Below, in pieces: positions 1-64,000 of a stretch of 64,000 bases of DNA. Each line of letters begins with the position of its first letter. The first letter of the stretch is position 1. The stretch covers positions 62,001-126,000 of the forward strand of contig NZ_JAJUWU010000014.1 in assembly GCF_021390325.1 (NCBI RefSeq), given 5' to 3'. Made by a program: the position numbers and the translations under genes. The notes under the pieces are model-generated. The model saw only the letters and a program-made list of their open reading frames with translations. It was not told where the DNA came from and searched no databases. The stretch is from Jiella avicenniae (lineage in GTDB: Bacteria > Pseudomonadota > Alphaproteobacteria > Rhizobiales > Rhizobiaceae).

Positions 1-2
1 TG

Positions 3-119
3 GTCAACGGCCAGGCGACCTATCGCCGGCGGACGCCGCTCCGCCTGGAAGATGACGGCGAAGCACCGCTGCCGGCGCCGCAGATCCTGCTGTCGCCGGA
101 CGCGAGACGAAACGGATAG
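3..119 (+). CDS. 3' end of an unidentified gene (partial)
   Basis: An open frame enters from the left edge and stops at TAG (117-119), leaving 38 C-terminal residues that include LEDDGEAPLPAPQILLSPD. It runs in the direction of the lipoprotein gene that starts 41 bp later, so the two may be co-transcribed. No domain can be recognised from so short a tail. The coding assignment rests only on frame, strand and the lack of a competing feature. Confidence 0.35.
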   Translation, partial: VNGQATYRRRTPLRLEDDGEAPLPAPQILLSPDARRNG

Positions 120-160
120 AGACCCATACGACCCGAAAGCGACGCGACAGGAGAGGCATC

Positions 161-568
161 ATGCCGAAACCACTTGCCACCGCCGCCATCATCACGATCG
201 CCCTTGCGGGCGGCGCCTGCACGAGCACGGAGCGGCGACCGACGCCGCTGCCGGCGGCGGGAACGGCGCTGCCTGCGGCCGGCGTCGGGACGCTCGGCGG
301 ACAACCGAGTCTGACGCCGGCGGGACCGCAGCCCGGCGTGGGCACCCCGGTGGCCGGCACCGGCGGCAGCTGCAACGCCTCGGCCGCCAGCTTCGTGGTC
401 GGCCAGCTCGCCACCAGCGTCGCATCGGATCAGGCCAAGGAAGCGACGGGCGCCGAGGAAGTTCGCGTCCTTTTCCCCAACCAGCCGATCACCCAGGAAT
501 TCGTCGCCGGGCGGCTGAATCTCATGACCAACGCCGAGAACCGGATCACCGGCGTCCGCTGCGGCTGA
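161..568 (+). CDS. Putative lipoprotein, I78-type peptidase inhibitor-like
   Basis: A 135-residue exported protein. The start follows a good ribosome site (AGGAGAG, 8-9 bases upstream). The N-terminus is a signal sequence ending in a loose lipobox (LAGGAC), so the mature protein probably begins at the lipidated Cys20. A Pro/Gly/Ala-rich linker fills roughly residues 25-67. The C-terminal 60 residues resemble the I78 (Elastase_inhib_I78) family, with the closing pattern RLNLMTNAENRITGVRCG and Cys70/Cys134 placed to form the family's disulfide. Small periplasmic I78 proteins are thought to inhibit serine proteases, but many are known only by similarity. The family call is from pattern memory, not a search. 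A convergent hairpin separates it from the cytochrome c' gene. Confidence 0.7.
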   Translation: MPKPLATAAIITIALAGGACTSTERRPTPLPAAGTALPAAGVGTLGGQPSLTPAGPQPGVGTPVAGTGGSCNASAASFVVGQLATSVASDQAKEATGAEEVRVLFPNQPITQEFVAGRLNLMTNAENRITGVRCG

Positions 569-671
569 GTCCGTCGACGAGAGGCGCGGGGCCAGCCACG
601 AGTGGTGTTTGCACACCGGACCGGGCGGCCGAAGGTCGCCCCCCCACGGGCAAGGGTCATCGAGACGAAAG

Positions 672-694
672 CGGGCCGGCTGATGACCGGCCCG
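672..694. terminator. GC-rich hairpin between convergent genes
   Basis: CGGGCCGG (672-679) and CCGGCCCG (687-694) form a perfect 8-bp stem with a 7-base loop. There is no T run on either side. It lies between the I78 lipoprotein gene and the convergent cytochrome c' gene and may end or stabilise both transcripts. Confidence 0.5.
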
Positions 695-725
695 AAGAGG
701 GGCTTCCGCGCAGAGGGTCTCGACC

Positions 726-1187
726 TCAATCGTCGTCGATGCGGAAGTCCTCGTGGCAGCCCTTGCAGTTCTGGGCGACCTTGCCGAAGGCCTGCTTGAA
801 GGCGTCGACGTCTTGCGGAGCCGCGTCCATCGCGGCTTTCGTGTCTTCCTGATACTTGGCGAGGGCGGCCTCGAACTCATCCGGCTTCTCCCAGATGGCG
901 GGGGCCGCCTCGGTCTTGCCGCCGGTCTTGGAATCCTCGGGGAAGTAGTCACCGAATTTCACCGAGACCTCGTGCATCTGCGTGAAGATCTCGGTCGCCT
1001 TTTCGGCCGAGAATTCCGCCTCGCCCTTGAGGATCGCGCCGGCGGCCTTGGCGGCCTTGCCGTTGTCTTCCATCAGCTCCTGGCGCGCCTTGATCGCCTC
1101 GAGATTCTGGGCAAGGGCGGGCCCGGCGACGAGTGCTGCGCCACAAAGGGCGAGAACGGCAAGGCCCAAGGGGCGGCAGTCGGTCAT
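726..1187 (-). CDS. Cytochrome c' (class II cytochrome c)
   Basis: A 153-residue periplasmic haem protein. Residues 1-26 are a Sec signal peptide ending ALAQ. The rest is helical and ends in NCKGCHEDFR, with haem-binding Cys141, Cys144 and His145 only nine residues from the C-terminus. That C-terminal position is diagnostic of class II cytochromes (cytochrome c'), which bind NO or CO and are linked to resistance to nitrosative stress. The length fits the family (about 130 mature residues). An AGGAG site precedes the ATG. Upstream, an 8-base CTGATAAA motif occurs twice, 17 bp apart (1294-1318), and may be promoter or operator sequence. The gene stands alone, next to sodB. Confidence 0.93.
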   Translation of the reverse strand: MTDCRPLGLAVLALCGAALVAGPALAQNLEAIKARQELMEDNGKAAKAAGAILKGEAEFSAEKATEIFTQMHEVSVKFGDYFPEDSKTGGKTEAAPAIWEKPDEFEAALAKYQEDTKAAMDAAPQDVDAFKQAFGKVAQNCKGCHEDFRIDDD

Positions 1188-1326
1188 GTGGAGGCTCCTT
1201 GATAGATCGCCGCAATCGGCGCGGACCCGGTTGAAGCTGGAACAGTTCCAGTCTCGGGCAACGGCCTGACGACGATCCGACGGTCACAAACAGGTTTATC
1301 AGAGAGCCGTTTTATCAGCGGGACGA

Positions 1327-1359
1327 ACGAAAACCGCCCCGGCACGGCTGCCGGGGCGG
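1327..1359 (-). terminator. Rho-independent terminator of sodB
   Basis: Read on the minus strand, an 11-bp perfect stem (CCGCCCCGGCA / TGCCGGGGCGG, 1334-1359) with a 4-base loop is followed by TTTTCGTTCG. It lies 67 bp past the sodB stop. Confidence 0.88.
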
Positions 1360-1425
1360 ATCGGGTCTCATCGCATTTCGCGTCCCCGCAGCGGCTGGCG
1401 CCGCGGGAAGGGCCGAGGGCGCCGG

Positions 1426-2028
1426 TCAGCCGGCCGCCTTCTCGTAGCATTCGAGGACATAGTCCCAGTTGACGAGACTGTCGACGAAGGCCGACAGGTA
1501 CTTCGGACGGGCGTTGCGATAGTCGATGTAATAGGAGTGCTCCCACACGTCGACGCCGAGGATGGGCGTCGCCCCGTGGACGAGCGGGTTTTCGCCGTTC
1601 GGCGTCTTCATGATTTCGAGCTTGCCGTTCTTGACCGCGACCCAGGCCCAGCCCGAGCCGAACTGGCCGGCCCCGGCCGCCTCGAAATCCGCCTTGAACT
1701 TGTCGTAGCCGCCGAGATCGCTGTCGAAGGCGGTCTGCAGCTTGCCGGGCAGGCTCTTGCCGCCGCCATTCGGCTTCATCCACTTCCAGAAGTGGATGTG
1801 GTTGTAGTGCTGGCCGGCGTTGTTGAACAGCGCCTGGTCGGTGCCGTAGGACTTCTTGACGATCTCCTCCAGCGGAAGATCGGCCATGCCGGCCTTTTCC
1901 GCCAGCTCGTTGCCCTTCGTGACATAGGCCTGGTGATGCTTGTCGTGGTGGAACTCGAGAGTTTCCTTCGACATGTACGGGCCCAGCGCGTCATAGGCAT
2001 AGGGAAGCTCGGGCAATTCGAAAGCCAT
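1426..2028 (-). CDS. sodB: Superoxide dismutase, Fe type
   Basis: A 200-residue enzyme that converts superoxide to oxygen and hydrogen peroxide, probably in the cytoplasm since there is no signal peptide. The start at 2028 follows AAGGAGACGACG; the longer open frame upstream lacks a ribosome site and family similarity. Metal ligands are visible: His27 in FHHDKHHQAY, His77 in NHIHFW, and the Asp and His of the DVWEHSYY signature. Gln73 in NNAGQHYNH sits where Fe-type enzymes carry the active-site glutamine, so iron is favoured over manganese; some family members accept either. It is monocistronic with a strong terminator. Confidence 0.96.
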   Translation of the reverse strand: MAFELPELPYAYDALGPYMSKETLEFHHDKHHQAYVTKGNELAEKAGMADLPLEEIVKKSYGTDQALFNNAGQHYNHIHFWKWMKPNGGGKSLPGKLQTAFDSDLGGYDKFKADFEAAGAGQFGSGWAWVAVKNGKLEIMKTPNGENPLVHGATPILGVDVWEHSYYIDYRNARPKYLSAFVDSLVNWDYVLECYEKAAG

Positions 2029-2196
2029 CGTCGTCTCCTTCTGATGTGATTGGTCCTGGCGGAGCACCGTCGCCGACGGCCATCCGCTTTGAAGGAAAAC
2101 ATAGGTGGCGATGCCTGTCCGTCCACCGCCCACCGGCCGGCCGTGAGCACTTCGGACGTCGCGTCGTCGAGGACCGGACGTCCGCCCGCAAACGCT

Positions 2197-3072
2197 TCAG
2201 GCGCCTTTGCGCGCAAAGGCCATGTAGGCCTCGCGTGCTTGCCGATAGACCGACCCGGGCTGCAGTTCGCGGCCCTCGATGCGGCTGATCGGCACGACCT
2301 TGGAATGATTGCCCGTCGAGAAGATTTCGTCGGCGGCCATGAACTCGGCGACGCTGAGGCTTTTCTCGACCACCTCGCGGCCGGCCTCGCGCAGCAGCGC
2401 GATCACCCGCTGGCGGGTGATGCCGTTCAGGAAGCAGCCGTTCGGGACGGGAGTATAAACGATGCCGTCCTTGACGCAGAAGACGTTCGACGTGCCGGTC
2501 TCGGCGACGTTGCCGAGCATGTCGAGTACGAGGGCATTGTCGAAACCGCGATCCCTGGCTTCGAGGATCGCCCGGGCGTTGTTCGGGTAGAGGCAGCCGG
2601 CCTTGGCGAGGGTCGGCATCGTCTCCGGCGTCGGCCGGCGGAACGGCGAGACGGTGACCGAAAAGCCGGCCGGCTCGAGCATCGGCGTCTCGTAGAGGCA
2701 GAGGCAGAAGCGCGTCGACTCCGGATCGGCGGAGACGCCCATGTAGCCGCCGGCCTCGGCCCAGTACATCGGCCGGATGTAGACCGCCGTCTCGCCGGAA
2801 AAGCCTTCGAGACCCTGCCGCGCCAGCGCCTCGATCTCCTCGGCCGCGACCGTGGCCTTGAGGCCGAGCGCCTCGGCCGAACGGTTGACGCGCCGGCAAT
2901 GCCGGTCGAGATCGGGGGCGACGCCGTCGAACCAGCGGGCCCCGTCGAACACCGAAGAGGCCATCCACATGACGTGGCTCTTCGGCCCGACCAGCGCCGG
3001 GCTGCCCTCGTGCCATGTACCGTCGACGAAGGTGCGGGTGCGAAGCTCCGCGGCGTTGGACGCATGCGACAT
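2197..3072 (-). CDS. Branched-chain amino acid aminotransferase (class IV PLP)
   Basis: A 291-residue fold-type IV PLP enzyme, most like branched-chain aminotransferases that interconvert Leu, Ile and Val with their 2-oxo acids. The start at 3072 follows GAGGAGAAATTTCG. Lys157 in TLAKAGCLYPNNA is the Schiff-base lysine. The family glutamate and phosphate-binding segment appear as VAETGTSNVF, followed by NGITRQRVI. The length matches the family. Many Rhizobiales have several paralogues and I see no ilv neighbours, so the preferred substrate (branched-chain or another 2-oxo acid) is inferred only. The neighbour genes are unrelated. Confidence 0.9.
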   Translation of the reverse strand: MSHASNAAELRTRTFVDGTWHEGSPALVGPKSHVMWMASSVFDGARWFDGVAPDLDRHCRRVNRSAEALGLKATVAAEEIEALARQGLEGFSGETAVYIRPMYWAEAGGYMGVSADPESTRFCLCLYETPMLEPAGFSVTVSPFRRPTPETMPTLAKAGCLYPNNARAILEARDRGFDNALVLDMLGNVAETGTSNVFCVKDGIVYTPVPNGCFLNGITRQRVIALLREAGREVVEKSLSVAEFMAADEIFSTGNHSKVVPISRIEGRELQPGSVYRQAREAYMAFARKGA

Positions 3073-3283
3073 CGAAATTTCTCCTCTCGGCCCATCACGC
3101 GGCGGCGCTAACGTCGAGAAGGCGTCGCGCGCAAGACCGCGTCGGCGACGATGGGCGCCGGGGCCATGGCCCGGCCTAGCGCCGGCGGCGAGACTTTTCA
3201 ATCACGATGCCTAGGCGACGGGCGGCGCCTGCACCATCTTTCGGGCCGTATCTCCCGCCGCCACCCCGAAAAGGGACGTCGCC

Positions 3284-3946
3284 TTGCATTCGGTCTATGT
3301 CTTCGATGCCTACGGAACCCTGTTCGACACCGGCGCGGCCGTCGCCAAGCATGCCGGGCGCATCGGCCCGGCCGGCAGAGAGCTCGCCGAGGTGTGGCGG
3401 CGCAAGCAGCTCGAATATTCCTGGGTCCGTGGGCTGATGGGCGACGACAGCCGGAATTTCTGGCAGCTGACCGAGGACGCCCTCGACTACGCGTTCGAAA
3501 AGGTCGCCGGGGTCGATCCGAAACTTCGCGAGCCGCTCATCGAGGCCTATCGCGATCTCGACTGCTACGAGGAAGTCCCCGCGACGCTGCGGGCGCTGAA
3601 GGAACGCGAGGCGCGCGTCGCGATCCTCTCCAACGGTTCGCGCGACATGCTGTCGAGGGCGGTCCGCTCCGCCGGGCTCGAAACCCTGGTCGACGAGATA
3701 TTCTCGGCCGAGGACTGCGGCACCTACAAGACGGCGCCCGCCGTCTACGAGATGGTGACGACGCATTTCCGCATCTATCCGGATGCCGTCTCGTTCCAGT
3801 CGTCGAACCGCTGGGACGTCGCCGGCGCGAGACGCTTCGGCTTCCACAGCGTCTGGATCAACCGCAGGGGCGAGCCGGACGAATATCTCGACCTTGCGCC
3901 CGACGCGATCCTGCCCGACCTCAAAACCCTGTCCGCCCGGATCTGA
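3284..3946 (+). CDS. HAD-superfamily haloacid dehalogenase, type II
   Basis: A 220-residue protein with the layout of L-2-haloacid dehalogenases, which hydrolyse (S)-2-haloacids to (R)-2-hydroxy acids through an aspartyl ester. The motifs are in place: nucleophile Asp8 in VFDAYGTLFD, Ser116-Asn117 in ILSNGS, Lys149 in TYKTAP, and SSNRWDVAGA with Asp178. The start is TTG at 3284, since no ATG or GTG precedes the conserved FDAYGT strand in frame; AAGGGA lies 7-8 bases upstream. Type II haloacid dehalogenase is the closest family name, but many members have unknown natural substrates. It diverges from the aminotransferase gene. Confidence 0.88.
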   Translation: MHSVYVFDAYGTLFDTGAAVAKHAGRIGPAGRELAEVWRRKQLEYSWVRGLMGDDSRNFWQLTEDALDYAFEKVAGVDPKLREPLIEAYRDLDCYEEVPATLRALKEREARVAILSNGSRDMLSRAVRSAGLETLVDEIFSAEDCGTYKTAPAVYEMVTTHFRIYPDAVSFQSSNRWDVAGARRFGFHSVWINRRGEPDEYLDLAPDAILPDLKTLSARI

Positions 3947-4181
3947 TGCTGCGAGCGAAAGCAGCGCGTTCCACTCGCTCCGGAAGGCGCGTCGTCGGTC
4001 CTGCGGATGCCGACCCTGCCCGCCGTCATGGCATTCATGCCACACTGCGCCAAAGCCTGCGATTTCAACGGTCTGTGATCGTGGAACCGCCCCGGCTCGA
4101 CGACCGTTGGTGTACAATGAATTCCTAACGGCTCGGTCCTACGATGGCCGAGATCCCAACAAGAAGAATCAGGCTGGAAGA

Positions 4182-4889
4182 ATGAGCGCAAACAACGATC
4201 GTGCCCTGTCGCGGCGCGGCTTCCTTTCGATCGCCGGCGTCGGGGCACTGGCCGCGGCCTCCGGCTGTTCGAGTTCATCGAGGGCCCGCATCGCATCTCT
4301 CACCGCATTTTCGGGTGGCGGTAGCTACGGAAGCCCGCATTACAGGACCATGTACGGCCAGATGGTCGACAATGGCGAGGTGATCCCGGCCGTCAACCTC
4401 AACCGCGTTCCCGAACAGTTTCTCCGCCGCGAAGTCGCCGATCCGACCGGCGAAAAGCCCGGCACGATCGTCGTCGATACCGACGCGAAATTCGCCTACT
4501 ACGTGATGCCCGGCGGGCGTGCGATGCGCTACGGCGTCGGCGTCGGTCGCGAGGGCTTCGGCTGGAGCGGCCGCGCGGACGTCCGGGCCAAGAAGATCTG
4601 GCCGACCTGGACCCCGCCGCGCGAGATGATCGAACGAAAGCCCGATCTCGCGGAATATGCCGGCGGCATGCCCGGCGGCATCATGAACCCGCTCGGCGCG
4701 CGGGCGATGTATCTCTATCAGGGCAATCGCGACACCCTCTACCGCCTGCACGGATCGCCGGAATACTGGACGATCGGCACCAACGATTCGTCGGGCTGCA
4801 TCCGCTTCATGAATCAGGACATCATCGACCTCTACGGTCGGGTCAAGGTCGGCACCCCGGTGCTGGTGCGCGCGGGCGCCTACGTCTGA
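4182..4889 (+). CDS. L,D-transpeptidase (YkuD domain), Tat/lipoprotein-like export
   Basis: A 235-residue exported protein. The N-terminus reads SRRGFLSIAGVGALAAASGC, a twin-arginine-like signal ending in a lipobox with Cys at about residue 28. The C-terminal half is a YkuD catalytic domain: His190 in YRLHGSPEYW and nucleophile Cys206 in SSGCIRF. Such enzymes make 3-3 peptidoglycan cross-links or attach proteins to peptidoglycan in the periplasm. The start at 4182 is the first that gives a signal peptide; the longer open frame upstream is antisense-like. TACAAT at 4113-4118 could be its -10 box, without a clear -35. A strong terminator follows. Confidence 0.92.
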   Translation: MSANNDRALSRRGFLSIAGVGALAAASGCSSSSRARIASLTAFSGGGSYGSPHYRTMYGQMVDNGEVIPAVNLNRVPEQFLRREVADPTGEKPGTIVVDTDAKFAYYVMPGGRAMRYGVGVGREGFGWSGRADVRAKKIWPTWTPPREMIERKPDLAEYAGGMPGGIMNPLGARAMYLYQGNRDTLYRLHGSPEYWTIGTNDSSGCIRFMNQDIIDLYGRVKVGTPVLVRAGAYV

Positions 4890-4914
4890 GGCACATTCGA
4901 AGGTCGAGACCGAA

Positions 4915-4945
4915 AGGCGAGTGGCTTCGGCGGCTCGCCTTTTTC
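4915..4945 (+). terminator. Rho-independent terminator
   Basis: AGGCGAG (4915-4921) pairs with CTCGCCT (4934-4940), with a 12-base loop, followed by TTTTC. It lies 25 bp past the L,D-transpeptidase stop and isolates that gene from the reductase gene downstream. Confidence 0.85.
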
Positions 4946-5032
4946 ATGCGCCGCGGTGCATCCCGGTCGGTGGAACTCCCTTGCATCGGCGCCGTTGGCT
5001 TCGAACCATTCCAGACAGACAGGACCGGTTCG

Positions 5033-6610
5033 ATGCAACACGACGTCGCCGCTTTTTCCGACCTTTCCGAGAACGGCCTTCACGAGGTCGAGGCCGGAGG
5101 GCTGAAGATCCTCCTCGCCCGCGATGGCGACCGGGTGCTCGCCACCGGGGCCCACTGCACCCACAAGGGCGCGCCGCTCAAGAACGGCACGCGCATCGGA
5201 AACCGCATCATCTGTCCCTGGCATCACGCCAATTTCGATCTGTCGACGGGCGATCACATCGAACCGCCCGGTCAGGGCTGCCTCGCCCGCTTCGAAACCG
5301 CCGTCGTCGATGGCCGCGTCCTCGTGGAACTGCCGGAAGGGGCCGGCGAACACCGGCCGGAGGTCGAGCCGGCAGCGCGCAAGGCGGGCGGCAACCGGAT
5401 CTTCGCCATCGTCGGCGGCGGCGCGGCCGGGCTCGCCTGTGCGCAGGAACTGGTGCGCCGAGGCTTCGACGGGCGCATCGTGATGTTTTCCGACGACGGC
5501 GAGACGCCCTACGACCGCACGGCCCTGTCGAAGACCTATCTGGCGGGCAAGACCTCCGACGACGATCTTCCCCTCGTCGGCGCCGGCGGCCTCGATGCGA
5601 TCGGCGTCGAGCGGATCACCGAACGGGTCGAGCGGATCGATGCGGCGAACCGGACGATCCATTTTGCCGGCAAGGACGGCGTCGGCGAGGGCCTCGTCTA
5701 CGACCGCTGCTTCGCCGCGCCGGGCAGCGCCTCCGCCACTCTTCCCCTCGACAACGCCGATCTACCGAACGTCCATACGCTGCGCACCCACGACGATGCC
5801 AGGCGGTTGAAGAAGGCGGCCGAAGCCGCGCAGAACGTCGTCATCGTCGGCTCGGGCTTCATCGGCATGGAAGCGGCCGCCGGCTTCGTTTCGAACGGCA
5901 AGACCGTGACGGTCGTCTCGCAGGAGACGCTGCCCTTCGAGAGCAAGTGGGGCGAGGCCGTCGCCGGGCAGATCGTCGGCCAGCACCGCGCCAAGGGCGT
6001 CACCGTCAAGACCAACACCGGCGTCGCGGCGATCGAGGAAAAGCGCGGCCATGTGAGCGCGGTGCATCTTTCGAGCGGCGAGGAAGTGCCGGCCGACATG
6101 GTGCTGATCGCCGTCGGCGCCAGGCCGCGGCTGTCGATCTTCGGCGAGGCGGCAGAGGCCGCGGGCGGCGTCGAGGTCGGCCCAGACCTGTCCGTCGATG
6201 CGAGCCTCTTCGCCGGCGGGGACGTCGCGAAGGTCCCGCTGCACGGGCGGGGCTATGCCACCCGGATCGAACATTGGCGGGTCGCCGAGCAGCACGGGCG
6301 CCACGCCGCCCGCGCGATGCTGGGCGACACCACCCCCTTCACCGGCGTGCCGTTCTTCTGGTCCGCGCAATACGGCCCGATCCACTATGTCGGCCACGCC
6401 AAGGTCTACGACGAATGCCACATCGAGGGGGATCTGGCGGCGGGCAGCTACACCGCCTTCTACGTCAAGGACGACAAGGTGATTGCCGCCCTCGGCCGCG
6501 GCAAGGCCGACGTCACCGCCGATCTGCACGGACTGATGCTCACGTCGGATCCGACCCCGGCAAAGAGCAGCCTCGAGGCCGTCGGCTGGGATCCGAAGAA
6601 GCTTCTCTGA
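5033..6610 (+). CDS. Rieske [2Fe-2S] / FAD-NAD(P)H oxidoreductase, AIF-like
   Basis: A 525-residue fusion. Residues 1-105 are a Rieske ferredoxin domain with ligands Cys42/His44 (HCTHKGAPL) and Cys61/His64 (CPWHH). Residues about 122-430 form a pyridine nucleotide-disulfide oxidoreductase unit with an FAD-binding GGGAAG at 128-133 and an NAD(P)H-binding GSGFIG at about 273-278. The C-terminal ~90 residues match the reductase C-terminal domain of ferredoxin reductases. The order matches AIFM3-like and rubredoxin/ferredoxin reductase-like proteins. It probably shuttles electrons between NADH and an iron-sulfur partner; the partner is unknown and none is encoded nearby. The ATG at 5033 is preferred to an upstream in-frame ATG because it sits directly before the Rieske fold. 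Confidence 0.88.
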   Translation: MQHDVAAFSDLSENGLHEVEAGGLKILLARDGDRVLATGAHCTHKGAPLKNGTRIGNRIICPWHHANFDLSTGDHIEPPGQGCLARFETAVVDGRVLVELPEGAGEHRPEVEPAARKAGGNRIFAIVGGGAAGLACAQELVRRGFDGRIVMFSDDGETPYDRTALSKTYLAGKTSDDDLPLVGAGGLDAIGVERITERVERIDAANRTIHFAGKDGVGEGLVYDRCFAAPGSASATLPLDNADLPNVHTLRTHDDARRLKKAAEAAQNVVIVGSGFIGMEAAAGFVSNGKTVTVVSQETLPFESKWGEAVAGQIVGQHRAKGVTVKTNTGVAAIEEKRGHVSAVHLSSGEEVPADMVLIAVGARPRLSIFGEAAEAAGGVEVGPDLSVDASLFAGGDVAKVPLHGRGYATRIEHWRVAEQHGRHAARAMLGDTTPFTGVPFFWSAQYGPIHYVGHAKVYDECHIEGDLAAGSYTAFYVKDDKVIAALGRGKADVTADLHGLMLTSDPTPAKSSLEAVGWDPKKLL

Positions 6611-6625
6611 AAACCATCTCTCACG

Positions 6626-6649
6626 GGCCGCCGGCGCAGCCCGGCGGCC
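6626..6649 (+). terminator. GC hairpin after the Rieske-FAD gene
   Basis: GGCCGCCGG (6626-6634) pairs with CCGGCGGCC (6641-6649) around a 6-base loop, 15 bp past the stop. There is no T tract, so it is a possible terminator or mRNA-stabilising hairpin. Confidence 0.5.
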
Positions 6650-6799
6650 GGGTCGAGCCGTCGGTCGTTCGCGCGGTCGGTTTCCGCCGGCCCGCGACGG
6701 CTGTGGCACCCCGGTTCGGCACGGCGCCTGCGACGCCGCGCGAACTCACGCCCATGTGAACGCGCCGAGATGTCGCGGCGAAAAAATTTCTGCATGGTT

Positions 6800-6825
6800 G
6801 AAACGAAGACCCGGACTGCTTCGAA
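6800..6825 (+). promoter_or_regulatory. Candidate ECF sigma self-promoter
   Basis: GAAACG (6800-6805) and CGAA (6822-6825) are spaced by exactly 16 bases, a layout like ECF promoters with an AAC-type -35 and a CGAA -10. The predicted transcription start falls within a few bases of the sigma gene ATG at 6835, which also lacks a clear ribosome site, so a leaderless autoregulated message is possible. The match is short and could be chance. Confidence 0.3.
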
Positions 6826-6834
6826 AGAAACCCC

Positions 6835-7389
6835 ATGCAGCCTGCCTCTCCGTCAAAGCTTCAGGGGCTCGACGACCTCCTGCGGCGCGCGCTGGCGGGT
6901 GACGAGCGTGCCTATCGAGCCTTCCTGACCGATGCGGCGACGATCGTCCGCCGCTTTGCGGCGCAGCGCATGCCGCGCCATTCGGCGGGTTTCGACCTGG
7001 AAGATCTCGTCCAGGAGATCCTCCTGGCGGTCCACGCCAAGCGCCACACCTGGCGACCGGGCGAGCCGGTGGGACCGTGGCTCTTCGCCATCGCGCGTTA
7101 CAAGGCGATCGACGCCTATCGGCGGCGGGGCAAGCGGATCGAGATCGACATCGCCGGGATGGGCGACGTGTTCGAGGATCCCGCTGGCGCGCCGACCGCG
7201 ATCGCCCAGGACGTCAGCCGGGCGGTCGCCTCGCTCGGCGGACGGCAGCGGGCTGTGGTCTCGGCACTGTCGGTCGAGGGCAAGTCGATCAGCCAGACCG
7301 CCCGCGAACTCGATATGAGCGAGGGGGCGGTCAGGGTGGCGTTTCACCGGGGGCTCTCGGCGATCGCCAGGAAATTCGGAAGAGATTGA
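6835..7389 (+). CDS. ECF RNA polymerase sigma factor
   Basis: A 184-residue sigma-70-family factor of ECF size. Region 2 (about residues 25-95) includes DLEDLVQEILLAVHAKRHTW and the WLFAIARYKAIDAYRRR segment. Region 4 (about 125-180) includes SISQTARELDMSEGAVRVAFHRGL, a helix-turn-helix for -35 recognition. It overlaps the next gene by one base (TGATG). That gene encodes an NrsF-type membrane protein, the known anti-sigma partner of this class (Caulobacter SigF-NrsF). By analogy it answers an envelope or oxidative stress. The regulon is unknown; a self-promoter is proposed just upstream. Confidence 0.92.
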   Translation: MQPASPSKLQGLDDLLRRALAGDERAYRAFLTDAATIVRRFAAQRMPRHSAGFDLEDLVQEILLAVHAKRHTWRPGEPVGPWLFAIARYKAIDAYRRRGKRIEIDIAGMGDVFEDPAGAPTAIAQDVSRAVASLGGRQRAVVSALSVEGKSISQTARELDMSEGAVRVAFHRGLSAIARKFGRD

Positions 7390-8027
7390 TGCAGACGGAT
7401 CAGTTGATCGCGGATCTGGCGAGCCAGGCGACCCGCCCCAAAAACCAATTCACGTTGCCGCTCTGGCTCGCGGTCGCGCTGGCACCGTTCGTCGCCCTTG
7501 CGGTCTTCATGCCGATGCTCGGCCCGCGGGCGAATTTCGTGGCATCGCTCGCGACGGTCCGCTTCGACATGAAGTTCGTCGTGACGGGGCTTCTCGCGGT
7601 GACCGCGCTCGCCCTTCTCGCCGCCCTCGCCCGGCCGGCACGCCCGGTCGCGTACCGGCTGAAGTGGCTGGCATTGCCGACGCTGATGCTTCTCGCCGCG
7701 GTCGTCGTCGAACTTCTCGTGGTGCCCGAAGCCGCATGGGCGGAGCGAGCCGTCGGCCAGAATGCGCGGAACTGTCTGATCGCCATTCCGACGATGGGAG
7801 CGCCCGTCCTCGCCCTGTTCCTGTATGCGCTCTCTGATCAGGCGCCGACCCGGCCGGCCCTCTCTGGCGCCGTCGCCGGACTCGCTGCCGCAGGGATTTC
7901 CGCCATCTTCTACGCCGCCCACTGTCCCGACGATTCGCCACTCTTCGTCGCCGTCTGGTATCCGCTGGCGACGGCGATCCTCGTCGTCGGCGGGGCCGGC
8001 GTCGGCAGCCGGCTCCTGCGCTGGTAG
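7389..8027 (+). CDS. NrsF-family (DUF1109) membrane anti-sigma factor
   Basis: A 212-residue integral membrane protein with a short cytoplasmic N-terminus (about 25 residues) and six hydrophobic segments. The start codon overlaps the sigma gene stop, so the two are translationally coupled. Length, topology and the partner gene match NrsF/DUF1109, which holds the sigma factor at the membrane until a signal releases it. In Caulobacter NrsF, two cysteines are important for sensing; here cysteines occur at NARNCLIAIP and AAHCPDD, in the later loops and helices. Their equivalence is inferred, not checked by alignment. Confidence 0.85.
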   Translation: MQTDQLIADLASQATRPKNQFTLPLWLAVALAPFVALAVFMPMLGPRANFVASLATVRFDMKFVVTGLLAVTALALLAALARPARPVAYRLKWLALPTLMLLAAVVVELLVVPEAAWAERAVGQNARNCLIAIPTMGAPVLALFLYALSDQAPTRPALSGAVAGLAAAGISAIFYAAHCPDDSPLFVAVWYPLATAILVVGGAGVGSRLLRW

Positions 8028-8069
8028 CGTCGCCGGACGGCAATCGCCGCCCGGAACGACCAGCTCGCC

Positions 8070-8483
8070 TCAGGCCTCGCCTTCCGGCTCCATCTGGCCG
8101 AAGGACGGCATCTCGTCGCGGATGCGCGACAGGACGCCGACGAAGGCCCGCGCGAAGCCGTGGAAGCGATCGCCGACTTCCTCGCGATCGGCCACCCGGA
8201 TCGCGTCGCCTTCGGCGTTGAGCACGGCGAAGAACACCCGCCCCCGGCTTTCGCCCGCCTCGCCCATGTGGATCGCGGCGATCTCGATGGCGTCCTCGAA
8301 GGACCCGTCCGTCGGCATGGCGAAGAGGAATTCGCCGCCGATCATCTCCGCGGCTTGCCGGACGCAGTCGGCAAATGCGACCTCGCCGAGGTCGCTCGTC
8401 CCGAGTGCCAGCTCGAACTCGACCGCCTCGACGCCTTCGCCGGCCTCGAACGGATCGGTCTCGACGGCTTGATTCATCTGCAT
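8070..8483 (-). CDS. Hypothetical acidic protein
   Basis: I do not recognise this 137-residue protein. It is strongly acidic, has no signal peptide or membrane segment, and looks soluble and alpha/beta (for example RGRVFFAVLNAEGDAIRV). The start at 8483 follows CGAGGGG at fair spacing; a longer frame to 8552 lacks a ribosome site. It lies convergent to the sigma/NrsF pair and divergent from the acyl-CoA ligase gene. Confidence 0.7.
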   Translation of the reverse strand: MQMNQAVETDPFEAGEGVEAVEFELALGTSDLGEVAFADCVRQAAEMIGGEFLFAMPTDGSFEDAIEIAAIHMGEAGESRGRVFFAVLNAEGDAIRVADREEVGDRFHGFARAFVGVLSRIRDEMPSFGQMEPEGEA

Positions 8484-8649
8484 GTCGAACCCCTCGTGTT
8501 TTTCGACCCTTGACGCGGTTGTGACGGCGGGAGGTGTCCAAACTTTGTCCACCGGAGCGCGACTTTACAAGGCGCTGCAATTGCCCCCACTCTGCCGGAA
8601 GGAGAAGCGGGGCCGGGAGAGCCCCGCACCGAACGGGGAGGACTTACGG

Positions 8650-10278
<1,629 letters not shown>

Positions 10279-10471
10279 GCTTCGGCGAGCCGGGTCTCGT
10301 GATGCCGGTTGGCCGGTCGCTTCGAGGGTTCCGGCGGCACCCGGCCGGACGAGGCCGCATCGTCGCCGGAACCGTCTCGGCATCGGCGCGCAGCCGCGAC
10401 GGAAAAACCGGTTCCCACCGATCGGGATCATGCCCTAAGATGGCCGTCATGAAATTCGACGGGCTCATCCG

Positions 10472-11392
10472 ATGACGATGGCATTCGGCAATCTGCCGGT
10501 CAGCGGCCATTATCTCCACAAGCGGCTGAAGCTGGCTGGCTTCGCCCGCTGGCTGGCGCTGCTCGCGATCGTCGTCGTCGCCGCCGGCTTTGCCGTCTTC
10601 CGCCTCGGCGGCATCGACCCGCAGGGCCTGGCGGGCCTCCTGCTCGTCGCGGCCGTGATGGCGGCGGCAGCCTTCCTGATCGCCGTCTACGGCCTCGTGC
10701 GGGTCTGGTTCTCGGGTCTTATCGGCGGCGGCCGGGCGATCGCGGCCTTCGCGCTCTCGCTCGTCGCCCTCGCGCCCTTCGCCCTCGCCGCCTGGCTCGC
10801 GGCCGAAAATCCCCGGGCCAATCTCGCCTATACGGAGGGCATGGAACCCGACGCCGTCGCCGGCGTGATCAATTCGCCGAGCCACCCGGCGCCGCGCTGG
10901 CAGCGGGCGATCAGCGCCGAGGATCCGCCGAGCGTCGTCACAGGCCGGCGCTATCTCGCCGCCGCGCCGGAAATCTACAAGGCCGTCCGCCTCGTCCTCG
11001 CCGACAAGAAGTGGAAGGTCGACGACGTCGCCCTCGGTGATCCGAACGACCAGGAAAGCGTGAAGGAAACCGGCGATCTCGGCGTCAGCGGGACGGTGGA
11101 CGTGCCGCTCCCGACCTTCCGCGAACAGGCCGAGCAGCTCAGCGCCGCCGATCTCGTCGGAACGCGCGACAGCGACCAGTACACGATCGAGGCGACGGCG
11201 CGCGATTTCCTCCTCGGCCTGCCGAGCACGGTGACCATCCGCGTGGTCGAGGACGGCAACGAGACCTTTGTCGACGCCCGCTCGACGTCGCGGGAGATGG
11301 AGGTCGACTTCGGCCAGAACCGCCGCTTCCTGGAAGGCCTGTTCGCCGATCTCGACGAGGCCCTCACCGGCCAGGTGTCGACCTCCCCCTGA
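10472..11392 (+). CDS. DUF1499 membrane-anchored protein
   Basis: A 306-residue protein with three hydrophobic helices in residues 25-115 (the first begins LALLAIVVVAAGFAVF), then a soluble DUF1499-type domain at about 150-300, ending STSREMEVDFGQNRRFLEGLFADLDEAL. DUF1499 proteins have no settled function. A second ATG two codons on (10478) is an equally good start, since no strong ribosome site is present. An 8-codon frame (10449-10475) overlaps the start but has nothing else to support it. Confidence 0.85.
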   Translation: MTMAFGNLPVSGHYLHKRLKLAGFARWLALLAIVVVAAGFAVFRLGGIDPQGLAGLLLVAAVMAAAAFLIAVYGLVRVWFSGLIGGGRAIAAFALSLVALAPFALAAWLAAENPRANLAYTEGMEPDAVAGVINSPSHPAPRWQRAISAEDPPSVVTGRRYLAAAPEIYKAVRLVLADKKWKVDDVALGDPNDQESVKETGDLGVSGTVDVPLPTFREQAEQLSAADLVGTRDSDQYTIEATARDFLLGLPSTVTIRVVEDGNETFVDARSTSREMEVDFGQNRRFLEGLFADLDEALTGQVSTSP

Positions 11393-11470
11393 ACCAGGCA
11401 GCTCCGGCCATGCCGGGCAAGGCGCCGGCGCACGGACCCTTCGAGCACGTCACGCGTTCGGGCGGCTTCG

Positions 11471-12415
11471 TCATTCCCCGGCGGCGAGACGGTAGACGCG
11501 CTCGCCTGCTGCGCCCGGGCCGGCAGTGTCTTCCCTCACCGTCCCCTGCCTTTCGAGTTCCATGAGATGCGCCAGCACCGACAGGCTGGCGGCGCCGGAC
11601 AGCCGCGCATCCAGGCCGGGATAAATCGCCGCGACGATGGCCGGGATCGTCTCGTCGCCGGCCTCGAGCCGTCCGACGATCGCCGCCTCGCGCATGCGCC
11701 GATGGTGGATCAGCCCCCGGACGAACCGGCCCGGCCGCTCCACCGGCCCGCCATGCCCCGGCAGATACCGGCTCTCCGGCCGGCCGAGCAGCTTCTGCAG
11801 GGAGGCCATGTAGTCGCCCATCGCCCCGTCCGGCGGCGCGACGACGCTGGTCGACCAGGCCATGACGTGATCGCCTGACAGGAGGACGTCCGAGCCGGTG
11901 AGCGCCAGCGCCACGTGATCCGAGGCGTGTCCGGGCGTCGCCACGACCTCGACGTCAAAGCCGCCGAGGCGCAGCGTCTCGCCGTCTTCGAGATGGCGGC
12001 GATAGGCGATGCCGCCTTCGACAGGCGCATCGACACGGGTGACCGCACCGTCCTCGGCGACGGCGGCCGGCCGCGCGCCGTAGAGCGGCGCGGAGACCCG
12101 CGAGGAGAATTCGTTCGCCAGCGCCGAATGGTCGGCATGGGCGTGGGTGAGCACGACGGCATCGACCGGCCTGCCACCGACGGCGGCGATCAAAGCGGCG
12201 AGATGCGCATCGTCCGGCGGCCCCGGATCGACGACGAAGCAGCGGCCATCGTCCCCGACGACATAGCTGTTCGTCCCGGCGAAGGTGAAAGGCGAGGGAT
12301 TGTTCGCCGTCACCCGCAGGATGCCGGGCGAAACCTCGACGGCGCGGCCATATCGGGGGTCGAAGGCGGTGGTGAATTCCGGCTCCGGCGAGCCGTCGGA
12401 AGATGCGTCGGTCAT
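11471..12415 (-). CDS. Metallo-beta-lactamase fold hydrolase (LACTB2-like)
   Basis: A 314-residue MBL-fold protein with the metal motif H91-A-H93-A-D95-H96, later ligands in TPGHASDH and LSGDHVM, and a C-terminal helical region (about 240-300, beginning RMREAAIVGRLEAG) typical of the LACTB2/glyoxalase II-related group. Possible substrates are thioesters or nucleic acid; the sequence does not decide. It has no signal peptide, so it is cytoplasmic. The neighbours are unrelated. The start has no strong ribosome site, so its N-terminal ~25 residues are less certain. Confidence 0.88.
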   Translation of the reverse strand: MTDASSDGSPEPEFTTAFDPRYGRAVEVSPGILRVTANNPSPFTFAGTNSYVVGDDGRCFVVDPGPPDDAHLAALIAAVGGRPVDAVVLTHAHADHSALANEFSSRVSAPLYGARPAAVAEDGAVTRVDAPVEGGIAYRRHLEDGETLRLGGFDVEVVATPGHASDHVALALTGSDVLLSGDHVMAWSTSVVAPPDGAMGDYMASLQKLLGRPESRYLPGHGGPVERPGRFVRGLIHHRRMREAAIVGRLEAGDETIPAIVAAIYPGLDARLSGAASLSVLAHLMELERQGTVREDTAGPGAAGERVYRLAAGE

Positions 12416-12909
12416 CGGGCGAGACTATCAGAAGAATGCGGCAGGCGCTCGTCGCGTGGGGCGTCGCTGCGCGATCGTCCGCACGGGAAGCGACCCCAAG
12501 TGCAAGCTGAAGGCGAACCCCGAGTTGTCGATCCGGCAGAGTTGGATTATATTCGGGGAGCGGGAGCCGGAGCGCTAACTCCGACCCCCTGTGCTTAGTG
12601 GAGAAGTTGGACCCGGATCTCGACAGCCCAGCCGGTCCGGGTCCTCTCGACCCTAAGCACGACGGTCAGCGGAATCATCCACATATCCGTCACTCCTTCG
12701 AGGGCAAAGCCGTTGCCTCGGCCGCGGTGGCTCATCCTCCGCGGTCCGCGGGCTGGGACGCGGCGCTGCTTCTGCCCTCGCCCAATTCATGACGCGCAAC
12801 ATCCGGCTTCGCAACTTCTGCGTCGTCGATCCTGCCGCAGACGGAGCGAAAGACGTCGCTGACGTGATCACCGTAGGCGCAAGGAGCGGCGCATCCCGCC
12901 CCCCGCGGG
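12416..12909. other. Gene-free stretch, 494 bp
   Basis: No convincing gene is present: the open frames here are short, lack ribosome sites and mostly run antisense into flanking genes. The notable element is the long hairpin at 12591-12660, listed separately. The rest (12661-12909) has unremarkable GC-rich sequence. Confidence 0.6.
12591..12660. other. Long imperfect hairpin, possible structured RNA
   Basis: GTGCTTAG (12591-12598) pairs with CTAAGCAC (12653-12660). Inside it, GAGA (12601-12604) pairs with TCTC (12645-12648) and GGACCCGGA (12609-12617) pairs perfectly with TCCGGGTCC (12636-12644) around an 18-base loop. Together these give 21 base pairs in a 70-base element lying alone in an intergenic region. 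No flanking T run shows which strand, if any, is transcribed. It could also be a miniature inverted-repeat element. Confidence 0.5.
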
Positions 12910-13695
12910 TCAGGCGCCCCGCATTTCGCGCCGCATGGTCGGCAGGCCGATGCCGGCGGCATCGAAGCCGCCGTCCACGCCGAGGATCTGGCCGGTGACG
13001 TAGCTCGCGCGCGGCGAGCAGAGATAGAAGATCGCGTCGGCGAGCTCCTCTTCGAGGCCGTAGCGTTCCAGCGGGATCGTATCGCGATAGTCGGCGCGGA
13101 TGGCGTCGCTGTGGACCGCTTTCGCCATCGCCGTCTCGACCGGGCCGGGCGCGACGGCGTTGACGCGGATACCGAGATGGGCGAGCTCCACCGCCTGCTG
13201 CTTGGTCAGGTGCTTCAGACCGGCCTTGGAGGTGCCGTAGGCGACGCGCAGGGTGGAGGCGCGGAAGCCGGAGATCGAGGTGATGTTGACGATCGCCCCG
13301 CCGCCGGTCTTGGCCATCACAGGCGCACAAGCGTTTGTCATCAGGAACGGCCCCCCGAGATTGACGGCGAGCACCCGCTGCCACTCGTCGTGGGTGGTCT
13401 CGAGCAGAGGCTTGAAGACGGCGGTGCCGGCATTGTTGACCAGCGCATCCAGCCGCCCGAACGACGCCTCGACCGCTGCGACCGAGCGCATCACGGCACC
13501 GGGATCGGCGACGTCGGCGGTGATTGCCAAGGTATCGTCGGGCCGTTCCAGCGCCGCGACGGCCGCCTCCTGCGCCGCGCCGTCGACGTCGAGCAGCGCG
13601 ACCCGCCAGCCCTCCTCCAGAAAACGCTTCGCCGTCGCGAGGCCGATGCCCCGCGCCGCGCCGGTGACCAGCGCGACCTTCTGCTGTTCGGTCAT
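12910..13695 (-). CDS. SDR-family NAD(P)-dependent oxidoreductase
   Basis: A 261-residue classical short-chain dehydrogenase with cofactor motif TGAARGIG (11-18), NNAG (87-90), and catalytic Ser140 or Ser142, Tyr153 and Lys157 (YGTSK). An acidic Asp37 at the end of strand beta2 favours NAD over NADP. It acts on an alcohol or ketone that cannot be deduced. It lies 277 bp downstream of the IclR-thiolase-ligase-PPC operon on the same strand, separated by two palindromic repeats, so it may belong to that pathway (for example as a 3-hydroxyacyl dehydrogenase). That is inference. Ribosome site GGAG, 11-12 bases upstream. Confidence 0.9.
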   Translation of the reverse strand: MTEQQKVALVTGAARGIGLATAKRFLEEGWRVALLDVDGAAQEAAVAALERPDDTLAITADVADPGAVMRSVAAVEASFGRLDALVNNAGTAVFKPLLETTHDEWQRVLAVNLGGPFLMTNACAPVMAKTGGGAIVNITSISGFRASTLRVAYGTSKAGLKHLTKQQAVELAHLGIRVNAVAPGPVETAMAKAVHSDAIRADYRDTIPLERYGLEEELADAIFYLCSPRASYVTGQILGVDGGFDAAGIGLPTMRREMRGA

Positions 13696-13748
13696 TCGTT
13701 TCGTTCTCCGTCGTTTGATAGCAGTCCGGACGCGTCGCGCATCCGGCT

Positions 13749-13792
13749 ACCCCCCTCTGCCTGCCGGCATCTCCCCCGCAAGGGGGGAGATC
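13749..13792 (+). repeat. Dispersed palindromic repeat, copy 1
   Basis: About 44 bp: ACCCCCCTCTGCCTGCC, GGCATCTCCCCC and GGGGGGAGATC, able to fold through CTCCCCC/GGGGGAG. It is nearly identical to the block at 50772-50815 and is an inverted, more diverged partner of 13883-13934. Elements like this are common intergenic repeats in Rhizobiales. Confidence 0.8.
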
Positions 13793-13882
13793 GAACGCGT
13801 TTGTCGGACACGGCATGTCCGCGCATCCAATCCTCACGCCAACGGCCAGCAGCCTTGACTGCGGTTTGCCAAGGGCGAAGCT

Positions 13883-13934
13883 GCCAATCTCCCCCCTTGA
13901 GGGAAAGATGGCTGGCAAGCCAAAGGGGGGTGCC
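13883..13934 (-). repeat. Dispersed palindromic repeat, copy 2 (inverted)
   Basis: The reverse complement carries the same building blocks as copy 1 (CACCCCCCTTTGGC, CCATCTTTCCCTC, AAGGGGGGAGAT) but is more diverged. With 13749-13792 it brackets about 90 bp in the gap between the PPC-domain gene and the SDR gene. Confidence 0.75.
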
Positions 13935-13972
13935 ACGGCACGCCGCCAACCGGTCTTGCGGCAACGACGCCC

Positions 13973-14845
13973 TTATCCCTCCGGCACCACCACCAGCTCG
14001 AACGTCACGCAGACCGGATTGTCGCCGCGCACCAGCACGCCCTCGAATATCGTGCCGTCCATGGCGACGACGGCGACGTCGAGCCGCACGCGTCCGTCAT
14101 CCAGTCGCCCGTCGCGGATCAGCAGTTCGGATGCGTATGAATTCATCGGCGGTCCTTCCTCGAACCGCGCCTCGTTGAGGCTGCCGATACCGTGGATGCG
14201 GGCCCGGGTGATGCCCTCGTCCCGGCAGACGGCCTCGATCGCGAGGCAGACGTCCTGGTTCGGCCTGAGCGTCAGAGCAAGGCCTTGGGGAGCGTCCGAG
14301 GCCGGGCGAGCGGCGTTGTTCGGCTTGCGTTTGAGCGGCTCGGCGGCGAACAGGCGGAAATTCGTCTCCGGGTCCTCGCGCGACTCGAATGCCGCCCCAC
14401 GCAGGCCGATTCCCGTCACCCGAACCGGCTCGGCGGCGAAGCTGTCGGGCGGCAGCATGTGCCCCATGGCGAGCGCTCCGCCCGCCGGCCGCCAAGCTCC
14501 GTGGCAATGGACGAAGGGCGCGCCGTCGCGCCGACCGACGATGGCGCCGGCCTCTTCCACGGTCACCACGCCCTGCGGTGCGAAGGTCTCGGAATACCAC
14601 GCCGCATGGCTCGGCCTCGGAGAACCCGCCGGCATGACATAGCGGAACGGCATGAGCTTCGCGCCGGCAAGGCTCACATAGGCGGCATCGCAACCGGCCT
14701 CCGCGACGCCGCGGCCGAGACCCGCCTCCATGGCTTCGCCAGGCTCGACGACGAAGTCGAGCGCCACCGCCTCGCCCCAGGCCTTCGCATGACGGGTCGC
14801 CGCGGCCGGGCCCGGATGGCGGATCGTTCGCATCGCCCCGGCCAT
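13973..14845 (-). CDS. Tandem PPC/DUF296-domain protein
   Basis: A 290-residue protein with two PPC (DUF296) copies: an N-terminal one at about 20-165 containing PFVHCHGAWRP, and a more canonical one at about 180-290 with QDVCLAIEAVCRDEGITRARIHGIGSL. PPC domains form trimers, and most prokaryotic members carry a metal-binding histidine cluster; their reactions are unknown. The start lies 1 bp after the CoA ligase stop, so it is the last gene of a coupled operon (IclR, thiolase, ligase, PPC). The company of a thiolase and a ligase suggests a role with acyl-CoA intermediates or in regulation. The family assignment is from the second copy; the first copy is by position and weak similarity. Confidence 0.75.
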   Translation of the reverse strand: MAGAMRTIRHPGPAAATRHAKAWGEAVALDFVVEPGEAMEAGLGRGVAEAGCDAAYVSLAGAKLMPFRYVMPAGSPRPSHAAWYSETFAPQGVVTVEEAGAIVGRRDGAPFVHCHGAWRPAGGALAMGHMLPPDSFAAEPVRVTGIGLRGAAFESREDPETNFRLFAAEPLKRKPNNAARPASDAPQGLALTLRPNQDVCLAIEAVCRDEGITRARIHGIGSLNEARFEEGPPMNSYASELLIRDGRLDDGRVRLDVAVVAMDGTIFEGVLVRGDNPVCVTFELVVVPEG

Positions 14846-14846
14846 C

Positions 14847-16478
14847 TCAGGCGGCCGCCCCCGCGGTCAGGACGCCGCGCTCTTCCAGCGCCTGGCGCAC
14901 CAGCTTCTTGGTGATCTTGCCATAGGCCGATTTCGGCATCTCGTCGAAAAAGACGAAGCGCTTCGGCATCTTGTAGCGGGAGATCTTGTCGGCGAGGAAT
15001 GCGCCGACCTCGGCCTCCGTGACCGTCTCGCCCGAGACCGCGACGAGGACGGCGATGCCGACCTCGCCCCAGTCGGGATCCGGCACGCCGACGATCGCGG
15101 CTTCCGAGATCTTCGGATGGGCGAGGATCTTCTCCTCGATCTCCCGCGGATAGACGTTCGAGCCGCCGGAAATGTACATGTCGGAGGCTCGGCCGGTGAT
15201 GTAGAGATAGCCCGCCGCGTCCCGGTGTCCGAGATCGCCGGTGCAGAACCAGCCATTGCGGAAGGCCTTTAGATTCGCCTCCGGGTTGTCGTAATAGCCG
15301 GCAAAGACCGCCGGCCCGGCAACGCAGATCTCGCCCGACTGGCCGAGCGGCAGCTCGTTGCCGGCCTCGTCCTGGATCGAAATCTCGATGCCCGTGCGCT
15401 CGTAGCCGCATGTGCCGACCCTTGCCGTTTCGTCGTCGAGGCTGTGCTCGGCCGGCGGCAGGACGGTGATGTTGCCGGTCACCTCGCCGAGGCCGAAATA
15501 CTGGACGATGACGGGGCCGAGCTTTTCCAGCGCCCGCTTCTGGTCCGCCCGGTACATCGGCGCGCCGGCATAGATGACGTAACGCAGGGAGGAGTGATCG
15601 AAATCGTCCACCGCCGGATGCTCGACCAGCCGCTTCACGATGGTCGGCACGGTGAACATGTTGGAGACCTTGTAGCGCTCGACGAGCCCCCAGGCCTCTG
15701 CAACGTCGAAGCGCTCCGACGGCAGTAGCACGGTCGTCGCCCCCGCCGCCACCTGGGTGAGCTGGTGGACGCCCGCCCCGTGGGACAGCGGCGCGACGAC
15801 CAGCGAGACATCGTCCGACCCGGTGCCCGGCATCAGGTCGTTGAGATGATTGACGGCGACGAAGGCCATCTGGCCATGGGTCAGCACCGCCGCCTTGGGC
15901 CGCCCCGTGGTACCGGAGGTGAAGAAGAACCAGCAGGGATCGTCCCGGTCGACGTCGACATTGGCGACGTCTTGCCCGAGATGGGCCTCGACCAGCGCGT
16001 CGTAATCCTCGCCGAACGCTGCCTCGCCGATGGCGATGGTGAAATCCGGCGCGCGCTCCGAACGCTGGCAGGTCTCGGCATGAGCCGGAAAGCTGGCATT
16101 GCAGATCAGGCCGCTCGCCCCGCTGGCGGCAAGGAGATAGGCGACTTCCTCCGGCGTCTGGCGGAAATTGGTCGGCACATAGACCGCCCCCAGCCGGAAG
16201 CAGGCGAACATCGCCTCGAACATCTGGTTGCAGTTCTGCGACTGGACGAGGATCCGGTCGCCCTTCGTCACGCCGAATCGATCCCTCAGGGCAGCCGCCA
16301 TGGCGCCGACGCGGGCGTCGAAGTCCCGCCAGCTCCAGCGGCGCTCGCCCCATACGAGGGCCGGCCGATCGCCCAGCCGGCGCGCCGCCCGGGTGACGAG
16401 ATGGGCGAGGTTGGAGACGCGGGTCGATTGCGGCGCGACGCCTCCCTTCGGCGCGCCGGCCCCTGGAGCCTCGGCCAT
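14847..16478 (-). CDS. AMP-dependent acid-CoA ligase (feruloyl/acyl-CoA synthetase-like)
   Basis: A 543-residue adenylating enzyme with TSGTTGRPKAAVL at 187-199, the YFGLGEVTG active-site loop, GWFCTGDLG, and the C-terminal lysine segment KSAYGKITKKLV. It is distinct from the AlkK-like ligase at 8650. It probably converts an imported carboxylic acid to a CoA thioester. Its start overlaps the thiolase stop by one base (TAATG), and the PPC gene follows 1 bp later, so translation of all three is coupled. Given the divergent TRAP transporter, the substrate is likely an organic or aromatic acid; the sequence does not define which. Confidence 0.9.
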   Translation of the reverse strand: MAEAPGAGAPKGGVAPQSTRVSNLAHLVTRAARRLGDRPALVWGERRWSWRDFDARVGAMAAALRDRFGVTKGDRILVQSQNCNQMFEAMFACFRLGAVYVPTNFRQTPEEVAYLLAASGASGLICNASFPAHAETCQRSERAPDFTIAIGEAAFGEDYDALVEAHLGQDVANVDVDRDDPCWFFFTSGTTGRPKAAVLTHGQMAFVAVNHLNDLMPGTGSDDVSLVVAPLSHGAGVHQLTQVAAGATTVLLPSERFDVAEAWGLVERYKVSNMFTVPTIVKRLVEHPAVDDFDHSSLRYVIYAGAPMYRADQKRALEKLGPVIVQYFGLGEVTGNITVLPPAEHSLDDETARVGTCGYERTGIEISIQDEAGNELPLGQSGEICVAGPAVFAGYYDNPEANLKAFRNGWFCTGDLGHRDAAGYLYITGRASDMYISGGSNVYPREIEEKILAHPKISEAAIVGVPDPDWGEVGIAVLVAVSGETVTEAEVGAFLADKISRYKMPKRFVFFDEMPKSAYGKITKKLVRQALEERGVLTAGAAA

Positions 16479-17647
16479 TACTTCACCCGCTCGAGGATCG
16501 ACACGTAGTTGGCGACGGCGGCGCCGCCCATGTTGAACACGCCGGCGATCCTGGCGCCCTCGATCTGCATGTCGCCGGCCTCGTCCATGAGCTGCATCGC
16601 GGCCATGACATGCATGGAGACGCCGGTCGCGCCGATCGGATGGCCCTTGGACTTGAGGCCCCCGGACGGGTTCACCGGCAGCTTGCCGTCCTTGCGCGTC
16701 AGTCCCTCGCGCACGACCTTGTAGCCTTCGCCCCGCTTTGCCAGCCCCATCGCCTCGTATTCGATCATCTCGGCGATGGTGAAGCAGTCGTGGGTCTCGA
16801 CGAAGTCGAGATCGTCGAGGGTCAGCCCCGCCTCTTCCAGCGCCTTCGCCCAGGCCGTGCGGGCGCCGGCGAATTCGGTCGGGTCGCGCCGCGAGATGGC
16901 GAGGACGTCGTTGGCGTGCTGGCGCGCCCGGAAGGCGATCGCCCGCTCCAGCGTCTCGGCGGTCTCCTCGTCGGCGAGGACGATCGCCGCCGCCCCGTCG
17001 GAGACCAGCGAACAGTCGGTGCGCCTCAGCGGCCCCGCGACATAGGGGTTCTTGTCGGAGACGGTGTTGCAGAAGTCGAAGCCGAAATCCTTGCGCATGT
17101 GGGCGAAGGGGTTCGCCATGCCGTTGGAATGGTTCTTCGCGGCGATCATCGCGAGTTCCTCCGAGCGGTCGCCGAACTTCTGGAAATAGGTCTGGGCGAT
17201 GCGGCCGAAGATGCCGGCAAAGCCGCCCTCGACCTCCGCCTCTTCCTCGCGGTAGCTGGCGCCGAGGAGGATGTCGCCGACCTCGACGGTCGGGATCGCG
17301 GTCATCTTCTCGGCGCCGACGACGAGGGCGATCCGGCCGCGGCCGGATTCGATGAAGTCCATCGCCGTGTAGAGAGCGGCCGAGCCGGTGGCGCAGGCGT
17401 TTTCCATGCGGACCGCCGGCACCTGGCCGAGCCCGTCATGGGCCATGCCGACGAGAGCGCCCTGGAAGTCCTGCTTGGAAAAGCCGTTGTTCATGACGCC
17501 GACGAAGATGCCGTCGACGTCGCTCGTCTCGATGCCGGCATGGGCGATGGCGGGGCCGACGACCTCGCCCATCAGGGCCTGGGTCGAGGGGGCCTCGACC
17601 TTGCCGAAACGGCCGTGCGACCAGCCGACGATGCGTGCCTTGCTCAT
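16478..17647 (-). CDS. Thiolase-family acyltransferase (SCP2-type)
   Basis: A 389-residue thiolase-fold protein related to the SCP2/acetyl-CoA acetyltransferase group. Nucleophile Cys85 sits in MENACATGSAALY. The histidine motifs are ETHDCFTIAE and SKGHPIGATG. The usual C-terminal CxGGG loop reads FNMGGAAV, without the second cysteine. It may cleave a 3-ketoacyl-CoA made from the ligase product, or form a carbon-carbon bond. Members without the second cysteine often work with a small DUF35/OB-fold partner, which is not seen here. It overlaps the IclR gene by 4 bp (ATGA) and the ligase gene by 1 bp. Confidence 0.88.
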   Translation of the reverse strand: MSKARIVGWSHGRFGKVEAPSTQALMGEVVGPAIAHAGIETSDVDGIFVGVMNNGFSKQDFQGALVGMAHDGLGQVPAVRMENACATGSAALYTAMDFIESGRGRIALVVGAEKMTAIPTVEVGDILLGASYREEEAEVEGGFAGIFGRIAQTYFQKFGDRSEELAMIAAKNHSNGMANPFAHMRKDFGFDFCNTVSDKNPYVAGPLRRTDCSLVSDGAAAIVLADEETAETLERAIAFRARQHANDVLAISRRDPTEFAGARTAWAKALEEAGLTLDDLDFVETHDCFTIAEMIEYEAMGLAKRGEGYKVVREGLTRKDGKLPVNPSGGLKSKGHPIGATGVSMHVMAAMQLMDEAGDMQIEGARIAGVFNMGGAAVANYVSILERVK

Positions 17648-18558
17648 GATCCGATACCTCCCAGAAAAACGGTTTGGCGGGGCGCCTCGGCGGGGGTGAT
17701 CCCGGCCACCGGCCGGCCGCTCGCCGCAGGCGCGGTAAAGCGCCGTCGCAGCCGCGTCTCGACCTTGGCGGCCTCGGCCGAAAGATGCCGAAAGAGTTCA
17801 TCCTGGCGCGGCTCGCCCATCCGCCCGTCGATCGCGGCGATGGACAGGGCGCCGGCGACGTGGCCGTCGGGATAACGGACGGCCATGCCGATCGCCCAGG
17901 AATTCGTCAGGACCCGCCCCGGATTGAGGGCATAGCCGCGGTCCCGGGCGAAGGCGACGTCCGCCGAAATCGCCTCCGGCGTATAGGCGGGATAGCGCTC
18001 GGCGAGCGCTGCGGCATTGGCTGCGAGGATGCGCTCGATCTCGGCGTCGGAAAGCGCCGCCAGCATCGCCATGGCCCCGGCGCCGACACCCAGCGGATGC
18101 CGCTGCCCGGGCAGAAGCGCATGGGTGCGGATTGGAAAGGCGCCTTCCTCGCGGTGCAGGCAGACCGAAAAGTCGCCGCGGCGGACGCAGGCGAAGCTCG
18201 TGTCGCCGCTGATCCTCGACAGGGTTGCGAGGCTTTCCAGCGCGCAGTCGAGAAAGCCGAAGCGGTGGGACGCCAGAACGCCGAGGACATAGGCCTCCTC
18301 GCCGAGGAAATAGCGCCGGGTGACCGGATCCTGCTCGACGAGGCGCGAGCGGATCAAGGCGAGCACGAGCCGGCGCGCCGTCGGACGGTTCAGGCCGCTC
18401 TCCTCGACGATGGCGGCCAGCGTCGCGCCCTTCTCGCAGTGGCGGCCGATCAGCGAGAGCAACGTCAGCGCCCGGTCGACGCTCTGCGCTCCACCGTTTT
18501 CCGCCGTGGCCTTTTCCAGCGTATCCAAGCCTTCACCGTCCAGATTGTGGACATCCAT
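17644..18558 (-). CDS. IclR-family transcriptional regulator
   Basis: A 304-residue regulator with an N-terminal winged helix (about 22-85, including LAAIVEESGLNRPTARRLVLALI) and a C-terminal IclR effector domain (about 95-270, with GVGAGAMAMLAALSDAE and NSWAIGMAVRYPDGHVAGALSIAA). IclR proteins bind small organic acids. It is the first gene of the minus-strand operon and diverges from the TRAP operon. The two TCCA-N5-TGGA sites, one inside its first codons and one near the TRAP leader, suggest that it controls both directions and itself. The first ~20 residues before the helix are not conserved, so the start could lie slightly later. Confidence 0.9.
   Translation of the reverse strand: MDVHNLDGEGLDTLEKATAENGGAQSVDRALTLLSLIGRHCEKGATLAAIVEESGLNRPTARRLVLALIRSRLVEQDPVTRRYFLGEEAYVLGVLASHRFGFLDCALESLATLSRISGDTSFACVRRGDFSVCLHREEGAFPIRTHALLPGQRHPLGVGAGAMAMLAALSDAEIERILAANAAALAERYPAYTPEAISADVAFARDRGYALNPGRVLTNSWAIGMAVRYPDGHVAGALSIAAIDGRMGEPRQDELFRHLSAEAAKVETRLRRRFTAPAASGRPVAGITPAEAPRQTVFLGGIGS
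18538..18552. promoter_or_regulatory. Candidate IclR operator 1
   Basis: The 15-bp inverted repeat GTCCAGATTGTGGAC has the core TCCA-N5-TGGA. It covers codons 3 to 7 of the iclR gene, where binding would block early transcription of iclR. It shares its core with the site at 18646-18658, 107 bp away. Confidence 0.55.
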
Positions 18559-18645
18559 TCGTCGAGATCATTGTCGCGGAACCGAAATGAACTTGCAAGC
18601 ACCGAGCCGTGATGGCACCTTGCGCCTCCTTGGCGGGTGAGGCCA

Positions 18646-18658
18646 TCCACAATGTGGA
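18646..18658. promoter_or_regulatory. Candidate IclR operator 2
   Basis: TCCACAATGTGGA is a perfect 6-bp inverted repeat about one central base, with the same TCCA-N5-TGGA core as operator 1. It lies 88 bp upstream of the DctP ATG, in the divergent control region. A shared core in two palindromes, both next to an IclR gene, is why I link them to that regulator. Confidence 0.6.
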
Positions 18659-18746
18659 CCTCGGGAGGGAGCTAGCCGGACCCGCAATCCGCATCCGGGC
18701 CGGCGGGGCCTCGTTCACGCCGGGGATCAATCTGGGAGGAAGCACC

Positions 18747-19763
18747 ATGAAACTGAAGCATCTCGCCACCGCAGCGGCCTTCGTCGCCGCCGTCGCGGCC
18801 ACCGCATTGACGCCGGCGAACGCCGAGACGTTCCGCCTGTCCCACAACACCAACGACACCACGACCTGGCAGAAGGGCGCCGAGAAGTTCAACGAGTTGC
18901 TGAAAGCGGGCTCGAACGACGAGATGGAGGTTCGCATCTTCCCGAACGCCCAGCTGACCGGCGGCGATCAGATGAAGCAGGCCGAGATGGTCGGCCGCGG
19001 CGCTCTCGACTTCGTCGTCACCTCGGCGATCAACGTCACCCCGCTGGTGCCCGAGATGGCGGTGTTCTCGCTGCCCTATCTCTACACGGACTACGACGAC
19101 GTCGATGCGACCACCTCCGGCAAGCCGGGCGAGCGCATGACCGAGATCCTGGCGAAGAAGGGGATCGTCGTCCTCGCCTGGGGCGAGAACGGCTTTCGCG
19201 AGGTCACCAACAACGTCCATCCGATCAAGGCGCCGGCCGATCTGAAGGGCCTGAAGATGCGCGTCGCCGGGCCGATGTACATCGACGTGATGAACGCTCT
19301 CGGCGCCAATCCGCAGCAGATGCAGTGGACGGAGACCTTCTCGGCCCTGCAGCAGGGCGTCGTCGACGGCCAGGAAAACCCGATCGGCGCGGTGATCATC
19401 CCGCAGCGCGTTTACGAAGTGCAGAAGTACATCACCCCCTGGCACTATTCCTACGACCCGATCTTCATCGGCGTCAGCCAGAAGCTGTGGGATTCCTGGG
19501 ACGCCGAGAAGCAGGCGATGGTGCGCGACGCGGCCGAGCAGGCGATGACCTACCAGAAGCAGATCACCCGCGAGGACACCGCCAAGGGCCTCGAATTCCT
19601 CAAGGAAAAGGGCATGGAAGTCTACGAGCCGAGCGCCGAGGAGATCGACGCGTTCCGCCAGGCGACCAAGCCCGCCTTCGACACCTGGGCCGAAAAGGTC
19701 GGTCCGGATCTCGTCTCGCTCTTCCAGGAGACGATTTCGGCCGGCGAGAAGCCCGCGAACTGA
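18747..19763 (+). CDS. TRAP transporter substrate-binding protein, DctP family
   Basis: A 338-residue periplasmic protein. Residues 1-26 are a signal peptide ending ANA. The mature part shows DctP landmarks: HNTNDTTTWQKGAEKFNELL, GGDQMKQAEMVGRGALDF, the arginine-bearing DLKGLKMRVAG, and ETFSALQQGVVDGQENPIG. It captures an organic acid for the DctQM permease; the conserved arginine of LKMRVAG would bind a carboxylate. The start at 18747 follows GGGAGGAAGCACC. An upstream in-frame ATG is rejected because it would remove the signal peptide from the N-terminus. A strong hairpin separates it from the DctQ gene. The neighbouring CoA ligase suggests the ligand is an acid activated to a CoA ester. 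Confidence 0.93.
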   Translation: MKLKHLATAAAFVAAVAATALTPANAETFRLSHNTNDTTTWQKGAEKFNELLKAGSNDEMEVRIFPNAQLTGGDQMKQAEMVGRGALDFVVTSAINVTPLVPEMAVFSLPYLYTDYDDVDATTSGKPGERMTEILAKKGIVVLAWGENGFREVTNNVHPIKAPADLKGLKMRVAGPMYIDVMNALGANPQQMQWTETFSALQQGVVDGQENPIGAVIIPQRVYEVQKYITPWHYSYDPIFIGVSQKLWDSWDAEKQAMVRDAAEQAMTYQKQITREDTAKGLEFLKEKGMEVYEPSAEEIDAFRQATKPAFDTWAEKVGPDLVSLFQETISAGEKPAN

Positions 19764-19771
19764 CGCCGGGC

Positions 19772-19796
19772 GGGGCGGCGGTCCGGCCGCCGTCCC
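19772..19796 (+). terminator. Intercistronic hairpin after DctP
   Basis: A 10-bp stem (19772-19781 with 19787-19796, one G-T pair) with a 5-base loop lies 8 bp past the DctP stop. It has no T run. It is likely an attenuator or 3'-end stabiliser that raises DctP levels over DctQM. Confidence 0.6.
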
Positions 19797-19877
19797 TTCG
19801 GCCATCGCGGCCCGATGGCCCGCGCCGACGCCCATCGGCGGCCGGCAGGGCGACATTCCATCAACCCGAGAAGCATC

Positions 19878-20384
19878 ATGCGTCACCTCCTCGACGAGGC
19901 GGAAAAGATCGTCTGCGCCGTCATCTTCCTCGCCATGACGGCGCTCGGATTCGTCAATGTCGTGGTGCGCTATCTGACGAGCTATTCCTTCGCCGCGACG
20001 CAGGAGCTGCTGCTCGACGGCTTCCTGCTTCTCACCGTCTTCGGCGCGGCGATCGCGGCGCGGCGCGGCGAGCATCTCGCGGTGACGCTCGTCACCGACC
20101 TTCTGCCCCCGGGCGGCCGGCGGGTGGCGGTGGCCTTTTCGGCGGCGCTGTCGATCCTGCTCCTCGCCTTGTCGGCCTGGTACACGTTCGATCTCGTCCA
20201 GAACCAGTTCCAGAGCGGCGTCACCTCCTCGGGCATGCAGATCCCCGAATGGTACGTGTCGCTCGGCCTGCCGGTCGGCTTCGCGCTGATCGCCATCCGC
20301 CTGGTCCAGGCCGGGATCGCCGAATGGCGGGCGGCGGGCGCCGCCGGCGAATACGGACGCGGTGACGGCAAGGGAGAGATCTGA
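19878..20384 (+). CDS. TRAP transporter small permease, DctQ family
   Basis: A 168-residue inner-membrane protein with four predicted helices and the DctQ pattern EKIVCAVIFLAMTALGFVNVVVRY, then ELLLDGFLLLTVFGAAIAARRGEH. DctQ helps the large subunit assemble and couple to the binding protein. It starts at 19878, 114 bp after the DctP stop, and ends 2 bp before the DctM start. Confidence 0.92.
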   Translation: MRHLLDEAEKIVCAVIFLAMTALGFVNVVVRYLTSYSFAATQELLLDGFLLLTVFGAAIAARRGEHLAVTLVTDLLPPGGRRVAVAFSAALSILLLALSAWYTFDLVQNQFQSGVTSSGMQIPEWYVSLGLPVGFALIAIRLVQAGIAEWRAAGAAGEYGRGDGKGEI

Positions 20385-20386
20385 CC

Positions 20387-21721
20387 ATGCTCGATCTCGA
20401 TCCCGGCACGGCGATGGTCGTCCTGTTCTTCGTGCTGCTGGCCCTGCGCGTGCCGGTCGCCTTTGCCCTCGGCCTCTCCTCGCTCTACGCCATGTGGCAG
20501 ATCGGTTTCGGCCTCGATCTCGTCGGCGACCTCCTGTCGAGCGGCATCGCCAAGTTCTCGCTGCTCGCCATCCCGTTCTTCATCCTCGCCGGGGCGCTGA
20601 TGGGCACGGTCGGCATCGCCGAACGGATGATCCGCTTCTTCCGGGTGCTGGTCGGCGATTTGCCCGGCGGCATGGGCGTCGTGGGCACCGTGGTGTGCCT
20701 CTTCTGGGGCGCCGTGTCCGGCTCCGGCCCGGCCTCGGTGGCGGCGATCGGCCCGCTGATCATCCGCGGCATGGAAGAGGACGGCTATCCGAAGCCCTTC
20801 GCCGCCGCCCTCGTCTGCACCGGGGCGGCCTTGTCCATCGTCATTCCGCCGTCGATCGGTCTCGTCATCTACGGCGTCATCGCCGAAACCTCGATCGCCC
20901 AGCTCTTCATCGCTGCGATCATTCCCGGCCTCGTCATGGGTCTTTTGATGATCGCGACGCTGCCCTTTGCCGGCAAGGCGCGGCATGCCGCCGCGACGGC
21001 GGCTTCCGGCGGCGGCCTCGCCGCGCTCGCGCCAAAGCCCTATGCGGGGTTTTCCTACCCCGCCCGGCTCGGCCGCGCCTTCGTCGACGCCTTCTGGGGC
21101 CTGCTCACCCCCGTGGTGATCCTCGGCGGCATCTATGCCGGCGTCTTCACGCCCACCGAAGCGGCGATCGTCGCGACCGTATACGCCCTGTTCGTCGGGC
21201 TCGTCATCTATCGCAGCCTGACGGTGAAGACGCTCTATTTGGCGCTGGTCGAGGCGAGCGCCTCCTCGGCCGTCGTCATGCTGGTCGTCACCTTCGCCAG
21301 CCTGTTCGGCTGGGTGGTGACGGTCGACGATCTCGTCGGCAAATATTCCGGCGCCCTCCTGGCGATGAGCGACAACCAGTGGGTCATCCTCGCCGTCATC
21401 ATGGTGGTGGTGCTGATCGCCGGCATGTTCATGGACGCGATCACGATCATGTTCATCGCCCTGCCGATCTTCCTGCCGGTGGTGCGCGAACTCGGCTGGG
21501 ACCCGGTCTGGTTCGGCGTCGCCCTGATGGTCAATCTCGCCATCGGCCTGTTCACGCCGCCGGTCGGGATCAACCTCTTCGTCGCGGCGAACATCACCCG
21601 TCTGTCGCTGGAGAAGATCGCGCTCGGCGCCCTGCCCTTCCTTCTCACCAGCCTCGTCGGCCTGGCGATAATCGCCGCGTTCCCGGAGATCTCGCACGTC
21701 CTCCTGCAATTCATGCAGTGA
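20387..21721 (+). CDS. TRAP transporter large permease, DctM family
   Basis: A 444-residue protein with about 12 hydrophobic segments, the sodium-coupled channel subunit of the TRAP system. Family signatures are AIPFFILAGALMG, LFWGAVSGSGPASVAAIGPLII, PPSIGLVIYG, and the late GLFTPPVGINLFVA. AGGGAGAG precedes the ATG. It is the last gene of the operon; the siderophore reductase gene converges 24 bp downstream. Confidence 0.94.
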   Translation: MLDLDPGTAMVVLFFVLLALRVPVAFALGLSSLYAMWQIGFGLDLVGDLLSSGIAKFSLLAIPFFILAGALMGTVGIAERMIRFFRVLVGDLPGGMGVVGTVVCLFWGAVSGSGPASVAAIGPLIIRGMEEDGYPKPFAAALVCTGAALSIVIPPSIGLVIYGVIAETSIAQLFIAAIIPGLVMGLLMIATLPFAGKARHAAATAASGGGLAALAPKPYAGFSYPARLGRAFVDAFWGLLTPVVILGGIYAGVFTPTEAAIVATVYALFVGLVIYRSLTVKTLYLALVEASASSAVVMLVVTFASLFGWVVTVDDLVGKYSGALLAMSDNQWVILAVIMVVVLIAGMFMDAITIMFIALPIFLPVVRELGWDPVWFGVALMVNLAIGLFTPPVGINLFVAANITRLSLEKIALGALPFLLTSLVGLAIIAAFPEISHVLLQFMQ

Positions 21722-21745
21722 GGCTGGCGGGTTCGCCGGCCCCGC

Positions 21746-22783
21746 TCACCGGGTCCAGTAGGCCGAGATGTAGGTTTCCTCGAGAGAGACGCCGAGCCCG
21801 TCGCGGAAATGCTTGCGCGCCTCGCGCGCGAGGTCCCGCTCGGCGGCGATCCAGACGAAGCGGCTCTCTCCCGCCGGGGGAAACGGAACCGAGAGGATCG
21901 CGTCCCACAGGCCCGGCCCCTCGCCGCGGATCAGCCACGTCACCGTCATGCCGGCCGGCGCGGCCATCTCGACCCTGTCGGCCGGATCGCCGAGTTCGAT
22001 GAAGGCATGCCCGCGCCGGTCGGGCCGCGACGTCTCGACGATGCGGCGGATCGCCGGCAGCGCCGTCTCGTCCCCGGCGATCACCATAAACGCGCCCGGC
22101 GGCAGCTCGCCGCCGCCCGGTCCGGCGACGCCGACCTCCTCGCCCGGCCGGACGGACGCCGCCCATGTCGTCGCGAGCCCGCCTTCGTGAAGATAGAGAT
22201 CGAAGGAGAAGCGGCCCTTCTCCGGGTCGACCTCGACGAAGGTGTAGGCAGGCCGGTGCAGCGCATCCTCGCCCTTCGGCCAGATGCTTCGGCCGCTCGC
22301 GTCGAGGCGCGGCCAGACGGGCGTACGGCCCTCGGGCGGGATCGCGAGCCGGAAATGCATGCCGCCCTCCAGAAGGCTTGACGCGGCTTCGCAACCGAGC
22401 GTCAGCCGCAGGAAATTCGGCGAGATCCGCTCTCTGGAGATGAAACGCGCCAGGCGGAAGTTCGGCGGGAAGATGCCGCTGGTCGGCAGATCACCTTGCC
22501 ACGACATGCGGTCGGAGAGCTGCGGAGCGACATGGTCGAGGAGATGCAGGAGCGCCTCGCGCATCTCGTGGATCTTGCCGACGTCGCGGGCCGCGATCGT
22601 GACGGCGAAGCCTTCGCCGGCGATCTTGGCTTCGATCCACCCGACCGGCAAGGCGACCGCAAGGGCATTCTCCTGCCGGGTGACGGGATAGCCGTGCCCG
22701 GCGATTTCGTCGGCCAGATCGGCGATCAGGGTGTCGGCGAAGGGCCGCGTCGCGAGGCCTGTGGCATGGGCGGAAAACGTCAT
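21746..22783 (-). CDS. DUF2218 - siderophore-interacting protein (ferric-siderophore reductase)
   Basis: A 345-residue fusion. Residues about 1-95 are a DUF2218 domain (HATGLATRPFADTLIADLADEIAGH, EMREALLHLLDHVAPQL). Residues about 105-345 are a SIP-family FAD-binding and NAD(P)H-binding reductase unit: RPAYTFVEVD (FAD contact), GPGGGELPPGAFMVIAGDETALPAI, and the C-terminal EETYISAYWTR. SIP enzymes reduce ferric siderophore in the cytoplasm and release iron. It follows the permease gene by 82 bp as the last gene of the iron-uptake operon, which fits that role. The ribosome site is GAAGGAAGAG. Confidence 0.92.
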   Translation of the reverse strand: MTFSAHATGLATRPFADTLIADLADEIAGHGYPVTRQENALAVALPVGWIEAKIAGEGFAVTIAARDVGKIHEMREALLHLLDHVAPQLSDRMSWQGDLPTSGIFPPNFRLARFISRERISPNFLRLTLGCEAASSLLEGGMHFRLAIPPEGRTPVWPRLDASGRSIWPKGEDALHRPAYTFVEVDPEKGRFSFDLYLHEGGLATTWAASVRPGEEVGVAGPGGGELPPGAFMVIAGDETALPAIRRIVETSRPDRRGHAFIELGDPADRVEMAAPAGMTVTWLIRGEGPGLWDAILSVPFPPAGESRFVWIAAERDLAREARKHFRDGLGVSLEETYISAYWTR

Positions 22784-22865
22784 CTGCTCTTCCTTCGAAC
22801 ATCGGCGCGGCCCGACGCAAGCGTCTTCAAAGGTGCCGGGTCCGGTTTCAAGTCACGAGATCGGC

Positions 22866-24881
22866 TCATGCGGCGCCCGCTCCGCTGCGGCGGCGCCCGG
22901 TGAGAAGGATGAAGCCGAGGCTGCCGAAAAGCCCGGCGACGAGGCCCCCCGGCAGCTGCCACGGGCTCATCGCGACACGGCCGACGAAGTCGGACGCGAC
23001 CATGACGACGGCGCCGAAGAGTGCCGTCGCGGCGACATGCGCGGCGAGCAGCCGGGTCCCGAACAGCCGCGCCAGATGCGGCGCGATGAGCCCGACGAAG
23101 CTGAGCGGTCCGATGATCATCGTCGCCGCACTGGCAAGGAGCGCGGCGAGAAACAGCGTCGCCGCCTGGACCGCGCGGACTTTCAGGCCGAGGGCCTGCG
23201 GCAGTTCGGCGCCGAGATCGAGCAGCCCGATCGGCCGGCGGCAGGCCAGGACGAGGCCGAGGGAGGCAGCGAGGAAGACGGCGAGCCAGAGCGTTTCCGG
23301 CAGCGAGACGAGCACCGTCGAGCCGGACAGCCAGGTCAGCAGCGTCGCCGCCTGCATCGAGGCGTTGGCCAGCGCGATCCGGACGATGGAATCGAGAAAC
23401 ACGCCGAGCGCGATGCCGGCGAGGAGCACGGCGGCGATCTGGTCCCGGTGCCGACGGGCGAACCACAGGACGATCAGGGTGGCGCCGATCGCACCGAGAA
23501 AACCGGAAAGGAGCAGCAGCGTCCGCGAGACGACGCCGAAGATCAGGGCGACCAGCACGATGGCGGCGGCCGCGCCGTTGCTGATGCCCAGAAGCTCGGG
23601 GCTCGCAAGGTCGTTGCCGACGATCTTCTGGACGAGCAGGCCGGAGAGCGCGATCGCAGCGCCGGCGAGGCCCGCACCGAGCACCCGCGGCAGCCGGGCG
23701 AGAAGCAGCGTCCCGTCTCCGGCCGGATCGAGCAGCTCCCAGCCGGCGCCGGTCCGCCCGATCGTCAGGGCGGCCGCGGCGACGAGACCGAGGAGGAGGC
23801 CGAGCTTCAGGAACAGGCCGGGACCGGCATCTTCGAAGGTCCCGGCGGAGCGAAGCGCCGACGGCTTCGGGCGGGTCTGAAGACGCGTGCGTGCCAAAAG
23901 CAGGAACAGGACCGGCGCGCCGAACAGCGCCGTCACCGCGCCGGCGGGGACGAGCCTGCCGCTCGCCCCGGACAGAAGCTGGGCGAGTGCGTCGGCGGCG
24001 AACAGAGCGAGCGCGCCGAGGCCGGCCGAAGCGAGCAGCGTCACGGCGACCGAGCGCGGCCGGCAGAGCCGCACGACCGCCGGGATCGCAAGGCCGACGA
24101 AGCCGACGATGCCGACCCGCGCGACGACCGCGGCGGTCAGCGCGACGGCGACGAGAAGGACCGCCACGCGCGCGGTCTCGGTCCTGAGCCCGAGGCTCTC
24201 GGCGAGGCCGTCGCCGACGGCGAGCAATCCGATCACCCGGGCCGAAGCCACGAGGACAGCGGCTGCGACGACGAAGGCGAGACTGAGGACGACGGCGCCC
24301 GTCCAGTCCGACTGGGCGAGGTGGCCTGAACCCCAGAGGAACAGAAAGGCGAGCTGCTGCTCGTTGAACAGGACGAGCGCGGCGGAGGCCGCCGAGAGAA
24401 ACAGGCTGATCGCCATGCCGGCAAGGGCGAGTTTCGCCGGCTCGAAATCGTGCCGCTTGCCGATCAGATGGACGAGGCCGGCCGCACCGAGGGCGCCGAG
24501 AAAGCTCCAGGCCTCGCGCGGCAGGAACGCCGCCGAGGGCCCTGCGAGCGCGGCGAGCGCCAGCGCGAACTGCGCGCCGGTCGCAACGCCGAGCGTCGTC
24601 GGCGACGCCAGCGGGTTCCGCAGCACCGTCTGCATCGCCGCGCCGGCGAGCCCGAGCGAAGCACCGGCGAGCAGCGAGACGACGAGCCGCGGCAGCGTCG
24701 CATAGTGGAACATCACCGCCGCGAAGACGTCCCCCGGCGGGTCGAACAGGCCGAGCCGCACGACGTGAAACGTCAGTCGCGGGTCCCAGCCGGCCGCCAG
24801 CGTCGCCGCGCCCAGCAACGCCAGCGCCAGGGCGACGCCGGTGAGCCTTGCCGCAGGCGCGGAGGAGACGGAGGTCGTCAG
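22866..24881 (-). CDS. Ferric-siderophore ABC permease, double (FhuB-like)
   Basis: A 671-residue membrane protein made of two FecCD-type permease halves (about 20-325 and 345-660), as in FhuB. Each half has the conserved cytoplasmic coupling loop: GLAGAAMQTVLRNPLASPTTLGVATGA in the first, and LSGLLVQKIVGNDLASPELLGISNGA in the second. It imports the iron complex with the adjacent ATPase and binding protein. No ATG, GTG or TTG lies in frame between the last upstream stop and the first helix except in clearly antisense-like sequence. The best start is CTG at 24881-24879, which overlaps the stop of the binding-protein gene (CTGA). A sequencing error near the junction is the alternative. Confidence 0.9.
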   Translation of the reverse strand: MTTSVSSAPAARLTGVALALALLGAATLAAGWDPRLTFHVVRLGLFDPPGDVFAAVMFHYATLPRLVVSLLAGASLGLAGAAMQTVLRNPLASPTTLGVATGAQFALALAALAGPSAAFLPREAWSFLGALGAAGLVHLIGKRHDFEPAKLALAGMAISLFLSAASAALVLFNEQQLAFLFLWGSGHLAQSDWTGAVVLSLAFVVAAAVLVASARVIGLLAVGDGLAESLGLRTETARVAVLLVAVALTAAVVARVGIVGFVGLAIPAVVRLCRPRSVAVTLLASAGLGALALFAADALAQLLSGASGRLVPAGAVTALFGAPVLFLLLARTRLQTRPKPSALRSAGTFEDAGPGLFLKLGLLLGLVAAAALTIGRTGAGWELLDPAGDGTLLLARLPRVLGAGLAGAAIALSGLLVQKIVGNDLASPELLGISNGAAAAIVLVALIFGVVSRTLLLLSGFLGAIGATLIVLWFARRHRDQIAAVLLAGIALGVFLDSIVRIALANASMQAATLLTWLSGSTVLVSLPETLWLAVFLAASLGLVLACRRPIGLLDLGAELPQALGLKVRAVQAATLFLAALLASAATMIIGPLSFVGLIAPHLARLFGTRLLAAHVAATALFGAVVMVASDFVGRVAMSPWQLPGGLVAGLFGSLGFILLTGRRRSGAGAA

Positions 24882-25789
24882 CGGTCCGTCCCCGTCAGTG
24901 CCGCGGCGATCGCATGTGCCATGGTTTTCGCCGAATCGATGCCGCCGAAGGTCCAGGTGATCGGCAAGGCGTGCACCCTGCCCGCCCGGACCGCCGGCAG
25001 GGCCTTGCCGAGCGGCGTGGCGAAGACCGAGGCCATCGCTTCGTCGGTCACCGGCCCGGCGACGACGATGGCGGCATCCGGGTCCTCGGCGAGCACGCTC
25101 GGCTCGGTCAGGGCGAAGCCCCATTCGTTGACGTCGCCGGGATAGGCGTTGGTCAGGCCGAGCCGGGAGAGCACGGTGTCGGCGATCGAGCCCTTGCCAT
25201 GGACGCGAAGGGCGTTCGGCCCGATGATCCGGACGAAATAGACGTGGCGCCCCGCAAGCCCGGCCGACTGCAGCGCCTTCGCCTCTTGCCCGAAGGTCTC
25301 GTCGGCGGAGGCGATCAACGCCTCGGCCTTGCCGGTTTCGCCGAGCAGATCGCCTATCCTGCGGGTGCATTCGACGACGGTCGCATAGGCGTCGCCGCCG
25401 GTGCCGTTGAACGTGATCTCTTCCACCGGGGCGAGCGCCGCGAGCTTCTCCTTCAACGGCCTCAGATGCGCGTGGGAGAGGACGAGATCGGGCTTCAGCC
25501 GGGCGATCTCCTCCAGATTGGGTTCCTGCCGCGAGCCGACGCCGGCGACGGTCTCGGGAAGGGCAGGTTCGCCCACCCATTCGCGGTAGCCCTCAGCATC
25601 GGCGGCGCCGACCGGCGGACGGCCGAGGGCGAGCAGCGTTTCGAGCGCGGCCCACTCCATGACGACGATCCTTTGCGAAGATGCCGTGCCGGTCGCTGGT
25701 TCCTGAGCGCCGGCGGCAACGGGCGCGGCGGCGAGGGCCGCGACGAAGAGGGCGAGGACGGTGCGGCGGATCGAAGGCAGAAAGAGCAT
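24878..25789 (-). CDS. Ferric-siderophore ABC substrate-binding protein (FhuD-like)
   Basis: A 303-residue periplasmic protein. Residues 1-29 are a signal peptide (AAPVAAGAQ). The mature part has the class III binding-protein fold: RIVVMEWAALETLLALG, LEEIARLKPDLVLSHAHLRPLKEKL, a long linking helix, and PDAAIVVAGPVTDEAM. It delivers an iron-siderophore complex to the permease. It lies 21 bp after the ATPase gene and overlaps the permease start. The ligand is not predictable; FhuD-like proteins of this shape often bind hydroxamates. Confidence 0.9.
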   Translation of the reverse strand: MLFLPSIRRTVLALFVAALAAAPVAAGAQEPATGTASSQRIVVMEWAALETLLALGRPPVGAADAEGYREWVGEPALPETVAGVGSRQEPNLEEIARLKPDLVLSHAHLRPLKEKLAALAPVEEITFNGTGGDAYATVVECTRRIGDLLGETGKAEALIASADETFGQEAKALQSAGLAGRHVYFVRIIGPNALRVHGKGSIADTVLSRLGLTNAYPGDVNEWGFALTEPSVLAEDPDAAIVVAGPVTDEAMASVFATPLGKALPAVRAGRVHALPITWTFGGIDSAKTMAHAIAAALTGTDR

Positions 25790-25810
25790 GATGGTCGGGT
25801 CCAGCCGTGG

Positions 25811-26641
25811 CTAAAGCGGATAGACGACGGTCGGCCCGCTTTCCTGCGGGCGGACCGTCGCGATCGGAAGGTCGAAGATGTCGGAGAGGATGCCAGGCTC
25901 GAGGAGATCCTCGGGCGGGCCGGCGAAGGCCGCCCGGCCATGTTTCAGCGCGATCAGATGGTCGGCGAAGCGGATCGCCATGCCGACGTCGTGGATCGCC
26001 ATGACGATGGTCAGCCGGCGCCGCTCCTTCAGGGCCCGGAGCAGTCGCAGCACCTCGATCTGGTGCCTCAGGTCGAGGGCGGCGGTCGGCTCGTCGAGCA
26101 AAAGGCAGGACGGCTCCTGGGCAAGCAGCATGGCGAGCCAGGCGCGCTGGCGCTCGCCGCCGGACAGGCTGGCCATCGCCCGTTCGGCCATGTGGGCGAG
26201 GCCGACCTGTTCGAAGGCATCGGCGACGGCGCGGCGATCGTCGTCGCGATGCCGGGCGAAGGCGCCTCGCCAGGGATAGCGGCCGAGCCGGGCGACCTCG
26301 GCGACCGTCATGTTCGCCGCCTCGGGCGGATGCTGCGGCAGCCAGCCGACACGGCGGGCGAAATCCCGCGTCCCGTAGCTCGCAGCCGGCGCGCCGGCAA
26401 AGACCAGTTCTCCTTCGCTCGGCGCGAGCTGGCGGGCCAGGAGCGACAGGAGCGTCGACTTGCCCGACCCGTTGTGGCCGAGAAGGGCGACGAAGCGCCC
26501 GGCCGGAATCTCCAGATCGAGGGGCGAGAGAATTCGCGTGCCGCCGACGGCGTAGCCGACCGCCTTCAACGCGAACAGCGCGGCGCCCGCGGCTGGAGGC
26601 CCCGCGAGCGCCGCGCCGCCACCGATGGGAGCAATGGCCAT
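25811..26641 (-). CDS. Ferric-siderophore ABC ATPase (FhuC-like)
   Basis: A 276-residue ATP-binding protein with Walker A GHNGSGKST (55-63), the Q-loop near WLPQHPPEA, signature LSGGERQRAWLA, Walker B CLLLDEPTAALD, and the switch histidine in MAIHDVGMA. It powers the import of ferric siderophore. The N-terminal ~22 residues (an Ala/Gly/Pro-rich stretch) are longer than usual, so a later start is possible, although AAGGAG sits 12-13 bases before this ATG. It begins 6 bp after the receptor stop, in one operon. Confidence 0.93.
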   Translation of the reverse strand: MAIAPIGGGAALAGPPAAGAALFALKAVGYAVGGTRILSPLDLEIPAGRFVALLGHNGSGKSTLLSLLARQLAPSEGELVFAGAPAASYGTRDFARRVGWLPQHPPEAANMTVAEVARLGRYPWRGAFARHRDDDRRAVADAFEQVGLAHMAERAMASLSGGERQRAWLAMLLAQEPSCLLLDEPTAALDLRHQIEVLRLLRALKERRRLTIVMAIHDVGMAIRFADHLIALKHGRAAFAGPPEDLLEPGILSDIFDLPIATVRPQESGPTVVYPL

Positions 26642-26647
26642 TTCCGG

Positions 26648-28885
26648 TCAGAACTCCTTCGTCATCGAGACGGTGAAGGTGCGGCCGCGGCCCTTGTAGT
26701 CGAAGACCTCCTCGCTGGCGTAGGCGCCGTAGAAGATCTTGGCCCGCTGGCCCCAGATCGTCGTGTAGTCCTTGTCGAAGAGGTTGAGGACGCCGAAGTT
26801 CACGGTGAGGTCCGCCGGCTCGTATTCGTAGGAGCCGACGAGGTCGAACAGCGTATAGCCTTCCAGTTCGAGGCCGTCGTCGTCCTCGTAGTCGAAGACG
26901 TGCTGGCCGTTGAGGGCGACCTTGAAGATCTCGTTCGACCAGCCGACGTGACCGCCGAGCGTCGAGGTGCTGGCGTCGGTCACCGCCGAAGCGACCCAGT
27001 CGCCGCCGTCCTTCACTTCGGAACGGACATAGTGGCCGAGGACGCCGGCATCGAAGCCGTGGGGCAGCTCGACGTCGAGCTTGCCTTCGACGCCGTAGAC
27101 CCGGCGATCCCGATCGGCGAGCGAGATCAGCAGCGAAGTCCTGTCGTATTCGACTGTCTTGTCGGAGAGCGAATAATAGCCGGCGATCTGGGCGTCGATC
27201 GTCTCGTCGCCGTAGCGGTAGCCGAGTTCGTAGGAGTCGGTCTTAATCGCGCCGAGGGCGGATTCGTCGACGTTCACCGACGACAGGAGGACGTAGCGGC
27301 CGCCGGAAAGGGCATATCTGCCCTGGCCGTAATACTTCGCCGGGTCCGGCAACTCGAAGCCTTGGCTGAAATTGCCGTAGACTTGGCTGCCGCCGCCGAC
27401 GTCGACGGTCGCGCCGATGTTGAAGAGATCGGCGGAATAGTCGACCGATCCGCCCGGAATGCTGTCGGCGCCGGTGGCGAGACCGAGCGCGATCGCGGCC
27501 TGCTGGGTGGTGGCGACGAAGTCGTCGACCTTCGTCTTGGCGTATTGATGGCGATAGCCGCCGGAGATCGTCAGCCAGTCCGTCGCCTCCCAGCTCGCCT
27601 GGGCGAAGCCCGACAGCGTCGAGACCTCGATGCCGGGATAGCGGCCGATCGAGGCGAACTCTTCGAGTTCCATCGCGCCGGTGGAGGCCGAGAGGACCGG
27701 ATCGAAGATCGTCTGGCCGGCGAAGAAGTCGTCGACGTCGCCGTCGGTGCCGAAGGTCAGCTTCAGCCCGTCGAGCGGCTGGGTGACGAGCGCCGCCTTG
27801 TAGCCGTAGAAATCGGTCTCCTGACTGGATGCGGAGAAGAAGCGGGCGCTCGAATCCGGAAACGGGTTGAAGTCGAGGGTTTCGGAGCGCCAGAAACCCT
27901 GCAGGATGAGCTGCTGGCCGAACAGATCCTCGTTGGAATAATTCGCCGTCACCATCTTGCGCTCGGTCGCCGGATCGACGTCGGAAGCGTAGCCGTCGCG
28001 GATCTCGATGTCGCCCGGATTGCCGGTGAGGCCGGAATAGTTGGTGCCGAAATAGAGGCCGTAGGGGCTGTCCTGCTGGCTATCGTAATATTGCGCCGTC
28101 AGTTCCAGCCGCTGGTTGGCGTCGATCTGCAGGCCGACATTGCCGAAGACGTCGACGACGGTGTTGAACTGGGTCGAGGTCTGGGTGATGTCGGGGACGA
28201 TCATGTCGCCATCGCCGTCGAAGAAGGCCTTGGTATCGGCCCCGGCGATCGACAGGCGCATGTCCCAGGTCTCGTCGTTGTAGGTCACGGCCGCCGCGCC
28301 GTTGAGGTCGCGGTCCTCGCTGGAATTGAAGCCGGAGCCGATGCCCGCCCGGACCTCGCCGTGCAGGCCGGGCCCGGCGTCCCTGCCCTTCTTGGTGATG
28401 ATGTTGATGATGCCGCCCGAGGCATTGCCGCCATAGAGCGACGTCGCGCCGGAAAGCACCTCGATGCGGGCGATGTTGAACGGGTCGATCGAATCCAGCT
28501 GGCGGCTGATCGCCCGGGCCGAATTCAGCGAGACGCCGTCGATGAGCACCAGAGCGCTGCGGCCGCGGAGATTCTGGCCGTAATTGGTGCGGGTGCCACG
28601 GCTGCCGGGGTCGAAGGCCGGCACTTCCTGGCCCAGAATGTCCTTCAGCGAAAGGCCGGCCCGCGCCTCGTCCTGGATCGTCGCCTCGTCGACGACGGTG
28701 ATCGTGTTGGCGATTTCAGAGATGCGCTGCGGCGCCCGCGAGCCGGTGATGACCACGGTCTCGAGCGAGATCGTCTCCCCTTCCTCCTGGGCGGCGGCCG
28801 GTGCCGCCATCGCGCCTACGGCAAGGGCCGCGAGGGCGGACGACCGGGACAGGGCAAGGCGAAGGGTCGGGGCGATGAAACGCAT
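26648..28885 (-). CDS. TonB-dependent siderophore receptor
   Basis: A 745-residue outer-membrane receptor. The start at 28885 is preferred to 28948 because it places the signal peptide (ending APAAAQEEG) at the N-terminus. Next come a TonB-box-like segment (SLETVVITGSR), a plug domain at about 45-165 (LKDILGQEVPAFDPGSRGTRTNYGQNLRGRSALVLIDGV, GATSLYGGNASGGIINIITKKG), and a beta-barrel ending in the aromatic C-terminus SMTKEF. It is the first gene of the iron operon (receptor, ATPase, binding protein, permease, reductase). Its substrate is probably a ferric siderophore because of the SIP reductase, although BtuB-like use cannot be ruled out by sequence alone. Candidate Irr and RirA sites lie 150-240 bp upstream. 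Confidence 0.92.
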   Translation of the reverse strand: MRFIAPTLRLALSRSSALAALAVGAMAAPAAAQEEGETISLETVVITGSRAPQRISEIANTITVVDEATIQDEARAGLSLKDILGQEVPAFDPGSRGTRTNYGQNLRGRSALVLIDGVSLNSARAISRQLDSIDPFNIARIEVLSGATSLYGGNASGGIINIITKKGRDAGPGLHGEVRAGIGSGFNSSEDRDLNGAAAVTYNDETWDMRLSIAGADTKAFFDGDGDMIVPDITQTSTQFNTVVDVFGNVGLQIDANQRLELTAQYYDSQQDSPYGLYFGTNYSGLTGNPGDIEIRDGYASDVDPATERKMVTANYSNEDLFGQQLILQGFWRSETLDFNPFPDSSARFFSASSQETDFYGYKAALVTQPLDGLKLTFGTDGDVDDFFAGQTIFDPVLSASTGAMELEEFASIGRYPGIEVSTLSGFAQASWEATDWLTISGGYRHQYAKTKVDDFVATTQQAAIALGLATGADSIPGGSVDYSADLFNIGATVDVGGGSQVYGNFSQGFELPDPAKYYGQGRYALSGGRYVLLSSVNVDESALGAIKTDSYELGYRYGDETIDAQIAGYYSLSDKTVEYDRTSLLISLADRDRRVYGVEGKLDVELPHGFDAGVLGHYVRSEVKDGGDWVASAVTDASTSTLGGHVGWSNEIFKVALNGQHVFDYEDDDGLELEGYTLFDLVGSYEYEPADLTVNFGVLNLFDKDYTTIWGQRAKIFYGAYASEEVFDYKGRGRTFTVSMTKEF

Positions 28886-29033
28886 GGTGACGGCCCATTG
28901 ACGGCGACGGCCGATCGCCATCCGCGATGGCGGGGACGGCTGGGCCATGGATGAAAGCAGTGGCCGTTTTTACAGGCATTCCAATGAGATGGGGCCCACC
29001 CGAACGGCTATTCGGGGTCACTGCTATTTATCA

Positions 29034-29048
29034 TGACCAAGGGAGTCA
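29034..29048. promoter_or_regulatory. Candidate RirA (IRO) site
   Basis: TGACCAAGGGAGTCA fits the TGA-N9-TCA core of the rhizobial iron-responsive operator and is a TGAC/GTCA inverted repeat. It overlaps a TTGACT -35-like box on the receptor strand. The core has only six fixed bases, so a chance match within this region is quite possible. Confidence 0.35.
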
Positions 29049-29105
29049 ACAAATCCTGTCCGCCGTTTTTGAGCCGCAATTGGGATGCGGCAGATTTGCA
29101 ACAGT

Positions 29106-29122
29106 TTTAGAATTCTTCGAAA
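29106..29122. promoter_or_regulatory. Candidate Irr ICE box
   Basis: TTTAGAATTCTTCGAAA matches the iron-control element TTTAGAA-N3-TTCTAAA at 13 of its 14 fixed bases. It lies 221 bp upstream of the TonB receptor ATG, in the shared control region. Irr represses or activates iron genes in rhizobia according to haem status. Confidence 0.6.
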
Positions 29123-29349
29123 ACATCTGGCGATGCGCCGAAGCCCCGGTGTGAATGCCGATGCGGCACGGCTCCGGCTGCTTCCTCCGGCCCCAAGCCC
29201 CCTCGAACCAGCCCTTGGCCGCGACGGCGACGGAGCCACCCGATGACGGCGGTCGGACGCTCAGCGCGGTTGTCGGGCGACGTTTACGCTCCGGCAACCC
29301 GCGCTTCCTAAAGTTCTGCCGCTCGTTTCGTCCAAAACGAAAGCTTGCC

Positions 29350-30465
29350 GTGCCCAACCACACCGACCAGCAGATAAGGGACGCAGAGGCGGCCGGAGCC
29401 GGCCCGCCGGCGGCTGCGCATGCCGACCCGCAAATCGCCCGGCTGGAAGCCAGGATTGCCGAGCAGGATGCCGTGATCCGGCAACTCGAGGCGGAAGTCG
29501 CCCACAGCCGAAGGACCTTCGAACAGGCCTCCGCTGCTGCGCAGATCGGGGTGTGGGAGTGCCGGCTGCACGATTCGAGCCTGCGCTGGAGCGACGTCGT
29601 CTACGACATCTTCGAACTCGATCGGGATTTCCCGCTGGAACGGGAAAAGATCCTGGAGCTCTATCCGGAAGCGACGCGCCGCGAACTGAGTGAAATCCGC
29701 GCGAAGGCGATCGCCGAACGGACCGGCTTCTCCCTCGATGCCGAGATCGTCACGGCACGCGGCACCAAACGCTGGATCCGCATCACCGCCACGGTCGAAT
29801 GCGTCGACAAAGAACCCGTCCGCATCTTCGGCATGAAGCAGGACATCACGGCCGAGAAGACCGCGACGCTGCGTCTGCGCACCATGGCGGAAATCGATTC
29901 GCTCACCGGCCTCGCCAATCGCAGCCGCTTCCAGGCGCTGATCGCCGGCGAAGCCGCGGACGGGAGCGCGCCGTCGCCCGTCGGCGCGGTGATGCTGATC
30001 GATCTCGACCGGTTCAAGGAAATCAACGACGACCACGGACATCTGGTCGGAGACGATTGCCTGAAGGACGTCGGGCGCCGGCTCTCCCTGCTCGCCCCCT
30101 GGAGCAAATGCGTCGCACGCATCGGCGGCGACGAGTTTGCCGCCGTCTTCGATCCGCAGACGCCGAAGGAGACGGTGCTGCGTCTGGGCGCGATGGTGGT
30201 ACGGCTGATGCGGCGATCGCACCGCGTCGCCGGCCGGAGCATCCCGCTCGGTGCCTCCGTCGGGATCGCCTTTTCCACCGGCGGGTCGGGCGATACGCTC
30301 TACGGCCGGGCCGACGCCGCACTCTACGCGGCCAAAGCCGTGGGCCGGGGAACCGTGCGCGTCTTCGGCGGAAGCGATCGCGATCCGGTCGCAAGGCCCC
30401 TGCGCCGCCGCGCCGCCGGATCGATCACCCTCGGCGAGCCCTGCGAGGCCGCACTCGGCGCATGA
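29350..30465 (+). CDS. PAS-GGDEF diguanylate cyclase
   Basis: A 371-residue signalling protein without a signal peptide or membrane segment. Residues about 25-65 are a likely coiled coil (IARLEARIAEQDAVIRQLEAEV), 65-185 a PAS fold with a PAC end (RWIRITATVECVDKEPVRIFGMKQDIT), and 195-355 a GGDEF domain. The active-site motif GGDEF is intact (259-263) with LIDLDRFKEINDDHGH upstream, so it should make cyclic di-GMP. The RxxD inhibitory site is absent (PWSK in that place), so product inhibition may be weak. The GTG at 29350 is chosen because upstream sequence lacks domain content; an in-frame ATG at 29155 is the alternative. There is no EAL domain. Confidence 0.88.
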   Translation: MPNHTDQQIRDAEAAGAGPPAAAHADPQIARLEARIAEQDAVIRQLEAEVAHSRRTFEQASAAAQIGVWECRLHDSSLRWSDVVYDIFELDRDFPLEREKILELYPEATRRELSEIRAKAIAERTGFSLDAEIVTARGTKRWIRITATVECVDKEPVRIFGMKQDITAEKTATLRLRTMAEIDSLTGLANRSRFQALIAGEAADGSAPSPVGAVMLIDLDRFKEINDDHGHLVGDDCLKDVGRRLSLLAPWSKCVARIGGDEFAAVFDPQTPKETVLRLGAMVVRLMRRSHRVAGRSIPLGASVGIAFSTGGSGDTLYGRADAALYAAKAVGRGTVRVFGGSDRDPVARPLRRRAAGSITLGEPCEAALGA

Positions 30466-30565
30466 TCCGGATACGCGGCCACGAAGCGATCGCCTCGGCG
30501 CCGAAACGACGGGTCCGGCCGGCCGACTGACCGGGCGGCCCATGGGCCGCCGCCGTCGTCGGATT

Positions 30566-31306
30566 TCAGGGCGTTTCCGCCGCCCCGACCCTCAGTCCGG
30601 GCTGCAGGTCGGCTGCATGGCCCGGCAGCTCTTCGTCCTCGAACAGTTCGGGAAAGGCCCTGGCGAGCCGCGGCAGGGCGAGCAGGATCTCGCGCAGATG
30701 CACCCGGACGGCCGCCGCCGCCGCATCCGCATCCCCCGCCCGGATGGCGCGAAGAATGTCGCGATGCTGGTCGATCAGCAGCGACATCGGCGAGGCCTCG
30801 GGAAGCGAGAGGTAGCGCACCCGGTCCATCTGCGCCTTGCCCATCTCGATCACCCGCCAGGCCTCGCTGCAGCCGATCGCCTCGGCCAGACCCTTGTGGA
30901 ACTTCTCGTCGAGGGCGAGAAAGCCGGCGTGGTCGTTTATCGCCGCTGCCTCCTCCTGGCCCCCGATCACCTGATCCAGCGCTTCGAGCGCCTCCGGGCT
31001 GGCGGACAGGCAGCAGTGCCTTGCCACCGCCACCTCGACCGCCTCGCGCACGAAGCGCGCATCGGCCACCTGGCGCGGCGAGACCTTGACGACGAAGGTG
31101 CCGCGCTGCGGCAGGACGCGCACGAGGCCGGCCTCGGCGAGCTTGATGAACGCCTCGCGCGCCGGCTGCCGGCTGGAGCCGAAGCTCGCCGCGATTTCCT
31201 TTTCCGATAGCGCCTGGCCCGGCTTCAGGGCCATGGTGATGATCGCCTGGCGGAGCGCGCCGTAGATCTGCGGCGCGACGGCCGCCCTCTCGTCGATCTT
31301 CAGCAT
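30566..31306 (-). CDS. GntR-family (FadR subgroup) transcriptional regulator
   Basis: A 246-residue regulator. The N-terminal winged helix (about 15-75) reads ALRQAIITMALKPGQALSEKEIAASFGSSRQPAREAFIKLAEAGLV. The C-terminal FCD effector domain (about 90-225) has the usual metal-binding pattern of acidic and His residues (LALDEKFHKGLAEA, DQHRDILRAI, VRVHLREI). It diverges from the TRAP-uxuA operon and most likely responds to a hexuronate breakdown product. The start at 31306 (MLKIDERAAV) is preferred over 31339 since the longer form would run through the palindromic control region. Confidence 0.9.
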   Translation of the reverse strand: MLKIDERAAVAPQIYGALRQAIITMALKPGQALSEKEIAASFGSSRQPAREAFIKLAEAGLVRVLPQRGTFVVKVSPRQVADARFVREAVEVAVARHCCLSASPEALEALDQVIGGQEEAAAINDHAGFLALDEKFHKGLAEAIGCSEAWRVIEMGKAQMDRVRYLSLPEASPMSLLIDQHRDILRAIRAGDADAAAAAVRVHLREILLALPRLARAFPELFEDEELPGHAADLQPGLRVGAAETP

Positions 31307-31320
31307 GGCGAAAATTCCAC

Positions 31321-31350
31321 TTGCAAATGCATGCATCACACTACCATACT
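31321..31350 (+). promoter_or_regulatory. Promoter and operator of the TRAP-uxuA operon (candidate)
   Basis: TTGCAA (31321-31326) and CATACT (31345-31350) are spaced by 18 bases. The spacer contains the perfect 10-bp palindrome ATGCATGCAT (31327-31336), a natural place for the divergent GntR regulator to block RNA polymerase. Upstream location and symmetry support it; no experimental link is known to me. Confidence 0.5.
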
Positions 31351-31416
31351 AGCCAGATCAGGCAAGCGACCGGATGGGAGAAGTCCGCCGCTGCCTCGAA
31401 TCGGGAGGTTCTCACC

Positions 31417-32400
31417 ATGTTTCGAACGGCTTTCGCCGCCGCGGCCCTCGCCGGCTGCCTCATCGTCGGCGCCGGGCAGAGCGCCCGCGCCCAGGACTAC
31501 CAGCTCAACGTCAACACCGCGCTGACCCAGGAGGACCCGATCTACAAGGGTCTTGAGACGTTCCGCGACAAGGTCAAGGAACGCACGGACGGCAAGGTCG
31601 AGATCCGCATCTTCCCGAGTTCGCAGCTCGGCAAGGACGAAGACGTGCTCGAACAGGCCCGCGCCGGGGCCAACGTCGCCGTGCTCGTCGATCCGGGTCG
31701 GCTGGCGGTCTTCGTCAAGGACATCGGCGTCCTCGGCGGGCCCTATCTCGCCGACGGCTTCGATCAGTATCGCAAGATTACCACCTCCGATCTCTTCGAG
31801 GGCTGGGCCGAGGAGCTGAACTCGACGGCGGGCCTCAAGGTTCTCTCCTTCAACTGGTGGCAGGGCGCCCGCCATCTCGTCACCCAGAATCCCGTGTCGA
31901 AACCCGCCGATCTCGCCGGCGTGCGCATGCGAACCCCCGGCGCGCCGGTCTGGATCGAGACGATCAAGGCAATGGGCGCGACGCCGACCCCGCTCGGCTG
32001 GACCGAGGTCTATCCGGCACTGCAGCAGAACGCCATCGACGCTGCCGAGGCGCAGGATACCGCAGTCTACGGCGCCAAGCTGTTCGAAGTCGCCAAGCAT
32101 CTGACCAAGACCGGCCATATCGGCCTGCTCACCGGCCTCGTGACGTCCGGCCAGTGGTTCGATTCGCTGCCCGACGACCTGAAGACCATCGTCTCCGAAG
32201 AGGCGCTCGCCGCCGGCGACGTGGCTTCGAAGGGCACGGAGGACGCCATCTCCAGGGTCGACGCGGAGATGGAGAAGGCCGGCATGTCGATCGACGAGAT
32301 CGACGTCGCGCCCTTCAAGGAAGCGACGGCCGGCGTCTACGAGACGCTCGGCTATGGCGATCTGAAGAAGCAGGTCGACGCGGTTCTCGCCGGCAACTGA
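31417..32400 (+). CDS. TRAP transporter substrate-binding protein, DctP family (second system)
   Basis: A 327-residue periplasmic protein: signal peptide 1-25 (ending ARAQ), then the DctP fold with PIYKGLETFRDKVKERTDGKVEIRIFPSSQLGKDEDVLEQ, PADLAGVRMRTPGAPVWIETIKAMGATPTPLGWTEVYPALQQNAID. It differs from the first DctP of the window, so the two are not recent duplicates. Its operon ends in mannonate dehydratase, so the ligand is probably a hexuronate or aldonate (glucuronate, fructuronate, mannonate). The start follows GGGAGGTTCTCACC. Confidence 0.92.
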   Translation: MFRTAFAAAALAGCLIVGAGQSARAQDYQLNVNTALTQEDPIYKGLETFRDKVKERTDGKVEIRIFPSSQLGKDEDVLEQARAGANVAVLVDPGRLAVFVKDIGVLGGPYLADGFDQYRKITTSDLFEGWAEELNSTAGLKVLSFNWWQGARHLVTQNPVSKPADLAGVRMRTPGAPVWIETIKAMGATPTPLGWTEVYPALQQNAIDAAEAQDTAVYGAKLFEVAKHLTKTGHIGLLTGLVTSGQWFDSLPDDLKTIVSEEALAAGDVASKGTEDAISRVDAEMEKAGMSIDEIDVAPFKEATAGVYETLGYGDLKKQVDAVLAGN

Positions 32401-32416
32401 GCCGCACAGCAGCGTC

Positions 32417-32449
32417 CGGTCCGGCGGCGTCTTCGACGGCGCCGGACCG
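32417..32449 (+). terminator. Intercistronic hairpin after second DctP
   Basis: CGGTCCGGCG pairs with CGCCGGACCG-type sequence (32417-32426 with 32440-32449, 10 bp) around a 13-base loop, 16 bp past the stop. It is in the same position as the hairpin of the first TRAP operon and has no T tract. Confidence 0.6.
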
Positions 32450-32467
32450 CCTTCACCGAACCGGCGA

Positions 32468-33013
32468 ATGTCCATTTCCATGTCCGCAATCGTCCCCCGC
32501 CTGGAAGATGCCGTCGGCCGCATCCTTCTCGCCGCCGTCGTCGTCCTCGTCTTCACCGGCGCGGCGTCGCGCTTCGTCGGGCATCCGATCATCTGGTCGG
32601 TGGACATGGCCCAGGCCGCCTTCGTCTGGCTGTGCTTCTTCGGGGCGCTGAAGGCGATGCGCCGCAAGGCCCATATCGGCGTCGACTATTTCGTCGCCAA
32701 GCTGCCCGTCGCCGCCCGCCGCACGATCGAGATCCTGCTCGCCGCCCTCGTTCTCGCCTTCCTCGCCACCATGGGCTGGTTCGGCATCAAGCTGACGCTG
32801 CTCAACACGGCGCGCATCTTCGGCGACAGCGGCATCTCCTACGCCTGGGTGACCGCCGCCGTGCCCGCAGGCTGCCTCGCCCTCGCCCTCATCCTTCTCG
32901 CCCAGCTCGTCCGGGCGCTCCGCTCCGGCGGCCTCGTCTACTCGCCCGAGCCGCGCGGCGAAACGCCGGATGGCGATCCCGCCCCGGGCGTTCGCACCGC
33001 CGGCGAACTGTGA
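32468..33013 (+). CDS. TRAP transporter small permease, DctQ family (second system)
   Basis: A 181-residue protein with four membrane helices and the DctQ landmarks IIWSVDMAQAAFVWLCFFGALKAMRRKAHIGVDYF. The C-terminal 25 residues are a Pro/Gly-rich cytoplasmic tail. It lies between DctP and DctM, 10 bp before the latter. An in-frame ATG four codons later (32480) is an alternative start. Confidence 0.92.
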   Translation: MSISMSAIVPRLEDAVGRILLAAVVVLVFTGAASRFVGHPIIWSVDMAQAAFVWLCFFGALKAMRRKAHIGVDYFVAKLPVAARRTIEILLAALVLAFLATMGWFGIKLTLLNTARIFGDSGISYAWVTAAVPAGCLALALILLAQLVRALRSGGLVYSPEPRGETPDGDPAPGVRTAGEL

Positions 33014-33023
33014 GCGACGACCG

Positions 33024-34301
33024 ATGCTTCTGCCGACCATCCTGTTCTTCGCGCTGATGCTCCTCGGCATGCCGATCGCCTTCGCGATCGGCATCGCGGG
33101 CTTCTCGTTCTTCCTGACCAGCCAGTTCATCCCGGTCTCGATCGGCATCCAGCAGGTCGCCACGGCCTCGCAGAGCTTTCCGCTGCTCGCCGTGCCGCTC
33201 TTCCTGCTCGCCGGCCACATGATGAACAAGACCGGCATCACCCGCCGGCTGATCGGCTGCTCGAACGCCCTCGTCTCATGGATGGCCGGCGGCCTCGCCC
33301 AGGTCTGCATCCTGCTCTCGACCTTCATGGGCGGGGTCTCCGGTTCCGCCGTCGCGGACGCGGCGATGGAAGCGCGCATCCTCGGGCCGGAAATGATCCG
33401 CTCGGGCTACGCCAAGGGCTTCACCGCCGCCACCATCGCCGTCGGCTCGCTGATCACCGCGACGATCCCGCCGAGCCTCGGCCTCATCCTCTACGGCTTC
33501 GTCGGCAACGTCTCGATCGGCCGCCTGTTTCTCGCCGGCGTCATCCCCGGCCTGATGATGATGGTCGCGCTGATGACGACCGTCTGGATCGTCGCCCGCA
33601 AGAGAGGCTACGGCGCCAAGACGAAGGAACTGCCGAGCTGGCGCACCGTCCTCGCGACGCTGAGGGACGCGATCTGGGCGCTGCTCTTTCCGGTCGCCCT
33701 GCTCGTCTCGATCCGCAGCGGCGTCTTCACCGCGTCCGAGGTCGGCGCCTTCGCCGTCGTCTATGCCGTCGTCGTCGGCGTCCTTCTCCATCGCGAGCTG
33801 ACCTGGGAGGGCTTCCAGGAGGCCCTGGGCGAGACCGTCGTCGACGTCGGCGTCATCACGCTCATCATCCTGTTCTCCGGCATGGTCGGCTATGCCATCG
33901 TCTTCGAGCGCGCGCCCCAGACGATCGCCGAACTGCTTCTCGGCCTGTCGAGCGAGCCGATCGTCGTCGTCTTCCTGATCCTCGTCTTCGTCTTCCTCTG
34001 CGGCCTGTTCATCGAGGCGACGGTGCTGGTCCTGCTGCTGACCCCGATCGTCCTGCCGATCGTCCAGCCGCTCGGCGTCGATCCGGTGCATTTCGGCATC
34101 CTGATGATGACCATCGTCACCCTCGGCGGCATGACCCCGCCGGTCGGCGTCGCCATGTATGCCGTCTGCTCGATCCTCGACTGCCCGATCGAGGACTACG
34201 TCAAGGAATCGCTGCCCTTCGTGGCGGCCATCCTCCTCGTCGTGGTGATCCTCGCCTTGCTGCCCGGGCTCGTGCTTCTGCTGCCGAACCTTCTGATGTA
34301 A
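33024..34301 (+). CDS. TRAP transporter large permease, DctM family (second system)
   Basis: A 425-residue channel subunit with about 12 helices. Signatures are AVPLFLLAGHMMNKTGITRRLIG, STFMGGVSGSAVADAAMEARIL, ATIPPSLGLILYG, and GGMTPPVGVAMYAVCS. The start at 33024 (MLLPTILFF) is chosen because the 18 upstream codons lie in the DctQ tail and are not hydrophobic. It is followed 46 bp later by uxuA in the same direction. Confidence 0.94.
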   Translation: MLLPTILFFALMLLGMPIAFAIGIAGFSFFLTSQFIPVSIGIQQVATASQSFPLLAVPLFLLAGHMMNKTGITRRLIGCSNALVSWMAGGLAQVCILLSTFMGGVSGSAVADAAMEARILGPEMIRSGYAKGFTAATIAVGSLITATIPPSLGLILYGFVGNVSIGRLFLAGVIPGLMMMVALMTTVWIVARKRGYGAKTKELPSWRTVLATLRDAIWALLFPVALLVSIRSGVFTASEVGAFAVVYAVVVGVLLHRELTWEGFQEALGETVVDVGVITLIILFSGMVGYAIVFERAPQTIAELLLGLSSEPIVVVFLILVFVFLCGLFIEATVLVLLLTPIVLPIVQPLGVDPVHFGILMMTIVTLGGMTPPVGVAMYAVCSILDCPIEDYVKESLPFVAAILLVVVILALLPGLVLLLPNLLM

Positions 34302-34347
34302 GCCGGCTGAATTTCGGCTTTCAACCCGACCCGAATGAGGAGAAAAG

Positions 34348-35556
34348 ATGCGGCAGACCTGGCGTTGGTTCGGCCCCGGCGATCTCGTGACCGTCGACGA
34401 CATGCTGCAGGCCGGCGTCGAGGGCGTCGTCTCGGCGCTCCACCACGTCCCCACCGGCGACGTCTGGACGCCGGAGGCGATCGAGATGCGCCAGCGCGAA
34501 ATCGCGACGCGCCGGGACGGAACCCCGTCCGGCATCGCCTGGGAAGTCGTCGAGAGCCTGCCCGTCTCCGAGGCCATCAAGAAGCAGACCGGCGATTTTC
34601 GCGCCCATGTCGAGAATTACAAGACCAGCCTGAAGCACCTGAAGGCCGCCGGCATCGAGGTGGTCTGCTACAACTTCATGCCCGTCCTCGACTGGACCCG
34701 CACCGACCTCGCCTACCGGGTTGCCCACGGCGGCACGGCGATGCGCTTCGACCTCGTCGACTTCGCCGCCTTCGACATCTTCATCCTGGAGCGTTCCGGC
34801 GCCCGCGAGAGCTTTTCCGAAGAGGTCGCGGCGAAGGCCGAAGAGCGCTTCGCGGCGATGGACGAGGCCCGCAAGGCCAGGCTCGCCGAGAACGTCGTCT
34901 TCGGCCTGCCCGGCGCGGCGGAGCATTTCACCCTCGCCGACGTGCGCGACCATCTCGCCGAATACGGGCCCATCGGCGAGGAGGGCCTTCGGCGGCATTT
35001 CGTCGACTTCCTGTCCGAGGTCGCGCCGATGGCCGAGGAACTCGGCATCCGGCTCTGCTGCCATCCCGACGATCCGCCCTTCCCGCTCCTCGGCCTGCCG
35101 CGCATCATGTCGACGGAAGCCCATTACCGGACGATCATGGACGCGGTCGACGTTCCAGCGAACGGCATCACCCTGTGCTCCGGCTCGCTCGGCGTTCGGC
35201 CCGACAACGACCTGCCCGGCATGATGGAACGGCTGGGAGACCGGGTGCATTTCCTCCACCTGCGCAACACCATCCGCGAAGGCGAGGCCCTGCCCGCCTC
35301 CTTCTACGAGGCCGAGCATCTTGCCGGCGACACCGACATGGTGGCGCTCGTCGCCGCGGCTCTGAAGGAAGAGGCGAAGCGTAAGGCGGCGGGACGAGCG
35401 GACGTCTCGATCCCGTTCCGGCCGGACCACGGCCAGGACATTCTCGACGACCTGTCGCGAAAGGCGCAGCCGGGCTATCCGGCGATCGGCCGGCTGAAGG
35501 GCCTCGCGGAGCTGCGCGGGGTGATCGCGGGGCTGGGGTATGGTGGGCGACCCTGA
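34348..35556 (+). CDS. uxuA: Mannonate dehydratase
   Basis: A 402-residue enzyme that dehydrates D-mannonate to 2-keto-3-deoxy-D-gluconate in the glucuronate pathway (EC 4.2.1.8). The N-terminus MRQTWRWFGPGDLVTVDDMLQAGVEGVVSALHHVPTG, the region EVVCYNFMPVLDWTRTDL, CCHPDDPPFPLLGLPRIMS and LRNTIREGEALPASFYEAEHL are all characteristic of UxuA. Its length matches the family. GAGGAGAAAAG precedes the ATG. As the last gene of the TRAP operon it indicates that the transporter brings in a hexuronate or mannonate. Partner genes uxuB/uxaC and kdgK are not in the window. Confidence 0.95.
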   Translation: MRQTWRWFGPGDLVTVDDMLQAGVEGVVSALHHVPTGDVWTPEAIEMRQREIATRRDGTPSGIAWEVVESLPVSEAIKKQTGDFRAHVENYKTSLKHLKAAGIEVVCYNFMPVLDWTRTDLAYRVAHGGTAMRFDLVDFAAFDIFILERSGARESFSEEVAAKAEERFAAMDEARKARLAENVVFGLPGAAEHFTLADVRDHLAEYGPIGEEGLRRHFVDFLSEVAPMAEELGIRLCCHPDDPPFPLLGLPRIMSTEAHYRTIMDAVDVPANGITLCSGSLGVRPDNDLPGMMERLGDRVHFLHLRNTIREGEALPASFYEAEHLAGDTDMVALVAAALKEEAKRKAAGRADVSIPFRPDHGQDILDDLSRKAQPGYPAIGRLKGLAELRGVIAGLGYGGRP

Positions 35557-35679
35557 GGCGGCTTCCTTTGAGGGCTCATCCCCGACGGGATTTGCCTATC
35601 GGGATAAAGGAACTCCGCCGGATCGCCCGTTTTCGCTCAAACCGGCGGACGAGAATCAGCCGAACCCGTTGAAATCGCG

Positions 35680-35705
35680 TCATCCTCGGGCTTGTCCCGA
35701 GGATC
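35680..35705 (+). repeat. Inverted repeat, left arm
   Basis: TCATCCTCGGGC and CCCGAGGATC form the arm, itself a near-palindrome (ATCCTCGGG/CCCGAGGAT). Its inverted partner is at 35781-35809, 75 bp away, with one base difference. The unit is a familiar dispersed repeat in Rhizobiales. Confidence 0.75.
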
Positions 35706-35780
35706 GACTGCCGTCGCCGCACCAAAAGCCTTACCGGATGCCCTTCCGCCCGCGGAGAGCCCGACACTCAAACCGCAACA

Positions 35781-35809
35781 GATCCTCGGGACGAGCCCGA
35801 GGATGACGA
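35781..35809 (-). repeat. Inverted repeat, right arm
   Basis: GATCCTCGGG and GCCCGAGGATGACGA form the reverse complement of the left arm at 35680-35705. The pair could fold into a large hairpin and serve as a bidirectional terminator between uxuA and the convergent GntR gene. Confidence 0.75.
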
Positions 35810-35896
35810 GGCTTTACTGTATGCGCGCCTTCATTCCATCGCAGTGAGCCGGAAAAAAACAACTAAGCATCCGGCAATCACGTCCACTCTCCCCCC

Positions 35897-36640
35897 TCAC
35901 CTCACCCCATCCCCCAGCGCCGCCTGCGTTCGCGTCGCGCCGAGTTCGATGACGGCCCGCATCGTCGCGCGGGCGCGGTCCTCGTCACCCGAGGCGATGG
36001 CGTCGACGATCAGGCGGTGATTGTCGGCGCATTCGCGGATCATCTCGGCATCCTCGGCGGGCGAGGACAGCCGCAGCACGCAGGCGAGCGCCGCCTCGAT
36101 CAGGCCGCTCGTCGCCCGCATGAAGGGGTTCTGCGCAATGTCGGCGACGGCGAGGTGGAATTTCAGATCCACCTGGGCGATCGAGGTGCGGTCGTGACCG
36201 GGGTCGCCGAGTTCCTCGACGATCCGCCCGAGTCGTTCGACGTCCGCCGGCCCCGCCCTTCGGCAGGCGAGCGCCGCCGCCTCGGGCTCGAAGGCGAGAC
36301 GCATCGTCGCCAGATCCTCGATGAAGCGGGCGTCGAGGCCGGTCTCCACCCGCCAGCGCAGGACGTCCGGATCGAGAAGGTTCCACTGCTCGCGTTCGAG
36401 CACGCGCGTGCCGACCCGGGTCTTGGCCTCGATGAGACGTTTTGCGGCAAGCGTCTTCATCGCTTCGCGCAACACGGTGCGCGAGACGCCGAAGATCTCG
36501 CCGAGTTCCTTGTCGCCCGGCAGGATCTGGCCCGGCGGAAAGCGGCCGCCGACGATCTCGCGGCCGAGCGTCGCCACCACATGGCCGTGGCTCGAACGGA
36601 TGGTCCGCCCGGCATCGGGAATGGCGAGCAGCCCGGTCAT
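35897..36640 (-). CDS. GntR-family (FadR subgroup) regulator of the ABC sugar operon
   Basis: A 247-residue regulator. The winged helix (about 12-80) includes GQILPGDKELGEIFGVSRTVLREAMKTLAAKRLI; the FCD domain (about 105-235) includes LKFHLAVADIAQNPFM and ECADNHRLIVDAIASGD. Its ATG overlaps the last permease gene by 4 bp, so it is the fifth gene of the ytfQRT-yjfF operon and should be autoregulated with it. The inducer is probably the transported sugar or its derivative. Confidence 0.9.
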   Translation of the reverse strand: MTGLLAIPDAGRTIRSSHGHVVATLGREIVGGRFPPGQILPGDKELGEIFGVSRTVLREAMKTLAAKRLIEAKTRVGTRVLEREQWNLLDPDVLRWRVETGLDARFIEDLATMRLAFEPEAAALACRRAGPADVERLGRIVEELGDPGHDRTSIAQVDLKFHLAVADIAQNPFMRATSGLIEAALACVLRLSSPAEDAEMIRECADNHRLIVDAIASGDEDRARATMRAVIELGATRTQAALGDGVR

Positions 36641-37617
36641 GCCGGCATCGCCGCGCCGCGGCGCCGCGCGCTGAGCCAGACGAGGCCGCGCTGCAGCGCG
36701 ATGAAGCTGAACAGCAGCAGGCCGATGACGATCTTCGTCCACCAGCTCGAAAGCGTCCCGTCGAAGACGATGTAGGTCTGGATCAGGCCCATGATCAAAA
36801 TCCCCAGAAGCGTCCCGGCGACATAACCCGACCCGCCCGTCAGAAGCGTCCCGCCGATGACGACGGCGGCAATCGCGTCGAGTTCGACGCCGACCGCGGC
36901 CAGCGAATACCCGGCCGACGTATAGAGCGAGAAGGCGATCCCGGCGAGACCGGCGAGGAAGCTCGACAGCGCATAGATGAGGATGGTGGTGCGGGCGATC
37001 GGCACGCCCATCAGCTCCGCCGACTGCCGGTTGCCGCCGATGGCGTAGACGTTGCGCCCGAAGGAGGTGAAGTGGGCGAGGACGATGCCGAGGAGGACGA
37101 CGGCGAGCATCGCGACGCCGATGAAGGTCAGCCTGCCGCCGCCCGGCATGCGGTAATAGAGGCCCTGCAGCGTGTCGTAGAGATCGGCGGTGATCGGCAC
37201 GGAATCGATCGAGATCAGGAAGGCCATCCCTCTGGCGAAGAACATGCCCGCCAGCGTCACGATGAAGGGCGGCATGGCGAGATAGTGGATCATCGCCCCC
37301 ATCAGCGCGCCGAAGGCGGTGGTCAGCGCGAGGACGATCACCAGCGCCAGCACCGGCGGCACGCCCCAGTCGCCCATCGCGACGGCGAGGAACACGCCGG
37401 TGAAGGCGATCACCGAGCCGATCGACAGGTCGATGCCGCCGGACAGGATGACGAAGGTCATGCCGACCGCGGCGATGCCGAGAAACGCGTTGTCGGTGAG
37501 GAGATTGCCCACCACCCGCGTCGACAGCATGTTGGGGAATTCGGCGATGCACAGGCCGTAGGCGATGAGGAAGATGACGAAGGTCGTCGCCAGCGGAAAC
37601 AGTCTCGACGAGGTCAT
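36637..37617 (-). CDS. yjfF: Galactofuranose-type ABC permease, YjfF
   Basis: A 326-residue permease of the ribose/BPD_transp_2 family with about nine helices. Typical features are LGIAAVGMTFVILSGGIDLSIGSVIAFTG and SAGYSLAAVGVELDAIAAVVIGGTLLTGGSGYVAGTLLG. By position and match to the E. coli order (ytfQ, ytfR, ytfT, yjfF) it is the second permease of a galactofuranose importer. It overlaps its neighbours by 4 bp on each side. Confidence 0.88.
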   Translation of the reverse strand: MTSSRLFPLATTFVIFLIAYGLCIAEFPNMLSTRVVGNLLTDNAFLGIAAVGMTFVILSGGIDLSIGSVIAFTGVFLAVAMGDWGVPPVLALVIVLALTTAFGALMGAMIHYLAMPPFIVTLAGMFFARGMAFLISIDSVPITADLYDTLQGLYYRMPGGGRLTFIGVAMLAVVLLGIVLAHFTSFGRNVYAIGGNRQSAELMGVPIARTTILIYALSSFLAGLAGIAFSLYTSAGYSLAAVGVELDAIAAVVIGGTLLTGGSGYVAGTLLGILIMGLIQTYIVFDGTLSSWWTKIVIGLLLFSFIALQRGLVWLSARRRGAAMPA

Positions 37618-38657
37618 CGCGCGCCCCCCTCTTCGGGCTTGGCGGCGCCGGCCGGCGTCTCGGCTGCCCTGCCGGGCCGGTGCTTGAAGAAGGCAAAGAG
37701 CGTGTGGCTCGCCGGCGACTGGACGACGAGGATGACGACGATGATCGCCGCCTTGATGACGAGGTTGAACTCCGGCGGAAAGCCGGCGAGCAGGATGCCG
37801 GTATTGACCGACTGGATGATCATCGCGCCGATCAGCGATCCGGCGATCGAGAACCGCCCGCCCATCAGCGAATTTCCGCCGACGACGACGGCGAGGATGG
37901 CGTCGAGTTCCAGCCACAGGCCGGCATTGTTGGCGTCGGCGCCGCGGATGTCGGCGGCCGCGACGATGCCGGCAACCGCGGCGCAGAGGCCGGAGGCGGC
38001 GTAGACGGCGAGAAGCAGCGCCGAGGTGCCGATGCCGGCGAGCGCGGAGGCCCGGCGGTTGATGCCGATCGCCTCGACCAGCAGCCCCAGAGCGGTGGTG
38101 CGGAAGATGAGCGAGGCGGCGATGCCGATGACGATCCACAGGATCACCGGAAAGGGCATGCCGAAGACCGAGCCCGAGCCGACGAAGATCAGCCCCGGGT
38201 CGTTGAAGGTGAGGATGACCCCTTCGGTGATCAGCTGGGCGATGCCGCGGCCGGCGACCATCAGGATCAGCGTCGCGATGATCGGCTGAATGCCGAGGAA
38301 CGCGACCAGTGCGCCGTTCCACAGGCCGCACAGAATGCCGACGCCGAGCGTCATGAGGATCGTCGCGGCCAGCGAATGGTCGCCGGTAATCAGCGCCGCG
38401 GCGACCGCGCCGCAGATCGCCATGACCGCGCCGACCGACAGGTCGATGCCGCGGGTGGCGATGACGAGGGTCATGCCGATGGCGAGCAGCGCCACCGGCG
38501 CGCCGCGGTTGAGAATGTCGATCAGGCTGCCGTAGAGCCGGCCGTTGGCATAGGCGATGTCGAGGAAACCGGGGGCGATCGCGGTGTTGAGCGCCAGGAT
38601 GACGACGAGGGCGGCGAGCTGCGGCAGCACCCGCTTGATGGTGGCGGGCATGGTCAC
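37614..38657 (-). CDS. ytfT: Galactofuranose-type ABC permease, YtfT
   Basis: A 347-residue BPD_transp_2 permease with the conserved GMTLVIATRGIDLSVGAVMAICG and DANNAGLWLELDAILAVVVGGNSLMGG segments. GTG at 38657 overlaps the ATPase stop (GTGA) with GGAGGG 6 bases upstream, so it is preferred; ATG two codons later (38651) is possible. It pairs with YjfF to form the membrane channel. Confidence 0.88.
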   Translation of the reverse strand: MTMPATIKRVLPQLAALVVILALNTAIAPGFLDIAYANGRLYGSLIDILNRGAPVALLAIGMTLVIATRGIDLSVGAVMAICGAVAAALITGDHSLAATILMTLGVGILCGLWNGALVAFLGIQPIIATLILMVAGRGIAQLITEGVILTFNDPGLIFVGSGSVFGMPFPVILWIVIGIAASLIFRTTALGLLVEAIGINRRASALAGIGTSALLLAVYAASGLCAAVAGIVAAADIRGADANNAGLWLELDAILAVVVGGNSLMGGRFSIAGSLIGAMIIQSVNTGILLAGFPPEFNLVIKAAIIVVILVVQSPASHTLFAFFKHRPGRAAETPAGAAKPEEGGAR

Positions 38658-40225
38658 GCGGCGCCCTCCGCGAGGATTTCGGCGGCGCGGCCCTTACCGC
38701 CCCGATCGCCCGGCGTCTCATCCTCCCCGGCGGCGATCGCCCGCATGATCGTGTCGGGAGTGATCGCGCCGGCCTCGAGTTCGCCGGTATGGCGGCGGTC
38801 GGCGAGCACCCGTACCCGCGTCGCATAGGCCACGAGTTCCTCGAGTTCGGAGGAGATGACCAGCAGCGACATGCCCCGTTCGCGCAGTTCCCCGATCAGA
38901 CGGATGATCTCGGCATGGGCGCCGACGTCGATGCCGCGCGTCGGCTCGTCGAGGATCAGGAGCCGCGGGTCGGTGGCGAGCCAGCGGGCGAGAATGACCT
39001 TCTGCTGGTTGCCGCCGGAGAGGAACTTGATCGGCTTTTCCCGATCGCTCGTGCGGATGTCGAGGGCGGCGATGTAGCGATCGGCGATCTCTTCCTGCTC
39101 CTTGCGCGAGAGCGGCTTCGCCCAGCCGCGCCGGGCCTGCAGGGCGAGGATGACGTTCTCGCGGACCGACAGGTCGTCGACGATCCCGTCCAGCTTGCGG
39201 TCTTCCGGGCAGAAGCCGAAGCCGTGGTGGATGGCCTCGCGGGGGGAGGAAAAGCTTGCCGGGCGTCCGTCCACCGCGATGCGGCCCTCGTCCGGCTGGG
39301 CGATGCCGAACATCAGCTCGGCCGTCTCGGTGCGACCCGAACCGAGCAGGCCCGCCACCCCGACCACCTCGCCGGCGTGCATCGTCAGATCGAAGGGCGC
39401 GATCCGCCCCCGCTTGCCGACGCCCTCGAAGGAGGCGACGACCGGCTTTTTGGAATAGTCCACCGGTTCGGCGCCGTGCGCTTCCTGCTCCTGCAGTTCC
39501 CGGCCGAGCATCATCGAGACGAGTTCGATCCGCTCCAGGCCGGCGATCGGGCGCGTCGCCACCTTCTGGCCGTTTCTGAGGATCGTGACGCGGTCGGCGA
39601 TGCGGTAGACCTGGTCGAAGAAGTGGGTGATGAAGACGATGCCGAGACCGCGCGCCTTCAGGTCTTCGAGAATCGAAAACAGCCGCGACACCTCGGCCGC
39701 GTCGAGGCTGGCCGTCGGCTCGTCGAGGATCAGCACCTTTCCGGACAGATCGACCGCCCGCGCGATGGCGACGATCTGGCGAACCGCGACGGAATAGGTC
39801 GCGAGCACCGCGGTCACGTCGATGTCGAGCCCGTATTGCGAAAGGATCTCCCGCGAGCGGCGGTTCGCCTCGCGGGGGCTCGTCAGGCCGAAGCGCTTCG
39901 GCTCGCGGCCGAGAAACAGGTTCTCGGCGACGGTCAGATTGGGCAGGAGGTTGACCTCCTGATAGACGGTGCCGATGCCGAGCTTCTGCGCGTCCATGAC
40001 GTCGGCGGGATCGATGGACTCGCCTTCGAGCGCGATTCTGCCGCGATCGCGACGATAGGCGCCGGTCAGGATCTTGATGAGGGTCGACTTGCCGGCGCCG
40101 TTTTCGCCGACGAGGGCGTGGATTTCGCCGGCGGCGAGTTCGAAATCGACGTTCGACAGCGCGGTGACGCCGAAGAACTCCTTGGTGACGCCGTCTGCCC
40201 TCAGCAGTGGCTCGCGTCCGATCAT
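38654..40225 (-). CDS. ytfR: Sugar ABC ATPase with two ABC modules, YtfR
   Basis: A 523-residue protein of the RbsA/XylG/YtfR type with two nucleotide-binding halves. The first has Walker A GENGAGKST, a degenerate signature (YSVAVRQIVAIARA) and Walker B VLILDEPTASLD. The second has a degenerate Walker A (GLLGSGRTET), signature LSGGNQQKVILARWLA and Walker B LLILDEPTRGID. The start at 40225 (MIGREPLLRADGVTKEF) is chosen by homology; the open frame runs 68 codons further up through intergenic sequence. A 292-bp gap separates it from ytfQ. Confidence 0.92.
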   Translation of the reverse strand: MIGREPLLRADGVTKEFFGVTALSNVDFELAAGEIHALVGENGAGKSTLIKILTGAYRRDRGRIALEGESIDPADVMDAQKLGIGTVYQEVNLLPNLTVAENLFLGREPKRFGLTSPREANRRSREILSQYGLDIDVTAVLATYSVAVRQIVAIARAVDLSGKVLILDEPTASLDAAEVSRLFSILEDLKARGLGIVFITHFFDQVYRIADRVTILRNGQKVATRPIAGLERIELVSMMLGRELQEQEAHGAEPVDYSKKPVVASFEGVGKRGRIAPFDLTMHAGEVVGVAGLLGSGRTETAELMFGIAQPDEGRIAVDGRPASFSSPREAIHHGFGFCPEDRKLDGIVDDLSVRENVILALQARRGWAKPLSRKEQEEIADRYIAALDIRTSDREKPIKFLSGGNQQKVILARWLATDPRLLILDEPTRGIDVGAHAEIIRLIGELRERGMSLLVISSELEELVAYATRVRVLADRRHTGELEAGAITPDTIMRAIAAGEDETPGDRGGKGRAAEILAEGAA

Positions 40226-40517
40226 CAGCCTGTCCCAACGCGGATGTGAGGAAGCGGTACTCCACCACCCGGATCGCCGCATCCAGGGTTCGGTCGGGCC
40301 GATCCCGTCATGATGGATGCGGCGAACCTCGGCGGACACGATTTTCCGGAATTCGGATCGTTCCCGCGTCATGACCGGCGGTGGCGGAGCGCCCGCTGCA
40401 ATATCCGCGCTTCCGGCCGGAGCCCGCAAAACCGGCTTCCGCCCGGAAACGCGCCGAGAAAAGACGTCGACCGGCCTATGTCCAGAAAGCCGGCCGGCCG
40501 ACGGAACCGATTCCGGC

Positions 40518-41480
40518 TCAGTAGCCCTGGTTCTTCTTCTCTTCGTAGATGGCCTTCGGATCGTCGGACTGGGTGTAGAGCTTCGATTCCGTCTGGATGA
40601 ACTTCGGCGGCTCCTTGCCGTCCTTCTTGTAGGCTTCCAGCGCGTCGAAGGCCGGGCCCGCCATGTTCGGGGTCAGCTCGACCGTGGCGTTGGCCTCGCC
40701 GTTCGCCATGGCGAGGAAGATGTCCGGCACCGCGTCGATCGAGACGACGAGAATGTCGGAGCCCGGCTTCAAGCCGGCTTCCTTGATCGCCTGGATCGCG
40801 CCGACGGCCATGTCGTCGTTGTGGGCGTAGAGGGCGCAGATGTCCTTGCCGCCGTTCTCCGCCTTCAGGAAGCTTTCCATGACTTCCTTGCCCTTGGTGC
40901 GGGTGAAGTCGCCGGTCTGCGAGCGGACGATCTTGACGTTGTCGTGGCCGGAGATCGCCTTTTCGAAGCCCGCCTTGCGCTTGATCGCCGGCGAGGAACC
41001 GGTGGTGCCCTGCAGCTCGACGACGTTGCAATCCTTGTCGCCGACCTCCTTCACCAGCCAGTCGCCCGCGACCTCGCCCTCATGCTCGAGATCCGAGCCG
41101 ACGGCGGTGAGGTAGAGATCGTCCGACGAATCCACCTGGCGGTCGAGCAGCACCACCGGGATCTCGGCGTCCTTGGCCTCTTCCAGCACCTGGTCCCAAC
41201 CGGTCGCGACGACCGGCGCGAGCAGGATCGCGTCCACCCCTTGCGCGACGAAGGAGCGGATCGCCTTGATCTGGTTTTCCTGCTTCTGCTGGGCGTCGGC
41301 GAATTTGAGGTCGATGCCGCGCTTTTCGGCCTGCTCCTTGGTCAGCGTCGTCTCGGCGGCGCGCCAGCCCGATTCCGATCCGATCTGCGAGAAGCCGACC
41401 GTCATGTCGGCGGCCGATGCCGAACCTGCCATGAGGCCGGCGATCGCCACGGCACCGGCAAGCGTCTTGAACAACGTCAT
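40518..41480 (-). CDS. ytfQ: Galactofuranose-binding periplasmic protein, YtfQ
   Basis: A 320-residue binding protein: signal peptide 1-23 (ending ASA), then a peripla_BP_4 fold that follows E. coli YtfQ closely as I recall it (GFSQIGSESGWRAAET, ENQIKAIRSFVAQGVDAI, APVVATGW, NVVELQGTTG, CALYAHNDDMAVGAIQAIKEAGLKPG, ELTPNMAGPAFDALEAYKKDG). E. coli YtfQ binds D-galactofuranose. GGGAGGAATTC precedes the ATG. It is the first gene of the operon, followed by a 292-bp gap with GC-rich hairpins, as expected for high binding-protein output. Confidence 0.94.
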   Translation of the reverse strand: MTLFKTLAGAVAIAGLMAGSASAADMTVGFSQIGSESGWRAAETTLTKEQAEKRGIDLKFADAQQKQENQIKAIRSFVAQGVDAILLAPVVATGWDQVLEEAKDAEIPVVLLDRQVDSSDDLYLTAVGSDLEHEGEVAGDWLVKEVGDKDCNVVELQGTTGSSPAIKRKAGFEKAISGHDNVKIVRSQTGDFTRTKGKEVMESFLKAENGGKDICALYAHNDDMAVGAIQAIKEAGLKPGSDILVVSIDAVPDIFLAMANGEANATVELTPNMAGPAFDALEAYKKDGKEPPKFIQTESKLYTQSDDPKAIYEEKKNQGY

Positions 41481-41524
41481 GAATTCCTCCCGAAAACAGC
41501 CGGCCTCCTCACCGGACGGGCATG

Positions 41525-41550
41525 AATACTATTATATGACAAATGGTGTC
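41525..41550 (-). promoter_or_regulatory. Candidate ytf operon promoter/GntR operator
   Basis: On the minus strand TATAAT (41536-41531) is a perfect -10 box, directly preceded by TTTGTCA. The AT-rich block stands out in GC-rich sequence, 50-70 bp before the ytfQ ATG. No good -35 is present, as for a regulated promoter. The TTGTCATATAAT stretch is a plausible target for the operon's GntR regulator. Confidence 0.4.
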
Positions 41551-41602
41551 CAGTGGCCTTTCGTTGTGCGCCGCGGAAGGCCCGGCGAAAGGTGGCGCCC
41601 CC

Positions 41603-42634
41603 TCAGCGGGCGGCGTCCCGACCGACGAAACGCGCCGGAGCGACGTCGCCGCCAGACGCTGCCGGGACGTCGAAGGCGACGAGGATGGGAAGATGGTCGG
41701 AGGCGGTCGCCTCCTGGCGCGTCAGGGAGAGGAGGCGCACGCCGTGCGAGGCGAGGACGTTGTCGAGCGGCAGCCCGACGAGTGGCCGCAGCGGATCGGG
41801 CAGTGCGCCCGTCAGCCAGGTCGGGCCGATGCCGGTCGCGGGCCTCGTGCGCGACGCCTCGGCGTAACGCTGAACCGTGGCGCTCCACGGCGCGGCGTTG
41901 AAGTCCCCGGCGATGAGCACCGGCATCCGGAGTTTCGGCAGCACCTCCGTTCCGAGGGCCGCGACCTGCCGACCCTGGCGGAACGGCCACGGCCACTCGA
42001 GATGCTCCGAAACGACCGTGAGCCCGGCGCCGTTGCCGAGATCGAGGCGGCGGGCGAGGAAGCCGTCGCCGTCGCGGCAGACCGCATCCTCCCGGGCGAA
42101 CGGGATGCGCGACAGGATCGCGAGCCCGCCGGCGGCCCCGGTGACGCCGCAGAAGGCGCTGTAGGGATAGCCGGAGCGCAGCGGCTCCAGCGCCTCGACC
42201 CACCGCCGGTTGATCTCCTGCAGCGTCAGGACGTCCGGATCGAGCCGCGCGATGGTGGTCACCGCGCGAACGGGGTCGGCGTCGTAGCGAAGGTTCATCT
42301 GCAGGAGCTTCAGCGGGCCGCGCCCGACCAGCGCCGTTTCGTCGGGCCCCGGCCGAGCCGGCTCGGCCGCCGGCCGCGGCACCAGGAAGGGCGAAACGGA
42401 GACCGCCGCATAGGCCGCCACGATGGCCGCGATCGTCGCCGCCGCGACGCTCCTGAGGACGATCAGGCAAAGGGCGAGCCCGAACAGTGCGACGGTCAGA
42501 TGAGCCCGGAACTGGGCGAGCGAATCGAAGAACGGCACCGCCCTGCCGAAGAAGCCGGCGACGAGCGCGGCCGCGACGATCAGCGACGCGCCGAGGAGGA
42601 GGCTGGTCGTGATGCGGGACAGCGACGTCGTCAA
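41603..42634 (-). CDS. Membrane-anchored endonuclease/exonuclease/phosphatase-family hydrolase
   Basis: A 343-residue protein. Three hydrophobic helices (about 10-30, 42-60, 62-85) precede an EEP-fold domain (about 105-320) with the metal and catalytic landmarks MNLRY, DVLTLQEINRR, SEHLEWPWPF, IAGDFNAAPWS and SDHLPILVAF. Members cleave phosphodiesters or phosphomonoesters. Such EEP proteins with N-terminal helices are common in alphaproteobacteria and are of unknown substrate. It lies downstream of amn on the same strand, 16 bp away, so they may share a transcript. Confidence 0.85.
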   Translation of the reverse strand: MTTSLSRITTSLLLGASLIVAAALVAGFFGRAVPFFDSLAQFRAHLTVALFGLALCLIVLRSVAAATIAAIVAAYAAVSVSPFLVPRPAAEPARPGPDETALVGRGPLKLLQMNLRYDADPVRAVTTIARLDPDVLTLQEINRRWVEALEPLRSGYPYSAFCGVTGAAGGLAILSRIPFAREDAVCRDGDGFLARRLDLGNGAGLTVVSEHLEWPWPFRQGRQVAALGTEVLPKLRMPVLIAGDFNAAPWSATVQRYAEASRTRPATGIGPTWLTGALPDPLRPLVGLPLDNVLASHGVRLLSLTRQEATASDHLPILVAFDVPAASGGDVAPARFVGRDAAR

Positions 42635-42650
42635 CGGGGTCGATCCACCG

Positions 42651-44153
42651 TCATTGGAACGCCGTCTCGAAGAAGGAGCGCAGCTTGCGCGAATGCACCC
42701 GCTCCGACGGCAGCTCGCTCATCAGTTCCAGCGCCCGCATGCCGATCTCCAGATGCTGGGCGACCTGCCGCTTGTAGAACTCCGTCGCCATGCCGGGCAG
42801 CTTCAGCTCGCCATGCAGCGGCTTGTCGGAAACGCAGAGCAGCGTGCCGTAGGGAACGCGGAAGCGGAAGCCGTTGGCGGCGATCGTCGCCGATTCCATG
42901 TCGAGGGCGATCGCCCGCGACTGCGACAGCCGCTGCACCGGCTCGCGCTGGTCGCGAAGCTCCCAGTTGCGGTTGTCGATGGTGGCGACGGTGCCCGTGC
43001 GCATGATCTTCTTCAGATCATATCCCGACAGGCCGGTCACCTCCTCCACCGCCTTTTCCAGCGCCACCTGCACCTCGGCCAGCGCCGGGATCGGCACCCA
43101 GAGCGGCAGGTCGGCATCGAGGACGTGATCCTCGCGCACATAGGCATGGGCGAGGACGTAGTCGCCGAGCGCCTGGCTGTTCCTGAGGCCGGCACAGTGG
43201 CCGAGCATCAGCCAGGCATGCGGGCGCAGCACCGCGACGTGATCGGTGATGGTCTTGGCGTTGGACGGCCCGACGCCGATGTTGATCATGGTGATGCCGT
43301 GGCCGTCGGCGCGCTTGAGATGGTAGGCCGGCATCTGCGGCAGGCGGAGCGGCGCGGTTCCCGATACCGGCAGCTCGAAGCCGGCCGGCGTCACGACGTC
43401 GCCGGGCTCGACGAACTCCTGATAGCCCTCGCCACCGCCGCGCATCATCTCGCGCGCCCGCAGGCAGAACTCGTCGACATAGAACTGGTAGTTGGTGAAC
43501 AGGACGAAGTTCTGGAAATGCCGCGGCCGCGTCGCGGTGTAGTGGGCGAGGCGGTGCAGCGAATAGTCGACGCGCTGGGCCGTGAAGGGGGCGAGCGGCA
43601 GACGTTCGCCGGGATACGGTTCGAAGGTGCCGTTGACGATCCGGTCGTCGGTGGCGCCGAGATCGGGAACGTCGAAGACGTCCCGCAAGGGGTGATCGAG
43701 CTTCTCGGCCATGCCGCCGTCGACATAGGCACCTTCCGGCAAGGCGAAATGCAAAGGGATCGGCGTCGACGAATCGCCGACATGCACGGGCTGGCCGTGG
43801 TTCTTCAGGATGAGATCGAGTTGCTCGACGAGATAGCGATCGAAGAGATCGGGCCGGGTGATCGTCGCGGCATAGTCGCCCGGCAGCGGCACGTGGCCGA
43901 AGGCGAGCCGCGAATCCACCCGGGCATGGGTGCGGGTGGTCACGGAGACTTCCGGATAGAAGGCCCTGTAGCGCCGCGAAGCGCTGGCGCTCGCCAGAAC
44001 GTCGTCGAAGCTTTTCGCAAGGAAGGCGACCGACCGATCGTAGAGACGCCGCAGCTCCGCCACCGCGTCGTCGGCGTTGGCGAACGGTCGCGGGGGCGCC
44101 ACTTCGGGGGATACGATGGGGAAATGTTCGGTCGGAGTGTCGAAGGCTGTCAT
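42651..44153 (-). CDS. amn: AMP nucleosidase
   Basis: A 500-residue enzyme that hydrolyses AMP to adenine and ribose 5-phosphate (EC 3.2.2.4), tuning the adenylate pool. The N-terminal AMP nucleosidase domain covers about 20-190 (RYRAFYPEVSV, RVDSRLAFGHVPLPGDYAATITRPDLF). The C-terminal phosphorylase-like domain covers about 270-470 (MINIGVGPSNAKTITDHVAVLRPHAWLMLGHCAGLR, AIALDMESATIAANGFRFRVPYGTLLCVSDKPLHGE). The length matches the family (about 480-500). The neighbour upstream is a 64-residue membrane-peptide gene 49 bp away on the same strand. Confidence 0.95.
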   Translation of the reverse strand: MTAFDTPTEHFPIVSPEVAPPRPFANADDAVAELRRLYDRSVAFLAKSFDDVLASASASRRYRAFYPEVSVTTRTHARVDSRLAFGHVPLPGDYAATITRPDLFDRYLVEQLDLILKNHGQPVHVGDSSTPIPLHFALPEGAYVDGGMAEKLDHPLRDVFDVPDLGATDDRIVNGTFEPYPGERLPLAPFTAQRVDYSLHRLAHYTATRPRHFQNFVLFTNYQFYVDEFCLRAREMMRGGGEGYQEFVEPGDVVTPAGFELPVSGTAPLRLPQMPAYHLKRADGHGITMINIGVGPSNAKTITDHVAVLRPHAWLMLGHCAGLRNSQALGDYVLAHAYVREDHVLDADLPLWVPIPALAEVQVALEKAVEEVTGLSGYDLKKIMRTGTVATIDNRNWELRDQREPVQRLSQSRAIALDMESATIAANGFRFRVPYGTLLCVSDKPLHGELKLPGMATEFYKRQVAQHLEIGMRALELMSELPSERVHSRKLRSFFETAFQ

Positions 44154-44202
44154 GGCCCGAGTTGTAATGCCGGTCGATGGCGCCGGTAAGACGGCGGATG
44201 CC

Positions 44203-44397
44203 TCAAAATTTCGCCTGGGCGCCGGGTCCCGCGCGATTGATGCGGCAGAGCGTTCCCGAGGAATAGTCGCAGGTGCCGCCCGAGACCGAGGCGACGAAAC
44301 TGGTGGAGGTTGCCTGGGTCGTCCGCTGGGCGAGGTAGCTCATGCCGAGACCGAACAGCGCGATCAGAATCGTCAGGACGGTGAGGCGAGTGTACAT
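44203..44397 (-). CDS. Small single-span membrane or secreted protein
   Basis: I do not recognise this 64-residue protein. It has one hydrophobic segment (LTVLTILIALFGLGMSYL, residues 5-22) and a Ser/Thr-rich exterior with two cysteines (GGTCDYSSGTLC), which could form a disulfide. The start at 44397 is chosen because it puts the helix at the N-terminus; the ribosome site is weak. It precedes amn by 49 bp. Its stop and base composition look gene-like, but without homologues it remains a hypothesis. Confidence 0.55.
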   Translation of the reverse strand: MYTRLTVLTILIALFGLGMSYLAQRTTQATSTSFVASVSGGTCDYSSGTLCRINRAGPGAQAKF

Positions 44398-44892
44398 CGT
44401 GTGATCCGCTTCTTCGTGCCAGATGTTGAAGGGCTCACACCCTCTTCGGGAGATAGGCCCTTTCACGGCCGGAGGCGATCCGTTCGGAGCCGTCCGACAG
44501 GGCGCCGAAACTGCCGCATGCCGCATCTTCGTCGCGCCGCACGCCATGAGCGGCTTCTCCTGCGCCGCCAAACTTACGCGAAGATTGCGCCCGGGTCGAC
44601 CGCTGCGCCGCGACTGGGGAATTTTGGCGTCGCGAGAGCGGCCCGGCGAGCGACCGGCATCTCCTGAAGTTCGAACGAGGGCGGGGATTTTGAAGGTTCG
44701 GACTGGTCTTTGTCAGTCGAAAGCAATGGCGTCGTGGCTCGGCCATTCCTGCAGCGATCGGGTGGGGAAGAACGGGATAGAACGAAATAGACCGCGAGGC
44801 TTCGATCGCTCCCAACCGAACCTGACCCGCCGCGCCTCTGCACGGCGAAGGACGGACCGTCGGCGCAGAGGAATAGATCGCGGCTGGAAAAG
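44398..44892. other. Gene-free stretch, 495 bp
   Basis: Between the small membrane-peptide gene and ffs. Open frames on both strands are shadows running into ffs or antisense sequence and lack ribosome sites. The first ~70 bases next to 44398 would be the leader of the small gene. I see no known RNA motif here. Confidence 0.5.
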
Positions 44893-44995
44893 AAGGTGGG
44901 AGGCTGGCACGATGACCCGTGCCATAGCTCGTTGGGGCTGCTTCCTTCCGGACCTGACCCGGTTGGCGAGTGGCTCGTCCACCACCAACCTCCCG
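44893..44995 (-). ncRNA. ffs: Signal recognition particle RNA, small type (4.5S)
   Basis: The minus strand carries the invariant domain IV core: GTCAGG followed by CCGGAAGGAAGCAGCC within 44936-44959. Ends pair: GGGAGGTTGG (from 44994) with CCAGCCTCCC near 44898-44907. This gives the single long hairpin of the ~100-base bacterial SRP RNA. A T-rich tail (TTCTTTTCC) follows at 44893-44885. A good promoter is placed upstream. The RNA binds Ffh and targets membrane and secreted proteins to the translocon. I see no dnaX next to it, which is its neighbour in some bacteria. Confidence 0.95.
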
Positions 44996-45001
44996 GGGCT
45001 C

Positions 45002-45030
45002 CATATCGGCGAAAAGACGCCTAATTGCAA
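45002..45030 (-). promoter_or_regulatory. Promoter of ffs
   Basis: TTGCAA (45030-45025) and GATATG (45007-45002) are spaced by 17 bases on the minus strand, which puts the transcription start about 7 bases on, at the first paired bases of the SRP RNA near 44995. Confidence 0.7.
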
Positions 45031-45071
45031 GCGGGGCTACCGAAAAGGACCGACGGGAGGCAACCGACCCG

Positions 45072-45488
45072 ATGCACCAGTTCCAACTCGACCCGCGACT
45101 TGCGGCCGATACCGTGGAGGTCGCCACGCTCGGCCTCTGCACGGTCCGCCTGATGAAGGATCGCCGCTGGCCGTGGCTGATCCTCGTTCCGCAACGGAGC
45201 GGCGTCAGCGAACTGCACGATCTCACGCCCCTCGACCAGACGACGCTGACCTTCGAGACCTGCATGGTCGCCAAGGCGTTGAAAGGCTACGCCGGCGCCG
45301 ACAAGATCAACGTCGGCTCGCTCGGCAACATGGTGTCGATGCTGCACGTCCACGTGATCGCCAGACGCGCCGGGGATCCGGGCTGGCCCGGCCCCGTCTG
45401 GGGCTTCGGGCAGGCCGAGCCCTATGACGACCAGGCGCTCGCGACGATGCGCGACGGGCTTGCGGAGACGGTGCTTTCGAGCCGATAG
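45072..45488 (+). CDS. HIT-domain protein
   Basis: A 138-residue protein of the histidine triad superfamily, which act as nucleotide hydrolases or transferases. The triad region reads LHVHVIARRAGDPGWPGPVWG with His92 and His94; the third triad position is Ile, as in a common alphaproteobacterial subgroup. The start at 45072 (MHQFQLDPRL) is chosen because everything upstream belongs to the ffs promoter. The substrate is unknown. NudC follows 185 bp downstream, also a nucleotide hydrolase. Confidence 0.88.
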   Translation: MHQFQLDPRLAADTVEVATLGLCTVRLMKDRRWPWLILVPQRSGVSELHDLTPLDQTTLTFETCMVAKALKGYAGADKINVGSLGNMVSMLHVHVIARRAGDPGWPGPVWGFGQAEPYDDQALATMRDGLAETVLSSR

Positions 45489-45673
45489 CAGCGGCACGGG
45501 ACAGCATCGCGATTCGCTCCGGCATGGGATTTCCGCTGCCAAGCAGCCGCCCGAACGCCGGAACGGCATCCCGACGAGACGATTTCCGTCGTCACGCCGA
45601 ATTCGGCCTTCCAGCCGCTGGATGTCGCGGACGGTATCACATGACGCATTCACGCCACGAGCGGAGACCACGG

Positions 45674-46624
45674 ATGAGCGAGAACGAAGGACAATCCGCC
45701 GTTTCGGAGATCAGCACGCGGACCGGCTTTTCCCGCAATTCGCTGCGCCGGGACGGCGAGTTGCGGACGGCGGAGAGCCTTGCCGCCGCCCTCGCCGACG
45801 ACGGGGCCGGCCTTTACCTCTCGGCCGGCGGTAAATGGCTGGTGAAGACCGAAGGGCCGGCACTCGACGCGCGATTTTCGGTTTCCGAGGCGCAGGCGCT
45901 CGCCGCGGACCTCAACGAGGCGATCCTGCTCGGCTTCGATGCGGCCGGCCGACCGGCCCTCGCCGCGCTCGTCGCAGCCACCGCCGACGAGGACGGGGCC
46001 GGCATCGCGGCCATGGACCTTCGCGGCATCGCCATGGAAGGGCGGCTCGATCCCGACACGGAAGGCCGGCTCGCGCAGGCAGCCCATCTCATCGGCTGGC
46101 ACGCCAAGACCCAATTCTGCGGCGTCTGCGGACGGCCGACGCGTTCGGCCGCGGCAGGTTATCGGCGCGAATGCACGGCCTGCGACAACGTCGTCTTCCC
46201 GCGCACCGACCCGGTGACGATCATGCTCGTCCACGACGGCGCCGGCCGCTGCATCCTCGGCCGCCAGCCGCGCTTTGCGGAAAACTTCTGGTCCTGCCTC
46301 GCCGGCTTCGTCGAACCGGGCGAAACGCTGGAGGACGCGGTGCGCCGCGAGACCATGGAAGAGGCAGGCGTCGCCGTCGGCGAGATCACCTTCCTCGCCT
46401 CGCAGCCCTGGCCGTTTCCGAGCAATCTGATGATCGGTTGCCTGGGGCTGGCGACCAGCCGCGACATCACCTTCGACACGACGGAACTCGAGGCCTGCCG
46501 CTGGTTCTCCCGCGACGAGGTCCGGGCGATGCTTTCAGGCGCCCATCCGGACGGGCTGATGGTGCCGAAGCCCTACGCCATCGCCCATCATCTCATCAAG
46601 GCCTTCGCGGAGGAAGGGCCCTGA
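45674..46624 (+). CDS. nudC: NAD+/NADH pyrophosphatase
   Basis: A 316-residue Nudix enzyme that splits NADH to NMNH and AMP and removes NAD caps from RNA (EC 3.6.1.22). The NUDIX-like N-terminal domain covers about 30-130. Zinc ligands Cys149, Cys152, Cys167 and Cys170 follow. The Nudix box GFVEPGETLEDAVRRETMEEAGV is at 211-233. The NudC-specific SQPWPFP signature follows. All features are intact. The start at 45674 follows GGAGACCACGG. Confidence 0.95.
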   Translation: MSENEGQSAVSEISTRTGFSRNSLRRDGELRTAESLAAALADDGAGLYLSAGGKWLVKTEGPALDARFSVSEAQALAADLNEAILLGFDAAGRPALAALVAATADEDGAGIAAMDLRGIAMEGRLDPDTEGRLAQAAHLIGWHAKTQFCGVCGRPTRSAAAGYRRECTACDNVVFPRTDPVTIMLVHDGAGRCILGRQPRFAENFWSCLAGFVEPGETLEDAVRRETMEEAGVAVGEITFLASQPWPFPSNLMIGCLGLATSRDITFDTTELEACRWFSRDEVRAMLSGAHPDGLMVPKPYAIAHHLIKAFAEEGP

Positions 46625-46645
46625 GCGGGTCCGAGCGCGACCCGC
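46625..46645. terminator. Hairpin between convergent nudC and phaR
   Basis: GCGGGTC (46625-46631) pairs with GACCCGC (46639-46645) around a 7-base loop directly after the nudC stop. It has no T tract on either strand. Confidence 0.45.
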
Positions 46646-46676
46646 CGGCAAGCTCTCGGGAGGCGCCGCCCGGGCC

Positions 46677-47282
46677 TCAGGCGTCCTTCTTGTCGTCCAG
46701 CGCCTCGAGCCGCTCCTGCATGCGCTGGAGCTGCTCGCGCATCGCCTTGAGATCGTCGTCGCGGGTCTGACCGCCGAGGCCGTTGGCGCTGTGCTCGCCC
46801 GTTCCAGGCTCGGGCTCGCCCATCGCGCTGGCGACGAAGGGGTTGAACATCGTCATCGCCTTGCGGAACATCTCGGTGTTCCGCCGGACCTGCGCTTCCA
46901 TGATCTTCATCGGCGTCTGGGTCATGGCGCCGGACATCTGATCGCGAAACGCCTCCTGCTCCTTGGCGAAGGCCGACATCGAGTGTTCGAGATAGCCGGG
47001 GATGACCATCTGCATCTGGTCGCCGTAAAAGCGGATCAGCTGCCGGAGGAAGGCGATCGGCATCATGTTCTGGCCGCCCTTGTTCTCCTGCTCGAAGATG
47101 ATCTGGGTCAGCACCGAGCGGGTGATGTCCTCGCCGGTCTTGGCGTCCTGAACGACGAAGTCCTCGTTGTTCTTGACCATGACGGCCAGGTTTTCGAGGG
47201 TCACGTAGGTGCTGGTTCCGGTGTTGTAGAGCCGCCGGTTGGCGTATTTCTTGATGACCGTCACTTCGTCGCTTCTGGCCAT
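46677..47282 (-). CDS. phaR: PHB/PHA synthesis repressor
   Basis: A 201-residue regulator. The N-terminal DNA-binding domain (about 6-70) has the family's KKYANRRLYNTGTSTYVTLENLAVMVK. The PHB-accumulation domain follows at about 70-115 (VLTQIIFEQENKGGQNMMPIAFLRQLIRFYGDQMQMVIPGYLEHSM), and a C-terminal coiled coil (LKAMREQLQRMQERLEAL) closes it. PhaR binds both DNA and PHB granules and represses phasin and its own gene until granules form. It diverges from phaA, with a matching CTGC-N3-GCAG site between. The ribosome site is GAAGGAG. Confidence 0.95.
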   Translation of the reverse strand: MARSDEVTVIKKYANRRLYNTGTSTYVTLENLAVMVKNNEDFVVQDAKTGEDITRSVLTQIIFEQENKGGQNMMPIAFLRQLIRFYGDQMQMVIPGYLEHSMSAFAKEQEAFRDQMSGAMTQTPMKIMEAQVRRNTEMFRKAMTMFNPFVASAMGEPEPGTGEHSANGLGGQTRDDDLKAMREQLQRMQERLEALDDKKDA

Positions 47283-47678
47283 TGGCAACTCCTTCGAACC
47301 CGCCGACTTCGCAAAGCGCCGCGCTTTTGTGCGGACGCTCATGTGCGCCGCATAAATGATAGGCACAATTCGGCGTATATTCCAAATGGTTCTATGGTTC
47401 GCGGCTGCTTCGCAGACGCGAAACCGCCGAGCCCTGCCGCAACGGCTCTCCGGAGAGCGGTCCCCTGTCGGAAGGGCAGTCGAGCCTTGCCGTGGGCTCG
47501 AAAGGGCGAATGGCCGGACGGACGAGGCTTCGCCCGCCCCGGACCGGCCCCCGGAGGGATTGCGGCACGAGCGACGCGCGTCGCCCTTCCGACCCCGGCT
47601 TGACGAATGCAGCCCCTTTTGCCTTCGTGGCCGAGCCCTATCTGAAGGGCGAAGACGCGAACGGCGGAGGAAATGACA
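47283..47678. other. phaR-phaA control region, 396 bp
   Basis: The divergent control region. The 47340-47400 part is AT-richer and likely holds the phaR promoter. The PhaR-type operator is at 47405-47415. Otherwise the sequence is GC-rich with no gene; long open frames here are shadows. Confidence 0.6.
47405..47415. promoter_or_regulatory. PhaR operator
   Basis: CTGCTTCGCAG exactly matches CTGC-N3-GCAG, the PhaR target described in Paracoccus. It lies 123 bp upstream of phaR and about 260 bp upstream of phaA, between the divergent genes. The site has eight fixed bases, so one chance occurrence in this region is unlikely but not excluded. Confidence 0.65.
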
Positions 47679-48863
47679 ATGAGCAATACGCAATCCGTGG
47701 TGATCGTCGGCGCCGCGCGTACGCCGGTCGGTTCGTTCAACGGCGCCTTCGCGCAGGTTCCCGCCCACGAACTCGGCGCGGCCGCCATCAAGGAAGCGCT
47801 GTCGCGGGCCAAGGTCGACGCGGGCGAGGTGGACGAGGTCATCATGGGCCAGATCCTCACCGCCGCCGAGGGCCAGAATCCGGCCCGTCAGGCGGCGATG
47901 GCTGCCGGCTGCCCCAAGGAGACCACCGCTTGGGCGCTCAACCAGCTCTGCGGCTCGGGCCTTCGCACCGTCGCCATCGGCATGCAGCAGATTGCCATGG
48001 GCGATGCCAAGGTGATCGTCGCCGGCGGCCAGGAATCGATGTCGATGGCGCCCCACGCCGCCTATCTCCGGGCCGGGCAGAAGATGGGCGACCTGAAGAT
48101 GGTCGACACCATGCTGAAGGACGGTCTGATCGACGCCTTCAACGGCTATCACATGGGCAACACGGCGGAAAACGTCGCCCGCCAGTGGCAGCTCACCCGC
48201 GAGATCCAGGACGAGTTCGCGGTGAAGAGCCAGAACAAGGCCGAGGCCGCCCAGAAGGCGGGCAAGTTCCAGGACGAGATCGTCCCCTTCACGGTCAAGG
48301 GCCGCAAGGGCGACACCGTCGTCGACAAGGACGAATACATCAAGCACGGCGTGACGATGGATTCGGTCGGCAAGCTGCGCCCCGCCTTCGACAAGGAAGG
48401 CTCGGTGACCGCCGCCAACGCCTCGGGCATCAATGACGGCGCCGCCGCAACCGTGCTGATGAGCGAAGCCGAGGCCGAAAAGCGCGGCCTGACCCCGATG
48501 GTCCGCATCGTTTCCTGGGCGACCGCCGGCGTCGACCCGGCGATCATGGGCACCGGCCCGATCCCGGCCTCGAAGAAGGCCCTGGAAAAGGCCGGCTGGT
48601 CGGTCGACGACCTCGATCTCGTCGAGGCGAACGAAGCCTTCGCGGCCCAGGCCTGCGCGGTCAACAAGGATCTCGGCTGGAACCCGGACATCGTCAACGT
48701 CAATGGCGGCGCCATCGCCATCGGCCACCCGATCGGCGCCTCCGGCAACCGCATCCTCAACACCCTGCTCTTCGAGATGCAGCGCCGCAACGCCAAGAAG
48801 GGCCTCGCGACGCTCTGCATCGGCGGCGGCATGGGTGTCGCCATGTGCTTCGAGAGGGTGTGA
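47679..48863 (+). CDS. phaA: Acetyl-CoA C-acetyltransferase
   Basis: A 394-residue biosynthetic thiolase that condenses two acetyl-CoA to acetoacetyl-CoA, the first step of PHB synthesis. Catalytic residues are Cys91 ([10 protein letters not shown]), His350 (GHPIGASG) and Cys380 ([11 protein letters not shown]). Length and motifs match PhaA/AtoB. The ATG at 47679 is preferred to the one at 47673 because GGAGG lies 8 bases before it but only 2 before the other. The patatin gene follows after 45 bp and phaB after 1 kb. The synthase gene phaC is not in the window. Confidence 0.94.
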
Positions 48864-48908
48864 TCTGGCGCCAGGTCGCCGGCAGAGAAACTTGAAAGGA
48901 GTGCTGAT

Positions 48909-49805
48909 CTGCTCGAAGCCCCCTTCGAACAGCTCGTCTTTTCCGGCGGCGGCACGCGATGCTTCTGGCATGGCGGCTTCCTGGAAACGGTGCGCCGGCC
49001 GCTTGATCTGAAGCCGGAGCGCATCGCGGGCGTTTCCGGCGGCGCGTTGTCGGCCGCCTGCTTCATCGGCGACCGGGACGAAAAGCTGCTGGAGGTGATG
49101 GGCGCCGCCTTCGACGAGCGCGACTCCAACGTCTCGATCGACTGGAACGAGTTTGAGAAGAACGGTCTCACGCCACACCAGCAGATGTATCGCGAAGTGG
49201 TGCGCGAGACCCTCGACGACGAGGCGGTGGCACGGATCGCCGACGGCCCCTGTTTCGAGGTGCTGCTCGCCCATCCGCCGCACAGCGGCTTTCCGAAACT
49301 GACCACCTTCCCGATGATGGCGGCCTATCTCGCCGATCTCGCCATCCGCTCGACCCCGCATGTGGTCTTTCCCGAAAAGCTCGGCGCCCATCAGGAACTC
49401 GTCGACGCGCGGCAGGCGGCCCGCGACGGCATGCTGATCGACCTCATCTGCAACGCCGCCGTCATCCCGCCGGTGTTCAACCTGCAAGGCTGGAACGGCC
49501 GGAAGGTGATCGACGGGGGCATGACGTCGAAGGCGCCGATGCCGAGCGGCAATCGCGGTCGCACGCTCGTGCTCCTCACCCGCAAGTTCCGCAACATGCC
49601 GGAGCATCCGCACCGCGTCTATGTCGAGCCGTCCCGGGCCGTGCCGGCGGACAAGATCGATTTCACCGATCACGGCAAGATCCTCGCCACCTGGGACGCG
49701 GGCGTCGAGGACGGAAAGGCGTTTCGCCAAGCCTTCGGCGCGACCGCTCATCTGGTTGCGGCCGATTCCCGGACCATGCGCGCAAATCCCGCGAATTGCG
49801 GCTAG
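48909..49805 (+). CDS. Patatin-like phospholipase, probable CTG start
   Basis: A 298-residue patatin-fold lipid acyl hydrolase. The oxyanion-hole motif SGGGTR (12-17), nucleophile Ser43 in GVSGG, and Asp202 in IDGG, the catalytic Ser-Asp dyad, are all present. In the frame that carries them there is no ATG, GTG or TTG between the phaA stop (48863) and GTG at 48990, which would cut off the SGGGTR motif. CTG at 48909 has AAAGGAG at 7 bases spacing, so I infer a CTG start. The gene sits between phaA and phaB. A role in PHB granule lipid turnover or depolymerisation is possible but unproven. Confidence 0.85.
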   Translation: MLEAPFEQLVFSGGGTRCFWHGGFLETVRRPLDLKPERIAGVSGGALSAACFIGDRDEKLLEVMGAAFDERDSNVSIDWNEFEKNGLTPHQQMYREVVRETLDDEAVARIADGPCFEVLLAHPPHSGFPKLTTFPMMAAYLADLAIRSTPHVVFPEKLGAHQELVDARQAARDGMLIDLICNAAVIPPVFNLQGWNGRKVIDGGMTSKAPMPSGNRGRTLVLLTRKFRNMPEHPHRVYVEPSRAVPADKIDFTDHGKILATWDAGVEDGKAFRQAFGATAHLVAADSRTMRANPANCG

Positions 49806-49895
49806 CCACGGCCGCTCGTCGCCCCTAGTCTCTCCCACGAAGGTTACCGTCGGCATCGATCAATCGCCCGGCGGGTCCATCGAAAGGGAGGACCA

Positions 49896-50621
49896 ATGGC
49901 CAGAACTGCAATCGTCACGGGTGGTTCGCGCGGCATCGGCGCGGCAATCTCGAAGGCTCTGAAGGCCGCCGGCCACAACGTCGCCGCCACCTATGCCGGC
50001 AACGACGAGCGGGCGAACGCCTTCAAGGAGGAGACCGGCATTTCGGTCTACAAGTGGGACGTCGCGTCCTACGACGCCTGCGTCGAAGGCATCGCCAAGG
50101 TCGAGGCACATCTCGGCCCCGTCGACATCCTGGTGAACAACGCCGGCATCACCCGCGACGCGATGTTCCACAAGATGACGCCGGACCACTGGCAGGCGGT
50201 GATCAACACCAATCTCAACGGCCTCTTCAACATGACGCGGCCGGTCTGGGAGGGGATGCGCGCCCGCTCCTTCGGCCGGATCGTCAACATCTCCTCGATC
50301 AACGGCCAGAAGGGCCAGATGGGCCAGGCGAACTATTCCGCCGCCAAGGCCGGCGACATCGGCTTCACCAAGGCCTTGGCCCAGGAAGGCGCGCGCAAGA
50401 ACATCACCGTCAACGCCATCTGCCCCGGCTACATCAACACCGACATGATGGCGACGATTCCGCCCGACGTCATGGAAAAGCAGATCGTCGCCAACATCCC
50501 GGTCGGACGACTCGGCGAGCCGGAGGAGATCGCGCGCTGCGTCGTCTTCCTCGTCTCGGACGACGCCGGCTTCATCACCGGCGCGACGCTGTCGGCAAAC
50601 GGCGGACAGTATCTGGCCTGA
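49896..50621 (+). CDS. phaB: Acetoacetyl-CoA reductase
   Basis: A 241-residue SDR enzyme that reduces acetoacetyl-CoA to (R)-3-hydroxybutyryl-CoA with NADPH, the second step of PHB synthesis. TGGSRGIG (8-15), NNAG (81-84), Ser134, Tyr147 and Lys151 (YSAAKAG) are present. PhaB features are NNAGITRD, GQKGQMGQANYSAAKAG, and the NGGQYL C-terminus. AAAGGGAGG precedes the ATG. It is in line with phaA and the patatin gene. The repeat pair at 50692-50815 follows. Confidence 0.95.
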   Translation: MARTAIVTGGSRGIGAAISKALKAAGHNVAATYAGNDERANAFKEETGISVYKWDVASYDACVEGIAKVEAHLGPVDILVNNAGITRDAMFHKMTPDHWQAVINTNLNGLFNMTRPVWEGMRARSFGRIVNISSINGQKGQMGQANYSAAKAGDIGFTKALAQEGARKNITVNAICPGYINTDMMATIPPDVMEKQIVANIPVGRLGEPEEIARCVVFLVSDDAGFITGATLSANGGQYLA

Positions 50622-50691
50622 AGCCCGGCGCAGGCGGTGCCGTCTCGTCCGCAGGGTAAGCGCTTGAAGGAAGCGCCCTCGGCGACGCTTC

Positions 50692-50738
50692 GATCTCCCC
50701 CTTTGCGGGGGAGATGGGTGGCAACCCAGAGGGGGGTG
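50692..50738 (-). repeat. Dispersed palindromic repeat, copy 3 (inverted)
   Basis: It reads ATCTCCCCCTTTGCGGGGGAGATGG then GAGGGGGGTG. The first part is a hairpin (ATCTCCCCC/GGGGGAGAT). Its reverse complement matches the building blocks of 13749-13792. Confidence 0.8.
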
Positions 50739-50771
50739 ACGCGCCATCTTCGAACCGTTTGGTGCGGATTC

Positions 50772-50815
50772 GCACCCCTCTGCCTGCCGGCATCTCCCCC
50801 GCGAGGGGAGAGATC
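50772..50815 (+). repeat. Dispersed palindromic repeat, copy 4
   Basis: It matches the block at 13749-13792 closely (CACCCCTCTGCCTGCC, GGCATCTCCCCC, GAGATC). It faces copy 3 (50692-50738), so the two form a large inverted repeat after phaB. Confidence 0.8.
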
Positions 50816-51045
50816 AGGCCCATCGCAGTCCGGCCCCAGTTTCAACCGGTCGCCCCCGGGTTCGTCCGATGCCGCCTGCGCCTCCTCCTGCGACCCGCGA
50901 CGGAGAATTCCGATCCTGCCGGCACGACCGCGAAACTGTGGCTGTCATGCGACATTTCGCAGCGGAACCATTCGCAAAATCAGCAGTTTATCCTCCACTT
51001 TCATCCATCGTGAGCCGACTGGACCGTCGGCGGAGGAGACTGAGC

Positions 51046-51402
51046 ATGCGCAGATCTTATTGGGCCCACGGCGTGATCGTGGCATCGGCTCTCGCGATGG
51101 CGACGCCGGCACTGTCACAGCAGATCCAGATCGGCCGTGACGGCGTCAGGATCGTTCCGCAGGAAGACATGCGGCGCCGCGGCGACCGCGACGACTATTA
51201 TCGCCGGGACCATCGCCGCGACGTGCGCGAGGGCGTCTCCGAACGCGAGGCGATCCGCATCGCCCGCCGCCAGGGAATGCGCGACGTCGGAGCGGTGACG
51301 AAGACCCGGCAGACCTACCGCGTGGCGGGCACCGACCGCCGTGGCCATCGGATCAGGGTCGACATCGACCGCGACAGCGGCGCCGTCATCCGCGTCCGCT
51401 GA
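51046..51402 (+). CDS. Small exported basic protein, PepSY-like
   Basis: A 118-residue protein. Residues 1-25 are a signal peptide (ATPALSQ). The mature part is rich in Arg and Asp, with DMRRRGDRDDYYRRDHRRD at about 41-60. Residues 65-118 have the shape of one PepSY unit (SEREAIRIARRQGMRDV, then YRVAGTDRRGHRIRVDIDRDSGAVIRVR). PepSY domains are small periplasmic folds of unclear, perhaps inhibitory, function. The ribosome site is GGAGGAG. A perfect terminator follows 28 bp after the stop. The PepSY link is by pattern only. Confidence 0.8.
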   Translation: MRRSYWAHGVIVASALAMATPALSQQIQIGRDGVRIVPQEDMRRRGDRDDYYRRDHRRDVREGVSEREAIRIARRQGMRDVGAVTKTRQTYRVAGTDRRGHRIRVDIDRDSGAVIRVR

Positions 51403-51429
51403 CCGGAAAGGCGAGAAGAGATCGAGGAC

Positions 51430-51463
51430 AGGCGGTGAACCCTAGGGTTCACCGCCTTTTTCG
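51430..51463 (+). terminator. Rho-independent terminator
   Basis: AGGCGGTGAACC (51430-51441) pairs perfectly with GGTTCACCGCCT (51446-51457), followed by TTTTTCG. The 12-bp stem with a 3-4 base loop is one of the strongest in the window. Confidence 0.93.
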
Positions 51464-51634
51464 TCGGCCCGCGCGGGCCTGCTCCGAAACCCGGATGGCG
51501 CGGCCGATGTCGCAACGCCGAGGCGAGTGAAGGAGCGATGAGAGCGGTTCCCACCTGGCGCAGCGCCGTGACGCGTCACCACGTAGGGCGCCGGCCCGCC
51601 TCTGCCCGGTCGGATACCGCCCGTGCGGCGGCGA

Positions 51635-54133
51635 TCAGAGGTAGGAGGACGAGCTGCCGAGGATCGCCAGTGCCGGGCTGGTGCCGGAACTCGTGTCGTT
51701 CGCCAGGTCGTACATGGCGAGAAACCGGTTGACCATGCGCTCGACATATTTCGTGTCGGACAACTGGTCGAGATCGATCTTCTTTCCCAGATTGCGTGCC
51801 TGCACGTCGATGTCGCTCGAGGAGAACTCGTCCGGCAGCCCGAAGGTCGTCTTGACGAATTCCAGGAGCGCGTCGTCGGCGAGGAATTCGTAGACATTCT
51901 CGATGTCCGCGGCCGAGCGCTTGAAATACAGCGCGAGACGTACCCCGTTGCTCTCGCCGCCCGCCTCCTCCTCCATCCTCTGCCGAAGATAGAGGTCCTG
52001 CGTGGTCAGCATGTCGGTGACCGACTGGACGCGCGTGGCGTCCCGCTCGATCGTGCCGTCGGTGTCGAAATTGAACGCGGCGGCAAATTCCAGATAGCGC
52101 TTGTCGCCGTATTTGCCGGCGACGCTGTCGGGGTCGGACAGATCGCTGGTCAGGATCGCCCGGATGTCGGCCTTCGTCAGTTTTTCGCCATCGAGGTCGA
52201 AGGCCTTCAGGGCGAAGGTCACGACGTCGCCATCGGCCAGGAAGTCGTCCATCGTCGCGACGCTCGGCAGGGCGACGTTGTAGGCGAGGATTCCGCGGGC
52301 TGCTTCGACGAGGTCGGTGTTGGTCCTCCCGAGCACCTTGCCGAAATAGGTCTCGACCATGCGCGAGCTGCCGTCGTCGTTGGTGGCGAGCGAGATCTTG
52401 CCATAGGCATCGACGTCGAAGGCCTGCGCAAGCGCCGTGTAGGCCGGTATCTTCAGCTTGTTGACGAAGCTGTTCGGATCGGAAAGGTCGCTCGTCAAAA
52501 CCCGGCGGATGACGTCGGCGTTCTGGGTGTCGGGATTGAAGCCGATCGCCTTCATCGCATAGTCGAATGCAGTCTCGTCGGCGATGAATTCGTCGACCGT
52601 GGTGATCGAGCGCATCGCCGTCTTGAAGGCCTGGGAATCCTGGACGGCGGTGGTGACGGCGGCCTTGTCGTCGTCTTCGTCGACGCGCTCGAGGTAGCGG
52701 TCGATCGTGGCGCCCTGGGCGGTTTCGGTCTGGACGCGGCGAATGTCGGCAAGCTTGCCGTCGCTGCCGAAGTTGAAGGCGGCCGCCAGACGAACGTATC
52801 GGTCGTCACCGAGCCTTGCGGCATAGCTCGACGGGTCGGAGGGGTCGCTGCGCAGCACCCGCATGATCGTCGACTTGCTCGCCGTTTCCGGGTCGAGTCC
52901 GACGGCCTTCAGCGCGTAGTCGTAGACGGCGGCATTGGCGAGGAAGCCGGTGACGGTCGTGACGTTCTTGATGTTCGCCGCATAGAGCGAAGCGCTCAGC
53001 TTGTCGGCAGTGGCGGTGCGATTGGCGTATTTGTCCAGATAGCCCTCGGTCAGCGCGCCGACCGCGTCCGCGGTCTGGGCGCCGGCGCCGTCCGCGAGGC
53101 TCCCGTCCGTCTGGAACTGGAACATCCTGGCAAGGGCGATGTACTGCTCCTTGCGCGTCTTGTCGGTCGTCGTCGCCTCGGACATCTTGTTGACGACGCT
53201 TTTCGGGTCGGACAGGTCGCTGGTCAGGACGTTCCAGACGAAGGCGGGGGATTCGATCGAGGGATCGAGGCCGACCGACGTCAGCGCGACCTGGAAAAGC
53301 CGGGGGTTTCCGATGATGTCGTCGGCGGTCGCGACGTTGCCGATTTCGGCTTCGTAGTAGGAAACCTGCAGCGCGGCGGCTTGTGGCGAGACCTCGAGGC
53401 CCTTCTGCTGGTAGTACAGATAGGCCGTGCTGTTCCTCTCCGAAGCCGATTGCAGGCCATCGGCCGGCGCCCGGCCGTTCTCGTCGAAGGGCAACATCGC
53501 CGCCAGAAGCAGATAGCGGTCGTCGCCCTTCTTCGACATTTCGTCGGCCTTGGTGCCGGTGAGGACGTCGCGGATGAAGCTTTCCGAGGCGACCGAGGCG
53601 TCGATGCCCGCAGCCTCGAGGGCGACGGTGAACAGCTTCTCGTCGGCCAGGAACTGGCTGACCGTCGTGACCTTGCCGATGGTTTCCATGAAGTAGTTGG
53701 CATTGCCGGCGATCGCCTGCCCGGCCTTGACCCGGTGCTCCGAATAGCTCTCGACCATCACCTGCATCTGGGCGTTGGTCTGGGCGGCAGGCTCGGCCTT
53801 GGTGGTCGCCCCGCCGAAGCTGAAGGCCTTGGCGAAGTCGCGGTAGCGCTCGTCGGAAAGCTTGTTGGCGAAGCTCTTGGTATCCTCGAGATCGCTTTCC
53901 AGCACCTTGCGGATCAGCGCCCGGGAATCGATCTGGTCTTCCAGACCATAGGCCGTCATCGCATAGGAATAGAGCTTGTAGTCGCCCATGAACTCGTCGA
54001 TGGACGTCACCTTGCCGATGTTCTCGCGATAATAGTCGGCGAGCCGCTTGTTGACGGGGTCGGCAGCGATGCGGTCCATCACCCGGGACTGATCGCGCGT
54101 ATAGAGCTGGTAGGTCGTGAAGGTCGAAAGCAT
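51635..54133 (-). CDS. Multi-repeat DUF1217 protein
   Basis: An 832-residue protein built of about six DUF1217 units of 110-140 residues and a degenerate seventh. Each has the pattern V-T-T-V-x-x-F-L-A-D, Y-A-L-K-A-x-G-L-D-P, I-R-x-V-L-T-S-D-L-S-D-P, RY-x-x-L-A-x-A-F-x-F-x-x-D-G. Clear copies begin near residues 40, 145, 280, 395, 515 and 635. There is no signal peptide. In rhizobia DUF1217 proteins are encoded in flagellar gene clusters and are usually shorter; here there are no flagellar neighbours. It may be a cytoplasmic scaffold or an unconventionally secreted surface protein. The N-terminus (MLSTFTTYQLYTRDQSRVMDRIAADPVN) is typical of the family. Confidence 0.88.
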   Translation of the reverse strand: MLSTFTTYQLYTRDQSRVMDRIAADPVNKRLADYYRENIGKVTSIDEFMGDYKLYSYAMTAYGLEDQIDSRALIRKVLESDLEDTKSFANKLSDERYRDFAKAFSFGGATTKAEPAAQTNAQMQVMVESYSEHRVKAGQAIAGNANYFMETIGKVTTVSQFLADEKLFTVALEAAGIDASVASESFIRDVLTGTKADEMSKKGDDRYLLLAAMLPFDENGRAPADGLQSASERNSTAYLYYQQKGLEVSPQAAALQVSYYEAEIGNVATADDIIGNPRLFQVALTSVGLDPSIESPAFVWNVLTSDLSDPKSVVNKMSEATTTDKTRKEQYIALARMFQFQTDGSLADGAGAQTADAVGALTEGYLDKYANRTATADKLSASLYAANIKNVTTVTGFLANAAVYDYALKAVGLDPETASKSTIMRVLRSDPSDPSSYAARLGDDRYVRLAAAFNFGSDGKLADIRRVQTETAQGATIDRYLERVDEDDDKAAVTTAVQDSQAFKTAMRSITTVDEFIADETAFDYAMKAIGFNPDTQNADVIRRVLTSDLSDPNSFVNKLKIPAYTALAQAFDVDAYGKISLATNDDGSSRMVETYFGKVLGRTNTDLVEAARGILAYNVALPSVATMDDFLADGDVVTFALKAFDLDGEKLTKADIRAILTSDLSDPDSVAGKYGDKRYLEFAAAFNFDTDGTIERDATRVQSVTDMLTTQDLYLRQRMEEEAGGESNGVRLALYFKRSAADIENVYEFLADDALLEFVKTTFGLPDEFSSSDIDVQARNLGKKIDLDQLSDTKYVERMVNRFLAMYDLANDTSSGTSPALAILGSSSSYL

Positions 54134-54279
54134 GGCCGTTCCACTGAGATGAACGCACGCGCGCCACTGCCACGCAGTGCCTGCACTGAGAACCCCCTCA
54201 AGCTTAAGAACTTATGATAAAGATTTCGTTAATTTTCCAACGCCTTCGCTATCACAGCTTCCAAAAGGCCAAGAATATG

Positions 54280-54287
54280 TTTATCAT
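54280..54287. promoter_or_regulatory. Right arm of an AT-rich inverted repeat
   Basis: TTTATCAT here mirrors ATGATAAA at 54214-54221, 58 bp away, in the AT-rich control region between the DUF1217 gene and the next plus-strand gene. It could be a regulator site or a promoter element; the surrounding base composition is the main reason to note it. Confidence 0.3.
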
Positions 54288-54314
54288 TTGTTCTAGAATT
54301 CGGACTGTTGGCCC

Positions 54315-54641
54315 ATGAAAAAATCGATGCGATGGACGCTTGCGGTGGCGCTTTTTGCTGGTGGAATCGCAATTGCAGTTGCCGACGCTGAACTGCTTGG
54401 GGCGGTGTTTTGGTTTGGGTTGCTCCTCATCATCGCATCGCTACTCTGGCTGGCAATGGAGTATGCGACGATGAAAGACGAAAACGAAAAAGCAAACCCC
54501 CTATTCAGTATTAGGAAAGCGAAGCGTATCGTCTATGAAAATCACCGCATTTCCGAAGGTCGGCGCCATAGCGACATCGATGAGGTCGATGATTTAGATG
54601 CGCGCAACATCAAAGAGATACCCGCAGACAGGAAAACTTAG
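54315..54641 (+). CDS. Hypothetical two-helix membrane protein
   Basis: I do not recognise this 108-residue protein. Two hydrophobic segments (TLAVALFAGGIAIAVA and LLGAVFWFGLLLIIASLLWLA) lie in residues 8-50, with a charged cytoplasmic tail (EYATMKDENEKAN onwards). It is visibly richer in A and T than its neighbours, with codons such as AAA, TTT and GAA, so it looks recently acquired. There is no strong ribosome site. It is followed 31 bp later by another unrecognised gene in the same direction. Confidence 0.6.
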   Translation: MKKSMRWTLAVALFAGGIAIAVADAELLGAVFWFGLLLIIASLLWLAMEYATMKDENEKANPLFSIRKAKRIVYENHRISEGRRHSDIDEVDDLDARNIKEIPADRKT

Positions 54642-54672
54642 TGACATCAGCTGGAGTTATGTGGAGAGTGAT

Positions 54673-54993
54673 ATGGGAAGGATTGCAGCGCGCCTGAGTC
54701 ACTTATATGCTCGAGGCTGTGAAACAGACATCGAACTTAGAGGTTTTGGCCCTGATCGGGATGCTGTCATTGACCATGTTCACCACTGGGGTAACGGGAG
54801 AATACTTGAGTGCGACGAAATAGGTGAATTACGAGCTACTAATATATTCGATTATGGAGACGCCAAGATGCGCTACGCAGGCGGGCGAAGGGAAAAGGGC
54901 AAGCGAGTGCATGCTGTGAAACTTCCTCCATCGATGCAGGCTCAGTTTGAACGGGACAAGCAACGTAGAGACTCCTTTGAGAGGGGTGCGTAA
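54673..54993 (+). CDS. Hypothetical protein in AT-rich island
   Basis: I do not recognise this 106-residue soluble protein (MGRIAARLSHLYARGCETDIEL onwards, with a basic tail RREKGKRVHAVKLPPSM). The ATG at 54673 has GGAGAG 4-6 bases upstream and is preferred; an in-frame ATG at 54598 would overlap the preceding gene by 44 bp. Its base composition is like that of the gene before it and unlike the rest of the window. It converges with the ThuB-like gene, 5 bp away. Confidence 0.6.
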   Translation: MGRIAARLSHLYARGCETDIELRGFGPDRDAVIDHVHHWGNGRILECDEIGELRATNIFDYGDAKMRYAGGRREKGKRVHAVKLPPSMQAQFERDKQRRDSFERGA

Positions 54994-54998
54994 ACCGA

Positions 54999-56105
54999 TT
55001 ACGCCGGCGGCAGCACCACGGGCAACATCCGCCGCTCCGCATCGGAGACGAAGGCGAGATCCAGGAGCTTCTGCACCTCGGCCGCATGGCGGAAATCCGG
55101 CTGGCCGTTGACGCCGGACAGAAGCGCCAGCACGAAACGGTCGGCGTTGCGCGGCGTCGGCGGGCATTCGACCGGGCGCCAGGTCTGGGTGTGGATGTCC
55201 TCGCCGAGACAGGCTTCGAGACTGGATTCGGTGGTGTTCGACCAGATCTTCAGCGCGCCCGTCGTGCCGTGGATCATCAGGTCGAGATCGTTGGCCTTGC
55301 CGGTGGCATAGCGGCTCATGTGAACGACGCCGAGGGCGCCGTTGTCGAACTCCACGGTCATCGCGCAGGAATCGTTGGCGTCGAGCGTATAGGCGCCGAT
55401 GACCCCGCCTTTCGCCTTGTCGAAGGTCTTCAATCGGGCCTGCAGCGCGGCGATGCCCTGTCCGGACCCGTAGGTGACGAAGTCGAGGATGTGGACGCCG
55501 ATGTCGCCGAGAACGCCCTTCGAGCCGTGGCCGGAGGAGAGCCGCCAGAGCCAGCGCTCGTCGGTCTGCCAGTCGCCCCAGTGGCTGCCGGTCAGCCAGC
55601 TCTGCAGATAGCTCGCATCGACATGGCGGACTTCGCCGATCTCGCCGGCCTCGACCATGCGCCGCGCCATCTGGATGGCATGGGCGTTTCGATAGGTGAG
55701 GTTGACCATGTTGATCAACCCGGCCCGTTCGGCCGCGCCGACCATCTCGAAGGCGTCCTCGGCATTCAGCGCCAGCGGCTTTTCGCAGAAGATCGCCTTT
55801 TCGGCGGCGATCACCTGAAGCGTCGTCGCCTTGTGAACGGCATCCGGCGTCGCGTTCACCACGGCGTCGAACTCGCCCCATGACAGAGCGTCGGCGAGAT
55901 CGGCGAAAGGCCGTTCGATGCCGTGCAGCACCGCGAAGGCCCGCGCCCGCTCGGCATTGACGTCACAGGCCGCGACCACCCGGCAGCCGGGGATCGAGAT
56001 GAAATGCTCGGCATGGCGATGGGCGATGGCGCCGGTGCCGAGGATCATGATCCGCTTTTCGCCGGCGGACGTCGCGCCCCCGGCGGGGGTTAGTTCGCTC
56101 ATCAT
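54999..56105 (-). CDS. Gfo/Idh/MocA-family oxidoreductase (ThuB-like)
   Basis: A 368-residue NAD(P)-dependent sugar oxidoreductase. The N-terminal Rossmann domain has ILGTGAIAHRHAEHF and VVAACDVNAERA; the conserved FCEKPLAL is present at about 116-123; the C-terminal substrate domain includes GSKGVLGDIGVHILDFVTY. It lies downstream of a ThuA-family gene on the same strand. In Sinorhizobium meliloti, ThuA and ThuB work together on 3-keto-trehalose and related disaccharides, so a role in trehalose or other disaccharide oxidation is likely. The start at 56105 (MMSELTP) is chosen over a longer frame that lacks conservation. Confidence 0.85.
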   Translation of the reverse strand: MMSELTPAGGATSAGEKRIMILGTGAIAHRHAEHFISIPGCRVVAACDVNAERARAFAVLHGIERPFADLADALSWGEFDAVVNATPDAVHKATTLQVIAAEKAIFCEKPLALNAEDAFEMVGAAERAGLINMVNLTYRNAHAIQMARRMVEAGEIGEVRHVDASYLQSWLTGSHWGDWQTDERWLWRLSSGHGSKGVLGDIGVHILDFVTYGSGQGIAALQARLKTFDKAKGGVIGAYTLDANDSCAMTVEFDNGALGVVHMSRYATGKANDLDLMIHGTTGALKIWSNTTESSLEACLGEDIHTQTWRPVECPPTPRNADRFVLALLSGVNGQPDFRHAAEVQKLLDLAFVSDAERRMLPVVLPPA

Positions 56106-56216
56106 CGCAGGTGTCACCCGTTGGAAGGTCGATGGCTGGCGCTTCCGGCTCCCGCGCACGGACCCGGTCGTCGATTGCCGATCGGACGATCGGGTCCCGG
56201 AAGCCTCCTGCCGCGC

Positions 56217-57002
56217 CTAGCGGTAGCCCTGCTCTCCGGGCTTGTGCAGCGAGCCGCCCTTTCGCTCGATCTTCTCCGGCGCCTTTTCGACGGGCACGTT
56301 CGGCGCTGCCGATACGTCCGTCCAGGCGGCGGCCGGATTGTGGGCCCAGCGCACGGCATTGACGATCACGCGCTGGATCTGGGGGTTGTGGTAGATCGGA
56401 TAGGTCTCGTGGCCGGGGCGGAAGTAGAAGATCCGGCCCGCGCCGCGCTGGTAGGTGAGGCCCGAACGGAACACCTCGCCCCCCTCGAACCAGGAGATGA
56501 ACACGGTCTCCATCGGTTCGGGGACGAGGAACGGCTCGCCGTACATTTCGGCATTCGGCAGTTCGATCGAATGGCCCACACCCTGAACGATCGGATGGGA
56601 GCGGTTGACCGCCCACAGCCGCTCGCGCTCACCGGCCTCGCGCCATCGGAGCGAACAGGGCGTTCCCATAAGCCGCTTGAACGGCTTGGAGAAGTGCGCC
56701 GAATGGAGGACGATCAGCCCCATGCCCTGGTGGACACGCTCCGCCACCCGGTCGACGACCGCGTCGTCCACGTCGCCATGGGCCTTGTGGCCCCACCACA
56801 GCAGAACGTCGGCCTCGTCGAGCCGCTCCTGCGGCAGGCCATGCTCGGGCTCGGGAAGCGTCGCGGTCGACGCCTCGATGCCCTCCTCCTGGCCGAGGAA
56901 ATCGGCGATCGTCCGGTGAATGCCGTCCGGATAGATCGCCTTGACGGTATCGTTGTGCCGTTCGTGAAAGAACTCGTTCCAGACGAGTGCGCGAATGGTC
57001 AT
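56217..57002 (-). CDS. ThuA-domain protein
   Basis: A 261-residue protein of the ThuA (trehalose utilisation) family with a class I glutamine amidotransferase-like fold. Landmarks are [52 protein letters not shown] and [44 protein letters not shown] precedes the ATG. It is 79 bp downstream of treY and 111 bp upstream of the ThuB-like gene, all on the minus strand, so trehalose synthesis and breakdown genes adjoin. The exact reaction is not settled for the family. Confidence 0.9.
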
Positions 57003-57081
57003 TGTCGCCTCCCCAATTGACGGACGATCCGGCAGGGCCGTCGCAAGCTTCGCCCTCGCCCATGCCCTCGCCGAGCGATCC

Positions 57082-59796
57082 TCACAGCGCCTCGAGGATG
57101 GCGACGGGCAGATCCTTGAACACCGCGGCGATGTCGAGATCGCCGGTCGGCGCGAGCGTTTCGCCGGTGAAGATATTGCGCCAGCCACGCATCTCCACCC
57201 CTTCCGGCAACGGCACGGTCGTTCCCTCCCAGCCGTCGACCGCCACCCGCAGGTCCTCGGCACCGTCGAGGAGCGTCAGCGTCAGGCGCGGCGCGACGAC
57301 GACGACGGTCTTGTCGCCGCCGTCCTCGCGCTTCTGCCGCGCGAAGGCGACGAGATGGGCGGCCCGCGGGCCGGCGGGCGACAGCGGCACGTAGCCGGCT
57401 TCGGCAAAGAACTCCGGCATCCTGGCGCGAAGCGCCAGACCGGCGGCCGTCATCCGCGCCTTCAGCGCGCCCGAGCGCCAATTCGCCAGATCCTCGGCAA
57501 GGCTTTCCTCCGCGCCGATCACCTGGCTTCGGGCGGCGAAATCCACCCGCCGGCGATTGTCCGGATCGACCAGCGAGAAGTCGTAGAATTCGGTGCCCTG
57601 ATAGATGTCGGGCACGCCGGGCGCCGCCAGCTTGATCGCGGTCTGGGACAGGGAGTTCAGCGCACCGGCGGCCACGAAGGGCTTGGCCGCCTGCCAGAAT
57701 TTGGCGATGAACGAGGTGTCTTCGCCGCCCCCGAGCATCGCAGCGACGAAATCGGCGAGCGCCGTTTCGTAGGCTTCGGCCGGCGAGGTCCAGCTCGTCC
57801 AGCGCTTGGCTTCCCGCACGGCCTTTTCGGCAAAGGCGGCGAGGCGACCCGCGATCTCGTCGCGCAGGACGTCGTTCGCCGGATCGAAATCGGCCGGGAG
57901 CACGCCCAGCAGCGACTGGTAGAGACCCCATTCGGTTTCGGGATCCGGCGAGGACAGGCCCGGCTCGATCCCGATGCGGTAGTCGCTCAGCATTTCGGAG
58001 AATTCGCCGACGAGCTCCGCCCAGCGCTCGGGTGCCTCGGAGAGCGTGTAGAGCCGCGCCCGGGCGTCCTCGCCGCGCTTGGTGTCGTGCGTGGAGGTGG
58101 CCAGCATCCCGTCCGGCTGGTCTTCGAGCCGGATCTGCATCGCCTCGTGGAAGGCTTCGACGTCGGCGCCGTAATGGTCCGGCTCGCCGCCGACCTCGTT
58201 CAACGCGATGAGCCGGTTGTAGCGGTAGAAGACCGTGTCCTCGACGGCCTTGGCCATGACCGCGCCGGTGGTCTGCTGGAACCTGCGGGTGAAGTCGAGC
58301 GCGCCGGCGATATCGGCCCCGTCCTCGAAATCGAGCTTCAACAGCCGGCCGATGAACTGGATCGGCTCGTCGGCCTCGACCTCGCGGGAGGTCATGGCGA
58401 GATCGACCGCCTCGTCGATGATCGCGACGTCGCGGCGCGACACGCCGTCGACGGAGACGTAGGTGCGATAGACCGGCAGCGCCGCCGCCACCTCGACGAT
58501 CGCCCGGGCCATGGTGTCGGGGCCGAGGTCGCGCGTCGACAGTCCGCGCGAGGCGACGGAGAGCGCGAGGTTGGTCAGGGCCGAGAGTTCGCCGGCGAGG
58601 TTGCGCTGGAAGATCGAACGCTTCTGGCCGCGGATCATCGCCCGCAGATCCGGTTCGGAGCCGATGAAATCGTGATAGGCCGCGGTCATCGCCGCTTCCT
58701 TGGCGGGATCGACATAGAGGCCGGACAGGGCGGTGATGAACTCGTAGCCGGTCGTCCCCTCGATCTCCCAGCTGGTGCGAAGGCGCTCGTCGCCGGTGAG
58801 GATCTTTTCGACATGGATCGACGGCGAGCGGCGCACCGACTGGAAAGCCTGACGCAGCTGTTCGAGATACCCCTTCGGATCGGCGAGGCCGTCGACGTGA
58901 TCGATGCGGATGCCGTCGAGCCGGCGCTCGCGGGCGAGCCTGATCACCAGCTGATGGGAGTCGCGGAAGACGCGGCGCGATTCCTGCCGCACGCCGATCA
59001 GGTCGGCGATCTCGAAGAAGCGGCGATAGGTCAGCTTCTCGCGTGCCGTTCGCCACCACGCCAGCCGCCAGGCCTGCGCCTCGTGCAGATCATGCAGCGC
59101 GCCGCGGTCGGCATTGATGGTTTCGACGGCCCGCCGGAGGGCGAGGGCGAAGTCCTCGTCGTCGAGATGTTCGAGCAGACGTTCGACGAGTTCGTCGGCC
59201 TCCGCCGGGGTGGCCACCGAGAAGCGTCGGACCAGACGGTCCTTCTCGGCATGATCGAGCAGGCCGAAGACGTGGCCGTAGGTGCGCGGATCGATCGGCA
59301 GACCGTAGCCGGCAGCGTCGAAGCGCAGGGCGCCGGCCTTCTCGTCGAGCCGCACCGACAGATCGCCCGCCTCCAGCGCCTCGCCATAGGGCTTGCCGAG
59401 CACCGGGACGAGAATCTTCTCGGCCTCCCAGGCGATGTCGAAGTTTCGCGCATAGCGGCTTTCCGAGCCCCAGCGCAGCACGTCTTCCCACCAGTGATTG
59501 GCCGGCGAGACGCCCATGTGGTTGGGCACGAAGTCGAGCAGGAGGCCGAGATCCACCGAAGACAGCGCGTCGCTCATCGCGGTGAAGCCGGCGACGCCGC
59601 CGAGGCCCTCGTCGAGGGTGTTGTAGTCGGTGACGTCGTAGCCGTGGGTGGAATTGTCCGCAGCCGCGAAGATCGGGGCGGCATAGAGATGGCTGACGCC
59701 GAGCTTCTTCAGATAGGGCGCCAGCGACGCCGCGGTCTGAAAGTCCATGCCCTCCCGGAACTGCAGGCGATAGGTGGCGACGAGCGAACGGCTCAT
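57082..59796 (-). CDS. treY: Malto-oligosyltrehalose synthase
   Basis: A 904-residue GH13 enzyme that turns the reducing end of a maltodextrin into a terminal trehalose unit (EC 5.4.99.15). The GH13 regions are visible: [11 protein letters not shown], the nucleophile region [18 protein letters not shown] near residue 297, VEKILTGDE with the acid Glu, and [17 protein letters not shown]. The length is as expected (about 800-950). It overlaps malQ by 4 bp and is the last of treZ-malQ-treY. It works with TreZ to make trehalose from glycogen-type chains. Confidence 0.95.
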
Positions 59797-61652
59797 GGGG
59801 CTTTCGGCCTCTCTTCGCGCATGGCGGCGGCGAGCCCGAGGAACCGGTCGTTTCCGCCGAGTTCGTCGAGGCTCACCGGCGTCCTGATGCGCCAATTGGG
59901 ATATTGATCGGTGGTGCCGGGCAGATTGGCCTGGCGCCGCGCGCCGACCATCTCGTCGAGCTGCACGGCGAAGAGCAGGGCGGCGCTCTTGGCCAGATGG
60001 CGGTGGATCGCGATGGCGAGGTCCTCGGAGAGGTCCTGCGGCATCGCCGCGTCTCCCCTCACCTCGGCTTCGAGCCGATCCGGCAGCAGGCCGGAGCGAT
60101 GGAGCGCCTGTAGCAGCATCCGCTTCTCGTCCTGGCGTGAAGCCCGATCGCGGCTCGTCGCCGCCTCGTCCTGGGTGCCGGCCTCGAACCGAAGGGCGAT
60201 GTCGTTTCCCGTCCACCAGCCGGCGAGGGTCGCCAGATCGTGGGTCGAGATGCAGGCGAGCGACAGGCGCGGATAGGCCTCGGGGGCGATGAAGCTGCCG
60301 TCCTGATGGCGTTCGAAATACAGGACGCGATAGGAAAAGACGTTCGCTCCCGCCATCACCTCGCGAAAGCCCGGCGGCACCGTGCCGAGGTCTTCGCCGA
60401 TGACCAGGCAGCGGTTCTTGCCCGCGGCCGAGGCGACGGCGTCGATCATCGCGCCGAAATGGTAGCGGACGTAGCCGCCGCCGGCCGAGCGCGCCTCGTT
60501 CGGGATCCACCACAGCCGGGCGAGACCCATGGCGTGGTCGATCCGCACCGCGCCGGCGTGGCGGGTCAGCGCCATGAAGGCGTCGAAGAGCGGCTTGTGG
60601 TCCCGTTCTGCCAGAGCCTTTGGAGAGAGCGGCGCGAGCCCCCAGTCCTGGCCCTGGCTGTTGAACATGTCGGGCGGCGAGCCGACCCGGGCAGCGCTGA
60701 CGGTGAGCGCCGGATCGGCCCAGGTCTCGGCGCCGTCGGGCGCGACGCCGACGGCGAGATCGAGATAGAGCCCGATCGCCATCCCGGCCGCCTTGGCGCG
60801 CGCCTGGGCGCTGGCGAGCTGCTCCTCGGCCTCGAACTGCAGCCAGAGATGAAAGAGGACGCGGTCGCGCTTTTCCTCGGCAAAGCGTGCGACCTCAGCC
60901 GAGCCGTGATCCTTCAACGCTTCCGGCCAGTGATGCCAGCCGGCATGCCCGCCCTTGGCGACCTGATCTTCCGAGATCGCCTCGAACAGAGCGAAGCCCG
61001 CAAGCGCCTGCCCGCCCTCTTCGACGAAGCGCTGGAACGCCTGTTCGTCTTCCAGTTCGGCCCTGCGGTTCTCAAACACCGCATCGAACAGCGCCCTCTT
61101 CAGCCGGCCGACGCCGACATAGTCGAGGAGGTCGCCGTCCGCGGTCTCGAAGAGGGCCGGCGCCTCGACGCGCAGTCTTTCGAGCGCTTCGGGTCCGCCT
61201 TCCATGTGATCGACGGCGACGTAGAGCGGATTGAGAAACCGCCGGGTGGAGGGCGAATAGGGGCTGTAGCGGGACGGCTCGGCAAGAAACAGCGCATGCA
61301 GCGGATTGACGCCGACGAAGGCGGCACCCTCCCGGCCCGCGAGGATCGCGAGCCGCGCCAGGTCCTCGAAGTCGCCGATCCCGAGATTGCGGGACGAGCG
61401 AAGCGCATAGAGCTGGCAGGCGACGCCCCAGTGCCGGTGGGCGGCGATCGCCGGCGGCAGCGGACAGGCGCCCGCCGGCGGTTCGGCTCCGTCGTGGAAG
61501 TCGCCTTCGGCGCCCTCTTCCGGGTCGACGCCGAGGGCGCGAAGCAGAGCGCGTTTGGCGTCGTCGTCGATCACCCGGTCCTCGCCGAGTTCGGAAACGT
61601 AGGCGAGCTGGATCCCGTGGCTCGCCGCGAGGCGGTCGAGGCGGCCGGTCAT
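59793..61652 (-). CDS. malQ: 4-alpha-glucanotransferase
   Basis: A 619-residue GH77 amylomaltase that disproportionates alpha-1,4-glucans (EC 2.4.1.25). Landmarks are GVACQLYALRSSRNLGIGDFEDLARL, SRYSPYSPSTRRFLNPLYV, the nucleophile region GAVRIDHAMGLARLWW near residue 372, IGEDLGTVPPGFRE with the acid Glu, and ISTHDLATLAGWWTG. It lies between treZ and treY with 4-bp overlaps on both sides. It would rebuild maltodextrin from the short chains left by TreYZ. The N-terminal ~75 residues are a variable GH77 extension. Confidence 0.94.
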   Translation of the reverse strand: MTGRLDRLAASHGIQLAYVSELGEDRVIDDDAKRALLRALGVDPEEGAEGDFHDGAEPPAGACPLPPAIAAHRHWGVACQLYALRSSRNLGIGDFEDLARLAILAGREGAAFVGVNPLHALFLAEPSRYSPYSPSTRRFLNPLYVAVDHMEGGPEALERLRVEAPALFETADGDLLDYVGVGRLKRALFDAVFENRRAELEDEQAFQRFVEEGGQALAGFALFEAISEDQVAKGGHAGWHHWPEALKDHGSAEVARFAEEKRDRVLFHLWLQFEAEEQLASAQARAKAAGMAIGLYLDLAVGVAPDGAETWADPALTVSAARVGSPPDMFNSQGQDWGLAPLSPKALAERDHKPLFDAFMALTRHAGAVRIDHAMGLARLWWIPNEARSAGGGYVRYHFGAMIDAVASAAGKNRCLVIGEDLGTVPPGFREVMAGANVFSYRVLYFERHQDGSFIAPEAYPRLSLACISTHDLATLAGWWTGNDIALRFEAGTQDEAATSRDRASRQDEKRMLLQALHRSGLLPDRLEAEVRGDAAMPQDLSEDLAIAIHRHLAKSAALLFAVQLDEMVGARRQANLPGTTDQYPNWRIRTPVSLDELGGNDRFLGLAAAMREERPKAP

Positions 61653-63535
61653 CGGGCGATCCCGGTCAGGAGCTTCTGGCCTTCGAGGCGGAAGACGACG
61701 GAGGGGCCCGGCAGGACGCCGGTCTTCAGTGCCTCCTCGGCGCCCTTCGGATGCGCATGGAGAAGCTCGCCGCAGGTAAGGTCGCCGGTGACGACGTCGG
61801 ACGGGAGCGCCCAGGGCTCGTCGTCGAGATTGGCGAAGAGATGCAGCACCGCCCCGTCCTTCAGATGCCAGGCGACGACGAAGGCGAGCGTGTCGTCGGA
61901 AACGTGATGTTCGCCGCATCCGCCCGGCAATTCGCCGCGCAACAGCGGCACGATCAGCCTCTGGCGCTTGTCGAGCAGCCTCTTCACCATTTCGAGGCGC
62001 CGCCGATAGGTCGGCCGCTGGATCGCCGACCAGTCGAGCTTCGAAGCCTCGAAGGTCGTCTCGGCGTTCGGATCGGGGATCAGCTTGCGCGCGTCCTCGT
62101 CGTGGAAGGCGGCGAATTTCTTGAACTCGGCCCGACGCCCCTCGCGCACGGCCGCCCCCAGCTCGCCGTCGAAATCGGTGAAGAAGCAGAACGGGTCGGT
62201 GGCCCCGAACTCCTCGCCCATGAAGATCAGCGGGATCTGCGGCGACAAGAGCAGGATCGCCTGCAGGCACTCGACGACCCGGCGCGAGGCGAGATCGGCC
62301 AGTCGGTCGCCGAAGGCGCGGTTGCCGATCTGGTCGTGGTTCTGCAGGAAATTCACGAAGGCCGTCGGCGGCAGATGGCCGGACGAGACGCCGACCTCGC
62401 GTCCGCGATGCTGCGAATGGTTGCCCTGGAAGACGAAGCCCGTCGCCAGCGCCTTGGCCATCTGCGCCACGGACTTGCGGGAATAGTCGGCGTAATAGCC
62501 CTCTTCCTCATGGGTCGCGACGACGTGGGCGGTGTGGTGGAAATCGTCGTTCCACTCGCCGGAGACGAGGATCGGTTGGCCGTTCGCGCGCTCGATGTGC
62601 CAGGTGATGTTGCGGTCGTCCTCGGTGGTGATGTGGACGTGGCGACCGGGAAAGGTCTCCCGCACCCGCGCGGCGAGTTCCTTCACCAGCGGCGTGTCGG
62701 TGGTATCCTTGATGGAATCGATCGCGTCGAGGCGCAGTCCGTCGATGCGGTACTCTTCAAGCCAGAACAGCGCGTTGTCGATCATGAAGTCGCGCACTGG
62801 CTGTTCGTCATAGGCGATCGCCGCGCCCCAGGGCGTGTGGATCTCCTCGTGGAAGAACTCCGGCGCATAGGAGCCGATGTAGTTTCCGTCCGGCCCGAAG
62901 TGATTGTAGACGACGTCGAGAAACACCATCAGCCCGCGCTCGTGCGCCGCGTCGACGAGCCGCTTCAGCCCCGCTTCGCCGCCATAGACGTCGTGCGGGC
63001 AGTAGAGCAGCACGCCGTCGTATCCCCAGCCGCGGCGTCCGCCGAACTCGGCGACCGGCAGAAGCTCGATGGCGGTGATGCCGGTGTCCTTCAGGTAGTC
63101 GAGCTTCTCGACGATGCCGGCGAAGTCGCCGCTCGGGGAAAAGGTGCCGGTGTGAAGCTCGTAGAAGACCGACTCTTCCCAGGCCCGACCGTTCCAGCCG
63201 GCGGTCTTCCACTCGTAATCCGTCGGATCGACCAGCACCGACAGCGAATGGACGTCGCCGACCTGCCGGCGCGAGGCCGGGTCGGGCACGACGAGGCCGC
63301 TTTCGAGGCGAAAGCCGTAAGCATCCCCCGGTCGGACGCGATCGGTGACGACGCGCCACCAGCCGCCGGCATCCTTCTCCATCGCCAGGAAGTCCGCAGG
63401 CTTGCCGGCCCCGTCGCCGAGCGCGAGTTGGATCGACGGCGCGGAGGGTGCCCAGAGGCGGAACTCGGTCCCGCCGTCCACGAAGCGGGGGCCCCATCGT
63501 GTCTCGAATGCAAATTGATTGGCAGATCGTGCCAT
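61649..63535 (-). CDS. treZ: Malto-oligosyltrehalose trehalohydrolase
   Basis: A 628-residue GH13 enzyme that releases free trehalose from the TreY product (EC 3.2.1.141). An N-terminal CBM48-like domain (about 10-95: FRLWAPSAPSIQLALGDG) is followed by the barrel: FLDVVYNHFGPDGNY, the nucleophile region IDGLRLDAIDSI near 270, acid Glu in LVSGEWNDDFHH near 322, and NFLQNHDQIGNR. The start at 63535 (MARSANQF) is chosen by homology; the open frame continues 42 codons upstream without family sequence. It is the first gene of treZ-malQ-treY. Confidence 0.95.
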   Translation of the reverse strand: MARSANQFAFETRWGPRFVDGGTEFRLWAPSAPSIQLALGDGAGKPADFLAMEKDAGGWWRVVTDRVRPGDAYGFRLESGLVVPDPASRRQVGDVHSLSVLVDPTDYEWKTAGWNGRAWEESVFYELHTGTFSPSGDFAGIVEKLDYLKDTGITAIELLPVAEFGGRRGWGYDGVLLYCPHDVYGGEAGLKRLVDAAHERGLMVFLDVVYNHFGPDGNYIGSYAPEFFHEEIHTPWGAAIAYDEQPVRDFMIDNALFWLEEYRIDGLRLDAIDSIKDTTDTPLVKELAARVRETFPGRHVHITTEDDRNITWHIERANGQPILVSGEWNDDFHHTAHVVATHEEEGYYADYSRKSVAQMAKALATGFVFQGNHSQHRGREVGVSSGHLPPTAFVNFLQNHDQIGNRAFGDRLADLASRRVVECLQAILLLSPQIPLIFMGEEFGATDPFCFFTDFDGELGAAVREGRRAEFKKFAAFHDEDARKLIPDPNAETTFEASKLDWSAIQRPTYRRRLEMVKRLLDKRQRLIVPLLRGELPGGCGEHHVSDDTLAFVVAWHLKDGAVLHLFANLDDEPWALPSDVVTGDLTCGELLHAHPKGAEEALKTGVLPGPSVVFRLEGQKLLTGIAR

Positions 63536-63961
63536 GTGGTCAGTCCCCGTCCCTGAAGGCTGATCGTGAGAATACCGGCTGTAGGGCCTCGACGTCATAG
63601 CGCCCCATCGCCCTTCGCACCGCCTTCTAACTAAAGCGGGATACTGCCCTGCCAGCCCCACCTCGACGAGAATTTACGTGCGAATGACCCGATCGCGTCG
63701 TCGCTCGATCCGCGAATCGACATCGCACAAAATGCGCAAGCTAGCCTAGCAAAGAGGTCGCAGGTGACGGTAGACGACGTCCACGCCATTTAACGGCAGA
63801 AACTCTGCCGACCTTTCGGACGTCTCGAAGTCGGCGCCGCGCCCACCGTCGATCGGGCGATCCTGTGGAAGTGCAACGCGACATTGGACGCACTCCGACT
63901 GCAACCATCATTTCCGTCTCTGTCCTGCTGACGTGTCGCGGGTCGCCGGCGCGCGATGCTT
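63536..63961. other. Gene-free stretch, 426 bp
   Basis: Leader and promoter region upstream of treZ. Short open frames (for example 63741-63965 minus) have no ribosome site or recognisable content. The 63630-63740 part is AT-richer and may hold the treZ promoter, but I cannot place it with confidence. Confidence 0.5.
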
Positions 63962-64000
63962 TCACTCCACCTTTCCCCGCACCAGATCGTGGATGAAGCC
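63962..64000 (-). CDS. 3' end of a gene entering from the right (partial)
   Basis: On the minus strand 12 codons (GFIHDLVRGKVE) run into TGA at 63964-63962. The frame is open to the window edge. It would be the gene upstream of treZ; identity cannot be read from so little. Confidence 0.35.
   Translation of the reverse strand, partial: GFIHDLVRGKVE

Follow-up and report, generated by a model that had tools for sequence, protein, structure and literature searches.

An AMP-forming acyl-CoA ligase, an SCP2-type thiolase, a TRAP transporter, an IclR-family regulator and a double-domain PPC/PCC (DUF296) protein constitute a genuine gene set that is widely shared among bacteria and not a local peculiarity of the 64,000-nucleotide stretch of Jiella avicenniae DNA analysed here (hereinafter the window). 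In our preferred reading, to which we tentatively accord somewhat less than an even chance, these genes form a single IclR-controlled regulon for the catabolism of an acetolactate-type acid, with the PPC protein functioning as a metalloenzyme akin to acetolactate decarboxylase (ALDC). The window features are:

12910..13695, minus strand: SDR oxidoreductase (Pfam adh_short_C2, 3e-70), falling into one sequence cluster with the module SDRs found at other loci
13749..13931, no strand: paired inverted repeat with core CTCCCCCGCAAGGGGGGAG, in the PPC-SDR gap
13973..14845, minus strand: double PPC/PCC (DUF296) protein, with the invariant H113, H115 and H129 in its first domain
14847..16478, minus strand: AMP-forming acyl-CoA ligase (Pfam; above the NCBIfam PRK07470 equivalog cut-off, 921.9 vs 774 bits)
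16478..17647, minus strand: SCP2-type thiolase (NCBIfam PRK07516), with NAC Cys85, HDCF at 286-289, GHP at 335-337 and a terminal NMGG
17644..18558, minus strand: IclR-family regulator (Pfam HTH_IclR 3.8e-12, IclR_C 2.1e-10)
18747..19763, plus strand: DctP solute-binding protein (SBP; Pfam), nearest solved structure 4p8b; start preferred by eye
19878..20384, plus strand: DctQ small TRAP permease (PF04290, 1.1e-27); start preferred by eye, the longest ORF running from 19815
20387..21721, plus strand: DctM large TRAP permease (PF06808, 3.1e-104)

The ORF coordinates bear out the order and tight spacing reported in the first-pass annotation, with a 4-bp overlap between iclR and the thiolase gene, a 1-bp overlap between thiolase and ligase, and gaps of 1 bp between ligase and PPC and 277 bp between PPC and SDR; the Pfam families agree for all eight genes from the SDR through dctM. 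The core of the repeat in the last of these gaps recurs as a second pair at 50695 and 50794, giving four matches at three or fewer mismatches vs 0.08 expected.

The same annotation had viewed these genes as an IclR-linked unit for importing, activating and cleaving an acid, and both the gene set and its conservation uphold this. Among 249 genomes of the same order, a ligase ortholog occurs in 57, including all 47 with a PPC match (the other 10 of the 57 yielded none); counted by genus, the ligase is present in 24/24 PPC genera vs 26/112 overall (hypergeometric 2e-22, ignoring shared ancestry). The ligase-PPC link is thus beyond chance. It extends to physical proximity: for 36 of the 38 order loci with a full-length PPC, the fetched stretch also contains the ligase, as do 17 of the 18 plasmid PPC loci examined, which were drawn from 62 matching records. 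Proximity of the PPC gene to such genes, which would have told against the first-pass view if confined to the window, recurs across many loci: 80 named ligase-centred loci have the PPC protein in 65 (fused or as a gene pair), IclR in 70, thiolase in 44, PPC and thiolase together in 39, and an SBP of one of two kinds in 69 by direct comparison (63 by clustering). The PPC gene is not nearby in the remaining 15, of which 11 have 8 kb on both sides of the ligase. The two samples overlap (L033 is L125 and L034 is L161), so that seven compared gaps amount to six different ones, and L133 and L160 share one contig. The module spans Alphaproteobacteria and at least one betaproteobacterial plasmid (Variovorax), and in Paracoccus denitrificans PD1222 it runs from PDEN_RS23975 through PDEN_RS24005; we found no prior description of it in the open-licence PubMed Central literature.

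The suggestion that the SDR completes the module holds in part. An SDR of its cluster is found in 53/80 ligase-centred loci (this figure and the other SDR count, 38, refer to cluster members at any position in the locus), but its closest relatives (L101, L158, L152 and L113, 56-59%) are placed at the TRAP end in three cases and after the PPC gene in only one. A second module SDR has no clear ortholog in the J. avicenniae genome (best 40% identity).

A regulatory signature accompanies the gene set. The iclR/dctP region of the window contains the palindrome GGTCCA-N5-TGGACC, at two sites:

18538..18552, no strand: candidate IclR operator 1, GTCCAGATTGTGGAC, shared palindrome
18645..18659, no strand: candidate IclR operator 2, ATCCACAATGTGGAC, shared palindrome, 107 bp from operator 1

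Across the 70 named loci with IclR, TCCA-N5-TGGA occurs 66 times within the 23.8 kb that precede iclR vs 67 times in 1294.8 kb elsewhere, a 54-fold enrichment. The palindrome lies upstream of iclR in 41 loci and near the first same-strand TRAP gene in 22 more, that is, at one or other place in 63/70, and at neither in 7/70. We infer that it is the IclR-binding site. Operator 1 falls inside the opening codons of iclR as predicted, unless the gene truly starts further in. Additional regulon members in the same genome were sought and rejected: RTCCA-N5-TGGAY has 13 sites vs 9 for the reversed pattern, which leaves the tandem pair at iclR/dctP as the one conspicuous case. One palindrome site, at C4:100781, is near an ORF named by eye as a probable class III CoA-transferase.

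The PPC/DUF296 domain is best studied in the plant AHL transcription factors, and its DNA-binding name comes from these plant members; for the prokaryotic members structures exist, and we know of no assigned function. The window protein has no NCBIfam match, and Pfam PF03479 scores only its second domain (40.9 bits vs a cut-off of 25). Its first PPC domain is backed by hhalign to single-domain PPCs (98%) and by a structure model (pLDDT 95.7), and in one homolog split into a gene pair (L119) both halves exceed the PF03479 cut-off. Three histidines, H113, H115 and H129, are invariant in 55/55 sequences of a first alignment (54 of 58 loci plus the window, having dropped L070, L071, L076 and L078, where the best hit was a part-length gene) and in 45/45 of a second; alignment A4 used 44 of 60 reference sequences. 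In the split pairs, the first gene carries the HxH...GH signature and the second lacks it in the seven examined of 12 loci. Foldseek supports the fold, with the top match to the model titled 'Metal-containing Protein AF0104' and a further match to 2dt4, titled PPC (E 8e-7). The single-domain PPC/PCC proteins AF0104 (2h6l), PH0802 (2dt4) and 3hwu share this fold and an HxH...GGH motif like that of the window protein's first domain. In contrast to them, the window family has two domains, either fused in one protein or encoded by paired genes, with the His triad in the first only, and is accompanied by the ligase in 47/47 PPC genomes of the order survey. The PPC protein looks like a metal-dependent enzyme.

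The same motif brings in ALDC (BudA/AldC), which has a zinc site and is placed with AF0104 in one SCOP fold class. ALDC displays an HxHF...GGH motif, and single-domain PPCs match it weakly over 106 co-linear columns including the HxH...GGH (hhalign P 0.0012), in a set chosen by a regular expression for this very motif (25/27 loci had it; L204 was removed, and hhalign read 23/24). The score is 29.1, a value that 100 column shuffles did not reach (highest 25.3), and among 12 unrelated control pairs one, ALDC-thiolase, reached P 0.049. For the double PPCs the match is not significant (P 0.15 and 0.12) and is confined to the motif; a merged first-domain profile scores 24.2, the highest shuffled score being 23.8. 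PF03306 (ALDC) has no Pfam match in the window protein and no member in the genome, ALDC is absent from the best 50 of 595 Foldseek matches to the PPC model, and the metal motif is in the first domain of the window PPC but in the last of ALDC. The PPC protein is possibly related to ALDC.

The transporters provide a separate pointer to the substrate. The commoner SBP kind, found in 52/80 loci at 57-100% to the SBP of L142, matches 4oan (R. palustris RPB_2686; E 1.6e-163 for the L142 protein), which was presumably deposited with 2-acetolactate. The window DctP is of the other kind (17/80 loci), 26-28% identical to seven aligned sequences of the 4oan kind and closest to 4p8b (H16_A1328; 38% identity). 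An EFI survey, as summarized in a passage of a review that leaves the protein unnamed, recovered 2-acetolactate as a new TRAP ligand (PMC5812351). Acetolactate-synthase-like genes beside the module were discarded as a substrate clue, being present only in Roseomonas (L076, L151) among L032-L169.

The 4oan kinship and the weak PPC-ALDC resemblance both point to a 2-hydroxy-3-oxo acid group, and the substrate would be a small hydroxylated carboxylic acid, most likely a 2-hydroxy-2-alkyl-3-oxo acid of the acetolactate type or the corresponding 2,3-dihydroxy acid. We infer the following scheme, in which the bound metal, substrate, reaction and order of steps are all proposed. The acid would enter through the TRAP transporter, the SDR would set the oxidation state at C3, and the ligase would form the CoA ester; the thiolase, through Cys85 and the HDCF Cys288, would then convert the 3-oxoacyl-CoA to acetyl-CoA and a 2-hydroxyacyl-CoA. 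The first PPC domain would hold an ALDC-like three-His metal site, with the His-less second domain as its structural partner, and may act on the 2-hydroxy-3-oxo group, whether of the free acid or of the CoA ester, by migration of a carboxyl or acyl group, by racemisation, or by a cleavage that is either hydrolytic or decarboxylating. We found no description of such a CoA-dependent pathway for acetolactate-type acids in the open-licence literature.

It is also a serious possibility that the same conserved regulon, with the same metal-dependent PPC enzyme, serves another acid or CoA ester altogether. An SDR, a ligase and a thiolase fit any 3-hydroxy acid, the solved structures nearest the ligase are fatty-acyl and feruloyl-CoA synthetases, and the PPC protein could be, for example, a hydrolase, lactonase or isomerase in the breakdown of 3-hydroxy acids or aromatic side chains. 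Two diverged SBP kinds in one slot suggest that the ligand could vary, and SDRs together with a decarboxylase would be superfluous for acetolactate, which counts against it as the sole substrate. The 4oan kinship, with its presumed ligand, and the weak ALDC resemblance speak instead for 2-hydroxy-3-oxo acids.

A regulatory role of the PPC protein in the operon, through DNA binding or ligand sensing, is suggested by the database name 'PPC domain-containing DNA-binding protein' but appears improbable. This annotation is often attached to the second gene of the split pairs, and the titles of 3hwu and 3htn likewise read putative DNA-binding; however, control could already come from IclR and the shared palindrome, and the top structural match is titled metal-containing.

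Less probable still is the first-pass proposal that the PPC protein serves as a thiolase subunit or chaperone, substituting for a DUF35 partner. The premises fared unequally. The thiolase C-terminus does carry MGG instead of CxGG, and PF01796 (the DUF35 OB domain) indeed has no match in the genome, which is 97.65% complete. However, the idea that the lost cysteine calls for a partner is not supported: all 44 thiolases have the NAC nucleophile (window Cys85), an HDCF loop with Cys288, and a C-terminus of NMGGA or NMGGT. The window HDCF aligns with that of the trypanosomatid SCP2-type thiolase 4bi9 (phmmer 1.2e-56), which shares the NAC nucleophile, HDCF Cys, GHP His and NMGG end, and differs from the window enzyme in that the latter is bacterial and encoded in a ligase-TRAP operon. 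We take the HDCF Cys to be the second catalytic cysteine, and the apparent loss of the CxGG cysteine is then explained by this SCP2-type loop. The best solved relative, 7yvy, slightly above 4bi9, has HDAF rather than HDCF. While thiolase and PPC do co-occur at 39/80 loci, thiolase is missing from 26 of the 65 PPC loci, which ties the PPC protein to the ligase and not to the thiolase. Moreover, a partner role leaves no obvious place for the invariant His triad, whose retention favours an enzyme over an OB-fold substitute or thiolase helper.

That the PPC gene is a mere passenger outside the pathway is scarcely credible, for although it lacks a nearby ligase on one Skermanella plasmid (L083) and stands alone in the order loci L051 and L067, it is accompanied by the ligase in every PPC genome of the order survey and, where moved to the TRAP side of iclR (e.g., L129, L130, L142), is still kept within the locus.

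Returning to the metalloenzyme reading, we put forward, as a proposal on the unlikely side, that the two-domain PPCs, fused or paired, are a new class of metal-dependent ALDC relatives, acting on 2-hydroxy-3-oxo acids or the CoA esters of these by rearrangement or cleavage in a CoA-dependent pathway for acetolactate-type acids. Firmly embedded in a catabolic set with a defined transporter, a ligase and a shared palindrome, the PPC pair lends itself to direct functional testing. Should the relationship to ALDC prove true, a domain known from plant regulators would be connected with a metalloenzyme fold, and a route by which acetolactate-type acids are broken down would come to light; and, if such a two-domain enzyme class exists, the PPC/DUF296 domain may have had an ancestral catalytic role.

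An ORF map of the window contains all the genes, strands, overlaps and gaps described in the first-pass annotation, and domain searches place the module genes in the claimed families. Judged by eye, the most likely starts of dctP and dctQ are 18747 and 19878.

12910-13695, minus strand, SDR
13973-14845, minus strand, double PPC (DUF296, PF03479) protein
14847-16478, minus strand, ligase
16478-17647, minus strand, thiolase
17644-18558, minus strand, iclR
to 21721, plus strand, dctP, dctQ and dctM (TRAP transporter)
13771-13789 and 13889-13907, paired inverted repeat, core CTCCCCCGCAAGGGGGGAG
50695-50713 and 50794-50812, paired inverted repeat, core CTCCCCCGCAAGGGGGGAG

Between the PPC gene and the SDR lies a paired inverted repeat, which is present at one other site in the window; it looks like a REP-type interspersed element (four core matches versus 0.08 expected; spacing within a pair about 100-120 bp), and hence the SDR may formerly have lain closer to the PPC gene. 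Downstream on the minus strand (21746-26641) is a siderophore-type uptake set, comprising by eye a siderophore-interacting protein, a 904-aa ORF with a FecCD-like permease, a binding protein and an ATPase. Near the module, beyond the SDR, a 598-aa ORF (8482-10278) appears by eye to be a further AMP-forming acyl-CoA ligase.

The module is real and widespread, and is well supported as a unit. Across 249 genomes of the same order, PPC matches (E<=1e-5) occur in 47 and the ligase (E<=1e-140) in 57, including all 47 with PPC, so that the predicted co-occurrence is not unique to the window; by genus, the ligase is found in 24/24 with PPC versus 26/112 overall. In this survey it lies within the same fetched stretch in 36 of the 38 loci with a full-length PPC gene (exceptions L051 and L067), and likewise in 17 of 18 loci examined among the 62 plasmid records that matched PPC, including Paracoccus denitrificans, Agrobacterium, Sinorhizobium meliloti, Roseomonas and Sulfitobacter. 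Among these plasmid loci, those of Chelatococcus and Phyllobacterium lack the thiolase, that of Variovorax has LysR where others have IclR, and only Skermanella lacks the ligase. On this Skermanella mucosa plasmid (L083), the full-length double PPC gene adjoins partition and sugar genes, and its neighbourhood lacks a ligase.

A ligase-alignment scan independent of PPC yielded 587 confirmed matches, the best 80 of which are the named loci. These contain PPC in 65 (61 with a fused gene, 12 with a gene pair, 8 with both), IclR in 70, the thiolase in 44, and SDRs of two sequence clusters, anywhere in the locus, in 53 and 38; PPC is present in 58 of the 69 with at least 8 kb on each side. In six genomes of one genus, g23 (L208, L210, L211, L213, L215, L216), the ligase ortholog has no recognised module part nearby, save for a single SDR at L210's edge; this suggests a different use of the ligase.

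The thiolase had been described as lacking its second cysteine. The C-terminal CxGG cysteine is indeed absent, but an HDCF cysteine, conserved in 44/44 module thiolases, aligns with that of the trypanosomatid SCP2-thiolase 4bi9 (alanine in the companion entry 4bia). In contrast, 7yvy, the best-scoring solved relative, has HDAF; thus, it is the motif that supports the SCP2 grouping. Many genomes, some of them without the module, have another thiolase clade, which shares about 60% identity with the window's thiolase. The genome has no match to the DUF35 OB-domain model PF01796. The proposal that PPC stands in for a DUF35 partner is unlikely, as 26 of the 65 PPC loci (best 80 of 587) lack the thiolase; PPC therefore goes with the ligase.

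PPC itself is most likely a metalloenzyme. His113, His115 and His129, along with S85, P195, S222, E240 and E283, are invariant in 55/55 fused proteins, and all of these, together with E160, are retained in another set, of 45 sequences. Foldseek with the confident AlphaFold2 model (pLDDT 95.7) gave eight matches at E<=0.001: 2h6l (titled metal-containing), 2dt4 (PPC), 3hwu and 3htn (putative DNA-binding; three chains), and the unnamed 2nmu, 2hx0 and 2p6y, which we take to be PPC proteins too. Some genomes, including those of Roseomonas and Azorhizobium, encode the two domains in separate adjoining genes; HxH...GH is in the first and absent from the second in the 7 of 12 loci inspected, and PF03479 matches each half of the L119 pair. 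Eight loci (L107, L109, L110, L111, L114, L118, L135, L160) have a fused gene plus a split pair, i.e., two adjoining paralogous sets, with the pair downstream on the opposite strand in five.

SCOP groups AF0104, a PPC protein, with acetolactate decarboxylase (ALDC), and the 8 ALDC proteins used have HxHF...GGH. Single-domain PPC aligns with ALDC over 106 co-linear columns (hhalign P 0.0012; 12 control pairs, 0.049 or worse), scoring 29.1 against a maximum of 25.3 in 100 column shuffles. However, the double PPC profile reaches only P 0.12, and the merged profile (24.2) barely exceeds shuffles (23.8); hence, this sequence relationship is suggestive, not proven.

Aligning seven iclR-dctP gaps, six of them different, revealed a common palindrome, GGTCCA-N5-TGGACC. 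Across the 70 IclR-containing named loci (from the best 80 of 587), TCCA-N5-TGGA has 66 matches in 23.8 kb upstream of iclR versus 67 in 1294.8 kb elsewhere, with at least one site in 41 loci and at least two, 85-150 bp apart, in 24. Another 22 loci carry a site no more than 350 bp from the 5' end of the first same-strand TRAP ORF, as do 22 of the 29 loci with co-directional TRAP and iclR; in 7/70, neither place has one. In the window's own genome, the tandem pair is confined to the iclR-dctP region. The palindrome is a proposed IclR-binding site, and control of the module is likely shared; in L109, L114, L118 and similar one-way loci, its placement likely puts PPC within a single transcription unit. 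L092, L093 and L159 have one SDR upstream of these sites.

The commoner solute-binding protein of the named loci (best 80 of 587), the L142 kind (52/80), matches 4oan (R. palustris RPB_2686), which was reportedly deposited with 2-acetolactate; the window's DctP, of the kind found in 17/80, is nearest to 4p8b, perhaps deposited with the same ligand. This kinship to 4oan would point to acetolactate independently of the PPC-ALDC comparison. A review counts 2-acetolactate among new TRAP ligands, leaving the protein unnamed (PMC5812351). A 2-hydroxy-3-oxo acid would fit these enzymes, as would the corresponding 2,3-dihydroxy acid after oxidation by the SDR; the CoA ester would form first, followed by thiolysis releasing acetyl-CoA. 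ALDC chemistry on the chelated 2-hydroxy-3-oxo acid would be a natural task for PPC, and its retention at loci without the thiolase would fit such a cleaving or isomerising role. An acetolactate-type substrate is a lead worth testing.
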